Shown here in pieces: positions 1 to 41,768 of a stretch of 41,768 nt of DNA. A model generated the notes under the pieces. The model was not told the origin of the DNA and ran no database searches. It worked only from the letters and a program-made list of their open reading frames with translations. The position numbers and the translations under genes were made by a program. The stretch is from Candidatus Thorarchaeota archaeon MP8T_1 (GTDB taxonomy: Archaea; Asgardarchaeota; Thorarchaeia; Thorarchaeales; Thorarchaeaceae). The DNA lies in contig PJER01000022.1 of assembly GCA_002825465.1 (NCBI GenBank), positions 1-41,768 of the forward strand. The letters are read 5' to 3'. The stretch's first letter is position 1. Each line of letters begins with the position of its first letter.

Positions 1-936
1 GATCAGAACATCGCCAACCCCTACCTTACAGCCGCCATAACTCTGCCTGTGGTATGCTGAGAATGACTCCACAAGACGACCACAGAACTCATTCTCACCA
101 TTCATGAAGATACGTTCAGTGGGGACAAAGACATCTTCGAAGATTACCAGACATTCCTGCCCGCCATAGGCAGCATTTCCACAGTCGATATCACCCTCTG
201 CTGTTTCATCTAACCGTCGCAGGTCACAGGACTGTCTGCCATAATAGTATGTGATTCCCTCAGCATCTGCAGGAACAGAGCAACAGATGGTGAAGTCTTG
301 GTCCTGGTCACGCATAGCTAAAGTTGGCATGATTAGATGTTCATGTGAGTTGATAGCTCCTGTCTGGTGAGCCTTTGCGCCTCGGATAATCACACCATTC
401 TTTCTCTGTTCAGTGACATGGACAAAGACATCAGGGTCCTTTTGCTCAGAGGGTCGTTTACTACGGTCTCCCTTTGGATCTGTCATACATCCATCGATTA
501 CCCAGTCGTTCTTCTCAGCCTGTTTGACATACTCGATGAAACTCTGATGATATTGAGTTCCATGTTTCTGATCTATCTCATAGGTTGTAAGATAGACAGC
601 ATTGAGAGCATCCATTCCAACACATCTTTGGAAACAGGTTCCACAGCTCTGTCCAAGGAGCCTGAGCATCTTGACCTTATTCTGAAGGTCTTCTGTACTT
701 GTATGAAGATGACAGAAACGATTGATGGTCTCACCTGTAAGGATTGATTTTGCAGTCATGATATCTCGATATTCAGCTCTGTGTGCTAAGTCATAGGTGA
801 GTGCAATGGAATTGATTGAAGCCCTAATGATTGGATGATTGATTGGATCGCCAACCTTCTGACCCATGAGATAGATCGTAAGGGGGCCTCGGTTTTGTAG
901 GCTCTCAATATACTCTTCACCAGTTAACAGTACCAA
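1..936 (-). CDS. abfD: 4-hydroxybutyryl-CoA dehydratase, N-terminal part (runs off the window)
   Basis: This FAD and [4Fe-4S] enzyme dehydrates 4-hydroxybutyryl-CoA to crotonyl-CoA, in aminobutyrate fermentation or in the 4-hydroxybutyrate arm of archaeal CO2-fixation cycles. About 312 of roughly 490 residues are present; the C-terminus lies left of base 1. The cluster ligands of the characterised Clostridium enzyme are conserved: two cysteines in TCFQRC and a His and Cys in HRQSYGGCKVG. The segments MTDPKGDRS and RGAKAHQTGAINSHEH also match the family. The start is TTG at 936: an in-frame TGA lies just upstream and AGGAGTGA sits about 6 nt before it. The ligands separate it from the related 4-hydroxyphenylacetate 3-monooxygenases. 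Whether it serves assimilation or fermentation cannot be told from this window. Confidence 0.93.
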   Translation of the reverse strand, partial: MVLLTGEEYIESLQNRGPLTIYLMGQKVGDPINHPIIRASINSIALTYDLAHRAEYRDIMTAKSILTGETINRFCHLHTSTEDLQNKVKMLRLLGQSCGTCFQRCVGMDALNAVYLTTYEIDQKHGTQYHQSFIEYVKQAEKNDWVIDGCMTDPKGDRSKRPSEQKDPDVFVHVTEQRKNGVIIRGAKAHQTGAINSHEHLIMPTLAMRDQDQDFTICCSVPADAEGITYYYGRQSCDLRRLDETAEGDIDCGNAAYGGQECLVIFEDVFVPTERIFMNGENEFCGRLVESFSAYHRQSYGGCKVGVGDVLI

Positions 937-1005
937 TTTCTGTCACTCCTTGTTTCTGAGATGGACTTCAATTAGTACGATTACCAACTTATGAGCTCTA
1001 TCTTT

Positions 1006-1299
1006 TCATTCATCCGGACATTCACAGGGACTCTGTTTGCACTTTGAACAAGCATCTGTGTATTTGCTGTAGAATGCTTCAGCAACATCGATATCCAATA
1101 GATTTGCAAGAGAACATAGCCAAGCAAAGACGTCAGCTATCTCCTCTTCAATCTCTTTTGATCCTTCCATCTCTAGGATAGCGTCACCCAGCTCAACAAG
1201 TTCTTCTCGCGTTCTTTGAAGAGTGCCCTTTATGCCCCTCTTCTTATCCCGCTCCCAGTAGACCTCACGCATCATTTCCTGTGCATCTTCAATCTTCAT
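1006..1299 (-). CDS. MazG-like nucleotide pyrophosphohydrolase with C-terminal Cys cluster
   Basis: A 97-residue all-alpha NTP-PPase of the MazG type, predicted to hydrolyse non-canonical or excess NTPs to NMP and PPi. The metal-binding pattern is visible: EELVELGD in the first helix pair and EEIADVFAW in the second. The tail has four cysteines in CSKCKQSPCEC, which look like a small metal site added to the core. ATG at 1299 is preferred over an in-frame TTG at 1326 because GGGGGT lies 6 nt before it. The gene follows glyA by 41 nt on the same strand, and the gap holds two competing hairpins, one covering this ribosome binding site. The substrate is not predictable. Confidence 0.8.
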   Translation of the reverse strand: MKIEDAQEMMREVYWERDKKRGIKGTLQRTREELVELGDAILEMEGSKEIEEEIADVFAWLCSLANLLDIDVAEAFYSKYTDACSKCKQSPCECPDE

Positions 1300-1303
1300 A
1301 CAA

Positions 1304-1335
1304 GACCCCCAAGGGGTCCGAATCAAATCGGACCC
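1304..1335 (-). promoter_or_regulatory. Competing hairpins between glyA and the MazG-like gene
   Basis: In the minus-strand transcript, GGGTCCGA (1335-1328) can pair with TCGGACCC (1321-1314) around a 6-nt loop. Alternatively, GACCCC of the same central strand can pair with GGGGTC further downstream, which contains the ribosome binding site of the MazG-like gene. The two stems share the central strand, so they cannot both form. The base pairing is seen directly; control of translation is inference. Confidence 0.4.
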
Positions 1336-1340
1336 TTAGA

Positions 1341-2663
1341 TTACCTGAATCTGAGATGTTCATACGCTGGGGTATCATTCTCAAAGGCAAAGTGTACTTT
1401 CTGGTAGTCCTTACGGAACTCGCTGATATCAGCAGCTACCTTATTCACATCTTCGCCTTTCATCACGACTCTGGTCATGAAGTCAGCAATAGCATCCATC
1501 TCTGACTCTTTCATTCCTAGTCTAGTCATCTCACTTGTACCTAAACGGATACCACCAGGTGTTCTGTAATCTCTACCTCTCTTCTTATCCCATGGGAGGA
1601 GGTTTCGATTGATGATGATATTAGCATCTTCAAGGGTCTCTTCACACTTTGCTCCGTCGCCTAATGGAGTCTCAGTGACATCAACAAGGACCACATGAGA
1701 CTGGGTGAATCCCTTATGCTCAGCTATTACTTGCCAGCCACGCTCGTGGAGTGATTGTGCAAGAGCCTTGGCATTCTTCATAATCTGTTGACTGTAATCC
1801 TTTCCAAACTCAATCATCTCTGCTAATGCAATAGCAAGACCTGCAACGTTGTGAAGATGGTGATTACTGAGCAGACCAGGGAATGATGCTCTCTTAATTT
1901 TATCAGCCCATTCTTCTTTAGCAAGAACCATCGCATGTTGTGGTCCAGGAAGGGTCTTGTGAGTGGAGGTTGTCATCATGTCTGCACCTTCACGCAAGGG
2001 ATCCTGGAAGAAACCTGATGCAATTAGACCTGAAACATGTGCTGAGTCGTATCCAATACTCATTCCATACTCATCAGCAATCTCCCTGAACTCCTTCACT
2101 GGGTGTGGGAATGGGAATACACTACCACCAAACAAAAGGAATTTGATCTCATCCCCCTTCTCTTGGAGTTTCCTAATTTCATCAATACTTGCGTCCACAT
2201 CAATATTGAACTCATGGTCATCAAAGATCCAGTTTCTTACTTTGTGACCTCTGATTGCACCTGCTGTTCCACCTAGATTAGCACGTGCATGAGAGATATG
2301 TCCACCATGGGCAATTGATAATGCCATCATTCTCTCAGTGGGTTCCATTGCTGCAGTGTACATTGCCAGATTAGCTACAACACCTGATACTGGTCTTACA
2401 TCAGCAAATTCTGCTCTGTAGAGTTTTTTGGCTAGATCAATGGTGATTAGTTCAACTTCATCTATGTATTTACAACCTGCATAGACTCGCTCACCAGGCC
2501 ATCCTTCTGCATAACGGTCTCTGAAGTCACAAACTATTGCAGACCTCACTGCTGGTGATGATACATTCTCACTGGCAATGAGATTAATTGTGTTCTGCAT
2601 CCAACGATCATGACTTTCCAATTTTTCAAACACTGAATCGTACAATTTCTTATGGTCGCTCAT
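1341..2663 (-). CDS. glyA: Serine hydroxymethyltransferase
   Basis: A PLP enzyme interconverting serine and glycine and passing the one-carbon unit to a folate or tetrahydromethanopterin carrier. At 440 residues it is full length. The PLP lysine is Lys236 in TTSTHKTLPGPQ, and the cofactor Asp is in YDSAHVSG near residue 206. The family segment ENVSSPAVR is near residue 32. Most SHMTs read GPR after the lysine motif; this one reads GPQ. ATG at 2663 follows GGAGG at 2672-2676. The MazG-like gene lies 41 nt downstream, probably in one transcript. Confidence 0.95.
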   Translation of the reverse strand: MSDHKKLYDSVFEKLESHDRWMQNTINLIASENVSSPAVRSAIVCDFRDRYAEGWPGERVYAGCKYIDEVELITIDLAKKLYRAEFADVRPVSGVVANLAMYTAAMEPTERMMALSIAHGGHISHARANLGGTAGAIRGHKVRNWIFDDHEFNIDVDASIDEIRKLQEKGDEIKFLLFGGSVFPFPHPVKEFREIADEYGMSIGYDSAHVSGLIASGFFQDPLREGADMMTTSTHKTLPGPQHAMVLAKEEWADKIKRASFPGLLSNHHLHNVAGLAIALAEMIEFGKDYSQQIMKNAKALAQSLHERGWQVIAEHKGFTQSHVVLVDVTETPLGDGAKCEETLEDANIIINRNLLPWDKKRGRDYRTPGGIRLGTSEMTRLGMKESEMDAIADFMTRVVMKGEDVNKVAADISEFRKDYQKVHFAFENDTPAYEHLRFR

Positions 2664-2667
2664 CCGT

Positions 2668-2679
2668 TGAGCCTCCGTA
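2668..2679 (-). promoter_or_regulatory. Ribosome binding site of glyA, 12 nt shared with the proteasome gene
   Basis: On the minus strand this reads TACGGAGGCTCA and contains GGAGG, ending 4 nt before the glyA ATG. Exactly the same 12 nt occur before the proteasome beta start (26626-26637). Confidence 0.5.
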
Positions 2680-2775
2680 TCCTAGAGATAGTTCGAGCTA
2701 GGTGTGCCTTCGTTATATGGATTGTGACATCTACGTATCTTGATTCTTGTACAGAAATTGAAGTGAGTTAACAAC

Positions 2776-3354
2776 TCACTCAAATCTAGATAAACGAGTT
2801 TTTGGTCTCCGTTTGTATAGTTTGTAGAAGCCAAATCCAATGCCAAACACTACAGCTATCGAGAGTATGTAGATCCCTATGGTGGCACCTGTATACCATA
2901 CCTGCTCACCAGACCTATCCTGATGTTCAAAGACATAGGTTCTTCCACCCCCACTCGTACCAGGAAGACCTGGATATGCTACCATTACTACAACATCATG
3001 TTCTCCTTCTGACCAATCTAAGGTACTGAAGCTGAACTCGTATGGTGCTGCAGTGCAATTCATTTGCAGATATTGAACTGTATGCTCTTCATCATCTATT
3101 ATTTCAATATCAGTAATCCAGAATTCAACATACTCGGGAGTTTCATTGAAGGTCACTCCTCTTGTGAAGTTACCATAGATATGATCTGGTCCCACTCGCT
3201 GACCCATAAACATCAGAGTCCACTGTACAGAATCCTCAGTTTCAGGCTCAAAATATGAATCTGCAACCTGAGCCATTACTAATGGTTGTAAAAACATGGT
3301 CATGATAATAACAAGTATGATGAATGGAGTTAGTTCCGGCGAAATCCCTCTCAT
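2776..3354 (-). CDS. Secreted, C-terminally anchored membrane protein, uncharacterised
   Basis: I do not recognise a family. The 192-residue chain has an N-terminal hydrophobic signal segment (about residues 10-28, ending near VMAQ). An extracellular region of about 125 residues follows, rich in aromatic and acidic residues with NFT, NET and NCT sequons. One transmembrane helix (about 158-178) and a basic tail (YKRRPKTR) close it. It is predicted to be a type I surface protein. There is no Shine-Dalgarno before ATG 3354; an AT-rich box about 30 nt upstream suggests a nearly leaderless transcript. The same plan recurs in the protein at 36141-36617, without clear sequence similarity. Confidence 0.7.
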   Translation of the reverse strand: MRGISPELTPFIILVIIMTMFLQPLVMAQVADSYFEPETEDSVQWTLMFMGQRVGPDHIYGNFTRGVTFNETPEYVEFWITDIEIIDDEEHTVQYLQMNCTAAPYEFSFSTLDWSEGEHDVVVMVAYPGLPGTSGGGRTYVFEHQDRSGEQVWYTGATIGIYILSIAVVFGIGFGFYKLYKRRPKTRLSRFE

Positions 3355-3394
3355 TGAAACTCATATTAGGAATCACAAGTGACCATTTAATTAT

Positions 3395-3424
3395 TTGCAG
3401 CTGGTTCATGCAGATTGCAGCTGG
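3395..3424. repeat. Direct repeat TTGCAGCTGG, two copies 20 bp apart
   Basis: Exact 10-bp copies at 3395-3404 and 3415-3424 lie about two helical turns apart. They sit just upstream of the AT-rich box (about 3383-3394) that would serve the gene starting at 3354. Each contains the palindrome CAGCTG. A regulator site is the simplest reading, but this is inference. Confidence 0.4.
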
Positions 3425-3544
3425 GTTTCTTACTTTACTTAGATTTTCGATGGAACGAATACTGACACACCCAAGTACACAGCTTATTAGCCTTTGATTC
3501 CACAGATTGTATTTGGTGATTAAGGTGGAACGAGACTTTATGCA

Positions 3545-3718
3545 ATGGGCATTTTACTAGTAGTAGGAATCATGTGTGTTATCATTGCCGGTTTCACTCC
3601 GGGGCAAGAGATAGTACAAGAATGGGTAGGAAATCTCCAATACTTCCTAGCCATAGTAGGGGTCATACTCATCGGACTAGCTATCGCCCTCAGGCAAAGC
3701 AAAAGGACAACCCAATGA
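3545..3718 (+). CDS. Small two-helix membrane protein (57 residues)
   Basis: An unrecognised small protein. The chain has a hydrophobic helix (GILLVVGIMCVIIAGF), a short polar loop (TPGQEIVQEWVGN), a second helix (YFLAIVGVILIGLAIAL) and a basic tail (RQSKRTTQ). That is a clean hairpin membrane topology. An in-frame TAA at 3521 bounds the upstream side, and ATG 3545 is the only sensible start. AAGGTGG lies about 17 nt before it, rather far for a Shine-Dalgarno. The gene ends 57 bp before tRNA-Lys. Function is unknown. Confidence 0.55.
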   Translation: MGILLVVGIMCVIIAGFTPGQEIVQEWVGNLQYFLAIVGVILIGLAIALRQSKRTTQ

Positions 3719-3743
3719 TGAATCTCAGCTTCACCAAAATCTC

Positions 3744-3749
3744 TATAAA
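3744..3749 (+). promoter_or_regulatory. TATA box of tRNA-Lys
   Basis: TATAAA lies 32 bp before the first base of the mature tRNA, the expected distance for archaeal tRNA promoters with a short leader. It sits between the arms of an inverted repeat, CTCAGCT at 3724-3730 and AGCTGAG at 3759-3765. Confidence 0.6.
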
Positions 3750-3775
3750 CTGAAATCGAGCTGAGGCAAAACCAC

Positions 3776-3881
3776 GGGCCAGTGGCTAAGCCAGGCATAG
3801 CGACAGTACACGAAGGACCCTCCTTGTGTGTTGAAGCTCTTAACTTGTTGGTCGGGGGTTCAAATCCCCCCTGGCCCGCCA
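3776..3881 (+). tRNA. tRNA-Lys (anticodon CTT), with a 29-nt non-canonical intron and encoded CCA
   Basis: The acceptor stem is GGGCCAG (3776-3782) with CTGGCCC (3871-3877), then G and CCA. The D stem is GCTA/TAGC (3785-3788, 3798-3801) with GG in its loop. The T arm is GGGGG TTCAAAT CCCCC (3854-3870). A continuous reading has no anticodon stem. Removing 29 nt (3806-3834, or equivalently 3805-3833) joins ACA and AG to give a perfect ACAAG/CTTGT stem around the loop CTCTTAA, which is the lysine CTT loop. The intron thus lies in the 5' strand of the anticodon stem, near positions 29/30, not at the usual 37/38. It folds as a hairpin, AAGGA CCC TCCTT extended by ACAC/GTGT. Confidence 0.9.
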
Positions 3882-3967
3882 TGATCTATTGAGATTCATT
3901 CATCTCCTTTTCATACCATAGTTCACAGGCATCTTTGCGAGATAGTGATTTGAAATATCTCTAAAAC

Positions 3968-4960
3968 ATGGCGTTTATCAAAAACGAGATATATTTAGCG
4001 AATTTTGTCTTCTTCATCAATGTTTTCGGAGCGGGGACTATGTTTTTACTATTCTTGTCTATAATCGTTTCAATCATTGCTATCTGGTTTATGTTTCCGA
4101 GAATTCGCAAACGTAGCCAATATGCGAAAATGGGAAGAGAATGGCATAATCTCCTGCAAAAACATCCCCATTTTTCCGCAAAAGGAACTGGATATCCTCT
4201 TGACGTGGAATTTCGTTATGCTGGACCAGAGGATGAGAACTTGAGAAAGCTGCGTGAAACCTTTGATTTGGATTCCATAGCTGGTGAGGGATCAGAAGTA
4301 GAAAGAATCATCAATTTAATGACTTGGGTATACCAATTATCAGGACACGAGAATGAACCTGAATTTCCTGAGGAACTCAATGCAATCACGTTTATTCGTA
4401 AGGCAACCGACGAGGGTATGCAGCTAAACTGTTACATGAAGACAGTGATTTTGAACGAGGTATATCTCTCCATGGGAATTACTTCTCGCCATACGCACCT
4501 TTTGCCGCACTCCAATGAGGAGCAGGAGAGTCATTTTGTGACATCAGTATATTCGAAAGAGCTTAGAAAATGGATACTGATGGACCCAGACTTTGGTTTA
4601 TATTTGATCGATGAAAAACATTCTATCCTTGGTGTGAGTGAGATTAGAGAACGTTTAATCACAGGTGACACATTGAATTTGATGCATGTCGGTCGAAGCC
4701 GTTTCGAAGAGGTAAGGCTTAAGCTGAGCAATTTCATCTTGGGTGTTAGTTATCCTTGGTTCCTTTCTGCATTCATATTCAAGATTCGTTGCCCTCGTGT
4801 CAGTACATTTGGCCAGGATAATTTACCAGCAAGAGAGTACTATGAATTGATTCCAGATGGATACAATGCATATCATCTACATGAACCTACTACGACTGCA
4901 CGAGGTAACAAGATTTTCTACATGAATGATGAAAGACAATTCTGGTCGAATGTAAATTGA
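3968..4960 (+). CDS. Membrane-anchored transglutaminase-like (papain-fold) protein
   Basis: A 330-residue protein with a hydrophobic N-terminus (about residues 10-44, one or two helices), a basic stop (RIRKRS) and a transglutaminase-like domain over about 100-225. The Cys-His-Asp triad can be placed at Cys155 (MQLNC), His189 (ESHFVTS) and Asp206 (LMDPDFG). Such domains act as proteases, amidases or cross-linking enzymes, so the reaction is open. ATG 3968 has no Shine-Dalgarno. The gene starts 86 bp after tRNA-Lys, and its stop TGA ends 1 bp before a decayed copy of the tRNA 3' end. That placement suggests it arrived as cargo of an element integrated at the tRNA. Confidence 0.7.
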   Translation: MAFIKNEIYLANFVFFINVFGAGTMFLLFLSIIVSIIAIWFMFPRIRKRSQYAKMGREWHNLLQKHPHFSAKGTGYPLDVEFRYAGPEDENLRKLRETFDLDSIAGEGSEVERIINLMTWVYQLSGHENEPEFPEELNAITFIRKATDEGMQLNCYMKTVILNEVYLSMGITSRHTHLLPHSNEEQESHFVTSVYSKELRKWILMDPDFGLYLIDEKHSILGVSEIRERLITGDTLNLMHVGRSRFEEVRLKLSNFILGVSYPWFLSAFIFKIRCPRVSTFGQDNLPAREYYELIPDGYNAYHLHEPTTTARGNKIFYMNDERQFWSNVN

Positions 4961-4961
4961 T

Positions 4962-4984
4962 TTCAAATCACCCCTGACCCGCCA
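4962..4984 (+). repeat. Decayed tRNA-Lys 3'-end copy 1
   Basis: TTCAAATC is followed by CCCCTG and CCCGCCA, matching the T loop, acceptor strand and CCA of tRNA-Lys (3859-3881) at 21 of 23 positions without gaps. ATCT follows at the same offset in both places. No D arm or anticodon arm precedes it, because the coding sequence of the previous gene runs to 4960. Confidence 0.7.
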
Positions 4985-5015
4985 CTATCTTCTTTCATAT
5001 TGTTTACTATGAATA

Positions 5016-5573
5016 TCAACTACCAACTTCTCTACCTGTTAGTCTAGCAGAATCCAGAATGTCTGGATAGTTTTCTACTGCTCCTTTTTTTCCAATACCA
5101 GAGGCAAGAATCGTTCTTACATGAATCATTCCAAGATAGGGGATAACTCTCTCTATCATGTCTTTTGTAGGACCGTAATTATACTCCCCTGCACCTCCTG
5201 ATGGGATTACCAAGACTATCTTTTTTCCTTTGAATTGACTACGGTCGTTTACACTATACCATCGGTCCAAGAAGGCTTTGAACTGGGCGGTAGGTCCCCA
5301 CCAATAGACAGGTGTTCCTAGAATCCAGATATCACTATCGAACATTAGAGTCAGGAGATCGTTCATATCATCTTTATGAATGCATGAACCAGTCTTAGTG
5401 CAGGAATTGCATGCCTTACAAGGAGCAATATTTAGGTCTTGAAGGATGATTTTTCGAGATATGGCTCCAGCATCTTTAGCCCCTTCAATGATACTATCAA
5501 TAATCAACTCTGTATTTCCATTGCGACGTGGACTACCAACTATTGCAATAATTTGCTTGTCATTCTTAGTCAC
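5016..5573 (-). CDS. Iron-sulfur flavoprotein / NADPH-dependent FMN reductase family
   Basis: A 185-residue flavodoxin-fold protein. The phosphate loop of the FMN site is GSPRRNGNT (residues 13-21). Cys52, Cys55, Cys58 and Cys64 form the compact CX2CX2CX5C motif that binds a [4Fe-4S] cluster in archaeal iron-sulfur flavoproteins. GTPVYWWGPTAQFKAFLDR is the usual flavin-side segment. It probably carries electrons between ferredoxin-like donors and small acceptors in the cytoplasm; the partner is unknown. The gene lies between tRNA 3'-end copies 1 and 2, opposite in orientation to the tRNA. Confidence 0.85.
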   Translation of the reverse strand: MTKNDKQIIAIVGSPRRNGNTELIIDSIIEGAKDAGAISRKIILQDLNIAPCKACNSCTKTGSCIHKDDMNDLLTLMFDSDIWILGTPVYWWGPTAQFKAFLDRWYSVNDRSQFKGKKIVLVIPSGGAGEYNYGPTKDMIERVIPYLGMIHVRTILASGIGKKGAVENYPDILDSARLTGREVGS

Positions 5574-5672
5574 CTACATACCTCCTGATGTAACAATTCG
5601 TCTTTGACAATCCTCCGGTTTGGTTGATAGACTCACTCCCAATTAAGCGTGGATTTCTAAGCAAGATTTCTG

Positions 5673-5698
5673 AAGGGAAAAATCCCCTTGGCCCACCA
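5673..5698 (+). repeat. Decayed tRNA 3'-end copy 2
   Basis: The sequence reads AAGGG, a 7-nt A-rich loop, CCCTT, then GGCCCACCA. The T-arm-like stem of 5 bp with a 7-nt loop still folds, and TGGCCC and CCAT match tRNA-Lys (3871-3882). CTATT follows in both places. No tRNA body precedes it. Confidence 0.5.
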
Positions 5699-5705
5699 TC
5701 TATTT

Positions 5706-6452
5706 CTATGGATTTCTAAAAATATACACTGCCCAGTTGATAGTATCTCTGCCCCACCTTAGATAGAGTTCTTTCTCCATCTTTGTCTTTTCAAGAAGTT
5801 CCTGATTGTCTGAATCATCCCTATGTGATTGGATATAATTATCAACAGCCCACCACTGAAGAGTTTCATAGTGATCCCAATCATCTTTGTTAGATACAAG
5901 TGTAAAGAGGCAAGAGAGTCCAATCTCTTCACCTTGGTATACATTCTCTTTATGTGAACGAGAAAACTCACGAGTAATACCAGCAGCTTCAAGATATTCA
6001 GTGTCAGGTTCTTTCAACCAAAAAGGCTCACCAGCAATCACAAGACCTCCAGGTTTTGTCATTTTCTTAAGGGCTCTGAGAGTTCCAATGTGATTCTCGA
6101 AGATCCAGCTTGCCCCAATACACATCGCCGCATCGAATAGTTCACCAGATGCAGGTTGATATTTCGCACCATCTAATTCGATGAAAGTTAAATCAGTTTC
6201 AGAGGCTCTTTGATGGTGTTTTTCTTTAGAGTCTTTGATAAAAAACGGAGAAATATCAACTCCTACACCTGAGATTCCGTATTTTTCTGCCAGTCTGACT
6301 AAGACCTCTCCCTTTCCACATGCGATGTCAAGAACTCGTGAATCTTTTGATAGACTGAGTAAGTTACAGAATCGTTCGAATTTCTCATCAATCATTGGAT
6401 TACAGAAACTATGATGCTTGTGTGTAACATCAAAATACTTCCATCTGTCCAT
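5706..6452 (-). CDS. Class I SAM-dependent methyltransferase
   Basis: A 248-residue Rossmann-fold methyltransferase. Motif I is VLDIACGKGEV (residues 40-50) and the acidic end of strand 2 is GVGVDIS. A UbiE-like core follows, with the post-motif segment FDAAMCIGAS and a loop KMTKPGGLVIAGEPFW. An aromatic-rich C-terminal region (QWWAVDNYI) may shape the substrate site. The substrate, small molecule or protein, cannot be inferred. The gene lies alone between tRNA 3'-end copies 2 and 3, on the strand opposite to the tRNA, with its stop 8 bp from copy 2. Confidence 0.85.
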   Translation of the reverse strand: MDRWKYFDVTHKHHSFCNPMIDEKFERFCNLLSLSKDSRVLDIACGKGEVLVRLAEKYGISGVGVDISPFFIKDSKEKHHQRASETDLTFIELDGAKYQPASGELFDAAMCIGASWIFENHIGTLRALKKMTKPGGLVIAGEPFWLKEPDTEYLEAAGITREFSRSHKENVYQGEEIGLSCLFTLVSNKDDWDHYETLQWWAVDNYIQSHRDDSDNQELLEKTKMEKELYLRWGRDTINWAVYIFRNP

Positions 6453-6505
6453 TTTTTCTAACCTCGTATTGATTGATTCTAGGAAACATTATGAAAAATA
6501 TATCC

Positions 6506-6533
6506 AAGGGTTCAAATCCCTTCTAACCTGCCA
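6506..6533 (+). repeat. Decayed tRNA 3'-end copy 3 (intact T arm, acceptor strand and CCA)
   Basis: AAGGG TTCAAAT CCCTT forms a perfect T arm, followed by CTAACCT, G and CCA. Thirteen bases around the T loop are identical to tRNA-Lys, but the T stem and acceptor strand differ, so the source may be another tRNA. The 5' acceptor partner AGGTTAG is absent from the 100 bases upstream, so this is not a complete tRNA gene. It lies in the 233-bp gap between the methyltransferase and the aminotransferase, which holds nothing else I recognise. Confidence 0.6.
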
Positions 6534-6685
6534 TACACTCTACTTCTGTTGTATTAATGATGATTTTAACAATGGTTATAGGCAAATTTGTCATTTATAT
6601 TTGTGAAACAGTCGGATACAAGGAAACCGTGAATAAATTTCCACATACCCGATGGAAAATATTGCTTTTTGGAGATGCAGATACA

Positions 6686-8101
6686 ATGTCAGATGATAAG
6701 TTTAGAGACCTTCACCTGTCAAATTCAGCGATAATCCATGTAAAACCTCCAGGTCCTCTATCAAGAGAGATATTACTGAAGCAAGATCGTGCTGAAAGCG
6801 CAGCAGTATCCTATCCCAAAGCAATTCCAGTTGCTTTCGCAGAGGGAAAAGGTGCAACACTCAAAGATGTTGATGGAAACATCTACATTGACTTTTTCGC
6901 AGGGGCTGGTGTTCTAAATGTGGGCCACTGTAACCCAGAGATTGTCGAAGCCGCGAAGGAGCAAATGGGACAACTAACGCACACGTTAGATTTTCCAACG
7001 CCTATTAGAATGGAAATGATAGATGAACTACTCTCAGTCCTCCCAACGAAATTGAAGAATAATGCCAAGCTCCTTTTTGTTGCTCCTACAGGCTCAGATA
7101 CAGTAGAATCCGCGATGAAACTAGCCAAGTTTAACACAGGTAGGATAGGAATGATTTCCTTTGAAGGAGCGTACCATGGGATGACTGCCGGTGCAATAAC
7201 TCTGACAGCAAACAAATCACTGAAACAGAGCTTGATTCCAATGATTCCTGAGGTACACTTCGTACCATATGCGTACTGCTATCGTTGTCCTTTTGGACAA
7301 GATTATGCAGAATGCAATCTTGAATGTGCAAAGTATCTCGAACATGTATTAGAGGATCCCAAGTCGGGTGTTGTTGACCCAGCTGCCATCATTATAGAAG
7401 CAGTCCAAGGTGAAGGAGGATCGCTTCCAGCTCCAATTGAATACCTCAAAGAGGTCAAGCGAATTTCAAGTGAATACTGTATTCCTCTCATATTAGACGA
7501 GATTCAGGCTGGTATGGGAAGGACTGGAAAGATGTGGGCATACCAACACGCAGGAATAATCCCTGATATTATGACCATCTCAAAGGGAATCGGAGGCGGT
7601 CTTCCATTATCGGTCTTGGTCTTTGATGAGGCTCTTGACACATGGGAAAAGGGAGCCCATGTAGGAACATTCAGAGGCAATGTAGTGGCTTTAGCAGCGG
7701 GAGTAGCATCTTTGAGATTCATCAAGAAACATAAGCTTTGGAGACACGCATCTCGTCTAGGTGATGACATATTTCTTCCATGGATGGTTGAATTACTAGA
7801 TGACTGCAAGTTTATTGGAGATATTCGTGGTAAGGGTCTGATGTTAGGTATTGAATTTGTTAAGGATAAAAAGACCAAAACACCTTGGCCTGAGTTTGCA
7901 AAGAAGGTACGAACAGCCTGCTACCAGAGAGGGCTCATCGTTGAGATTGGAGGACATTTCTCCAACGTTGTCCGATTTATGCCTCCACTTGTGATCACCA
8001 CAGAACTAGCTGAAGCCGGATTAGAGATTTTCGCTGACGCGCTAAAGGAGGTCGAAGCTGCCGCTAAGTATGTCGATTTTCCAACTGCAACGCCTCAATG
8101 A
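6686..8101 (+). CDS. Class III PLP aminotransferase or amino acid racemase
   Basis: A 471-residue fold-type I PLP enzyme. The cofactor lysine is about Lys300 in TISKGIGGGLPLS and the cofactor Asp is in LILDEIQAGMGRTG. GTFRGN and the Cys-containing insert CYRCPFG...CNLECAKYLE are shared with archaeal enzymes annotated as 4-aminobutyrate, ornithine or broad-specificity amino acid aminotransferases/racemases. ATG 6686, with GGAG 11 nt upstream, is preferred over an in-frame start at 6557 whose extra residues do not look like the family. Its 3' end overlaps the convergent D-aminoacylase by 7 bp. That neighbour favours a role with D-amino acids; a GABA aminotransferase role is also possible. Confidence 0.85.
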   Translation: MSDDKFRDLHLSNSAIIHVKPPGPLSREILLKQDRAESAAVSYPKAIPVAFAEGKGATLKDVDGNIYIDFFAGAGVLNVGHCNPEIVEAAKEQMGQLTHTLDFPTPIRMEMIDELLSVLPTKLKNNAKLLFVAPTGSDTVESAMKLAKFNTGRIGMISFEGAYHGMTAGAITLTANKSLKQSLIPMIPEVHFVPYAYCYRCPFGQDYAECNLECAKYLEHVLEDPKSGVVDPAAIIIEAVQGEGGSLPAPIEYLKEVKRISSEYCIPLILDEIQAGMGRTGKMWAYQHAGIIPDIMTISKGIGGGLPLSVLVFDEALDTWEKGAHVGTFRGNVVALAAGVASLRFIKKHKLWRHASRLGDDIFLPWMVELLDDCKFIGDIRGKGLMLGIEFVKDKKTKTPWPEFAKKVRTACYQRGLIVEIGGHFSNVVRFMPPLVITTELAEAGLEIFADALKEVEAAAKYVDFPTATPQ

Positions 8102-9741
8102 GCAGAATACGCATTTCCTCTGAGTACTTTACCAGGAAAGACATCTAATTGTGAAGTCTTATCCACGACTATCTCTCCGTTAACAATCACATTTCGAATT
8201 CCAACAGGAAATTGGTGGGGATTCGTAAAAGTGGCCCTATCTCGTATTGTTTTTGGATTGAATACAACTATGTCTGCCCAGAACCCCTCTTGTAGGTGTC
8301 CCCGATCTTTTAGATTAAGAGTTTTCGCTGGAAATCCTGTCATTTTCCAGATAGCATCTTCTAAGGTCAGCACTTTCTCTTCCCTAACATACTTACCCAA
8401 GATTCTTGGGAATGTTCCATAGGATCGAGGATGAGGTTTGCTTTGGCTAAAGATTCCTGTCGGGGAAATACCCCAACCATCACTTCCTATCATGGTATGC
8501 TTATCAGTCATAATACGTTGGATATCCTGTTCATCCATGCTCTCGATGGTCATGGATACTTCTGCGGCCTCATCAAGTAGAAGTTGAAATAGAAGTAAGA
8601 ATACATCGTTGTATTCCAGTTCATTTGCTATCTGTTCCAGACTCTTTCCTTGAATTGACATCCATTTCTCAGTCTTGACTGATGCAATGTATATCCTATC
8701 CCATCCAATCTCTTTAACGACGTTCTCCCATCCCTTAACTCCAGCTGCAATATCACTCTTGATTCTTTGTTGTGTTTCAGATGTTATGAGACTTGAAAGT
8801 AGGCTCTCCATACCGCCTTCATGAACCCATGGAGGCAATAATGATACTAGTGAGGTCATTCCGCGATTGTAAGGATATTGATCACAAGTGATTCGAGTGC
8901 CTCGTTTATTTGCATCCGCAATCAGCTTTAGTGTCTTTTTGCTTGTTCCCCAATATGGTCGTCCAGATATTTTATGGTGTGCAATTTGCCCTCCTCTACA
9001 GCCTGATTCTTCTACAATTTTAATCAGTTCTTTGATAGATTGAACTACTGTTTTTCCTTCTCCCCTTATATGAGAGAAGTATAATCCATTGTAATTTGCT
9101 ACAGTCTTTGCCAGCTTGATAATCTCACTAGTTGAAGCATAGGATTGTGGAGGATAATACAGACCTGTGCTGAGACCGAAAGCACCAGCAATCATTGCTT
9201 CTTTGACATATGCCTTCATACGGGCAAATTCTCTCTTTGTTGGTTCACGATTTTCAAATGATGGTCCAGCTGCAATCCTAATTGTCCCAAAACCAACAAG
9301 CGGTACTACATTGATAGGTATTCTTGTCTTTTCTACTGTATTCAGGTATTCATCAAAGCTACGCCAAGTGATATTCAGATTGTGACCAGCAGGTGAGAAG
9401 ATGTCCAACTCCTTCTGGATGACATCAAGAGTGTCTTCATTGATGGGAGCGAGAGAGGATCCACAATTACCGATGACTGATGTAGTGACCCCTTGTCTTA
9501 TCATAGATTCGATACGGTTGTCAAATGGTATGCTCCCATCGGAATGGCTGTGAATATCAATGAATCCTGGGCAAATGACCTGTCCCTTTGCATCTATGAT
9601 CGCTCTAGATTCAGTGGAAACCTCTTGCCCGATATGAGAGATTCGACCACCACATATTTCTAAATCTGCTTTGAAGGAGGTGTTTCCTGAGCCATCGACT
9701 AATGTGCCATTTCGGATTAAGATATCCGACTCTACCGTCAT
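8095..9741 (-). CDS. N-acyl-D-amino-acid deacylase (D-aminoacylase), amidohydrolase superfamily
   Basis: A 548-residue metal-dependent hydrolase expected to release D-amino acids from N-acyl derivatives; relatives include dihydroorotase- and hydantoinase-like enzymes. The first metal motif is DIHSHSD (His64, His66). GNCGSS follows near residue 90, GQIAHHKISG carries a conserved His, and SDGWG supplies the late conserved Asp. The C-terminal strand IRNVIVNGEIVVD is typical of the amidohydrolase beta-sandwich. ATG 9741 is chosen because GGAGAG lies about 8 nt upstream; the 36 extra codons of the longer frame do not resemble the family. The neighbouring aminotransferase/racemase fits D-amino acid use. 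Confidence 0.88.
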   Translation of the reverse strand: MTVESDILIRNGTLVDGSGNTSFKADLEICGGRISHIGQEVSTESRAIIDAKGQVICPGFIDIHSHSDGSIPFDNRIESMIRQGVTTSVIGNCGSSLAPINEDTLDVIQKELDIFSPAGHNLNITWRSFDEYLNTVEKTRIPINVVPLVGFGTIRIAAGPSFENREPTKREFARMKAYVKEAMIAGAFGLSTGLYYPPQSYASTSEIIKLAKTVANYNGLYFSHIRGEGKTVVQSIKELIKIVEESGCRGGQIAHHKISGRPYWGTSKKTLKLIADANKRGTRITCDQYPYNRGMTSLVSLLPPWVHEGGMESLLSSLITSETQQRIKSDIAAGVKGWENVVKEIGWDRIYIASVKTEKWMSIQGKSLEQIANELEYNDVFLLLFQLLLDEAAEVSMTIESMDEQDIQRIMTDKHTMIGSDGWGISPTGIFSQSKPHPRSYGTFPRILGKYVREEKVLTLEDAIWKMTGFPAKTLNLKDRGHLQEGFWADIVVFNPKTIRDRATFTNPHQFPVGIRNVIVNGEIVVDKTSQLDVFPGKVLRGNAYSAH

Positions 9742-9960
9742 AAACCATCTCTCCAATGAACAGAAAGAATTCACCCTACTATTCTCAAAGGGTACTTGGT
9801 GATTTTCATTCACCATGGTGAGTTGTGGAATTATTGCTGGAGTCAACACTCCAAAAAATAACTTATTTCCAGTAATATCACTCGTCTGAAGCTCTTAAAC
9901 ATTCTTGATAATCTGTTAGTTCTAATAAACTCTAAATCTCCTACAAAAGACGAGATATTC

Positions 9961-10374
9961 GCACCCGTCATGATTTCTGCTGTAGAACCTCCAAGAATTT
10001 AAGTGGTTCTCTAAGTGAGTATAAAATAGTGGTACTAATGGGAAGAAAATTTCATGCAAGATGCGACTATTGCGGGTCAACTGAAGGAGATGATTGGAAA
10101 AAAGGTGAATACAAATTATATTGCTCTCCTGATTGCCAAAGAGCTGCTGGGATTCCAGCATGGTCATGTCTTCTGGTTGTATTTATGTCACTAGCTCTTT
10201 ATGGATGGAGCACATTTGGCCTATCTTATGGGGGCTTTTCTCTCATAGCTTGCAGCTCATTCGCAATTGTTTCATTGATTTTCATAGTTAGAGGCATACA
10301 AGCAAGGGAAAGAGTTGCCCAAAGATACTAGTTGAAGTAAAATGGATTTTCCACGAAAAAATGCACCCGTCATG
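9961..10374. repeat. Direct repeat GCACCCGTCATG flanking the zinc-ribbon membrane gene
   Basis: Identical 12-bp copies lie at 9961-9972 and 10363-10374, one on each side of the gene at 10038-10331. Similarity continues weakly (CTGTAGAA and CGGTAGAA) if a 5-bp gap is allowed. The left copy lies in the 296-bp gap between the D-aminoacylase and this gene, which otherwise holds only AT-rich promoter-like sequence, including TATAAAAT at about 10020. A duplicated target or a shared regulatory site are both possible. Confidence 0.35.
10038..10331 (+). CDS. Zinc-ribbon protein with two membrane helices, uncharacterised
   Basis: A 97-residue protein not assigned to a named family. The N-terminus holds a C-x2-C-x16-C-x3-C zinc site (CDYCG ... 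YCSPDC). Two hydrophobic segments follow (about residues 44-60 and 64-86), then a basic tail (RGIQARERVAQRY). The likely form is a cytoplasmic metal-binding knob on a membrane hairpin. ATG 10038 is chosen; a GTG three codons upstream is possible. The gene is flanked by an exact 12-bp direct repeat. Confidence 0.65.
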   Translation: MGRKFHARCDYCGSTEGDDWKKGEYKLYCSPDCQRAAGIPAWSCLLVVFMSLALYGWSTFGLSYGGFSLIACSSFAIVSLIFIVRGIQARERVAQRY

Positions 10375-10427
10375 TGTCGGTAGAAAAGTTATGCCATTTC
10401 TCCATACCATTACTACTGGTGATAAAT

Positions 10428-10643
10428 ATGGAATGTACACAAAAGCAACAATTCATTCCCGAATGTGAACCAGTCCCACATACAAAAAGAATCCCAATGA
10501 AGACATCAAAACAGATTGACGTCTATGATAGAAAATCAGCAGAACTTCGTAGATATCTAGCATCTGAAAAAGCAGTAAGAGAACTAGAACAAAGACGAAA
10601 TCTTGGCCTAGCAACAGTTCAAAGGATGTCATTCATTCGATAG
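10428..10643 (+). CDS. Small charged hypothetical protein
   Basis: A 71-residue frame with no recognised family. Residues after about 25 are strongly helical and charged (DRKSAELRRYLASEKAVRELEQRR), as expected for a coiled coil. ATG 10428 follows GGTGAT at about 6 nt. It ends 16 bp before the DUF3795 gene on the same strand, so the two may be cotranscribed. An in-frame GTG at 10374 would add 18 residues of poor character and overlap the direct repeat. Reality as a protein is likely but not certain. Confidence 0.5.
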   Translation: MECTQKQQFIPECEPVPHTKRIPMKTSKQIDVYDRKSAELRRYLASEKAVRELEQRRNLGLATVQRMSFIR

Positions 10644-10659
10644 GAGATGAAAGAGTAAC

Positions 10660-11001
10660 ATGTCTGAACATATTGCATACTGTGGTCTTGATTGTTACAA
10701 ATGTGATGCATACATAGCAACTCAGGCTAATGATACAGAACGAATGAAGCAAGTAGCTGAACGCTGGAATCGTGAACTTGGTACAGAATTCACTGTCGAG
10801 GATATTGTCTGTGATGGATGCCTTTCAGATAGAATCTCTGGTTGGTGTCAGAGTATCTGTCATATCCGCCCATGTGCAGAGAAGCGAAACGTGAAGACTT
10901 GTGCAAACTGTAAGGATTATCCATGCGATCAATTAGAGAGCTTCCTAGCTACAGAACCACTTGCTAGAGCAAGACTTGATGGGCTCTTCAGAACTCTCTA
11001 A
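10660..11001 (+). CDS. DUF3795 cysteine-rich protein
   Basis: A 113-residue protein with the DUF3795 pattern: AYCGLDCYKCDAYIAT at the N-terminus, CDGCLS in the middle, and CANCKDYPCDQL near the C-terminus, with further cysteines between. The many cysteines suggest zinc or Fe-S binding, but the family's function is not established. ATG 10660 follows GGAGATG. It sits between a small helical protein upstream and a convergent HTH regulator. Confidence 0.85.
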   Translation: MSEHIAYCGLDCYKCDAYIATQANDTERMKQVAERWNRELGTEFTVEDIVCDGCLSDRISGWCQSICHIRPCAEKRNVKTCANCKDYPCDQLESFLATEPLARARLDGLFRTL

Positions 11002-11026
11002 GAATGGACAATGTGCTGTGAGTAAA

Positions 11027-11749
11027 TTATGCATCAGCTAGGATGTGCATAGATTCTTTCCGATCTTGAGGAATTTTCCTGAAAAGTTGAATATGTGGCA
11101 TAAGTGCGGTGATAATCTTATTCTCAGCTTTTTTCAGGTGTTCCAAAAAGGTGGTCCTGCTAATCTTTTCTTTTGATGCAATGGTCTGAAGATCCGAACC
11201 TCGGGGATATCTGAAATAACCTTGAGCATATGCTGTCAGAAGTGCATCCATTTGTTTCTCCGTCAATCCAGAGAATAATGCATCTGTAGATAATGTCAAT
11301 GAACTAGCAATATATCCATCAAAAGGAACCTTTCTGAGAATTTCCACTTTGAATCCTGCTTCCTGTAACTCTCCAACCAGTTTTGTGATCCCTTCATGTC
11401 TGAATGCAATGATTCTGAAATACTCCCATCCCTTCTCATAGGTTATAGGTGGTATAAGGAGTAGATTTGGATTATTTAGATAACTACTCACAGTACCTGG
11501 TCCTCCGCATGCACACATCCTTGTAATGACATGGATATTTGCGCCATCGTCTATTTCATCTAAAATCTCAACGGATTTTGAGAACCCATCTCGTATCTGT
11601 CTGTAATCCTCTGGTTTCTGGAGAATCAATTCTATAACATCGTGCGTATCATTACACCACTGATATAGCTGCACTGAAGGATTTTCTTCAGTGACTTTGC
11701 CAAAGGGATTATCGTAGAAGGCTCTGAATACAAACTCGAAAAGTGGCAT
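11027..11749 (-). CDS. HTH_10 (bacterio-opsin activator type) transcription regulator
   Basis: A 240-residue protein. The C-terminal 65 residues are an HTH_10 domain: LTEKQMDALLTAYAQGYF, then GSDLQTIASKEKISRTTF as the helix-turn-helix, then LKKAENKI. The N-terminal 170 residues resemble the sensor half of archaeal proteins of this type, with an unknown ligand. The start at 11749 has no Shine-Dalgarno. ATATAG lies about 25 bp upstream, as for a leaderless transcript, and a perfect 14-bp palindrome sits just beyond it. Autoregulation is a reasonable inference. Confidence 0.85.
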   Translation of the reverse strand: MPLFEFVFRAFYDNPFGKVTEENPSVQLYQWCNDTHDVIELILQKPEDYRQIRDGFSKSVEILDEIDDGANIHVITRMCACGGPGTVSSYLNNPNLLLIPPITYEKGWEYFRIIAFRHEGITKLVGELQEAGFKVEILRKVPFDGYIASSLTLSTDALFSGLTEKQMDALLTAYAQGYFRYPRGSDLQTIASKEKISRTTFLEHLKKAENKIITALMPHIQLFRKIPQDRKESMHILADA

Positions 11750-11785
11750 ACTATAGTGATGTAGTAAATGGCTATATGAACTCTC

Positions 11786-11799
11786 CCGACATATGTCGG
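11786..11799. promoter_or_regulatory. 14-bp perfect palindrome, probable operator
   Basis: CCGACATATGTCGG is a perfect inverted repeat, about 7 bp upstream of the TATA-like box (11773-11778) of the HTH_10 gene and 94 bp before the divergent SagB-type gene. It could serve both promoters. Dimeric regulator binding is inferred from its symmetry and position. Confidence 0.55.
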
Positions 11800-11892
11800 C
11801 AGATAATCATTTTGCACACTGACTAATCTATTATCATACTTAATCTTGCTGGAATCTAATCTTCTTTAAATTCGATTCAGACAAGGTTAGCT

Positions 11893-12942
11893 ATGAGAGA
11901 AGGAAGAAAGTTCCTACGATTTTTTGATTCTGAAGAATTTGAAGAGGTAGTTCCGGAATCAGATGAACGAAAGAAAATTCCCCCTCCATTATTTCAACAA
12001 CCTTTTCCTGAAGATGCACACCTCATCGATCTGGTTCCTCCTAATGAATTCTCTATAGGTAATACCTCGTATCTTGATCTGGTTAATAATAGGATTAGTA
12101 GGAGAAAATACACCTCAGAATCTCTTTCATTGGAAGAAATCTCATTTCTCCTCTGGTGTACACAAGGCGTGAAACAGGTACTCAAATCTGGTCGAGGAGT
12201 CAAACGTACTGTTCCATCTGCTGGAGCTAAGAGTCCACTTGAAACATACCTCGTTATCAATAGAGCAGAAGGATTGAAACCAGGTCTCTATCGTTACATC
12301 TCATTTAGTCATCAATTATTGTTCATAAAAGAGATTGAAGATGCTGAAGTAACTATGGGCAAACTGGCATTTGATCAGAAGTTTGTAGGAACTGCTCCAA
12401 TCATTTTCATTTGGACCGCTGTTCCTTATCGGACCGAATGGCGTTATACTATTCTCTCTCACAAGTTCATTTCTATAGATTTGGGCACTGCCTGTCAAAA
12501 TCTCTACATGTCTTGTGAAGCAATAAATCTGGGAACCGTCGCTATTGGATACTATGAACAAAATAAACTAGACAATCTACTTGATTTGAACATAGATGAT
12601 GAGTTTGTAGTATTACTGGCTCCCGTAGGAAGATATCAAAAAGAAAAGAAACTCACAGAGTTTTTCAAATATTCAAAGAAAGAAGTCACACCTGAAAATC
12701 TTGAGAGACTACAAGGGAAATACAAACGGAATAATCTGGTCGAGTACATTGTCAAGAATGGTGATCTTGTAGTAAAAATTGGTGATTTCGAAGAAATTCT
12801 CGATCCCTACAATGAGGTCGAATTCATTGCTGAGATGAGTGCAAGAGCAATGCGATTTGAATTTTCAGAAGAAGGAAAACCTGAGAAAGTGGTTGTTCTA
12901 ACTGCAGATGATGAGGAAATATATTTAGAATATGTAGAGTAG
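11893..12942 (+). CDS. SagB-type dehydrogenase (nitroreductase fold)
   Basis: A 349-residue flavin oxidoreductase. In azol(in)e peptide pathways SagB-type enzymes oxidise thiazoline and oxazoline rings; stand-alone archaeal members are uncharacterised. Family marks are NRISRRKYTSESLSLEEISFLLW (from about residue 66, in two parts), PSAGAKSPLETYLV and GLKPGLYRY. The FMN domain ends near residue 255. An extra C-terminal region of about 90 residues is acidic and beta-rich (VKIGDFEEILDPYNEV, then MRFEFSEEGKPEKVVVL). No cyclodehydratase or precursor peptide gene lies nearby. The divergent HTH_10 gene is a candidate regulator. ATG 11893 has no strong Shine-Dalgarno. Confidence 0.82.
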   Translation: MREGRKFLRFFDSEEFEEVVPESDERKKIPPPLFQQPFPEDAHLIDLVPPNEFSIGNTSYLDLVNNRISRRKYTSESLSLEEISFLLWCTQGVKQVLKSGRGVKRTVPSAGAKSPLETYLVINRAEGLKPGLYRYISFSHQLLFIKEIEDAEVTMGKLAFDQKFVGTAPIIFIWTAVPYRTEWRYTILSHKFISIDLGTACQNLYMSCEAINLGTVAIGYYEQNKLDNLLDLNIDDEFVVLLAPVGRYQKEKKLTEFFKYSKKEVTPENLERLQGKYKRNNLVEYIVKNGDLVVKIGDFEEILDPYNEVEFIAEMSARAMRFEFSEEGKPEKVVVLTADDEEIYLEYVE

Positions 12943-13023
12943 AAATCCCACTTAGTGATAGGTACCTTCAATATTAGACATCATAGGTAACATCTATAGG
13001 TTATTTTGCGTGAACGAGGCGTT

Positions 13024-13506
13024 ATGAGTCAATCAATCAAGAAGGGTCTTAGTTTTGGACTGACCTCAGGAATTATTACAACTCTTGGTATGGTAGTAGG
13101 AGTTAATGCAAGTACCAGCTCCCGTCTTGCTGTGATAGCAAGTATTGTTGCGATAGCGATAGCTGATGCATTCTCTGATGCTGTTGCAATGCATGTGTCA
13201 GAGGAATCTGAGGGTGTACATTCAAAGAAGGAGATCTGGGAAGCAACAATTACCACATTCCTAGCAAAATTCTGTTTCGCGTTAACCTTTATTCTCCCAA
13301 TTTGGTTTCTACCACTTGATATTGCAGTCTTGATTGATATTGCTTGGGGCCTTTCACTAATGACTGTGTTCAATATCTTTCTTGCTCGTTCACAGGATGA
13401 GAATGTGTTCCGAGTAGTCATTGAACACTTAGCAATAGCAGCAGTAGTTGTAATAATCACATATGTTGTAGGATTGGCAATTTCTACACTTATCTTGGAT
13501 GTATAA
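13024..13506 (+). CDS. VIT/CCC1-family-like membrane transporter
   Basis: A 160-residue protein with about five hydrophobic helices. The first half, KKGLSFGLTSGIITTLGMVVG then ADAFSDAVAMHVSEESE, is the VIT family signature, in which acidic and Met residues of the first helices face the metal path. Relatives export Fe2+ or Mn2+. It is shorter than plant VIT1 and lacks a clear cytoplasmic metal-binding insert. ATG 13024 follows GAGG at 5 nt; an in-frame start at 13006 is possible. Confidence 0.75.
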   Translation: MSQSIKKGLSFGLTSGIITTLGMVVGVNASTSSRLAVIASIVAIAIADAFSDAVAMHVSEESEGVHSKKEIWEATITTFLAKFCFALTFILPIWFLPLDIAVLIDIAWGLSLMTVFNIFLARSQDENVFRVVIEHLAIAAVVVIITYVVGLAISTLILDV

Positions 13507-13510
13507 ATAT

Positions 13511-13539
13511 GAAAAAAGGGGGTATCAGAGCGATACCCC
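13511..13539 (-). terminator. Intrinsic terminator of the minus-strand gene at 13590
   Basis: An 8-bp stem, GGGGTATC (13519-13526) with GATACCCC (13532-13539), has a 5-nt loop. On the minus strand it is followed by TTTTTT (13517-13512), a classic hairpin plus T tract. It also lies 12 bp past the plus-strand stop at 13506, but on that strand there is no T run. Confidence 0.7.
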
Positions 13540-13589
13540 ATAAAGATGAGATTTTGCTATCGATTTGATTGTTGAATAATTGAAATCAT

Positions 13590-13817
13590 CTAGTCCGCAT
13601 AGCGCATTGTGGTATATCCATCTATGATACGCCAAAATCCGTGCACGACTACGAAGGCTAATACGCTCCACATTATCATATTCGCATATGTACTGGATGT
13701 GATTAGTGAGCCACCTATTTCATTGATATATGGTATAAATGCAAAAATTAAGACAATCTCTAAAATTCCCATGATTAGCTGACCAACAAAATGTGGTTTC
13801 GCTACACCTTTCTTCAT
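13590..13817 (-). CDS. Small membrane protein, uncharacterised
   Basis: A 75-residue protein with a basic N-terminus (MKKGVAK) and two hydrophobic segments, about residues 11-32 and 46-62. A WRIIDGYTTM tail closes it. I recognise no family. It has its own terminator hairpin downstream and AT-rich sequence upstream (13830-13870), so it appears to be a single-gene unit. Confidence 0.6.
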   Translation of the reverse strand: MKKGVAKPHFVGQLIMGILEIVLIFAFIPYINEIGGSLITSSTYANMIMWSVLAFVVVHGFWRIIDGYTTMRYAD

Positions 13818-13907
13818 TTGGTTAGAAACCCCCGAATTTTGTATACTTCTTATGTTGGTCGTATTTAACTTATTCTTCAGACCCGAGAATCGGTTCAGTC
13901 TGATTAT

Positions 13908-14882
13908 CTACTGTATAATTTTACCAAGGTTGGAGATTCGCTCTTCAGCTTCACTCATCAGTCGGTCCATCAGCTCTTTGATAGTAGGAACATCTTTGAC
14001 TAATCCTACTCCCTGACCACAACTTACAACTCCAAAATCGGTATCCCCTTCATCATACATCTTTTGTGCCTTCTCTCCAGATGCAGCTTGTATGAGTTTG
14101 AATAATGGAGCTTCTTGAGCCTCTAGTTCGAGTACTTCCTGTGCTGCTTTATTGTTCCAAAATCTATGAGTATTATTGACTGACCGCAATGCTAGAACAG
14201 TATCAGTTTCCTTTGCTCGAACAAAGGCTTGTTTGAGATTATTATGAATGGGACACTCCTGGGTAGCCATCATTCTAGTACCCATAATTACTCCTTCAGC
14301 TCCTAATGCTAGTGCTGCAGCAATTCCTCTCCCATCTGTTATTCCTCCCCCAGCTATCACAGGGACATCTAGAGCATCAACAACTGATGGTGTCATGACC
14401 ATTGTCCCGATATCAAGAGTCCCTGTCGCACCACCATTCTCGTATCCAACAACAGTCACTATATCTGCTCCTAGAGAGGCTCCCTTTATTGCATACCTTA
14501 CTCCAGCACATTTGTGAATCCAGATGGCACCACTATTCTTGAATTTGGGTACTAGATCCTCAGGAGCCTTGTGACCACTTGTCTCGATGATCTTTATACC
14601 CTCGGCAATCGTGGCATCCACATAGTCCTCTAGTTTATCTTGTGGCATCAGTGCTGGGAATAGGTTGATATTCACAGCAAAGGGTTGCTTTGTGAGTGAC
14701 CGCGTTCTCTGAATTGCATCACGTAATTCATCTGGTGACTTGTAATTTGCACTTGCTAATACAGCACATCCTCCAGCATTGCTACCCGCTGCAACAAAGT
14801 CTGGATTTGTGATTCTCGCCATAGCTCCTACTATGATTGGATACTTAGATCCTAACATCTCAGTTACTCTCGTCTTAATCAT
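13908..14882 (-). CDS. FMN oxidoreductase, nitronate monooxygenase / FabK-like family
   Basis: A 324-residue TIM-barrel flavoprotein. YPIIVGAMARITNP at the start, VIAGGGITDGRGIAAALALGA and the phosphate-binding GVIMGTRMMATQE are family marks. The active-site loop reads GYENGGATGT, whereas nitronate monooxygenases and FabK have GGH there. The general-base His is therefore Ala, and the reaction may differ from both. ATG 14882 is given; a GTG at 14894 four codons upstream is possible. It is transcribed away from the small gene at 15054. Confidence 0.82.
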   Translation of the reverse strand: MIKTRVTEMLGSKYPIIVGAMARITNPDFVAAGSNAGGCAVLASANYKSPDELRDAIQRTRSLTKQPFAVNINLFPALMPQDKLEDYVDATIAEGIKIIETSGHKAPEDLVPKFKNSGAIWIHKCAGVRYAIKGASLGADIVTVVGYENGGATGTLDIGTMVMTPSVVDALDVPVIAGGGITDGRGIAAALALGAEGVIMGTRMMATQECPIHNNLKQAFVRAKETDTVLALRSVNNTHRFWNNKAAQEVLELEAQEAPLFKLIQAASGEKAQKMYDEGDTDFGVVSCGQGVGLVKDVPTIKELMDRLMSEAEERISNLGKIIQ

Positions 14883-15053
14883 GGAATCACTCACTCAGAA
14901 ATAACAGGTAAGAATCCCACAGATAAATCTCGTCTTTTCCTTGAGAATCGATTAATGGTATCTCAGCGCTTATTATAGGGGATTATAACCTTCAATACTG
15001 ACAAACGGACTGTAGAAGATCTCACTCTGCATTGATTTCAGCAGGAATATTTG

Positions 15054-15335
15054 GTGGTAGATTTGGAAAATCAAATAGTATCAATTGATTCGGAAGAAAC
15101 ACTTCCTGTGATATTTCTTAATGGACCTACTTCACAAGCGACTCCCGTACCAACTCTTTATGCAATACGATATTTTTGTAGGGAATTAGAAGCTGCAATT
15201 GACGTTTTAGTAAACAACACTGAATTACAGACCCTTCTCAGTCTGCGGGACGAAGAGAAGAATAAGATTCATGAACACCTTCAGAAGATTATGCATAGAT
15301 TTCAGGAATTTCTTATGGCTGACGCCCGTCGTTAA
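15054..15335 (+). CDS. Small hypothetical protein
   Basis: A 93-residue protein of no recognised family. The N-terminal 35 residues look beta/loop (IVSIDSEETLPVIFLNGPT), and the rest is helical and charged (LSLRDEEKNKIHEHLQKIMHRF). GTG 15054 has AGGA 7 nt upstream; TTG 15051 is the alternative. It stands between a divergent flavin oxidoreductase and the linalool dehydratase-like gene. Confidence 0.55.
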   Translation: MVDLENQIVSIDSEETLPVIFLNGPTSQATPVPTLYAIRYFCRELEAAIDVLVNNTELQTLLSLRDEEKNKIHEHLQKIMHRFQEFLMADARR

Positions 15336-15450
15336 ATCTTCAATCTCCTAATTTTTCCATATTTCTGTAAACTATTTATGGTACAATATGTAATTTGCTC
15401 TGTACCTACAATTACAGTAGATTTCCATTGAATACCTTGATGTGAGTGAT

Positions 15451-17094
15451 ATGTCCTCGATACTTAGACAAAACAAGTTCTTTCTCAGTGCCATTATCAT
15501 TACTATAGTGTTTGCAGGCATGACCTTTGGGAACCTACCTGGTTCGCCTACCTCTCTAATTGTTCAAACTATTGGCAATACCACCTTTAATTTTGCAGAC
15601 TATCCTTCTCTCACACATGAGCAGATAGGCATCATCAATTACTTCAATCGGCTCATAATGGACCAACCCGTGAATGAGTGGAATGAGTGGAATGCTGAGA
15701 ACTATATGTGGGCTTTACAATACGTCAGTGCGTTTCTCGCCTACACATTTGCTACAGTATGCGAAACAACACCTGGCTACAGGACATCTTTCTATGAAGA
15801 TCATGCATACACACAGTTACTAAAGATGAACACAACCATCACAGAGTACGGAAATGACTCGATGGAGTATTATGAATGGGTTTCAATTCCCGGATTCACT
15901 GATTACTACTACCCAAATGCCACAGATCCTGATGGTAACGATATCTATACAGGAGGTTTCAGAGGTCCTGCAAATATCATGTGGACTGGACATTATGCTC
16001 TCATGATGGCTCTTTATGAGCGAAATTTCAACACGGGGAGAGTTGCAGATGAATTGAGTTGGTATATAGATGATTGGGAGTTATCAGTAACCACCGACAG
16101 GTTAGGAAACTCCACTCCTGGAGGTGTTTGGGGTACAGGACTCATCCCCTGTGAACCATACGTTGTCTTTGTTCAATGTAACAGCATTCCTATTTACACC
16201 ACTGAACTCTATGACAATCTTTACGGCACCCACTATATGGAGAGCGGAATGTGGGATTATGGGCTAGATTTTATCGAGTCTGACATGACCGATGAGCATG
16301 GCCTCTATGTAGATGGTTACTTTGTACAAGAACCAATTGGCTATGGTCCCAATGCAGAACACACTCCTCAAGAGATCCCTGGACAAGCAATTGATCACCT
16401 CGTTGGAGGTCCCCGACTCAACTCTTATGGTACAGCTTGGGCACTGACATTCTTAGAATACACAATACCAGAGTCTACTATTCCAAAATACCAAACATTT
16501 CTTGATGCTTATAGTAGGGATATCTCTGGGGATATGATGTACATGCTTGGATCCTATTCACATCCTACAACCTTTGGTGATGTGTTTGGAATACTTGGAA
16601 CGGTCTTTACAATGACTCTGGCAAATCAGAGGAATGATTACAGTACAAGAGATCGTCTTGGCAATCTACTACAGGATATGGTAAACAAAGTCTGGTCCGC
16701 AGATAGGCGCGAGATGTATTATGATGCATCGTCACTAGATTCATTCCTCTCTGCAGTCCTTTCAGGATTCACTGTCTGGTCTGGTGTCCCAATCACTGTT
16801 CGCGACCTTGCTGATGCGCGTCCCACAGAGTTTTGGAATTATCCTTACATCAGTTCTGCTGATGATGATAATATTTGGATATATCAGGCACAATGGGATC
16901 CTGTGAAAGACGGGTTCATTCTAAATGTTAAGGTTGATTCTACTGCCACGCTAACATTCAGTAACTTTGTTTCACAACCAACTGCTTATCGTAGTGGAAA
17001 TCCGTTTGTACAGCTGGAGTCTGCTGGTGGCGGTGACTATACTCTATCACTGACACCAGGAAGTTATCAATTAGTTATCATGGAAGGTGCATAG
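15451..17094 (+). CDS. Membrane-anchored linalool dehydratase/isomerase (LDI) family protein
   Basis: A 547-residue protein. Residues about 10-28 form a signal anchor and the rest is outside. The alpha-barrel resembles the Castellaniella defragrans linalool dehydratase-isomerase. CEPYVVFVQCNS places Cys234 and Cys243 nine residues apart, as for the two active-site cysteines there. NIMWTGHYALM holds the corresponding His181, and YDNLYGTHY and YGTAWAL match family segments. The C-terminal 70 or so residues form an extra beta-rich module. LDI hydrates or isomerises monoterpene alcohols; for archaeal members the substrate is unknown and an isoprenoid is only a guess. ATG 15451 is used (GTG 15442 possible). 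The next gene starts 1 bp after the stop. Confidence 0.75.
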   Translation: MSSILRQNKFFLSAIIITIVFAGMTFGNLPGSPTSLIVQTIGNTTFNFADYPSLTHEQIGIINYFNRLIMDQPVNEWNEWNAENYMWALQYVSAFLAYTFATVCETTPGYRTSFYEDHAYTQLLKMNTTITEYGNDSMEYYEWVSIPGFTDYYYPNATDPDGNDIYTGGFRGPANIMWTGHYALMMALYERNFNTGRVADELSWYIDDWELSVTTDRLGNSTPGGVWGTGLIPCEPYVVFVQCNSIPIYTTELYDNLYGTHYMESGMWDYGLDFIESDMTDEHGLYVDGYFVQEPIGYGPNAEHTPQEIPGQAIDHLVGGPRLNSYGTAWALTFLEYTIPESTIPKYQTFLDAYSRDISGDMMYMLGSYSHPTTFGDVFGILGTVFTMTLANQRNDYSTRDRLGNLLQDMVNKVWSADRREMYYDASSLDSFLSAVLSGFTVWSGVPITVRDLADARPTEFWNYPYISSADDDNIWIYQAQWDPVKDGFILNVKVDSTATLTFSNFVSQPTAYRSGNPFVQLESAGGGDYTLSLTPGSYQLVIMEGA

Positions 17095-17095
17095 A

Positions 17096-17695
17096 GTGAC
17101 TCAAGACAATGAAAAAGGTAGGACATTGCCCGAAATATTCAGAATACAGCATTGGACAATTGCTCTAGTGACTCTGATTTTTGGTCTGGTTGGGGCTGGG
17201 CTCTTCGCATTGATTCACTCAATCGATATGCCATTCATCATGATTTCACTGTTCAAATTTGGACTTCTCCCATCATTAGCAATCATTGCTTTAGTCGGAG
17301 CAATACGTGGTCCTATTGCAGGTTTTCTCAGTGGCTATCTTGGAATGGTTACCTTTGATCTTCTTGTGTATAACACAGTTGTGACTCAGACTCTGCCTGC
17401 ACTTGCCTATGGCATACTAGGTCTTATCGTTGGGTTTGCCTCCTATGACTTTTCTAGAGGCCGTTCCCTGGCTAAGTTATCGTTGTTGTCACTAATTGGT
17501 TTAGTCTTCACAGGACTCCTCTTGGTTGTGTTTGGTCTATTCATTGAACAAACCGCTGTGCTAGCTGGAATCGGATTCGTTCTATTGCCCCTTTTGACAT
17601 CTGGACTTCCAACAGTTATCTTTCTAACTCCCATACTAGCAAGAATCTGGTCCTTCTTTGCATCTAATATTGCTCTGCCATGGAATCTGTCGTAA
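17096..17695 (+). CDS. Multi-pass membrane protein, ECF S-component-like
   Basis: A 199-residue protein with about six hydrophobic helices. The pattern FKFGLLPSLAIIALVG then GPIAGFLSGYLGM and LPALAYGILGLIVGF resembles vitamin-uptake S components of ECF transporters, but no ATPase or T component lies nearby, so this is tentative. GTG 17096 is chosen because GGAAGGTG ends 6 nt upstream; a GTG at 17087 would overlap the LDI-like gene. The tight spacing indicates cotranscription and perhaps a shared substrate. Confidence 0.6.
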   Translation: MTQDNEKGRTLPEIFRIQHWTIALVTLIFGLVGAGLFALIHSIDMPFIMISLFKFGLLPSLAIIALVGAIRGPIAGFLSGYLGMVTFDLLVYNTVVTQTLPALAYGILGLIVGFASYDFSRGRSLAKLSLLSLIGLVFTGLLLVVFGLFIEQTAVLAGIGFVLLPLLTSGLPTVIFLTPILARIWSFFASNIALPWNLS

Positions 17696-17786
17696 ATCAA
17701 GGTCATGAGAATCGGAAATTTGACTTTGAATACTATGAAGTTAGAACACGTGTTCCAAGTATATTCATAATTTGAGAAATCAAGTT

Positions 17787-18998
17787 CTAAATCTTCAACA
17801 GATCTTGGTAGATACTAACGAGACTCTCTAGATGCTGATTGATATCGAATCGTTTCTCAACCATTAATTTGCCATTCATTCCAATCTCTTCTCGTAACTC
17901 TGGATCGTCTAACAGAGTACTTATAGCTTTGACAAGTGCACCTACATCATCTGGGTCTACAGCAAGTCCATCTACACCATCAGTAACAATCTCTTTTGGT
18001 CCATATACATTAGTTGTGACCACAGTAACCCCACATGCCATTGCCTCCAAAATTGAGAGCCCAAAAGGTTCCTCTCTTGATGGATAGATAAAGATACGAC
18101 TCTGATTGATTAATATTGGAACCTCTTTGATTTCAATGACTCCTAGATAGTCTATCATGTGGGAAACTTCTGCCCTATCGAAGTTGGACAGTAGTTTTTC
18201 TTTCAGTGACCCCTCTCCTGTCATAACCATTTTGAGATTTGGATAGTTAGTTTTCAAGTTCCTAAGCATTTCTGGAAATAGATCAACAGCTTTCATCTCT
18301 TCCAGACGACCCATGAATGCGATATCCCATTTCTTTTCCATTTCAGGCATCGGGTGGAACACTGTTAGATCGATTCCAAGATATAGCGGAAGAATAGGAA
18401 TCGCAGTGCCTTTCTTAGATAGATATTCCTCTAATACTGCTGCAACATTTTCGCTGACAGCGAGGATTAAGTCAAAGGGGCAAACATCACTGAAGCTTTC
18501 GATATCAGTAGTTCTCTCTCCACTTGGCAGAATTAGTGGTTTTGGTCGGCCATGAATAGTAGCAATCAGAGGAATCTTATCTAACAATCCATCTTCCTGT
18601 AATTTTGCCAGTACCCTATTGAAGACCACATATGGACTGTGAGCATGAATGATATCAGGGTTAAGCTCTTGAATCAGTTTTGAGAGTTGGCTTGCTAGAG
18701 TATCGATATTCTCCTCCAAATCATTTTCCTTGAAAATTTCACTGACTCTGTTCTCACGTTCAGTTTCAGGTAATGTAAAGAATTTCCACTTTCTTGCCTC
18801 GAGATAGTTACCGGGAAGAAAGTGAATTCTATAGTGATTACGATCAATAAAATCAGGAGAGTCATTTCTCTGCGCCTGTGCTACAATAATTGACTTATCT
18901 CCTCTATTATGTAAATGCTCGGATAAATAATGGAGATATGATTCATAACCTCCAAGACCCGCAGGATTAAGGCTATCACATAGGTGGAGAATCTTCAT
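17787..18998 (-). CDS. GT4-family glycosyltransferase
   Basis: A 403-residue GT-B fold enzyme. The N-terminal domain begins with MKILHLCDSLNPAGLGGYES, a retaining GT4 donor/acceptor loop, and has IIHAHSPY near residue 117. The C-terminal nucleotide-sugar site has AFMGRLEEMKAVDL and the EX7E motif in EEPFGLSILEAMACG, then GLAVDPDD. It probably adds sugars to lipids, glycans or S-layer oligosaccharides at the membrane face. The sugar is unknown, and no other glycan genes lie close by. Confidence 0.88.
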   Translation of the reverse strand: MKILHLCDSLNPAGLGGYESYLHYLSEHLHNRGDKSIIVAQAQRNDSPDFIDRNHYRIHFLPGNYLEARKWKFFTLPETERENRVSEIFKENDLEENIDTLASQLSKLIQELNPDIIHAHSPYVVFNRVLAKLQEDGLLDKIPLIATIHGRPKPLILPSGERTTDIESFSDVCPFDLILAVSENVAAVLEEYLSKKGTAIPILPLYLGIDLTVFHPMPEMEKKWDIAFMGRLEEMKAVDLFPEMLRNLKTNYPNLKMVMTGEGSLKEKLLSNFDRAEVSHMIDYLGVIEIKEVPILINQSRIFIYPSREEPFGLSILEAMACGVTVVTTNVYGPKEIVTDGVDGLAVDPDDVGALVKAISTLLDDPELREEIGMNGKLMVEKRFDINQHLESLVSIYQDLLKI

Positions 18999-19069
18999 CA
19001 GTAAGGCTAAACAGTAGTCTATCTAATTTATGTACCTGTTAGCCAGTCTGACATCCAGAGGTTGAGAGA

Positions 19070-20122
19070 ATGTTGAATCCTGCTATCATTGATCTTCCTG
19101 ATAGGGTCCGTGATCGTGATATCTTGCGAGACCATCATGGCAGGATCTTCATCACACTTGGATACATTCAACCGACTCATAGAATTCTATCTTTCCTCAA
19201 ATATGTCCCGCACAATGATGGAAGATGGCAATCTGATGGAATTCGCTATAAACGATTCTTCTGGGGGTCAGTAGATTCTACGGTAGAAGGAATGCCTCTA
19301 CTACCTCAGGACTACATCATCTTCGACACACATTTTCAAACAGAACTTGTTGAGCCACCTCGTCGAGTAATCAAAGAATACTTCAGTCCTGAATTAAGGC
19401 TCAAGGAAATTCTGGATGAACCAAGAGATGAAATGGAAGAATTGGTTCAGCGAGCAGCTGCAACCCTTCATGATGAGCTCAATATACCATTTGATAATCT
19501 TGGGATTGCAGGTAGTATTCTATGGAAAGGTCATAATCCCGAGTATTCTGATATCAACATGAACGTCTATGGTTTCAAGGAGTCCTGGAATCTGGAGAAA
19601 AATTACTCAAATTTAGAGAGCGAAGAATCACAGACCAGATTGCGCGATCTTAATGAGTGGAATAGGGCGATAGACAGGGTAAGAGATCGAATTAAAATCC
19701 TAGACCTGGATGAACTTCAAGCGCTTTTTACTCGTCGTAATGCTCTTTGTGTATCTGATAGGTGTATAGGAATAACTCCCATTCTCAGACCGGATGAGGT
19801 CCCAATTGAGCATGGTTCTGAGTCATATACAACTCTCAAAGATGTGCCCGTGCAAATAACAACCTCCGTAAAGAATGCAGACTATGGCATCTTTCATCCT
19901 GCGATTTATGATATAGAGTCAACATTCATTGAAGGTGTTCAAATCTCTCGAATCATGGTATATGACGGAGCATTTTGTGGTCTATTACGGAGAGATGATC
20001 GAATAGAGGTCTCTGGTACACTACAAAAAGTGAATTCAACTGAAACTGATGAGGAATTTCATCAATTAATGGTAGGGACAAAGAGTGGTTCTGGAAGAGA
20101 GTACATCAAACTCAAATCTTAA
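19070..20122 (+). CDS. Predicted nucleotidyltransferase-fold protein (archaeal conserved)
   Basis: A 350-residue protein resembling archaeal proteins annotated as predicted nucleotidyltransferases. The polymerase-beta-type loop is GIAGSILWKGH (Gly148-Ser149), followed by YSDINMNVYG. Asp161 is present, but the second metal-binding acid is Asn163, so DxD has become DxN. The C-terminal 100 residues (VPVQITTSVKNADYGIF...GLLRRDDRIEVSGTL) look like a beta-barrel. ATG 19070 follows GAGGT at about 9 nt. Thirty-odd bases separate it from the Trm5-like gene, which may be cotranscribed. Confidence 0.6.
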   Translation: MLNPAIIDLPDRVRDRDILRDHHGRIFITLGYIQPTHRILSFLKYVPHNDGRWQSDGIRYKRFFWGSVDSTVEGMPLLPQDYIIFDTHFQTELVEPPRRVIKEYFSPELRLKEILDEPRDEMEELVQRAAATLHDELNIPFDNLGIAGSILWKGHNPEYSDINMNVYGFKESWNLEKNYSNLESEESQTRLRDLNEWNRAIDRVRDRIKILDLDELQALFTRRNALCVSDRCIGITPILRPDEVPIEHGSESYTTLKDVPVQITTSVKNADYGIFHPAIYDIESTFIEGVQISRIMVYDGAFCGLLRRDDRIEVSGTLQKVNSTETDEEFHQLMVGTKSGSGREYIKLKS

Positions 20123-20167
20123 CCTGCATCGCAACTATCATAGGCATCTTGTTGTGACCTATATTTG

Positions 20168-21232
20168 ATGTCATCAGAGAAACTCTATGTCAGCTGCCCT
20201 GCAAAAGATGGGGAATCTATCAGAAAGATACTCCTTTCACTCGAACAGCTTGATAGTGAGTACAAAATCATCTCTGAAAACACGATGCTCTATTTTCCAA
20301 TCAAATCAAGACTCACTCAAGATCACCTTTCGGTTCTTAATACATCATCAGTCATCATTGAGACAGGCACTCGGACATTCGAGAAAATATCTCAGGTTCC
20401 AAGGACTCTAGGTGATGCATTACAAGGAATAATGTCTCCTGAAGATCTTGCTCTCCTTCCTCGTGCATACGACCTGATAGGTGACATCGCAGTTCTTGAG
20501 ATTCCTGATGAGCTTACTCAATATTCTCAATTGATTGGGGAAACATTTCACAAGATTCACTCGAATTTTAAAACGGTTCTAGCAAAGAGTGGTGCAGTAT
20601 CTGGAACAACCAGAGTGCGGGAGTACACGCACCTTGCTGGCGAGATGAAAACAAAGACAATTCATACTGAATACGGATGCAGACTTGTTGTGGATGTAGC
20701 GAAAGCGTACTTCAGCCCAAGACTATTAGAGGAACACAATCGAATTGCGCAACTCGTGCAACCTGGAGAGAAGGTTCTCGATATGTTCTGCGGAGTGGGT
20801 CCTTTTGCCATTCATATTACCAAGCATAAGAAAGTCAAAGTAGTTGCAATTGATATCAATCCTTTAGCTATAGAGCTACTTTCAGAGAGCATCCAACTGA
20901 ACAAACTTGTAGGTTTCATTGAACCTATTGTTGCTGACGCTCATGAATATACACGCACAAAAGAAGCTAATTTTGACAGAGTGATAATGAACCATCCATC
21001 TGGGGCATCTGATTTCGTTGTTGATGCATGTAGAGTTCTAAAGTCTGGAGGAATCATACACTACTATGATTTCACCGGTGGCGAGTCACCTGAAACTCTT
21101 CTAAGAGAGAAAGTGGCTATGTTGGTTGAACAAGCAGGACGAAAAGTAGGTGGTATTAGTCTAGTGCGACGCGTGAGAGATAGTGCGCCTTACGAATATC
21201 AGATGGTTGCTGATGTAACTATCCAGGAATAA
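20168..21232 (+). CDS. trm5: tRNA (guanine37-N1)-methyltransferase Trm5-like
   Basis: A 354-residue class I methyltransferase expected to make m1G37 in tRNAs, the first step toward wyosine in tRNA-Phe. Marks are TRVREYTHLAGE, VVDVAKAYFSPRL, the SAM loop VLDMFCGVGPFAI and the catalytic-site segment MNHPSGA (usually NxP). About 130 N-terminal residues form the RNA-recognition domain. TYW2 is a close relative and cannot be fully excluded. ATG 20168 has a TTG directly before it. The 3' end overlaps the DUF371 gene by 14 bp, convergently. Taw1, the next enzyme of wyosine synthesis, lies at 23733-24683. Confidence 0.85.
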   Translation: MSSEKLYVSCPAKDGESIRKILLSLEQLDSEYKIISENTMLYFPIKSRLTQDHLSVLNTSSVIIETGTRTFEKISQVPRTLGDALQGIMSPEDLALLPRAYDLIGDIAVLEIPDELTQYSQLIGETFHKIHSNFKTVLAKSGAVSGTTRVREYTHLAGEMKTKTIHTEYGCRLVVDVAKAYFSPRLLEEHNRIAQLVQPGEKVLDMFCGVGPFAIHITKHKKVKVVAIDINPLAIELLSESIQLNKLVGFIEPIVADAHEYTRTKEANFDRVIMNHPSGASDFVVDACRVLKSGGIIHYYDFTGGESPETLLREKVAMLVEQAGRKVGGISLVRRVRDSAPYEYQMVADVTIQE

Positions 21233-21644
21233 ACTGCAGCTCACAGCTCATTTCAATGGACTGATTTTTCAAAAGTTCAACAAACTCTCTACTGAGATCA
21301 GAAGCTGCCTTATCTGCATTAATCATTAATGTTCTATTACATTGAAACGAACTCGTCCTTGCAACCATACTTGTAGAATCAGCATAGGTGAGACCTTTAC
21401 CCCCAGAACCGGTAATCTGTTCACGTACTCCCTGAACATCCATAATGAGAACAATCTTTGTGGTTTCTAATGTTGCCAGGTCTCTAATTTTCGACGATAA
21501 ATCCGAAAGTTTCTGAGTTGCTTTTATCCCTACAATACATGTACCTTGTTTTGTGAGAAAATCTTCTGTGGTCAACTCAACAGTGGTCTTATGTTTACCA
21601 ACTATGTTCTCATGTCCGTATGCCTTGAACTGTACAAGATACAT
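21219..21644 (-). CDS. DUF371 archaeal protein
   Basis: A 141-residue protein. KAYGHENIVGKHKTTVELTT, then QGTCIVGIKATQKL and FQCNRTLMINADKAASDL, match the archaeal DUF371 family, whose function is unknown. MYLVQF at 21644 is the likely start. The gene is divergent from pcm, with starts 34 bp apart, and converges on the Trm5-like gene. Confidence 0.82.
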   Translation of the reverse strand: MYLVQFKAYGHENIVGKHKTTVELTTEDFLTKQGTCIVGIKATQKLSDLSSKIRDLATLETTKIVLIMDVQGVREQITGSGGKGLTYADSTSMVARTSSFQCNRTLMINADKAASDLSREFVELLKNQSIEMSCELQFIPG

Positions 21645-21677
21645 AATTTGTATGGTGTGCAAGCCTTTTATGAATCC

Positions 21678-22379
21678 ATGTCCTCTCAGATAATGATTCG
21701 TATGTCTGACTCTCAGTACAAAAAAGCTGTAGATAATTTAGTACGAAGATTACAGACCAGTGGATATCTTAGGAGTAAGGATATGGAAAGAGCCCTTCGT
21801 GCTGTTCCAAGAGAAGAATTTGTCCACCCATCTACGAAAGAACAGGCTTACCGCGACTCACCTCTCTCTATTGGACTGGGGCAGACAATCTCAGCCCCTC
21901 ATATGTGTGTAATAATGTGTGAATCTCTTAATCTAAAGCCCGGTCTAAAGATATTAGAAGTAGGTGCGGGGTCAGGCTACCATTCAGCATTATGTGCTGA
22001 GTTGGTTGCTCCCAAAGGTACTAAGGAACAAGGGCATGTCTATACCATTGAGATAGTAGAAGGTCTCATTGATTTTGCGAAGAAGAATCTCGAACGAACC
22101 GGTTATTCTGATAGAGTTACATTGATCCATGGTGATGGTGGGATTGGTCTTCCAGAACATGCACCGTTTGATAGAATCCTAGTTGCAGCAGCAGCACCAA
22201 GAGTTCCTGAACCACTCATTGAACAACTTGCGCCTGAAGGAATAATGCTGATTCCTGTAGGAAGCAGAGGTTTCTTTCAAGACTTATTGATGTTAGAGAA
22301 AGATGCTGAAGGAAATATCACCAGTAGAAATTGGGGTGGCGTTGCTTTTGTACCATTGACTGGTGAATATGGTCATTAG
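21678..22379 (+). CDS. pcm: Protein-L-isoaspartate O-methyltransferase
   Basis: A 233-residue repair enzyme that methylates isoaspartyl residues in damaged proteins. Family marks are VPREEFVHP, the DSPLSIGLGQTISAPHM segment, the SAM loop ILEVGAGSGYHSA and FDRILVAAAAPRVPEPL. The start is uncertain: ATG 21678, 21693 and 21702 are all in frame, and none has a Shine-Dalgarno. A short leaderless transcript from the promoter region shared with DUF371 is likely. Confidence 0.92.
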   Translation: MSSQIMIRMSDSQYKKAVDNLVRRLQTSGYLRSKDMERALRAVPREEFVHPSTKEQAYRDSPLSIGLGQTISAPHMCVIMCESLNLKPGLKILEVGAGSGYHSALCAELVAPKGTKEQGHVYTIEIVEGLIDFAKKNLERTGYSDRVTLIHGDGGIGLPEHAPFDRILVAAAAPRVPEPLIEQLAPEGIMLIPVGSRGFFQDLLMLEKDAEGNITSRNWGGVAFVPLTGEYGH

Positions 22380-22381
22380 CA

Positions 22382-23083
22382 TTAGATTCCAAGATGAAGT
22401 GGAACCAGAGTAAGTTTGATTCTTTCATCATCTGCTAGGCCTAAGGCCTCCCTAATATTGACAGGGGCTACAACTTCCAATATATCCTCACTATGATGAG
22501 TTCTCTGTGCTATTACAACTGCACCTTCTATTTCGTCATTTATTTTCACTCTATAACAAATTACATCTCCGAATGTTCGATCCTTGTGACGAAATCCAGG
22601 AAGAACAAGTGGTGGTGAGTTTTTCATTCTTCCCACAGCTTTTCGAGAATCATCGTCTACCACTTTCACATTAAGTGTGCCCAAATAGGGTTTGAATCCA
22701 AGGGCATTTCTCAGTTTGGAGGAATATACATCAATATAGTAGGCACCCTCCCCTATTCCTTTTGAAATAAATCCCTCAATTGTGACCTCATCTTGCGGCG
22801 GAGTAAATGCAATCTCAAGACTAGTCATAATCCTGATGAGTTCTTGTCTTCCCTTATCGGTAATCTGTAGTAACATTCCTTCTGCAGTATGGATTCTTGT
22901 CACAAATCCCTCATCAACACAAAATGAAACTCTTCTTGATGCGGTCTGTTGACTAATCCCCATCATCTCACCTAACTCTCTAGTTGTGAGAACGGTCTTA
23001 GTATGTATTGCCCCTTTCCTAGAGAGTGAATAAAGTGTGAACCATATATCCGGCGTAATCATTGTTATTTCCCACTCATTCAT
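22382..23083 (-). CDS. ribK: CTP-dependent riboflavin kinase with N-terminal winged helix
   Basis: A 233-residue archaeal riboflavin kinase (DUF120 family) that makes FMN using CTP. The N-terminal 85 residues are a winged helix (TTRELGEMMGISQQTASRRV), as in the fused archaeal forms. The kinase domain has GIGEGAYYID, YLGTLNVKV, RTFGDVICYRV, QRTHHSEDILEV and APVNIREALG. The HTH suggests it may also regulate flavin genes, which is inference. It overlaps the translin-like gene by 8 bp as last gene of an operon. Confidence 0.93.
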   Translation of the reverse strand: MNEWEITMITPDIWFTLYSLSRKGAIHTKTVLTTRELGEMMGISQQTASRRVSFCVDEGFVTRIHTAEGMLLQITDKGRQELIRIMTSLEIAFTPPQDEVTIEGFISKGIGEGAYYIDVYSSKLRNALGFKPYLGTLNVKVVDDDSRKAVGRMKNSPPLVLPGFRHKDRTFGDVICYRVKINDEIEGAVVIAQRTHHSEDILEVVAPVNIREALGLADDERIKLTLVPLHLGI

Positions 23084-23711
23084 TCTTACTTATGCGTTGT
23101 TCGAAATCTGCAAGTTCCTTGACAAGCCTACTCTGCCCTACAGCACGTGTCAGGTCTCCTCTAGTTCTCTCGACTAATGACCTTCCCACATCACATTTTC
23201 TTCGTAGGTCCGGAACTAAAGCATTTGGATAGTCAAAGGACTGAAGTCCTTCAAGAATATCTTCCATTAAATTCAGAAGGTTTTCAGCTTTCTCTACTTC
23301 ATTCATTCGAAGATAATCAAGAGATGCACGTCTTAATTCCCCTATGACATCTGCGAGTCCATTTAGGTATGGCCGTGATGGAATTTGATACTTTTCAGGG
23401 CTGGTATACCTACCCTCCTCAATTAGAGATTGAACATTTGCTGCTTCGGTGAGTTCCTGATATGCAATATCCATCATCTTAGATTTAGATACAAAATCAC
23501 TAGAGGGCATATCGGAAATTGCTGAATCGATAATTTTGTATGCCTCATCTACTAATGCTTTTGCTCTTGCAAACTCTCTCTTGTGAGTCATCTTGATCGA
23601 TTCGCTGCATTTTCTTACTGCATCACGACTGAGAGGTAGTACTTTTTCTCTGATTTGATCATCCGCATCTATTTCTTTTCTAATACCATTAAGAATTTCC
23701 GAAAGTTCCAT
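23076..23711 (-). CDS. Translin/TRAX-family RNA-binding protein
   Basis: A 211-residue all-helical protein resembling archaeal translin. It has a charged N-terminal helix (RKCSESIKMTHKREFARAK), the TEAANVQSLIEEG segment and LADVIGELRRASLDYL, with a conserved acidic helix near residue 165. Translin/TRAX proteins bind RNA and ssDNA, and some are RNases. It lies between taw1 and ribK in a tight operon (21 bp and an 8-bp overlap), so a role in tRNA or RNA processing is plausible. Confidence 0.82.
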   Translation of the reverse strand: MELSEILNGIRKEIDADDQIREKVLPLSRDAVRKCSESIKMTHKREFARAKALVDEAYKIIDSAISDMPSSDFVSKSKMMDIAYQELTEAANVQSLIEEGRYTSPEKYQIPSRPYLNGLADVIGELRRASLDYLRMNEVEKAENLLNLMEDILEGLQSFDYPNALVPDLRRKCDVGRSLVERTRGDLTRAVGQSRLVKELADFEQRISKNE

Positions 23712-23732
23712 TTCTATTCACTCACCACACTA

Positions 23733-24683
23733 TCATAGCTTCTTTATGTGTTTACTCTGGGACAGTAAGACAACCCTACTCTCAATTTGTTCATCTTGGA
23801 GATAGTATCCTGTAAGGTCTGCAAGTTTCTGAGAGAACGCACGTATATCTCGATGTGTTGGTGCATTCTCATTTGATAACCGCGCTCTTGATGAACCTAG
23901 AAACATGTATCCCTTTACTTCAACAAAATTTGGTTCTCCCTTCAGAATCAGGTTAGCATACGGTCTTGGATTTTCCATATTACGTCCCGAAACCATAGTA
24001 AGTCTATTGACCGTTCTTGTGTCAAGAGAACTGAGTACTTCTTGACTCTCGATTATTTTATGCCAACCGTCTTTGATTCCAGGTTTGCACAGTCTTTTGT
24101 ATGTCGCCTCATCAGGTGCGGCTAGTGTGATGTAAAGCTGAGTTGGCGATGACATTGTTCTTAGAACATCTGGTTGTGTCCCATTAGTTACAAGAAATGA
24201 GGTCATATCTCGATCATGAATCTCATCTATTAGATCACTAATGTGCGGATGTAGAGTAGGCTCTCCTGCAAGTGATACTGCAACATGTTTTGGTTCTCTT
24301 GCCTCTTCGTACATTTTTCTGGGAACATTTGCTCCTGCATCAGGATTGTAGCCGCCCAAGGACCTAAGATTAGCCATAAGAACTGCATCTATTAATTCAT
24401 TGACAGGTACTACATCATTCTCAGTCACTGTCAATTGGTCCCAGGCAACCCCAATATCGCTAGGCGTCACGCGCCAGCAGAAATCGCAGTTCTGTGTACA
24501 TTTATCAACCACAGGAGCCATCTGTACACAACGATGCGATTCGATTCCATAGAATCTCTGCTTGTAACAAGAATCACCATGAAGTAACGCCTTCTTTTGC
24601 CACTGACAAGCCTTGAATGCACCTCTCTTTCCAAGAAGATGATACCCTTGTCTTTCGAGCTTCTCTTTAAGCTCAGTAGGCAT
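23733..24683 (-). CDS. taw1: S-adenosyl-L-methionine-dependent 4-demethylwyosine synthase (Taw1/TYW1)
   Basis: A 316-residue radical SAM enzyme that condenses pyruvate with m1G37 of tRNA-Phe to form the tricyclic 4-demethylwyosine base. Radical SAM cysteines are Cys62, Cys66 and Cys69 (CTQNCDFC). The second cluster cysteines fall at Cys26, Cys39 and Cys52, with the 13-residue spacing known for archaeal Taw1. This agreement supports ATG 24683 over the in-frame TTG at 24695. SLAGEPTLHP is also conserved. The gene follows a B12-type radical SAM gene, and the m1G37 enzyme (Trm5-like) lies 2.5 kb away on the other strand. Confidence 0.95.
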   Translation of the reverse strand: MPTELKEKLERQGYHLLGKRGAFKACQWQKKALLHGDSCYKQRFYGIESHRCVQMAPVVDKCTQNCDFCWRVTPSDIGVAWDQLTVTENDVVPVNELIDAVLMANLRSLGGYNPDAGANVPRKMYEEAREPKHVAVSLAGEPTLHPHISDLIDEIHDRDMTSFLVTNGTQPDVLRTMSSPTQLYITLAAPDEATYKRLCKPGIKDGWHKIIESQEVLSSLDTRTVNRLTMVSGRNMENPRPYANLILKGEPNFVEVKGYMFLGSSRARLSNENAPTHRDIRAFSQKLADLTGYYLQDEQIESRVVLLSQSKHIKKL

Positions 24684-24745
24684 GTCTGCAGTCAATGTGA
24701 TTCAAAGGAGTGTTCTGATGTTATCTTATCAGCGTTTGGCAATGT

Positions 24746-26029
24746 TCATGTTTCATCTCTGGTTGTTTTCTTCTGAGACCACAGATACTCTGCAATCCTT
24801 TCTTGATTGCTCCATGAACCTGTCATGTCCTTTCTTCTTGATAATTCTCCAAGCAATCGACGGCTCTCAGAATCCAGCTTTCCGGGAGGCATATTCTCAT
24901 AAGCACTACCAGGAAGTGGCATGAACACATGACCATGGGTCTTCGCGCCCATGTCTACAAGATCATAGCAAAGCTTGACACTTTTGTGTAGTTCCTCTTG
25001 AGTTTCACCTGGAAGTCCAAAAATCATATCCACATGAGGAATAAATTCTGCATCAAGAGCAGCTCTTATGGCATCCATTCCTTGTGCTACTGTGTGATTT
25101 CGATTAGCTAGTTTCAAGATGCGGTCACTGCCAGATTGAAGTCCAATTTGGAGTGTATCATTGGCAACATAATCTCGTAACATCTCAAGTATAGGTCTGG
25201 TGACAAATTCCGGTCTTACTTCTGAAGGAAATGACCCAAAGAATACCTCTTCAAGTCCTTTAATTCTTGCCACAGCTCTTAGTAATGACTCTAGTTTCTC
25301 AGGTTCTGCTTTTCTTCCATGTCCACCATAGCACAGTGCGTTTGGTGATAGAAACCAAGTCCGTCTGAAACCACTCTTCTCAACAGCAAGTTTCAGCCAT
25401 TTTACTATGGACTCGATTGATCTATGCCTTACTTTTCCGCCGGTCAAGAAAGGTGTACTACAGAATTTGCATTGAAACGGGCACCCTCGTGTCACTTCGA
25501 TTGGACCAAGTATGTTCATACCTAAGGCAAAGGGAGGACACCTATCCAGATCAACATTGACGAAATCCTTTGGGACTGGAACATGCTCAGTTGTCTTATC
25601 CACAACCCCAGGAATGTCTCGTGGGTCTTTTCCACTGGTTAAATACCAGATAAGCTCAGGGAATGTAATCTCTCCCTCTCCCACGACAGCATAATCGAAT
25701 CCATTTCTGAGAAGCTCCTTTGGATTAATACTCGCATGAGCTCCTCCGCCAATTATTATCACACCATTTCCAAATTCTTTTCGAATTCTCTCAATCTCAT
25801 TATACACTCTTTTTGTCTGGGTACTCATGACGGAATGTGCAATAATTGTCTGCCCTCTATCTATAGATTCTTGAATTGAGTGCAACTCCAAATCTAATGG
25901 TGCTTGGATATTGAGATCCTTTAACCGCTCATCAAGCTCGAGTGCTCCAATCAGAGCTGCTACGCTATATCTTGAAGAAGGATGGGTTCTAAAGATCAAT
26001 GAATGTGCGGTCAATTGATGCACACGCAT
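24746..26029 (-). CDS. B12-binding-domain radical SAM protein (MJ_1487-like)
   Basis: A 427-residue radical SAM protein resembling the archaeal MJ_1487-type family. The N-terminal 150 residues have a cobalamin-binding-like Rossmann fold (VIIIGGGAHASINP), but no DxHxxG ligand motif is visible. The cluster motif is GCPFQCKFC. LQIGLQSGSDRIL and DMIFGLPGETQEE follow, typical of B12-type radical SAM enzymes. The substrate is unknown. The start ATG overlaps the proteasome beta stop codon by one base (TAATG), so the two are translationally coupled. Confidence 0.85.
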   Translation of the reverse strand: MRVHQLTAHSLIFRTHPSSRYSVAALIGALELDERLKDLNIQAPLDLELHSIQESIDRGQTIIAHSVMSTQTKRVYNEIERIRKEFGNGVIIIGGGAHASINPKELLRNGFDYAVVGEGEITFPELIWYLTSGKDPRDIPGVVDKTTEHVPVPKDFVNVDLDRCPPFALGMNILGPIEVTRGCPFQCKFCSTPFLTGGKVRHRSIESIVKWLKLAVEKSGFRRTWFLSPNALCYGGHGRKAEPEKLESLLRAVARIKGLEEVFFGSFPSEVRPEFVTRPILEMLRDYVANDTLQIGLQSGSDRILKLANRNHTVAQGMDAIRAALDAEFIPHVDMIFGLPGETQEELHKSVKLCYDLVDMGAKTHGHVFMPLPGSAYENMPPGKLDSESRRLLGELSRRKDMTGSWSNQERIAEYLWSQKKTTRDET

Positions 26030-26619
26030 TAGGTGACAACGCGTTCTGTGACGCCACTCTCGGTCACAGTCATGACTCGAATGTCGCCTCCAGATTGAAT
26101 ATCTCTAGCTATTGCTGCCCTAACAGCTTTGATAGCTATCTCTTCTGCTTCTTTGACAGTTACTTCTGTTTTGAGAGAATTCTCAAGCACACCATAGGCA
26201 GTGCTAGTACCAGTACCAGTTGCAGTAAATTCATCCGGTATGAGTGAGCCACCCATATCTAGAGTATAGAGCTGAGGGCCGTTAGCATCAACCCCTACAA
26301 CAACAGTCTGCACATAGAGTGGAGTCATTCTAATAGAGTAGAGTGTGTTAGCAAGTAGTTTTGAAAGAGCTTTCACAGTGATGGTCTTCTTCTGATTCAA
26401 CTCATAGAGTTTGATCTGTGCCTTCAATCTGTTCACTAGCATCTGATAATCAGATGTGAGACCAGCGGAGGCTAAAACAATAGAATCCGTAAGTTTGAAA
26501 GCTTTGATACCTTTCTCACTCAGGGTAAGTGTACCCCAAGTGATGAGCGTATCAGTTGCGACTACAACACCATCTGCGCATTTTATACCAACAACAGTTG
26601 CACCTGTAGGAAATGACAT
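26029..26619 (-). CDS. psmB: Proteasome beta subunit homologue with Ala at the Thr1 position
   Basis: A 196-residue 20S proteasome beta-type subunit. Aligned with Thermoplasma PsmB, six leading residues (MSFPTG) are followed by Ala7-Thr-Val-Val-Gly-Ile, where the active beta reads Thr-Thr-Thr-Val-Gly-Ile. The catalytic nucleophile Thr1 is thus Ala (codon GCA), and the usual autocleavage point is altered. The Asp17 and Lys33 equivalents (ATD and GIKAF) and GTGTSTAYGVLE are kept. It may be a structural beta paired with an active paralogue elsewhere, as some archaea have two betas. ATG 26619 follows GGAGG. It is first gene of the operon to ribK. Confidence 0.9.
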   Translation of the reverse strand: MSFPTGATVVGIKCADGVVVATDTLITWGTLTLSEKGIKAFKLTDSIVLASAGLTSDYQMLVNRLKAQIKLYELNQKKTITVKALSKLLANTLYSIRMTPLYVQTVVVGVDANGPQLYTLDMGGSLIPDEFTATGTGTSTAYGVLENSLKTEVTVKEAEEIAIKAVRAAIARDIQSGGDIRVMTVTESGVTERVVT

Positions 26620-26625
26620 AGTAAA

Positions 26626-26637
26626 TGAGCCTCCGTA
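26626..26637 (-). promoter_or_regulatory. Ribosome binding site of psmB, identical to that of glyA
   Basis: The minus strand reads TACGGAGGCTCA, the same 12 nt found before glyA (2668-2679). GGAGG lies about 11 nt before the psmB ATG. Confidence 0.5.
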
Positions 26638-26707
26638 GGGGGAGTTCGTATAATTTGGTCACGTCTGCTAGTTTTAAAACGTTTGCGAACTGTCCCTTTA
26701 GTAGACA

Positions 26708-27781
26708 ATGGAGATGATTCAATTGCGTCGTTTAAATCCCTTTGCAAATATTCCAACAATCATGACTGCAGAGGAAATCATCGAATATGCTCATAACAAA
26801 TCCACACGTATCAGTATGAAAAGCTCCTTACGAATAAAAAAAGAAGAGCGCGTACGGATCAGAGAGATCACACGACTGCAGGAATTTTCAAAGCAAGTCA
26901 ATACTAAATTGAATGAAGCAGTTGAACAATTTCCATCATTAGATAGACTACATCCATTCTATCAGGAATTAGCTGAGATTCTTGTAGGTGTTGATAAACT
27001 CAAACAGTCACTAGGTGCGGTTCACAACTGTAAACCTCCAATTGATGACATAACTGACAAACATATACAAGCCATCAAACTATCTAATGATCATCGCCAG
27101 ATGAAGAAATCCCGCAGTGCCGCAAAGGGTAGAATCTCATCAATCCTACGAGCAACTGCTGAAAATCTTGATTTCATCATTGAAGCTAAGAAAACTCTTT
27201 CAAAATTACCAGGTATTGCACCTAACATTCCTTCAATTGTATGTGCAGGATTCCCAAATGTGGGAAAATCCACCTTAGTAAAAAGTGTATCAACTGCAGA
27301 ACCTGAAATTGCATATTATCCGTTTACAACGCGGAGTGTAATCATAGGACATCTCAAAGTTGGAAATCATCGTGTACAAATTGTGGACACGCCTGGCATC
27401 CTTGATAGACCAATGGCAAAACGAAATGATATCGAGTTGCAAGCTATCACTGCACTAAAGTATCTTGCAAATGTGATTATTTTCATCATGGACCCATCTG
27501 AAGCCTGTGGATGGACCTTTGATCAACAAGTGACGTTACTGTCAGAAGTTCAAAAGATGTTTCCACTCAATCCACTCTTGATTGCCTTGAACAAGATAGA
27601 CATCACCCCACCTGAGCAACTTGAAAAAGCCAGGAACGAGTTTCCTGATGCATATGAGATTGTTGCAGTTACAGGTACAGGACTTGATACTCTACTGAAA
27701 GACGCTGTGGACGAAGTTGACCTGAAACCTATGAAAGAATCAGTTGAGGAGTATCTAGCTTCCCTCTCTCGAGAAAAGTAA
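26708..27781 (+). CDS. NOG1-type GTPase (ribosome assembly)
   Basis: A 357-residue Obg/NOG1-family GTPase likely acting in 50S subunit assembly. A helical N-terminal domain of about 165 residues precedes the G domain. G1 is GFPNVGKST (about residues 182-190), G3 is DTPG, and G4 is NKID. ATG 26708 or ATG 26714 may be used, and TTTTAAAA at about 26671-26678 gives a TATA-like box. It is divergent from psmB and abuts rtcA at its 3' end with no intervening base. Confidence 0.9.
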   Translation: MEMIQLRRLNPFANIPTIMTAEEIIEYAHNKSTRISMKSSLRIKKEERVRIREITRLQEFSKQVNTKLNEAVEQFPSLDRLHPFYQELAEILVGVDKLKQSLGAVHNCKPPIDDITDKHIQAIKLSNDHRQMKKSRSAAKGRISSILRATAENLDFIIEAKKTLSKLPGIAPNIPSIVCAGFPNVGKSTLVKSVSTAEPEIAYYPFTTRSVIIGHLKVGNHRVQIVDTPGILDRPMAKRNDIELQAITALKYLANVIIFIMDPSEACGWTFDQQVTLLSEVQKMFPLNPLLIALNKIDITPPEQLEKARNEFPDAYEIVAVTGTGLDTLLKDAVDEVDLKPMKESVEEYLASLSREK

Positions 27782-28840
27782 TTACTTACCGTTAATCATT
27801 AGAAGACCAGGTTCTCCAATACTTCCCTCAATGGTCATTGAGGTACCGAGTATCTGTTTGATTGTCCATAGATTTGTAGTGAGATGAGATGTTATCTCAG
27901 TAATCCCAATTTTACTATCACCTTTTGCAATTGCAAGATATGGAACAATCATATCTGCAAGATGAGAATCAATAGCCTTTCCTGTTGAGAGTTCTTTTAG
28001 CAATCGATCTGCCGCTCTTTTTCCAACCTCTTCTGCACGTAAACTCTTCTCTCCAAGTTGATCAGCACCTATTCTTGCCCCAATCTCCCCATCAGCCCAT
28101 AGAACTATTCCACTGCCCGGTCCTAGATGATGGTCATCCCTCATCGAGTATGTTTCTGTTTGAATTCTTACAGGGAGATCAAGATTTCTACAAATGATAT
28201 CCTCTGCAGAAGATGCCTGACGTTCAGCTATATGAGACGGAAGTCGTACGCAATGAGATATTCCATTTACTGAAGCAACTCTCCCAAAATTAACTAGATT
28301 GATTGGTCTCAGTTCCGAGGTGGGAGTAACATTACAGACAACTTCACCTCCTCCCTTTGGGTAATGGCCTCTTTTTTTCTGCTCAATTTCAATTGAAGCT
28401 CCAAGTCTTCCTATCATTGGTGAAAACACATATTTCAGATAATCAATAGGTGGGCTCCAGTTCACATCTGTACCCCCTCGGATATGGAAACTAACAGGTT
28501 CTGGTGCTAGAACTGCAGGGGGAAGTACTGCCTGAAGAATTAGAGCGATTGAACCTGCAGTACCAATATCAATATCGAAAGAACCACTTTTCCTTTGATT
28601 TGGAATGAATGTTATCTCTGTACTACCTACTTTTAGACCTTTAATCGAAGCGTCTACTAATTCACCCGTGAGCTTGATTCCTGATAGGTGTTGACTCTTG
28701 AGACCTGGTTTCGGTCGCCCAGCTCGAATCTTAGATATTCTGATAGGGCTCATTGTGAGAGCTGCCAATGAAATAGAAGTGCGAAGTATCTGTCCTCCCC
28801 CTTCTCCATATGAACCATCAATCTCAATCAATTCTGACAC
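27782..28840 (-). CDS. rtcA: RNA 3'-terminal phosphate cyclase
   Basis: A 352-residue enzyme that converts RNA 3'-phosphates to 2',3'-cyclic phosphates with ATP. IDGSYGEGGGQILRTS opens it, followed by RAGRPKPGLKSQH, GTAGSIALILQA and RGGTDVNWSP. The adenylated His is in DSHLADMIVPYLA, as in the E. coli enzyme. It starts with GTG 28840; no in-frame ATG lies nearby. It is convergent with the NOG1 gene, with their last bases adjacent. Confidence 0.95.
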   Translation of the reverse strand: MSELIEIDGSYGEGGGQILRTSISLAALTMSPIRISKIRAGRPKPGLKSQHLSGIKLTGELVDASIKGLKVGSTEITFIPNQRKSGSFDIDIGTAGSIALILQAVLPPAVLAPEPVSFHIRGGTDVNWSPPIDYLKYVFSPMIGRLGASIEIEQKKRGHYPKGGGEVVCNVTPTSELRPINLVNFGRVASVNGISHCVRLPSHIAERQASSAEDIICRNLDLPVRIQTETYSMRDDHHLGPGSGIVLWADGEIGARIGADQLGEKSLRAEEVGKRAADRLLKELSTGKAIDSHLADMIVPYLAIAKGDSKIGITEITSHLTTNLWTIKQILGTSMTIEGSIGEPGLLMINGK

Positions 28841-28954
28841 CTGTATTCATTGGTTATCCTCTGTGTTATGAATTTGGTCTTTACAAATAATCGCATAATG
28901 TGTAGCATCCGAATCCTTATTTGACATGCAAAACCAACTAATGTACTGGTCAAA

Positions 28955-29479
28955 ATGAAATCATTATTCATCGGGCGCTTTCAGCCTATCCATAAAGGTC
29001 ACATCCATACAATCAAACAAATCCTCGATAAAGGTGAGGACATCATAATGATTGTGGGGAGTTCTCAATATTCCCATACTCCTGATAATCCCTTTACTGG
29101 AGGAGAACGTGTTATGTTCATTAGGCAGGCACTATTAGATGAAAATCTCCCTCTAGATCGAATCACAATTATTCCCTTGGCTGACATCAATATTCACCCA
29201 CTATGGGTGGCCCACATGCGTTCCTTTGCTCCTTATTTTGATAAGGCTTACAGCCACAATCCATTGGTGAAGCGTCTTCTTGAAGATAGCGGCATAAAGA
29301 CTGATTCAACCAAGCTGCTTGAGAGAACCACATATAGTGGTAGCCATGTTCGAGACCTCATCCGATGGCAGAACGGTGAATGGGAGGAGCTTGTTCCTAC
29401 AGGTGTGGTCAAACTCATTAAGAAATACAAGCTTGACAAGCGAATACAAGAGATTGGTGAAACTACTACCAAACGATAA
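28955..29479 (+). CDS. nadM: Nicotinamide-nucleotide adenylyltransferase (archaeal NadM)
   Basis: A 174-residue NMN adenylyltransferase that makes NAD from NMN and ATP. The nucleotidyltransferase motif is GRFQPIHKGH (residues 7-16), and the second ATP-binding motif is YSGSHVR near residue 126. IVGSSQYSHTPDNPFTGGER matches archaeal NadM. ATG 28955 has only a weak GGTCA before it. Its 3' end is followed by a T-rich stretch, then the proS promoter. Confidence 0.95.
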   Translation: MKSLFIGRFQPIHKGHIHTIKQILDKGEDIIMIVGSSQYSHTPDNPFTGGERVMFIRQALLDENLPLDRITIIPLADINIHPLWVAHMRSFAPYFDKAYSHNPLVKRLLEDSGIKTDSTKLLERTTYSGSHVRDLIRWQNGEWEELVPTGVVKLIKKYKLDKRIQEIGETTTKR

Positions 29480-29505
29480 AAGCCTCCTTTTCGCCCATGG
29501 TAGTG

Positions 29506-29604
29506 TTTATATAATAACGACCTGACAAAAGATTCGGTGAACGTAAATGCTAGGTGAACGCGTTCCGTAAAAACGTTATACAACTAATTCTATATCCTAG
29601 CCAA
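29506..29604 (+). promoter_or_regulatory. proS promoter and repeat-bearing leader
   Basis: TTTATATAA (29506-29514) is a strong TATA box. The predicted start, about 25 bp later, falls on the first of two direct repeats, GGTGAACG at 29536-29543 and 29553-29560. The second runs into the 10-bp palindrome GAACGCGTTC (29556-29565). A second TATA candidate, TATATCC, lies near 29591, about 45 bp before the ATG. GAGGAT at about 29626-29631 is the ribosome binding site. The use of either promoter is inferred. Confidence 0.45.
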
Positions 29605-29639
29605 TACCATAGATTTCAATCAGAACAGAGGATACTATC

Positions 29640-31118
29640 ATGAGTAATGACAATAAAGAACCAAGAAGTACCATATTCGACATCGACAAGGAGAAGAATT
29701 TCCCTGATTGGTTCGGTGAGATATGTAAGGTGGCGGAGCTTGCTGATATTAGATACGGCGTAAAGGGCTTCACACCATTTCCTCCATGGAGTCTTATGAC
29801 CATGAACAACATGTTCGATATCCTTGAGGAAGTTCTCCAGCGTAAGGATCACCTGCCCATGTTGTTTCCTACTGTTATCCCTGAGAGTAACTTAACAAAA
29901 GAAGCCAACCATGTTGACGGATTTGTTCCTCAGGTATTCTGGATTCAGGATATTGGCGAGGATGGTAAACTTGAGGAAAGATTAGCTCTCAGACCTACGA
30001 GCGAGACCGCAATCTATCCTATGTACTCACTTTGGGTCAGGAGTTGGAGAGACCTCCCCATGAAGCGATATCAGCGTTGTTCGGTCTTTCGATCTGAAGT
30101 AAAGAGTACCCGTCCTTTCTTACGAGGGAGAGAATTCTTGTGGATTGAAAGCCACAATGTCTATGCCACTCATGATGAGGTAAAAGCACAGGTAATGGAA
30201 GACCTTGAAACAACAAAGGAAGTTGTTACCGATAATTTTGGTATCCCAGTTATGGTCTTTAGAAGAACACAATGGGACAAATTCCCAGGTGGTCTAAATA
30301 CTTATGCCGCAGACACACTCATGCCTGATGGCAAGGTCATCCAACTCCCCTCAACTCACGATCTTGGAGATAATTTTGCGAAGGCATTTGATATCAAGTA
30401 CTTGAACGAGAATAATGAGACAGTCTATGCTTGGCAGACCTGTTATGGCCCTGCGATCTCGCGCATCTTCGGTGCCCTCATCTCAGTCCATGGTGATAAT
30501 AAGGGCCTGAGATTACCCTTCAAGATTGCTCCATATCAGGTGGTAGTGATTCCCATCTTCCGTGGAAAGGAGGCCGATGCAGTTCTAAAATACTGTGAGG
30601 ACATCAAAGAGACCCTCAAAAAATCTGGTATCCGAGTGTATATTGACAAACAGGATGTCACTCCTGGCTGGAAATACAACTATTGGGAGATGAAAGGAGT
30701 CCCCATCAGAGTGGAAGTCGGTCCTCGTGATCTTAAAGCTAACAAAGCAGTCATCTTCAGAAGAGATACAATGGAACGAGAAACTATTGATGTCAAGGAC
30801 ATGAAGAAGAAAGTTATCTCTCTTGGGAACGCCCTCGATAAGAACCTAAGAGAAATTGCTGAGTCTAAGTTCGAGGGACTTACAGTGGATGCAGATAGCT
30901 TTGGAACTATTGAAGATGCGTTGGATAAGGGGAAGGTAGCCAGAACTCCCTTCTGTACTACAGAGATGGATGGTCTTCCCTGTGCAGATGAGATCAAAGA
31001 CAGCACTGGTGGAGAAGTTCGTGGAACACGAATTGATATCGAAGAGAAACCAGATGGAGTCTGTGTCGTCTGTGGAAAGGCAGCCACCGAAATCGTCTAC
31101 ATAGCACGATCTTACTAA
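29640..31118 (+). CDS. proS: Prolyl-tRNA synthetase (archaeal/eukaryotic type)
   Basis: A 492-residue class II aminoacyl-tRNA synthetase, full length for this type. Motif 2 surrounds FRSEVKSTRPFLRGREFLW; ALRPTSETAIYP is the proline-site segment. The C-terminal zinc-binding region includes CTTEMDGLPC and CVVCGKAA, ending in the typical IARSY tyrosine tail. A 5' region with two direct repeats and a palindrome precedes it, and an intrinsic terminator follows the stop by 8 bp. Confidence 0.97.
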   Translation: MSNDNKEPRSTIFDIDKEKNFPDWFGEICKVAELADIRYGVKGFTPFPPWSLMTMNNMFDILEEVLQRKDHLPMLFPTVIPESNLTKEANHVDGFVPQVFWIQDIGEDGKLEERLALRPTSETAIYPMYSLWVRSWRDLPMKRYQRCSVFRSEVKSTRPFLRGREFLWIESHNVYATHDEVKAQVMEDLETTKEVVTDNFGIPVMVFRRTQWDKFPGGLNTYAADTLMPDGKVIQLPSTHDLGDNFAKAFDIKYLNENNETVYAWQTCYGPAISRIFGALISVHGDNKGLRLPFKIAPYQVVVIPIFRGKEADAVLKYCEDIKETLKKSGIRVYIDKQDVTPGWKYNYWEMKGVPIRVEVGPRDLKANKAVIFRRDTMERETIDVKDMKKKVISLGNALDKNLREIAESKFEGLTVDADSFGTIEDALDKGKVARTPFCTTEMDGLPCADEIKDSTGGEVRGTRIDIEEKPDGVCVVCGKAATEIVYIARSY

Positions 31119-31126
31119 ATCCATAC

Positions 31127-31162
31127 CCAAGGGCTTATTGAGCCCTTGGTCCAATCTTTTTT
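31127..31162 (+). terminator. Intrinsic terminator after proS
   Basis: A perfect 9-bp stem, CCAAGGGCT (31127-31135) with AGCCCTTGG (31141-31149), has a TATTG loop, followed after seven bases by TTTTTT. The start of the next gene is placed beyond it. Confidence 0.8.
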
Positions 31163-31172
31163 GTTGATTAGA

Positions 31173-32156
31173 ATGAAGGTCCTTGTAGCATCAAATCATG
31201 AATATGCAGAGATCATTCGTAATGTTCTCGGAGATACTGCTGAAGTGATAGTCACAGATACTACAATGGAGTCTATTTTGGAAAAGGGAAATGATGTTGA
31301 TATCATCGCATCAAACAGAGTTCCTACAGAACTACTAGTATCTGCATCTAATCTAAAGATGGTTCAGACCTTTGCAGCAGGAGTAGATAACCTCGATCTC
31401 TCAGCACTTGCAAGTAGACCTGACATCATTGTCTGTAACTCCCATATCAATGCGGCAGAGGTAGCTGAATATGCAATCACACTCCTGCTTGCAGTTGCAA
31501 AGAATACAATACCAAATGATAGAGAGCTTCGCAAGGGCGATTGGAAATATGCTTTTGGAGGTCCAAGTCCCAACATAGAGATACGAAATAAGACTTGTCT
31601 TCTGATAGGACTCGGGAATATTGGTTCAGAGATTGCAAAACGGCTCTGTGGATTTGATGCCACAGTCTATGCAGCAACACGAAGTGGAACTTCTCCACAT
31701 TCAGATATTGTAGAGAAGGTTGTGAAGATTGATGAAGTGAAAAAACTCGTTGAAGTATCTGACTTTATCATCCTTGCACTACCCCTGACCGATGAATCCC
31801 GCGGGCTTGTAAATGAAGAGTTCATTTCATGGATGAAACCTGAGTCTATCCTAGTGAATGTCTCTCGAGGCCCTATTGTCGAGGAGAAAGCTCTCTTTAA
31901 TGCCCTTAGAGAAAATAGGATTCGTGGAGCAGGAATCGATGTGTGGTGGCGTTATCCTAAGAAATGGCGCGGAAAAGGTGAACTACCTGCTGACCTACCC
32001 TTTCAAGACCTTGATAATCTAGTAGCCTCTCCTCATAGAGCAGGATATTCAGAGAACACAGAACGTGAATATTTCCAGTTTGCAGGAGAAAACATCCTAC
32101 GATTTATTCGAGGAGCAGAGCCATTCAATATTATCGACCCAAAAAGGGGATACTAA
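31173..32156 (+). CDS. D-isomer-specific 2-hydroxyacid dehydrogenase family protein
   Basis: A 327-residue NAD(P)-dependent dehydrogenase. The dinucleotide fold has LLIGLGNIGSEIAKRL near residue 141. The catalytic Arg is in NVSRGPIVEE and the His in SPHRAGYS. The segment that normally carries the catalytic Glu (D-V-x-x-x-E) reads GAGIDVWWRYP, with Tyr there. Substrate specificity is not predictable. ATG 31173 is preferred; an in-frame TTG at 31146 lies inside the terminator hairpin. Confidence 0.85.
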   Translation: MKVLVASNHEYAEIIRNVLGDTAEVIVTDTTMESILEKGNDVDIIASNRVPTELLVSASNLKMVQTFAAGVDNLDLSALASRPDIIVCNSHINAAEVAEYAITLLLAVAKNTIPNDRELRKGDWKYAFGGPSPNIEIRNKTCLLIGLGNIGSEIAKRLCGFDATVYAATRSGTSPHSDIVEKVVKIDEVKKLVEVSDFIILALPLTDESRGLVNEEFISWMKPESILVNVSRGPIVEEKALFNALRENRIRGAGIDVWWRYPKKWRGKGELPADLPFQDLDNLVASPHRAGYSENTEREYFQFAGENILRFIRGAEPFNIIDPKRGY

Positions 32157-32228
32157 CTCCGATTTTCAAAAAATGAGTACTTCAAATATGGTACTCACCA
32201 ATCAAATGATATACGGGAGCAGTATATC

Positions 32229-34514
32229 ATGGCACGGTCATCATATCTCAGCGAGTCAGAGAGTCAAGACTTTAAAGAGAGTAGTAATCTTCGCAAGAGA
32301 TACAACCAAGATTCGGGGGACCAAGATTTGACAATAGACAATCTCTCACAGATACCAGGTATCGGAGAAAAAGTTAGGAAAGCCCTAGTAGACCATTTTG
32401 GTACCGAAGCTGTAGCACTAAAGGTCATTCAGGATTCACGAGTGGATTTGGTAGCTGCAGTACCTGGAATTGGGTCAAGACAGGCAGTCAATCTTGTAAA
32501 AGGCGCATTTGAGCAGCAGTTCGGGGTAAGCTCGAATATGCTACTTCGTAGCAACGATATTCGTAAGATCTTCGAGAGTATCTTAGAGATAATGCAGAAT
32601 TATGCAAACACAACATATGCAAAAGACAAATTGTTTCTCTATTTTCCATTACCCCCCGAGAAGATGGATACAATCCTTGAGAGACAGAAGTATTTTGCTG
32701 ATGCCGCTGTAATGGCACGTGGGCTGAGTCCAGACCAACGTGAGGAATTAAAGAGATTACTGGCACAGGTCCGAGGGCTATACAGAAGAGCCAAACCAAG
32801 ACGAATTGAAGGTCGTGTAGTAATCACAAATGATGACAAGGTCTTTGATAAACTCATTACAGAAGGCATCGACAAATGGTGTCCTGTCTATGTACTATCT
32901 GAGGGTGAAAGCGGAGCTGATTATGCACAAGGGTACGATCTTGTTCTCTTTATCTCACCCTTAGGGGTCTTCGATGACTCTATGGATATGTTAGACAATG
33001 TTGAAACCCTTGGCAAAGATTGGTCCTTTGAAGATATACTCCCAGAGAGAACTGTCAACTTCTACGCACGTAATTATCGTGTAATCGATGCTGCTTGCAA
33101 GTTAGCTGAATTATTCAGTAAGTTACCTACCAACGATTCAATGGAAGAATTCACTAAAGGCCTTGATTTTGAGGGACTAAGTAGGGTAGGTGAGATTCTT
33201 CAAAATCTCGATGAGAACGGAGACCTTGCTCAGGGAATAAATGAAGAGATTGACCGTTACAGAAAAGCAGTGAAAGTATTTCCAACAGCTATTGCTGAGA
33301 CTGAAGCATGGCTGAATGAAGAGATAACCACCAGAATTTCAAAGAGTCATGTTACACTTGGTGGTCAACAAATCATCACTATTCTACAGTCTGCTGATAT
33401 GGATGGCTCAGATGGCGGCGCTCTAAGAAATATGCTTCCTGCTGAGATCGTTGAAACATTTACCACAACCATCCAAGAAGCTGAGGACAAACTTGCACAA
33501 ATGTTAGGGCTGACAGTTCGAGAGGCAGACTGGGTTACAGGGATTATTAGTGAAGAGATCTCTCTTCCTGCTAAGCTCGTTCCTACACAGATTAATGACT
33601 TAGAAGATAGATTGAGACGCCTTTTTGCAGACAAACAGTTCAGTCTTATCAAAAAGGTTGCAAATGACCTCGACCGACTACGAGAGGAGGTCAGTATGGC
33701 AGTTCAAACACTTCTTGAGTTTGATTTGTTTCTTGCTGTTGGTCTCTTTGCCAGCGATTATGAACTTCAGACTCCTGACATCTCAATGGAATACACAGGT
33801 GTTGGTGTTCAGCAGGCTAACAATGTATTTCTAATCCAGAGTTTTCTAAAAGGAAAGCACGGTAAAGTTCAACCGATTGATTATTGCATCGGAAAGACTC
33901 CCTTCCAACCTGCTGGAACCAATGGCGAGAATTGTGCGTTACTGTCTGGAGCAAATAGTGGTGGAAAGACAACAACAATCCAAACTCTGGCGCAAATTGT
34001 CACGATGGCGCAATCAGGCTTTCCAGTCCCTGCGAAGAAGGCATATCTTCCTGCTTTCGAGGAGCTCTACTTCTTCTACAAGAGTAGAGGAATGGTTAGT
34101 GCTGGAGCATTCGAGACCACGCTAAAGCAGTTTGCAGAGATTGTTGTTTCGGAGAAATCAAAACTTGCACTCTTCGACGAAGTGGAAGCAATAACTGAGC
34201 CTGGTAGCGCAGCAAATGTCATTGCTGGTCTAATTGAGATTCTTCAGAGCGATCCTCGCACTTCTACAGTCATCTGCAGCCACCTAGCAAGAGAGATCCA
34301 GGAAGTAACTTCTGTTCCAATTAGAATTGATGGTATCGAAGCTCGTGGTCTTGACGAGAATCTGGATCTTGTAGTGGATAGAACTCCTCGATTTGGAGCA
34401 CTTGCAAGGAGCACTCCTGAATTGATTGTGGAGCGGCTATCAAAGTTGACTAAAGGTCCCAAGAAGGCAGTCTATGAAAAAATACTTGAGAATCTCAATA
34501 GAGTAAGAGAGTAA
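32229..34514 (+). CDS. MutS-like ATPase with N-terminal helix-hairpin-helix domain
   Basis: A 761-residue archaeal MutS-related protein. Two HhH motifs (IPGIGEKV near 42 and VPGIGSRQ near 78) open it. A long helical core (about 110-500) follows, with the MutS clamp-like region. The ATPase has Walker A GANSGGKTTT (about 573-582), Walker B LALFDEVEA and the ABC-type segment ITEPGSAANVI. No MutS mismatch-binding domain I and no C-terminal Smr nuclease is seen, so canonical mismatch repair is unlikely. It may act on branched DNA. The stop overlaps the start of the phosphodiesterase by one base (TAATG). Confidence 0.85.
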   Translation: MARSSYLSESESQDFKESSNLRKRYNQDSGDQDLTIDNLSQIPGIGEKVRKALVDHFGTEAVALKVIQDSRVDLVAAVPGIGSRQAVNLVKGAFEQQFGVSSNMLLRSNDIRKIFESILEIMQNYANTTYAKDKLFLYFPLPPEKMDTILERQKYFADAAVMARGLSPDQREELKRLLAQVRGLYRRAKPRRIEGRVVITNDDKVFDKLITEGIDKWCPVYVLSEGESGADYAQGYDLVLFISPLGVFDDSMDMLDNVETLGKDWSFEDILPERTVNFYARNYRVIDAACKLAELFSKLPTNDSMEEFTKGLDFEGLSRVGEILQNLDENGDLAQGINEEIDRYRKAVKVFPTAIAETEAWLNEEITTRISKSHVTLGGQQIITILQSADMDGSDGGALRNMLPAEIVETFTTTIQEAEDKLAQMLGLTVREADWVTGIISEEISLPAKLVPTQINDLEDRLRRLFADKQFSLIKKVANDLDRLREEVSMAVQTLLEFDLFLAVGLFASDYELQTPDISMEYTGVGVQQANNVFLIQSFLKGKHGKVQPIDYCIGKTPFQPAGTNGENCALLSGANSGGKTTTIQTLAQIVTMAQSGFPVPAKKAYLPAFEELYFFYKSRGMVSAGAFETTLKQFAEIVVSEKSKLALFDEVEAITEPGSAANVIAGLIEILQSDPRTSTVICSHLAREIQEVTSVPIRIDGIEARGLDENLDLVVDRTPRFGALARSTPELIVERLSKLTKGPKKAVYEKILENLNRVRE

Positions 34515-35092
34515 TGACCTACAGAGTACTGATTCTCGGAGACGCTCATATCCCTACTAGGAGGGACTCTATACCAGATGAGTTCTACCAACATGTCAAA
34601 GATGCTAATTATGACATGGCACTAATTACTGGTGACCTAGTTCGAGAATCTGATTTTCGAGCAGCTCTGCCACCCTTACCTAGGAGTTTCGTAGTTACAG
34701 GAAATATGGACTATGGAAGTATGCATAATTTTCATGAACAAATACAAGTTGATGATTTCAACATCCTTCTTCTTCATGGAACGCAGCTTCGGCCTCGTGG
34801 TAATATCGAGCAATTATGGGAGATTCTAACAAAGATTGGTGGAGATGTTGCAGTCCATGGACATACCCACACGATGGCAATTGATCTGTACAAAGAGAAG
34901 CTGTTCCTCAATCCTGGTACAATATCAGGTGCAACAGGTGGTTGGGGTGGTCGTACAGATGCCAGTTTCATAGAGTTAGAAGTCAAGAAGAACGAGTTGA
35001 AGGTCTCGCTTCATCAGACTGATTGGAAGGTCTCAAAAGTTTCCGACCTCGTGTTTGTGAAACAGGATGATAGAGTTGTACGCAAGCTTTGA
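34514..35092 (+). CDS. YfcE/MJ0936-type metallophosphoesterase
   Basis: A 192-residue calcineurin-like phosphodiesterase. The metal motifs are GDAHIP (D-x-H), ITGDL, VTGNMD, LLLHG and VHGHTH. The family hydrolyses phosphodiesters in vitro; biological substrates are unclear. It starts at the one-base overlap with the MutS-like gene, so the two are translationally coupled and perhaps work in one DNA-processing path. Confidence 0.9.
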   Translation: MTYRVLILGDAHIPTRRDSIPDEFYQHVKDANYDMALITGDLVRESDFRAALPPLPRSFVVTGNMDYGSMHNFHEQIQVDDFNILLLHGTQLRPRGNIEQLWEILTKIGGDVAVHGHTHTMAIDLYKEKLFLNPGTISGATGGWGGRTDASFIELEVKKNELKVSLHQTDWKVSKVSDLVFVKQDDRVVRKL

Positions 35093-35099
35093 AGAATAA

Positions 35100-35711
35100 C
35101 TAGTATGTTCCCCAAGGATCTGGGCTCAATAATCGCATGTAGATCTTCTTCAGGACATTAGAACCTTCTAACATAGCTTCTTGCAGGGTCCTTTCTCTGT
35201 CAACATCAACACTCTTTGATTTCGAACCGATGAGCCTTCCAAGTAATCCCTTTGATGAATCTGCTTCAAGCTGTACTTTTACAGGAATTACTCCCATTAC
35301 ATCTTCTTCTGGGAAGATATCCCTTGTGAACTTCAGATCCTTAAAGAATAGAGTGAGGGTCTCTTTGACAGCAACTCTCTCTTTCGAATCCGAATTCATC
35401 TCATCTACAATCTGAAGAGCTCGAATCCTGAGATACTGTGATACAACTAATTGCACTTCTTCTGCCAATGTCCTATTTGTAGCACATGCTATTCCAATAT
35501 TTATCATAAGTATACGGATTCTATCTAGTAACACCCCAATGTCTGCACCAATGAACGATTTTCCTCTCATTGATACTAGCCAGTCTTCGTATGCTGCACT
35601 TACATGCCGCAAGTCATCCTCATACTGAGTGAATTTGTCCAGTTCTTCAGGAGGTATCAATGTGCACCATACTGCCATTGAAACATCATTGGGTGCCATG
35701 GTTGATTTCAT
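35100..35711 (-). CDS. Helical hypothetical protein
   Basis: A 203-residue protein with no recognised family. The N-terminal 30 residues include VWCTLIPPEELDKF. The middle is helical and conserved-looking (DIGVLLDRIRILMINIGIACATNRTLAEEV), followed by KETLTLFFKDLKF and a basic loop GRLIGSKSKSVDVDRER. There is no signal or membrane segment, so it is probably cytoplasmic. It converges on the phosphodiesterase gene, 7 bp apart. Confidence 0.6.
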   Translation of the reverse strand: MKSTMAPNDVSMAVWCTLIPPEELDKFTQYEDDLRHVSAAYEDWLVSMRGKSFIGADIGVLLDRIRILMINIGIACATNRTLAEEVQLVVSQYLRIRALQIVDEMNSDSKERVAVKETLTLFFKDLKFTRDIFPEEDVMGVIPVKVQLEADSSKGLLGRLIGSKSKSVDVDRERTLQEAMLEGSNVLKKIYMRLLSPDPWGTY

Positions 35712-35804
35712 ACCTCATCCTGTTTTCAGTATTACCTGTCTATCATTGCTTAAGAACATCCTTTCTAATACTCATCTGATTACTCAGGTAATGAAGTGGT
35801 TACA

Positions 35805-36080
35805 ATGACCAGGTATAAGGTGAAAATAGAAGTAATTGATATACTCAATGATGGAAAGTGCTCAATGGGGCAAGAGATTGGAACAGTATACAACTATCCT
35901 GAAGATAGAGGAAAGATGTGTCCGAGTTCCTTCTATGTTCTATACCCCTGGATAATGGTCATGCTTTATGGTGGGAATATCGCTGAGGATGATGAGAAAT
36001 CTGATTCCATGACTACTGGTTGTCCTGATCACAAACATCAAGTTGTGTACAAAATCTCCAGAACTGCTTTAGAGAATTGA
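35805..36080 (+). CDS. TIGR04076-family protein
   Basis: A 91-residue protein. VKIEVIDILNDGKCSMGQEIG, then GKMCPSSFYVLYPWIMVMLYGG and CPDHKHQVVYKI, match the small TIGR04076 family, of unknown function, with conserved cysteines. ATG 35805 is used; a GTG at 35796 is in frame. Confidence 0.78.
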   Translation: MTRYKVKIEVIDILNDGKCSMGQEIGTVYNYPEDRGKMCPSSFYVLYPWIMVMLYGGNIAEDDEKSDSMTTGCPDHKHQVVYKISRTALEN

Positions 36081-36140
36081 ATTTGACCATGCAGCTTTTT
36101 ACCCACTTTGTTTCCTAACTCGCCTGAGGACGACAGAATA

Positions 36141-36617
36141 ATGGTGACTACTTCATATAATCGAAAAATCTCACGAACTCTCTGTATTGCATTTCTTGCA
36201 TTGGGACTTCTATCAATTTTACCTGTGACAGTTTCTGCTCAGGAAACACTAACCTTCACTATAAATCGAAATGTCGGTATGGCATTTGGGAGCTATATCA
36301 GTGGCACCTATACAATCAATGGTAATGGTCCAGAAACAATTGAAAATCTGACAGTATACTTCAATGATATTAAAGTTCACTTTGTGACAGGAAACACTAT
36401 TGCTTGGCTGTTCAATACCGCCAATTATGATGGCGGTGCAACAAACATCACACTGATTGGAATTACTGGGTCTGGTGAGAATTATACCACATCTCAAGTT
36501 GTTGTATTTATTGCTGAATCAATAAGTACGATTATTACTGTCGGCATCATAGTCCTTGTTGTAGTGCTAATACTTGCTAAGTATGGTTCTCGTCTACTGC
36601 GTTTAAGAAAGAAATAA
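36141..36617 (+). CDS. Secreted, C-terminally anchored membrane protein, uncharacterised
   Basis: A 158-residue protein with an N-terminal signal peptide (about residues 10-31, ending VSAQE). A beta-rich external region with Asn sequons (NLT, NIT, NYT) follows. A transmembrane helix (IITVGIIVLVVVLILA) and a basic tail RLLRLRKK close it. The layout is like that of 2776-3354. No enzymatic motif is seen. ATG 36141 is preferred over an upstream in-frame ATG at 36108, which would leave the signal peptide internal. Confidence 0.65.
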   Translation: MVTTSYNRKISRTLCIAFLALGLLSILPVTVSAQETLTFTINRNVGMAFGSYISGTYTINGNGPETIENLTVYFNDIKVHFVTGNTIAWLFNTANYDGGATNITLIGITGSGENYTTSQVVVFIAESISTIITVGIIVLVVVLILAKYGSRLLRLRKK

Positions 36618-36639
36618 TCAATGCACGAGGTCTTTCGAA

Positions 36640-37008
36640 ATGGCTGATGATAAATATTCAATCAATCTAGATATCAAATATGGCCCTTTGGAACTCATCA
36701 ATATTCCTCATCTTATTGAAGAGAGTAAGAAAGATTGGCAGAATTTCTCTCTCTCTGAGGTGAATGACTGTGTAGTACGTCTTGGAGTCATTCATGGCGA
36801 GTTCCATTGGCATGTACATGATATAGAAGATGAGTTCTTCTATGTGATCGATGGATTGTTGCATATAGATCTCAAGGAGCGATCTATCGAGATACATACC
36901 GGTCAAGGCTTCATGGTTCCAAAGGGAGTGCTTCATCGGACCCGAGCCCCAGAAAGAACATCGATTCTCATGTTTGAAGGAAAGACAGTAACGCCTACTG
37001 GAGACTGA
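36640..37008 (+). CDS. Cupin-domain protein
   Basis: A 122-residue single-domain cupin. Motif 1, HWHVHDIEDEFFYVIDG, supplies two His and a Glu as metal ligands, and motif 2, GFMVPKGVLHRTRAPE, adds a His. Cupins include isomerases, dioxygenases and sugar-binding regulators, so the role is open. It starts 22 bp after a surface-protein gene on the same strand. Confidence 0.82.
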   Translation: MADDKYSINLDIKYGPLELINIPHLIEESKKDWQNFSLSEVNDCVVRLGVIHGEFHWHVHDIEDEFFYVIDGLLHIDLKERSIEIHTGQGFMVPKGVLHRTRAPERTSILMFEGKTVTPTGD

Positions 37009-37083
37009 TTTAGTCAGTTATTGTGACAATGTACACATCAACACATATGTGCAATCGTGCATTACTAAGATTGAGGGAAAATC

Positions 37084-38163
37084 GTGGTGAAGGCCGGTCA
37101 TCAAGAAAAAATCTCATTTCATGCATTTCTTCTTCTGGTAGGCGTCTTCGTTAGTTTCGTCTATTTCTTGTGGCCGCCACCTCCTTATTACATTGGAAGT
37201 CCAGTTGCGCTTCCACAAACTTATGTGGTTACCCTATCAGAGTCCTCCCCCGTTTTTCAACAAAATATCTACCATAATCAAATTGGTATATCAAAAATCG
37301 AAACGAATGACACCTATGTTTCACTCCTTCTGCGAGATTCTGATGAGGTGTTTTTCAACTGCTCTAACATCATAGCCCTATCAGAGTATAGTATCGAAGT
37401 CCCACGGTATGGCCCAACAGACGACTGGTGGTTCGAAGTCCGAAGACAAAATCAAGATGCAAGTGTCAATATTACTGTATATTACATAGCTCAGGCAGTA
37501 GTCATGACATCTGTGTTAATACCACCATTCTGGACTCCATTTGTAGGAATCGCATTATCTGGTTTTGCTATCTATAGATTAGTTAATACTCCACACAGCA
37601 ATGAAACTCGGAAGAAACTAGCTGTCATAATATTCCTTGTAATCATTGGTCCACTTTGTTGCTATCCATTTTTATTTGGAATCTCAAGAGGTCAATTTAC
37701 CCCTCATACAGTATCTATCAACCTTCCTGATGATATTTACACACTCCAATTGAATGCAACCTGCCCCAACTCATCAATTGATATTTCTTCACTGTATCCT
37801 GCAGAAGAATCAGGTGTATCTTTTCGTATACATTCAATAATACCATCTGAATTTCCTGTTCAACTATCAGTGACAAAAAATGATACATACTTGATGATCT
37901 TAGAACAAGAATCCTTGGAAAACGATTGGTCTATACTACTACCAGCTGAAAACAACTCAAGCATAATATTTGGAATTGATGGACTTGGAGCTGAGCTTGA
38001 GGTTGCATTTAGCGTGGAAACAACCTATCGAACAACTGTTGTGGATCAAGACATCACATTTCCAGCTGTTCTCGGAATCTTAGGTACAGGTGCAATTATC
38101 ATCGGATTGATCCAAGCCATTAGAGTAGAACAAGAATATTCTGGGCGACATGTAAGGAATTAA
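37084..38163 (+). CDS. Membrane protein with two external domains, uncharacterised
   Basis: A 360-residue protein with no recognised family. It has a helix near the N-terminus (about 13-31), then an external domain of about 100 residues, two helices around 140-205, a second external domain of about 120 residues, and a last helix near 325-345. Both external parts carry NDT/NSS/NCS sequons. The pattern, helix-domain-helix twice, suggests an internal duplication, though similarity between halves is not obvious. GTG 37084 follows GAGGG at 6 nt. Confidence 0.55.
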   Translation: MVKAGHQEKISFHAFLLLVGVFVSFVYFLWPPPPYYIGSPVALPQTYVVTLSESSPVFQQNIYHNQIGISKIETNDTYVSLLLRDSDEVFFNCSNIIALSEYSIEVPRYGPTDDWWFEVRRQNQDASVNITVYYIAQAVVMTSVLIPPFWTPFVGIALSGFAIYRLVNTPHSNETRKKLAVIIFLVIIGPLCCYPFLFGISRGQFTPHTVSINLPDDIYTLQLNATCPNSSIDISSLYPAEESGVSFRIHSIIPSEFPVQLSVTKNDTYLMILEQESLENDWSILLPAENNSSIIFGIDGLGAELEVAFSVETTYRTTVVDQDITFPAVLGILGTGAIIIGLIQAIRVEQEYSGRHVRN

Positions 38164-38194
38164 GTCACTTTCTTCGTGATGTCCTCTGATTGAT

Positions 38195-38461
38195 TTATGT
38201 TAGTATTGCTACAGTACTTCCGCGATTCTTTAGTTCCCTCTCAATCCTGAGGAGATGGACTGTTGCAGCCTCAATTGTATTCTTCAATGAGACACGCATC
38301 AATCTGAGGTCGCTGTCATCATGTTCGGAGAGTTTCCTAGGAAGAACCACTTTGAAAGAATGTTTTCGCCAGTTAGAACCATTTTGGGGGTTTATGTAAT
38401 GGAGATCCGATGGCATGTCGTGATTCGAAGAATGTACAACTTTATCATTCCTTACAGTCAT
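38195..38461 (-). CDS. Small hypothetical protein
   Basis: An 88-residue charged protein; residues from about 42 are helical (PRKLSEHDDSDLRLMRVSLKNTIEAATVHLLRIERELKNRG), shown here as two pieces of one stretch: PRKLSEHDDSDLRLMRVSLK and NTIEAATVHLLRIEREL. I recognise no family. ATG 38461 has GGTGAT 4 nt upstream, and TTATATAT near 38491-38505 gives a TATA-like box. A plus-strand frame overlaps it, but lacks such signals. Confidence 0.5.
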   Translation of the reverse strand: MTVRNDKVVHSSNHDMPSDLHYINPQNGSNWRKHSFKVVLPRKLSEHDDSDLRLMRVSLKNTIEAATVHLLRIERELKNRGSTVAILT

Positions 38462-38603
38462 TTTTATCACCATATCTATATTATGATTATTAATATATAA
38501 TCTTATGGCATTTGATAAATTCTAGAATGTTACTATTTTACATATTGGTGTCACTTCTTTTGGACCATTTGGACAACAATCTGTGTATATTATGAGTGTA
38601 AAG

Positions 38604-38640
38604 TGTCAATGTACGACATATTTATGAGCTAAATTTGACA
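38604..38640. promoter_or_regulatory. Inverted repeat TGTCAA/TTGACA around the TATA box
   Basis: TGTCAA (38604-38609) and TTGACA (38635-38640) flank an AT-rich box, catatttatg (38617-38626), in the promoter region of the tandem winged-helix regulator. The arms are 25 bp apart. An operator, perhaps for autoregulation, is inferred. The rest of the 214-bp gap (38462-38675) is AT-rich with TATA-like sequence and shows nothing else. Confidence 0.4.
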
Positions 38641-38675
38641 TTACTATAAGAAGAGACCTCCACAGGGGAATATGT

Positions 38676-39662
38676 TTGAGTGAGATATTAGACGATTCTC
38701 TGAATCTTGAGATACTTCAATTGGTCTGCTCTGGTGAAGGAGTCGAGATAAACATCAGCGAACTCTCTCAGCGGTTAAACAGACATCGAAACACGGTTGC
38801 TGCACGGATAGAGAATCTGTTTTCTAATAGGATAATTGAGAAACCTTTCCATCCATTCCCTGAGATCTTTTCTGAATATCCACTTCTTGTTCTAGAGAAG
38901 GCAAACTTACCTCGAAATCAAAAGACAAACAAATGGATTGAGAATGATTCTCATATCTGGGCTGCATTTTTTGTCAAGGATGAAGAGTACAATAGTCTGT
39001 TAATAGAACTACATGAAGACCTTCATTCCTACCAAAAATGGAGAAGCTGTCTAATTGGTGAGAAATGGGTGGCACTAGCTCCTGGACAAGAAGCTATTTC
39101 GTCTGACGTTCTTTATTTGAGTACCAAGGCATTCATCAAGAATGATCCAGCTAACTCGATTGAGCTTCTTAAGGAACAGTTCCTTCAATTTCCAGAAATG
39201 ACAATGAACGGTGTGAAAATGGATAAATTATATCTGAATCTCATTGAATCTCTTGTTTCTGGAATCGGAGTCTGGACTAATCCAAACTCATTATCTCGTA
39301 AACTTAACGTTCACCGCGTGACTGTTCAAAGAAGACTGGATCTATTATTGAAAGAAGGGATTATCTCTCCTCCTGCATCTCGTTTTCCTCGAATTTGGGC
39401 TCCACCAGAATACTTCATGGTTCTATCACAAATTGAACTCAAGAAGGATAAGGAACGCATTTCTAAAACCCTTGTTGATGATCCTCATACATCCCTGATT
39501 GTTCAATCCTGTGCTGGAAAATATAACCTCCTTACCATAAGCTGTTTCTCAAGACTTCGAGACCATCTTACTTGGGAAGAGAAATTGGATCAGAGCTTTT
39601 CAGGGTCTATCGGTGCAATCAAGAATCTCTATCTCTCTCCCTTTGATCTAACTTGGGACTAG
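38676..39662 (+). CDS. Transcription regulator made of two duplicated winged-helix modules
   Basis: A 328-residue protein. The winged-helix segment LSQRLNRHRNTV (30-41) recurs as LSRKLNVHRVTV (206-217), exactly 176 residues apart. After each come a similar wing (IIEKPFHPFPEIF; IISPPASRFPRIW) and a ferredoxin-like or ligand-sensing region of about 100 residues. It resembles two Lrp/AsnC-like units fused in one chain. It would bind DNA as a built-in dimer. TTG 38676 is the only credible start; an inverted repeat brackets its TATA box. Confidence 0.7.
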   Translation: MSEILDDSLNLEILQLVCSGEGVEINISELSQRLNRHRNTVAARIENLFSNRIIEKPFHPFPEIFSEYPLLVLEKANLPRNQKTNKWIENDSHIWAAFFVKDEEYNSLLIELHEDLHSYQKWRSCLIGEKWVALAPGQEAISSDVLYLSTKAFIKNDPANSIELLKEQFLQFPEMTMNGVKMDKLYLNLIESLVSGIGVWTNPNSLSRKLNVHRVTVQRRLDLLLKEGIISPPASRFPRIWAPPEYFMVLSQIELKKDKERISKTLVDDPHTSLIVQSCAGKYNLLTISCFSRLRDHLTWEEKLDQSFSGSIGAIKNLYLSPFDLTWD

Positions 39663-39811
39663 TCCATTGATCTTCAACTGCACCATCTGATAATATCTAA
39701 TTTGGATAAACGAGAAGATGTGATACTGCAAGTACTTCTACCTCTTGTATAGTCACTCAAAAGCGCAGAGAGTCTATTTCATATCTAGGAACTGGTAAAC
39801 TTGTAATTGCA

Positions 39812-40678
39812 ATGTATAAAATTCGACCACTGCAATCAACTGACAAAGGTGATATCCTAGAGATATCTCGACATACATGGGACGGTCACGATTATCTCCC
39901 ATATTTTTTCGATTCATGGCTGACAGATATTGACTCACATACAGCCGCTATAGAAATTGATGGGCATGTAGTTGCACTTGCGAACCTCCGAATTATAGAC
40001 AATGGTAAAACTGGTTGGATGGAAGGTCTTCGAGTTCACCCAGATTACCGTGGAACTGGGATGGCAACTGTTCTCACTGAGCATGTTGTTGAGATGGCTA
40101 AGAAGATCCCAGTAGGACGTATTCGATATACAACAGCTGCAGGAAATGAGCCATCATTACACCTTGCAGAAAAGGTCGGGATGAAGAGAAAACACACTTA
40201 CGCAAACCACTGGCAAGATCAAATCGATAAGATCAGTCTATCCACCTCGCATCAACTGATAGAACCTATATCTCCGATGATGTACTACGATGAACTACAC
40301 TCATCCAAAATTATTCCTCATAGTATTATCATATACGATTGGAAAGCTGTAGATATGACACCAGGGAATTTTCAGAAAATTAGTCATCTCGCCAAGTTCT
40401 GGATAGAGAGGGAGAATAACGAAATCCAATCCTTCTCTCTAGGTTTTGTAAAAGAAGTCAAATCTGGACCTGAGTGGAGTTCTACAATCTATACATCAAA
40501 CAAAATCCACTTCCTTAATCAGGTCACAAATCACTTGACTTCTGCATTGGCGAATCGATGCAATTCTCTATTTCTCATATATCCTCTTGAATTTCAAGAA
40601 AGTTTCTATGAGCTTGATTGGGTTCGAGTATGGGAAGATGAAGTGATGGAGATAGTATTACTTGAGAGAATTTTTTGA
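39812..40678 (+). CDS. GNAT-family N-acetyltransferase with extra C-terminal domain
   Basis: A 288-residue protein. The N-terminal 140 residues are a GNAT domain: MEGLRVHPDYRGTGMATVL is the acetyl-CoA-binding segment, and the fold ends near AEKVGMKRK. A second domain of about 140 residues follows, without clear motifs. The acetylated substrate is unknown. ATG 39812 has no good Shine-Dalgarno. The 149-bp gap before it holds no recognised element. Confidence 0.8.
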   Translation: MYKIRPLQSTDKGDILEISRHTWDGHDYLPYFFDSWLTDIDSHTAAIEIDGHVVALANLRIIDNGKTGWMEGLRVHPDYRGTGMATVLTEHVVEMAKKIPVGRIRYTTAAGNEPSLHLAEKVGMKRKHTYANHWQDQIDKISLSTSHQLIEPISPMMYYDELHSSKIIPHSIIIYDWKAVDMTPGNFQKISHLAKFWIERENNEIQSFSLGFVKEVKSGPEWSSTIYTSNKIHFLNQVTNHLTSALANRCNSLFLIYPLEFQESFYELDWVRVWEDEVMEIVLLERIF

Positions 40679-40775
40679 TACTCAATCTGTGAATTCGTGA
40701 TGAAGAAGTGGCGCTTTCAATTTGTGTAATTGTTTATGTAGTTTTACAACTTTCGTATCAAGAGGCGCAATTGAG

Positions 40776-41015
40776 TTGGAAAACGAATTAGAATATCGTG
40801 ATTGTCCCATCTGTGGTTCCCCAATGGAGCGGGGTTATCTTCTAAGTTCATCAGGAATATACTGGAATACCAAAATGCAGAAAGGAATTTCAGTTTGGAA
40901 ATGTCAAGGTGAAAGCCTTAGTACTACCTCTAATTTTGATTTCTGGAGAGGGAGCAGCTGCGCATATTTAGTTGCTTTAAGATGTAAATCCTGCAAAATC
41001 ATACAGTATCGATGA
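40776..41015 (+). CDS. Zinc-ribbon protein (DUF6487-like)
   Basis: An 80-residue protein. CPICGSPMERGYLLSSSGIYW and CKSC near the end form a four-cysteine zinc ribbon seen in small DUF6487-type proteins of unknown function. The start is uncertain. TTG 40776, with GAGGCG upstream, is given; a longer frame opens at 40722 but its first residues are not family-like. Confidence 0.6.
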   Translation: MENELEYRDCPICGSPMERGYLLSSSGIYWNTKMQKGISVWKCQGESLSTTSNFDFWRGSSCAYLVALRCKSCKIIQYR

Positions 41016-41099
41016 AAGAAGAAGTGGCTCCGCTAGTAGAATCTGTAACTTTATGGAGATTATTTATCACTTAGTTTAATCATTGAAAACTGATGCTCT

Positions 41100-41768
41100 A
41101 TGGTTCTTAATGAAGACACAATCATCTCCGTATTGGAACATTATAGCATTGGTGATTTTCAAAGATTAGTGCGTACTCTTGAAAGCGGATTCCAGAGTGA
41201 TAACTATCATATTCAAACAAATCTAGGAGATTATGTGATTCGAGTTTTACACGAATCTATTGAACGTACAGAGTTCGCTATGCAAGTTCACGAATTTCTC
41301 TCTGACAATGGTGTCAAGACACCCAGACCTGCGCGTACAAAGGATGGAGCATTTGTTCATCCTCATGGTGGACAACTCATTGTAATTCAGACATTCATCC
41401 GTGGTGAAGATATCTACGAGCCTCTAGCTGCTGTTGATCCATTGCTTCCTTTCTATGGAAAAGAGCTTGGAGTAATTCACACGATTCTGTTAAGTATGCA
41501 GAATGAAATGAGAAAGGATGATGGCAGGTCTCCCTTCGCATGGGTGCTCAATGCTAGTGAGAAATACATGCCAGATGATGAATATGTAAAGAATCAGTAT
41601 GTCCTCTGGGTAAAGGAGATAGAACATATCAAACAAGCTCAACTCACAAAGGGCATTACCCATGGAGATGTAGGTCCCAAAGATTTCTTCTTTGAGAATG
41701 GTGAGTTTACTGGAATCATGGACTTCAATTCTGCAGGATATGACTATCTTCTGATGGATGTAGTCTCT
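41100..41768 (+). CDS. APH-family phosphotransferase, N-terminal part (runs off the window)
   Basis: The first 223 residues of a kinase-like protein of the aminoglycoside/choline/homoserine phosphotransferase family. LESGFQSDNYHI and YVIRVL form the ATP-binding lobe. The catalytic segment is THGDVGPKDFFF, with the usual Asn (HGDxxxxN) replaced by Asp, and the second metal motif is GIMDFNSAG. The substrate is unknown. TATTTATC (about 41061-41068) gives a TATA-like box, so ATG 41100 would have a very short leader. Confidence 0.75.
   Translation, partial: MVLNEDTIISVLEHYSIGDFQRLVRTLESGFQSDNYHIQTNLGDYVIRVLHESIERTEFAMQVHEFLSDNGVKTPRPARTKDGAFVHPHGGQLIVIQTFIRGEDIYEPLAAVDPLLPFYGKELGVIHTILLSMQNEMRKDDGRSPFAWVLNASEKYMPDDEYVKNQYVLWVKEIEHIKQAQLTKGITHGDVGPKDFFFENGEFTGIMDFNSAGYDYLLMDVVS

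Follow-up and report, generated by a model that had tools for sequence, protein, structure and literature searches.

The tRNA-Lys gene of the window (the whole 41,768-nt stretch of DNA analysed here) is very probably the anchor of an array of single-gene cassettes that arose through serial site-specific integration. The tRNA-Lys(CTT) is intact and has an anticodon-loop intron (3776..3881, forward strand). ARAGORN made no call in its default run and identified the gene when introns were allowed; a covariance-model search of the window placed an Rfam RF00005 match of 45.2 bits at 3776-3878. The repeated core is the T-loop-to-CCA end of this tRNA (TTCAAAT...CCA, 3859..3881, forward strand), with a matrix score of 35.6. 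Three displaced copies of it lie on the same strand: copy 1 at 4962..4984 (score 27.1), copy 2 at 5676..5698 (20.3) and copy 3 at 6511..6533 (19.3). Over the 23 nt from TTCAAAT to CCA, counted without gaps, they are identical to the tRNA at 21, 16 and 18 positions, respectively. By eye, copy 2 aligned better with a one-base gap, and the T-arm stem AAGGG/CCCTT was kept in copies 2 and 3 (in copy 3 from 6506) and absent in copy 1. The original prediction had given the same 21 of 23 bases for copy 1 and a T-arm-like stem in two more diverged copies, with which these observations agree.

For scoring, we trained a weight matrix of 20 nt on the 3' ends of nine tRNA-Lys genes, among them that of the window itself. 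Apart from the tRNA end and the three copies, no position in the window scored 15 or more. In 300 dinucleotide shuffles, matches of at least 19 averaged 0.027 per whole window with both strands counted, and 8 of the 300 reached 19.3. Among 2.43 million positions from other organisms (75 loci), 19 scored at least 15, two at least 19 and none at least 27. The family-specific matrix and the shuffles thus confirmed the three predicted same-strand copies. A covariance-model tRNA search, which had been suggested as a check, found the intact tRNA only and missed the copies (Rfam, E<=10). Such a miss by a generic model is expected, because the copies are fragments without a tRNA body, and we gave more weight to the matrix and to the comparison between genomes.

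The copies divide the DNA behind the tRNA into three cassettes. Cassette 1 (3882..4984, forward strand) runs from just behind the tRNA CCA through copy 1 and comprises an upstream region, a gene and that copy. The gene, an open reading frame on the forward strand (3968..4960), encodes a transglutaminase-like protein of 330 aa, and a single nucleotide separates its stop codon from copy 1. The protein had 469 homologues at E<=0.001, and C155, H189 and D206 were invariant in 13 aligned homologues, which we take to fit a transglutaminase-like triad. It had no match in Pfam (E<=0.001), NCBIfam, PHROG or PDB (E<=0.1), and the gene was not found in the five named relatives searched, all metagenome-assembled genomes, in a search run without a positive control. 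Cassette 2 (4985..5698, forward strand), between copies 1 and 2, ends in copy 2 and holds a gene on the reverse strand (5016..5573) for an NADPH-dependent FMN reductase-like protein of 185 aa (PF03358, 8.6e-23). At L117, in another genome, the nearest relative of this gene immediately follows tRNA-Lys. Cassette 3 (5699..6533, forward strand), between copies 2 and 3, ends in copy 3; its gene, also on the reverse strand (5706..6452), encodes a class I SAM-dependent methyltransferase of 248 aa (PF13649, 4.7e-13), one copy of which follows tRNA-Lys directly in another genome (L115). The listing of open reading frames confirmed exactly one gene per interval. Pfam confirmed two of the gene names, FMN reductase (predicted as an iron-sulfur flavoprotein) and methyltransferase; the name transglutaminase had no Pfam match and is consistent with the triad.

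On the left, the row is flanked by a serine hydroxymethyltransferase gene (1341..2663, reverse strand, PF00464). Clustering placed a homologue within the last four open reading frames upstream of tRNA-Lys at 12 of the 21 loci compared, window included. The right flank is a class III aminotransferase gene (6557..8101, forward strand, PF00202), and in the loci of four of five relatives the blastn alignment starts at 6565-6571, adjoining copy 3. We propose that the tRNA-Lys of the window is an attB-like integration site and the head of the array.

Rows of tRNA-Lys 3' ends are not peculiar to the window; they were found in genomes of the same class, of which 47 were compared, one per species. Downstream of 26 tRNA-Lys loci (100,102 bp), there were 28 same-strand copies with a score of at least 15 and one copy on the opposite strand. 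The upstream DNA of these loci (102,530 bp) had four, two per strand. A column-permuted matrix gave a mean of 0.36 for the downstream same strand, with a maximum of 3 in 100. At 16 of the 26 loci no downstream copy was found, and some of those contigs end within about 1 kb. We then describe 18 arrays with 69 sites of score at least 14, comprising 11 ends of the tRNAs themselves and 58 displaced copies, and 51 intervals. These arrays were picked for having at least two sites, so the counts describe arrays and are no survey; the figure of 16 array genomes used below is our own count.

A single open reading frame of at least 70 aa occupied 39 of the 51 intervals, which supports the predicted cassette-like layout of one gene per interval; seven intervals had two to four frames and five had none. 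Sixteen of the 39 single genes were on the tRNA strand and 23 on the opposite strand. The median distance to the copy was 13 nt from the stop codon and 83 nt from the start. Seven of the 69 sites, two of them tRNA ends, fell inside a mechanical open reading frame of at least 120 aa. The repeated unit measured about 20-23 bp. Many copies start at TTC|AAATCC and, by eye, many do not have the 5' half of the T-stem.

Several 5' tRNA fragments end in the T-stem, and fragments with the 5' part only were present in L119, L111 and L124. The 5'-only fragments would fit a history in which the tRNA-Lys gene was duplicated in tandem and the duplicates decayed, with rearrangement bringing unrelated genes in between. 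However, none of the displaced 3' copies listed is preceded by a complete tRNA body (before L121:2693 a short piece remains), the three cassette genes of the window belong to different families, and cassette boundaries are common to different genomes, so we consider such a history very improbable. The T content after the sites was 45%, compared with 32% in intergenic DNA, and the first base after the site was T in 58 of 69 cases, tRNA ends included. This T-rich stretch might suggest that the copies are functional signals for RNA 3' ends, with tRNA-like processing or termination. That reading seems just as improbable: 23 of the 39 single genes run antiparallel to the copies, the copies tend to decay with distance from the tRNA, and the missing T-stem halves also argue against it. 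The T-rich stretch may rather have been the terminator of the tRNA while the cassette was first in line.

When copies were compared in pairs in all 18 arrays, the farther copy had the lower score in 60 pairs and the higher score in 13, and four pairs were tied; the pairs are not independent. A 12-array count, leaving out the first copies of L129 and L138, gave 41 lower and 8 higher. The trend was reversed or missing in L114, L127, L135 and L136. The copies had been predicted to be decayed, and farther ones do tend to degenerate; the description does not hold for L127, where three copies still match the tRNA end over 20 nt without a difference. As farther copies are usually more decayed, new cassettes seem to enter beside the tRNA. 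A CCGT variant occurred in 9 of 11 copies where the host tRNA has CCGT and in 0 of 48 elsewhere, the 48 including the truncated tRNA end L144:39 (Fisher, 4e-9).

In our reading, a cassette consists of a single gene, the upstream region belonging to it and, on the side away from the tRNA, a copy of the tRNA-Lys 3' end. The cassettes would enter one by one, recombining site-specifically within the T-loop of this tRNA. At each entry, the incoming cassette would rebuild the tRNA with its own T-loop-to-CCA end and with a T-rich beginning that resembles a terminator, while the former 3' end would be pushed outward together with all older cassettes. Displaced copies, free of selection, would then decay. 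The cassettes may travel as circles, and strand exchange may take place at about TTC|AAAT. Williams is said to have described, in 2002, a T-loop class of tRNA integrases, with crossover within the T-loop and the T-stem halves as arms.

The cassettes also behave as units. We compared the methyltransferase cassette of the window with that of L116 (G027): the two are 815 and 814 bp long and 90% identical inside. At the two edges, the outer 80 bp inside were 96% and 90% identical, and the next 80 bp outside 60% and 65%; shuffled 80-mers gave a baseline of 58.8 (sd 3.2). The homology of the third cassette thus ends at the copies, as a cassette boundary should, and we did not see a fixed row shared by relatives without boundaries, although the relatives compared are not very close. 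In the families of the CxxC protein and of nitronate monooxygenase, edges were partly clear; they were not clear for most CAAX-protease pairs or for the FMN-reductase pair. The order of cassettes varies between genomes. It is methyltransferase, CxxC protein and CAAX protease in L120 and L132; CAAX protease and then methyltransferase in L116; and CxxC protein and then methyltransferase in L144, with a second CxxC gene farther on. In the metagenome-assembled genome G003, two contigs are identical for 59 nt through the CCA and one more base and continue with different cassettes, which is suggestive of units gained or lost at the site. At E<=1e-30, the methyltransferase family had eight loci in 7 of the 47 class genomes. 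Seven of the eight had a tRNA-Lys copy in their flanks of about 1.5 kb (in G036 the nearest is at about 0.67 kb), and G013:C333 had none. Among 29 loci of the FMN-reductase family, three had any match of at least 13, one of them an array. Copies, boundaries and polarity together support the original prediction that the duplicated tRNA 3' ends stem from repeated integration.

Integration could also have taken the form of full mobile elements (proviruses, plasmids) stacked at tRNA-Lys, each eroded to one gene. Integration of whole elements is, in the available part of PMC6563490, the usual mode at archaeal tRNAs, and old copies do tend to be degenerate. Yet the methyltransferase cassette has a compact, near-constant size (807-816 bp in four arrays), two of the three intervals of L127 have one open reading frame (the third has two) next to undecayed copies, and integrase and phage families were absent among the proteins scanned. 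We therefore hold stacked, eroded elements to be quite unlikely. The scan covered the three cassette genes of the window, in which, as predicted, no integrase was found, and 30 proteins of other loci, most of them cassette genes, in Pfam, with some in other libraries. The best E value of ten proteins in PHROG was 0.016, and scans for defence and phage families gave nothing indicating a recombinase. The core motif had no match in viral contigs, and no methyltransferase was confirmed there.

Four enzyme families were tallied in the class genomes. Of the 16 array genomes, 5 had the resident tyrosine recombinase PF00589, 5 the serine recombinase PF00239 and 1 Cas1 (PF01867); among the 31 others, the numbers were 13, 9 and 10, respectively (PF00589 and Cas1 tallied by hand). 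The SSV-type PF16795 (Phage_integr_3) exceeded the cut-off in 0 of 47, and its control did so in just one genome of 14. None of the four tracks the arrays. The nearest upstream open reading frame of at least 120 aa was not a recombinase at any of 10 loci (three had no Pfam match), and near the recombinase and Cas1 loci L151-L205 the best copy score was 16.0, with no strong copy. As a recombinase was not found, the mechanism is proposed without a named enzyme. Because the families tested do not track the arrays, the recombinase may act in trans, from a virus, a plasmid or an unbinned replicon; a tyrosine recombinase is slightly favoured.

The Cas1 tally bears on another explanation, in which a Cas1-like enzyme (casposase) or other integrase cuts the tRNA end in a staggered manner and duplicates about 20-23 bp, so that the array grows like CRISPR with genes as spacers. 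The length of the repeated unit, the polarised growth beside a fixed leader and the way copies follow the variant of the host tRNA would all fit. The scarcity of Cas1 in array genomes does not, nor were terminal inverted repeats seen by eye at cassette ends. The TTC before AAATCC at the right end of methyltransferase cassettes, constant in five hosts, fits recombining units better, although this argument is weak because TTC is common at the copies. Target-site duplication is thus unlikely.

Site-specific cassette integration has parallels elsewhere. Additive flexible genomic islands, in which tRNA-fragment repeats lie between stacked cassettes, are bacterial in the available parts of the papers (PMC10872708, PMC7771536, PMC5217437). 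They include the islands of Methylopumilus, with 20-bp repeats of tRNA-Lys(ctt), 330 bp to 42 kb and 1 to 63 genes (PMC10872708), the cassettes of Actinomarinales (PMC7771536) and the islands of Alteromonas (PMC5217437). As described there, they resemble the arrays in their tRNA anchor, direct repeats of the tRNA end, addition at one site and variable accessory genes. The arrays, likewise, have tRNA-fragment direct repeats at unit ends and a content that varies by whole units, but they are archaeal and have mostly one compact gene per repeat. The idea that such a cassette array would be new therefore needs narrowing: tRNA-fragment cassette repeats are known in bacterial islands, and the archaeal single-gene form was not found in the available text of the literature searched. 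Archaeal, mostly single-gene, tRNA-anchored arrays seem to represent a variant not described before.

Integrons, archaeal ones included, are ordered rows in which every cassette carries one gene and a recombination site and the newest stands nearest the anchor (PMC9668308); the available main text of that paper does not mention tRNAs. Going by its description, the arrays share this order, these sites and this polarity. However, no intI was found beside them and PF00589 was unmatched in 11 of 16 array genomes. Their sites are tRNA 3' ends, unlike the inverted-repeat hairpins of attC (a comparison by eye). Integron cassettes are promoterless and have a single orientation, whereas array cassettes have both (16 and 23) and a median of 83 nt of start-side room for a promoter. 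Tycheposons, which the available part of PMC10872708 gives as 4-200 kb long with a tRNA border, cargo genes and a tyrosine recombinase, share the border and the cargo with the arrays. The arrays differ in that 39 of 51 intervals hold a single gene and no tyrosine recombinase stood beside them among the proteins scanned. Archaeal tRNA-integrating elements also target tRNAs, duplicate att and re-use the same site in tandem, but they are multi-gene, with an integrase or casposase, and single-gene rows are not described in the accessible parts of PMC6563490 and PMC8813620. The Cas1 integrase, a feature of casposons, was in only one of the 16 array genomes. CRISPR arrays grow in a polarised way by their leader and have a repeat-unit-repeat layout. 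The arrays share the leader-side growth and the layout, but their units are genes and they have no association with Cas1.

A more specific reading, which we regard as rather doubtful, is that Thorarchaeota have a gene-capture platform of their own. In it, tRNA-Lys would act both as the leader and as the att site, a trans-acting recombinase from none of the tested families (tyrosine, serine, Cas1) would move the single-gene cassettes, each insertion would replace the tRNA 3' end, and the T-arm intron of many hosts would lie at the crossover point. There are arrays whose tRNA carries a T-arm intron at the presumed crossover site, which bears on the idea of Randau and Soll that tRNA introns guard tRNA genes against integration (as far as it is set out in PMC3218864). 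Asgard archaea are the nearest prokaryotic relatives of eukaryotes, and the rows at tRNA-Lys point to a little-known collecting and shuffling of genes in them. The arrays are an observable route of adding one gene at a time, in which the distance from the tRNA roughly tells the sequence of arrivals, and the T-loop to CCA of tRNA-Lys is a defined substrate for a search for the enzyme.

We also searched 227 Asgard genomes for the core motif with at most one mismatch; 47 had a match. Of eight regions retrieved, seven lay outside known arrays, and all 13 of their matches of at least 18 were in ARAGORN tRNA genes, mostly Arg, although the motif misses arrays at tRNAs of other sequence. The DNA tested contained only five non-Lys tRNAs, and their single match, with four mismatches, was the end of a neighbouring tRNA-Lys (L148). 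The Ser call at L126 is probably the same Lys locus.

The window DNA belongs to Thorarchaeota: five 'Candidatus Thorarchaeota' records (genomes G001-G005) match its aminotransferase gene (6557-8101) at 78-85% identity. The original prediction had placed an intact tRNA-Lys at 3776-3881, followed by three same-strand repeats of its tail. Rfam and ARAGORN, the latter with introns, confirmed the tRNA, and its last 23 nt recurred on the same strand at 4962 (21/23 matches), 5676 (16/23) and 6511 (18/23). By weight matrix, these copies exceeded both shuffled DNA and DNA of other origin. Each of the three intervals held one gene, as had been claimed. Beyond the copies, an aminotransferase-amidohydrolase block was kept at 6557-11749, with the HTH_10 regulator that adjoins it in loci L001, L002 and L012 lying on the opposite side in the window. 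L001 (genome G001) also carried a single degenerate copy at 879-898 on the plus strand (score 17.9), directly after a zinc-finger-like gene; the window has a homologue of this gene at 10029-10331.

Rows of tRNA-Lys copies are a pattern of the class, beyond the window. The compared loci came from querying 47 genomes of this class with the tRNA at the DNA level, and were scored by a 20-nt weight matrix for AAATCCCNCCTGGCCCGCCA. A tRNA followed by at least one copy was found in G001, G004, G005, G016, G025, G026, G027, G028 and G031, and rows of copies on contigs without a whole tRNA in G002, G003, G022, G024, G031, G032, G034 and G036; by our own count, 16 of the 47 genomes have arrays. Downstream of 26 tRNA-Lys loci (100,102 bp), 28 copies lay on the same strand as the tRNA versus one on the opposite strand, while 0.36 copies were expected on average from column-permuted matrices. 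Upstream (102,530 bp) there were four on both strands together. At least one copy was present at 10 of the 26 loci, and some of the others lie on contigs that stop about 1 kb or less from the tRNA. Opposite-strand hits upstream of tRNA-Lys were seen in L112 (G013; 7368, minus, 23.6) and in L150 (G042; 27.0, about 1.1 kb upstream).

The anatomy was described from 18 arrays, each having two or more sites. Of their 69 sites, 58 are displaced copies and the other 11 are ends of tRNAs; the 51 intervals have a median length of 836 bp. The predicted cassette-like spacing was recovered here: exactly one ORF of at least 70 aa occurred in 39 intervals, none in five, and two to four in seven. The single genes ran along the tRNA strand in 16 cases and opposite to it in 23. 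The median distance to the copy was 13 nt for the stop codon and 83 nt for the start; therefore, each unit has space for a promoter. The DNA after CCA was T-rich (45% T vs 32% in intergenic DNA), with T as the first base in 58 of the 69 sites, which would fit a terminator for the tRNA while its cassette stands first in line. Pfam matches among the cassette ORFs scanned included nitronate monooxygenase, CAAX protease, methyltransferase, beta-helix proteins, acetyltransferase, VIT1, DinB, M29 peptidase, DJ-1 and others, and a small conserved CxxC protein was also present. By these matches, the contents look accessory.

Judged from sequence comparisons, the cassettes are mobile units. The idea that they are bounded by the copies was upheld by the methyltransferase cassettes of the window and G027 (815 vs 814 bp, 90% identical). 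Their outer 80 bp were 96% and 90% identical inside the edges and 60% and 65% directly outside, near the level of shuffled 80-mers (58.8%, sd 3.2). Similarity fell at both sides in all six methyltransferase cassette pairs. It persisted outside between L120 and L132, which have neighbouring cassettes in common, and more diverged families (most CAAX-protease pairs and the FMN-reductase pair) had edges without a clear cut. The window and L116 have the methyltransferase in third place, L120 and L144 in second and L145 in sixth; in L115 and, by eye from the sequence after CCA, in L133 it comes first. It preceded the CAAX protease in L120 and L132 and followed it in L116. This family (E ≤ 1e-30) had eight loci in seven of 47 genomes. 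Copies lie no more than ~1.5 kb from seven of these loci; in G036 the gene and its nearest copy are ~0.67 kb apart. The sole locus without a nearby copy, L243 (G013:C333, 7554-8300), encodes a 60% homologue and is possibly a free-standing relative or source. By contrast, only the closest of 29 FMN-reductase-family loci (74%, G026, directly behind tRNA-Lys) was in an array. Two loci of this family outside arrays had a single matrix hit, L236 (2875, minus, 21.3) and L224 (3179, plus, 14.2).

Among pairs of displaced copies in the 18 arrays, the farther copy scored lower in 60, higher in 13 and equal in four, although pairs drawn from one array are interdependent. Where the tRNA, or in L144 its truncated end, lies on the same contig as the array, the counts were 33, 7 and 3. 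We read this as insertion of new cassettes beside the tRNA; the trend was missing in L114, L127, L135 and L136. The copies take after the host tRNA: CCGT occurred in 9 of 11 copies in hosts with a tRNA ending CCCGT versus none of 48 in other hosts. To the left of AAATCC, the bases seem to be characteristic of the cassette. Five methyltransferase cassettes (window, L116, L132, L120 and L144) had TTC at the right end whatever the host intron, and these bases were variable in CxxC cassettes. Taken together, host-type copies and cassette-type bases suggest that strands would be exchanged at about TTC|AAAT, within the T-loop. Many tRNA-Lys genes have an extra T-arm intron, because of which ARAGORN misses these genes. 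By eye, it lies at this putative crossover point, mostly as GGTTC|intron|AAATCC (L114-L118, L120, L121, L123-L125, L127, L131, L133, L139, L145 and others). Arrays were found behind such tRNAs, and thus the intron is no block to integration.

A mirror-image type, in which the upstream region plus the 5′ part of tRNA-Lys is repeated, occurred on the minus strand in L119 (G034:C244; 3997-3915, 4771-4695 and 6046-6008) and L111 (10726-10646), with one ORF between copies, and as a fragment in L124 (7627-7550). Several of these copies stop inside the T-stem and one at the anticodon intron, which supports the same exchange region as for the 3′ copies. Near the row in L119, a radical SAM protein (1636-2760, plus) had a PADLOC viperin match (3.2e-15).

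Archaeal integrons have been described, in the part of the account consulted, without a tRNA (PMC9668308), whereas the present arrays are anchored at tRNA-Lys. For Heimdallarchaeum and Thaumarchaeota, the portions consulted describe mobile elements that either have several genes or are ordinary transposons (PMC8813620, PMC6563490). No paper linking Thorarchaeota with gene cassettes and an integrase at a tRNA was found in the literature searched, whose scope excluded bioRxiv and most subscription papers; within it, this is a known kind of system in a variant form not found in print.

By hand tally, tyrosine recombinases (PF00589) were present in 5 of 16 array genomes versus 13 of 31 others, serine recombinases (PF00239) in 5 of 16 versus 9 of 31, and Cas1 in 1 of 16 versus 10 of 31. 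No genome had an SSV-type integrase above the cut-off. At 10 loci, Pfam revealed no recombinase in the closest ORF upstream of the tRNA, and for three of these ORFs no match at all; part of the set of cassette ORFs was scanned. A resident enzyme of a novel kind may insert the cassettes. Our first choice is a recombinase on an unbinned replicon, because mobile elements drop out of MAGs.

Some features may be signs of present activity. Three copies in L127 are identical to one another and to the tRNA end over 20 nt. Contigs C87 and C168 of MAG G003 had 59 nt in common up to CCA plus one base, and then carried different cassettes. Contig G030:C435 ended exactly at a CCA of tRNA-Lys, and G002:C29 started and G044:C81 ended 126 nt after one. 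These ends and forks are suggestive of assembly forks at the integration point, possibly reflecting strain variation.
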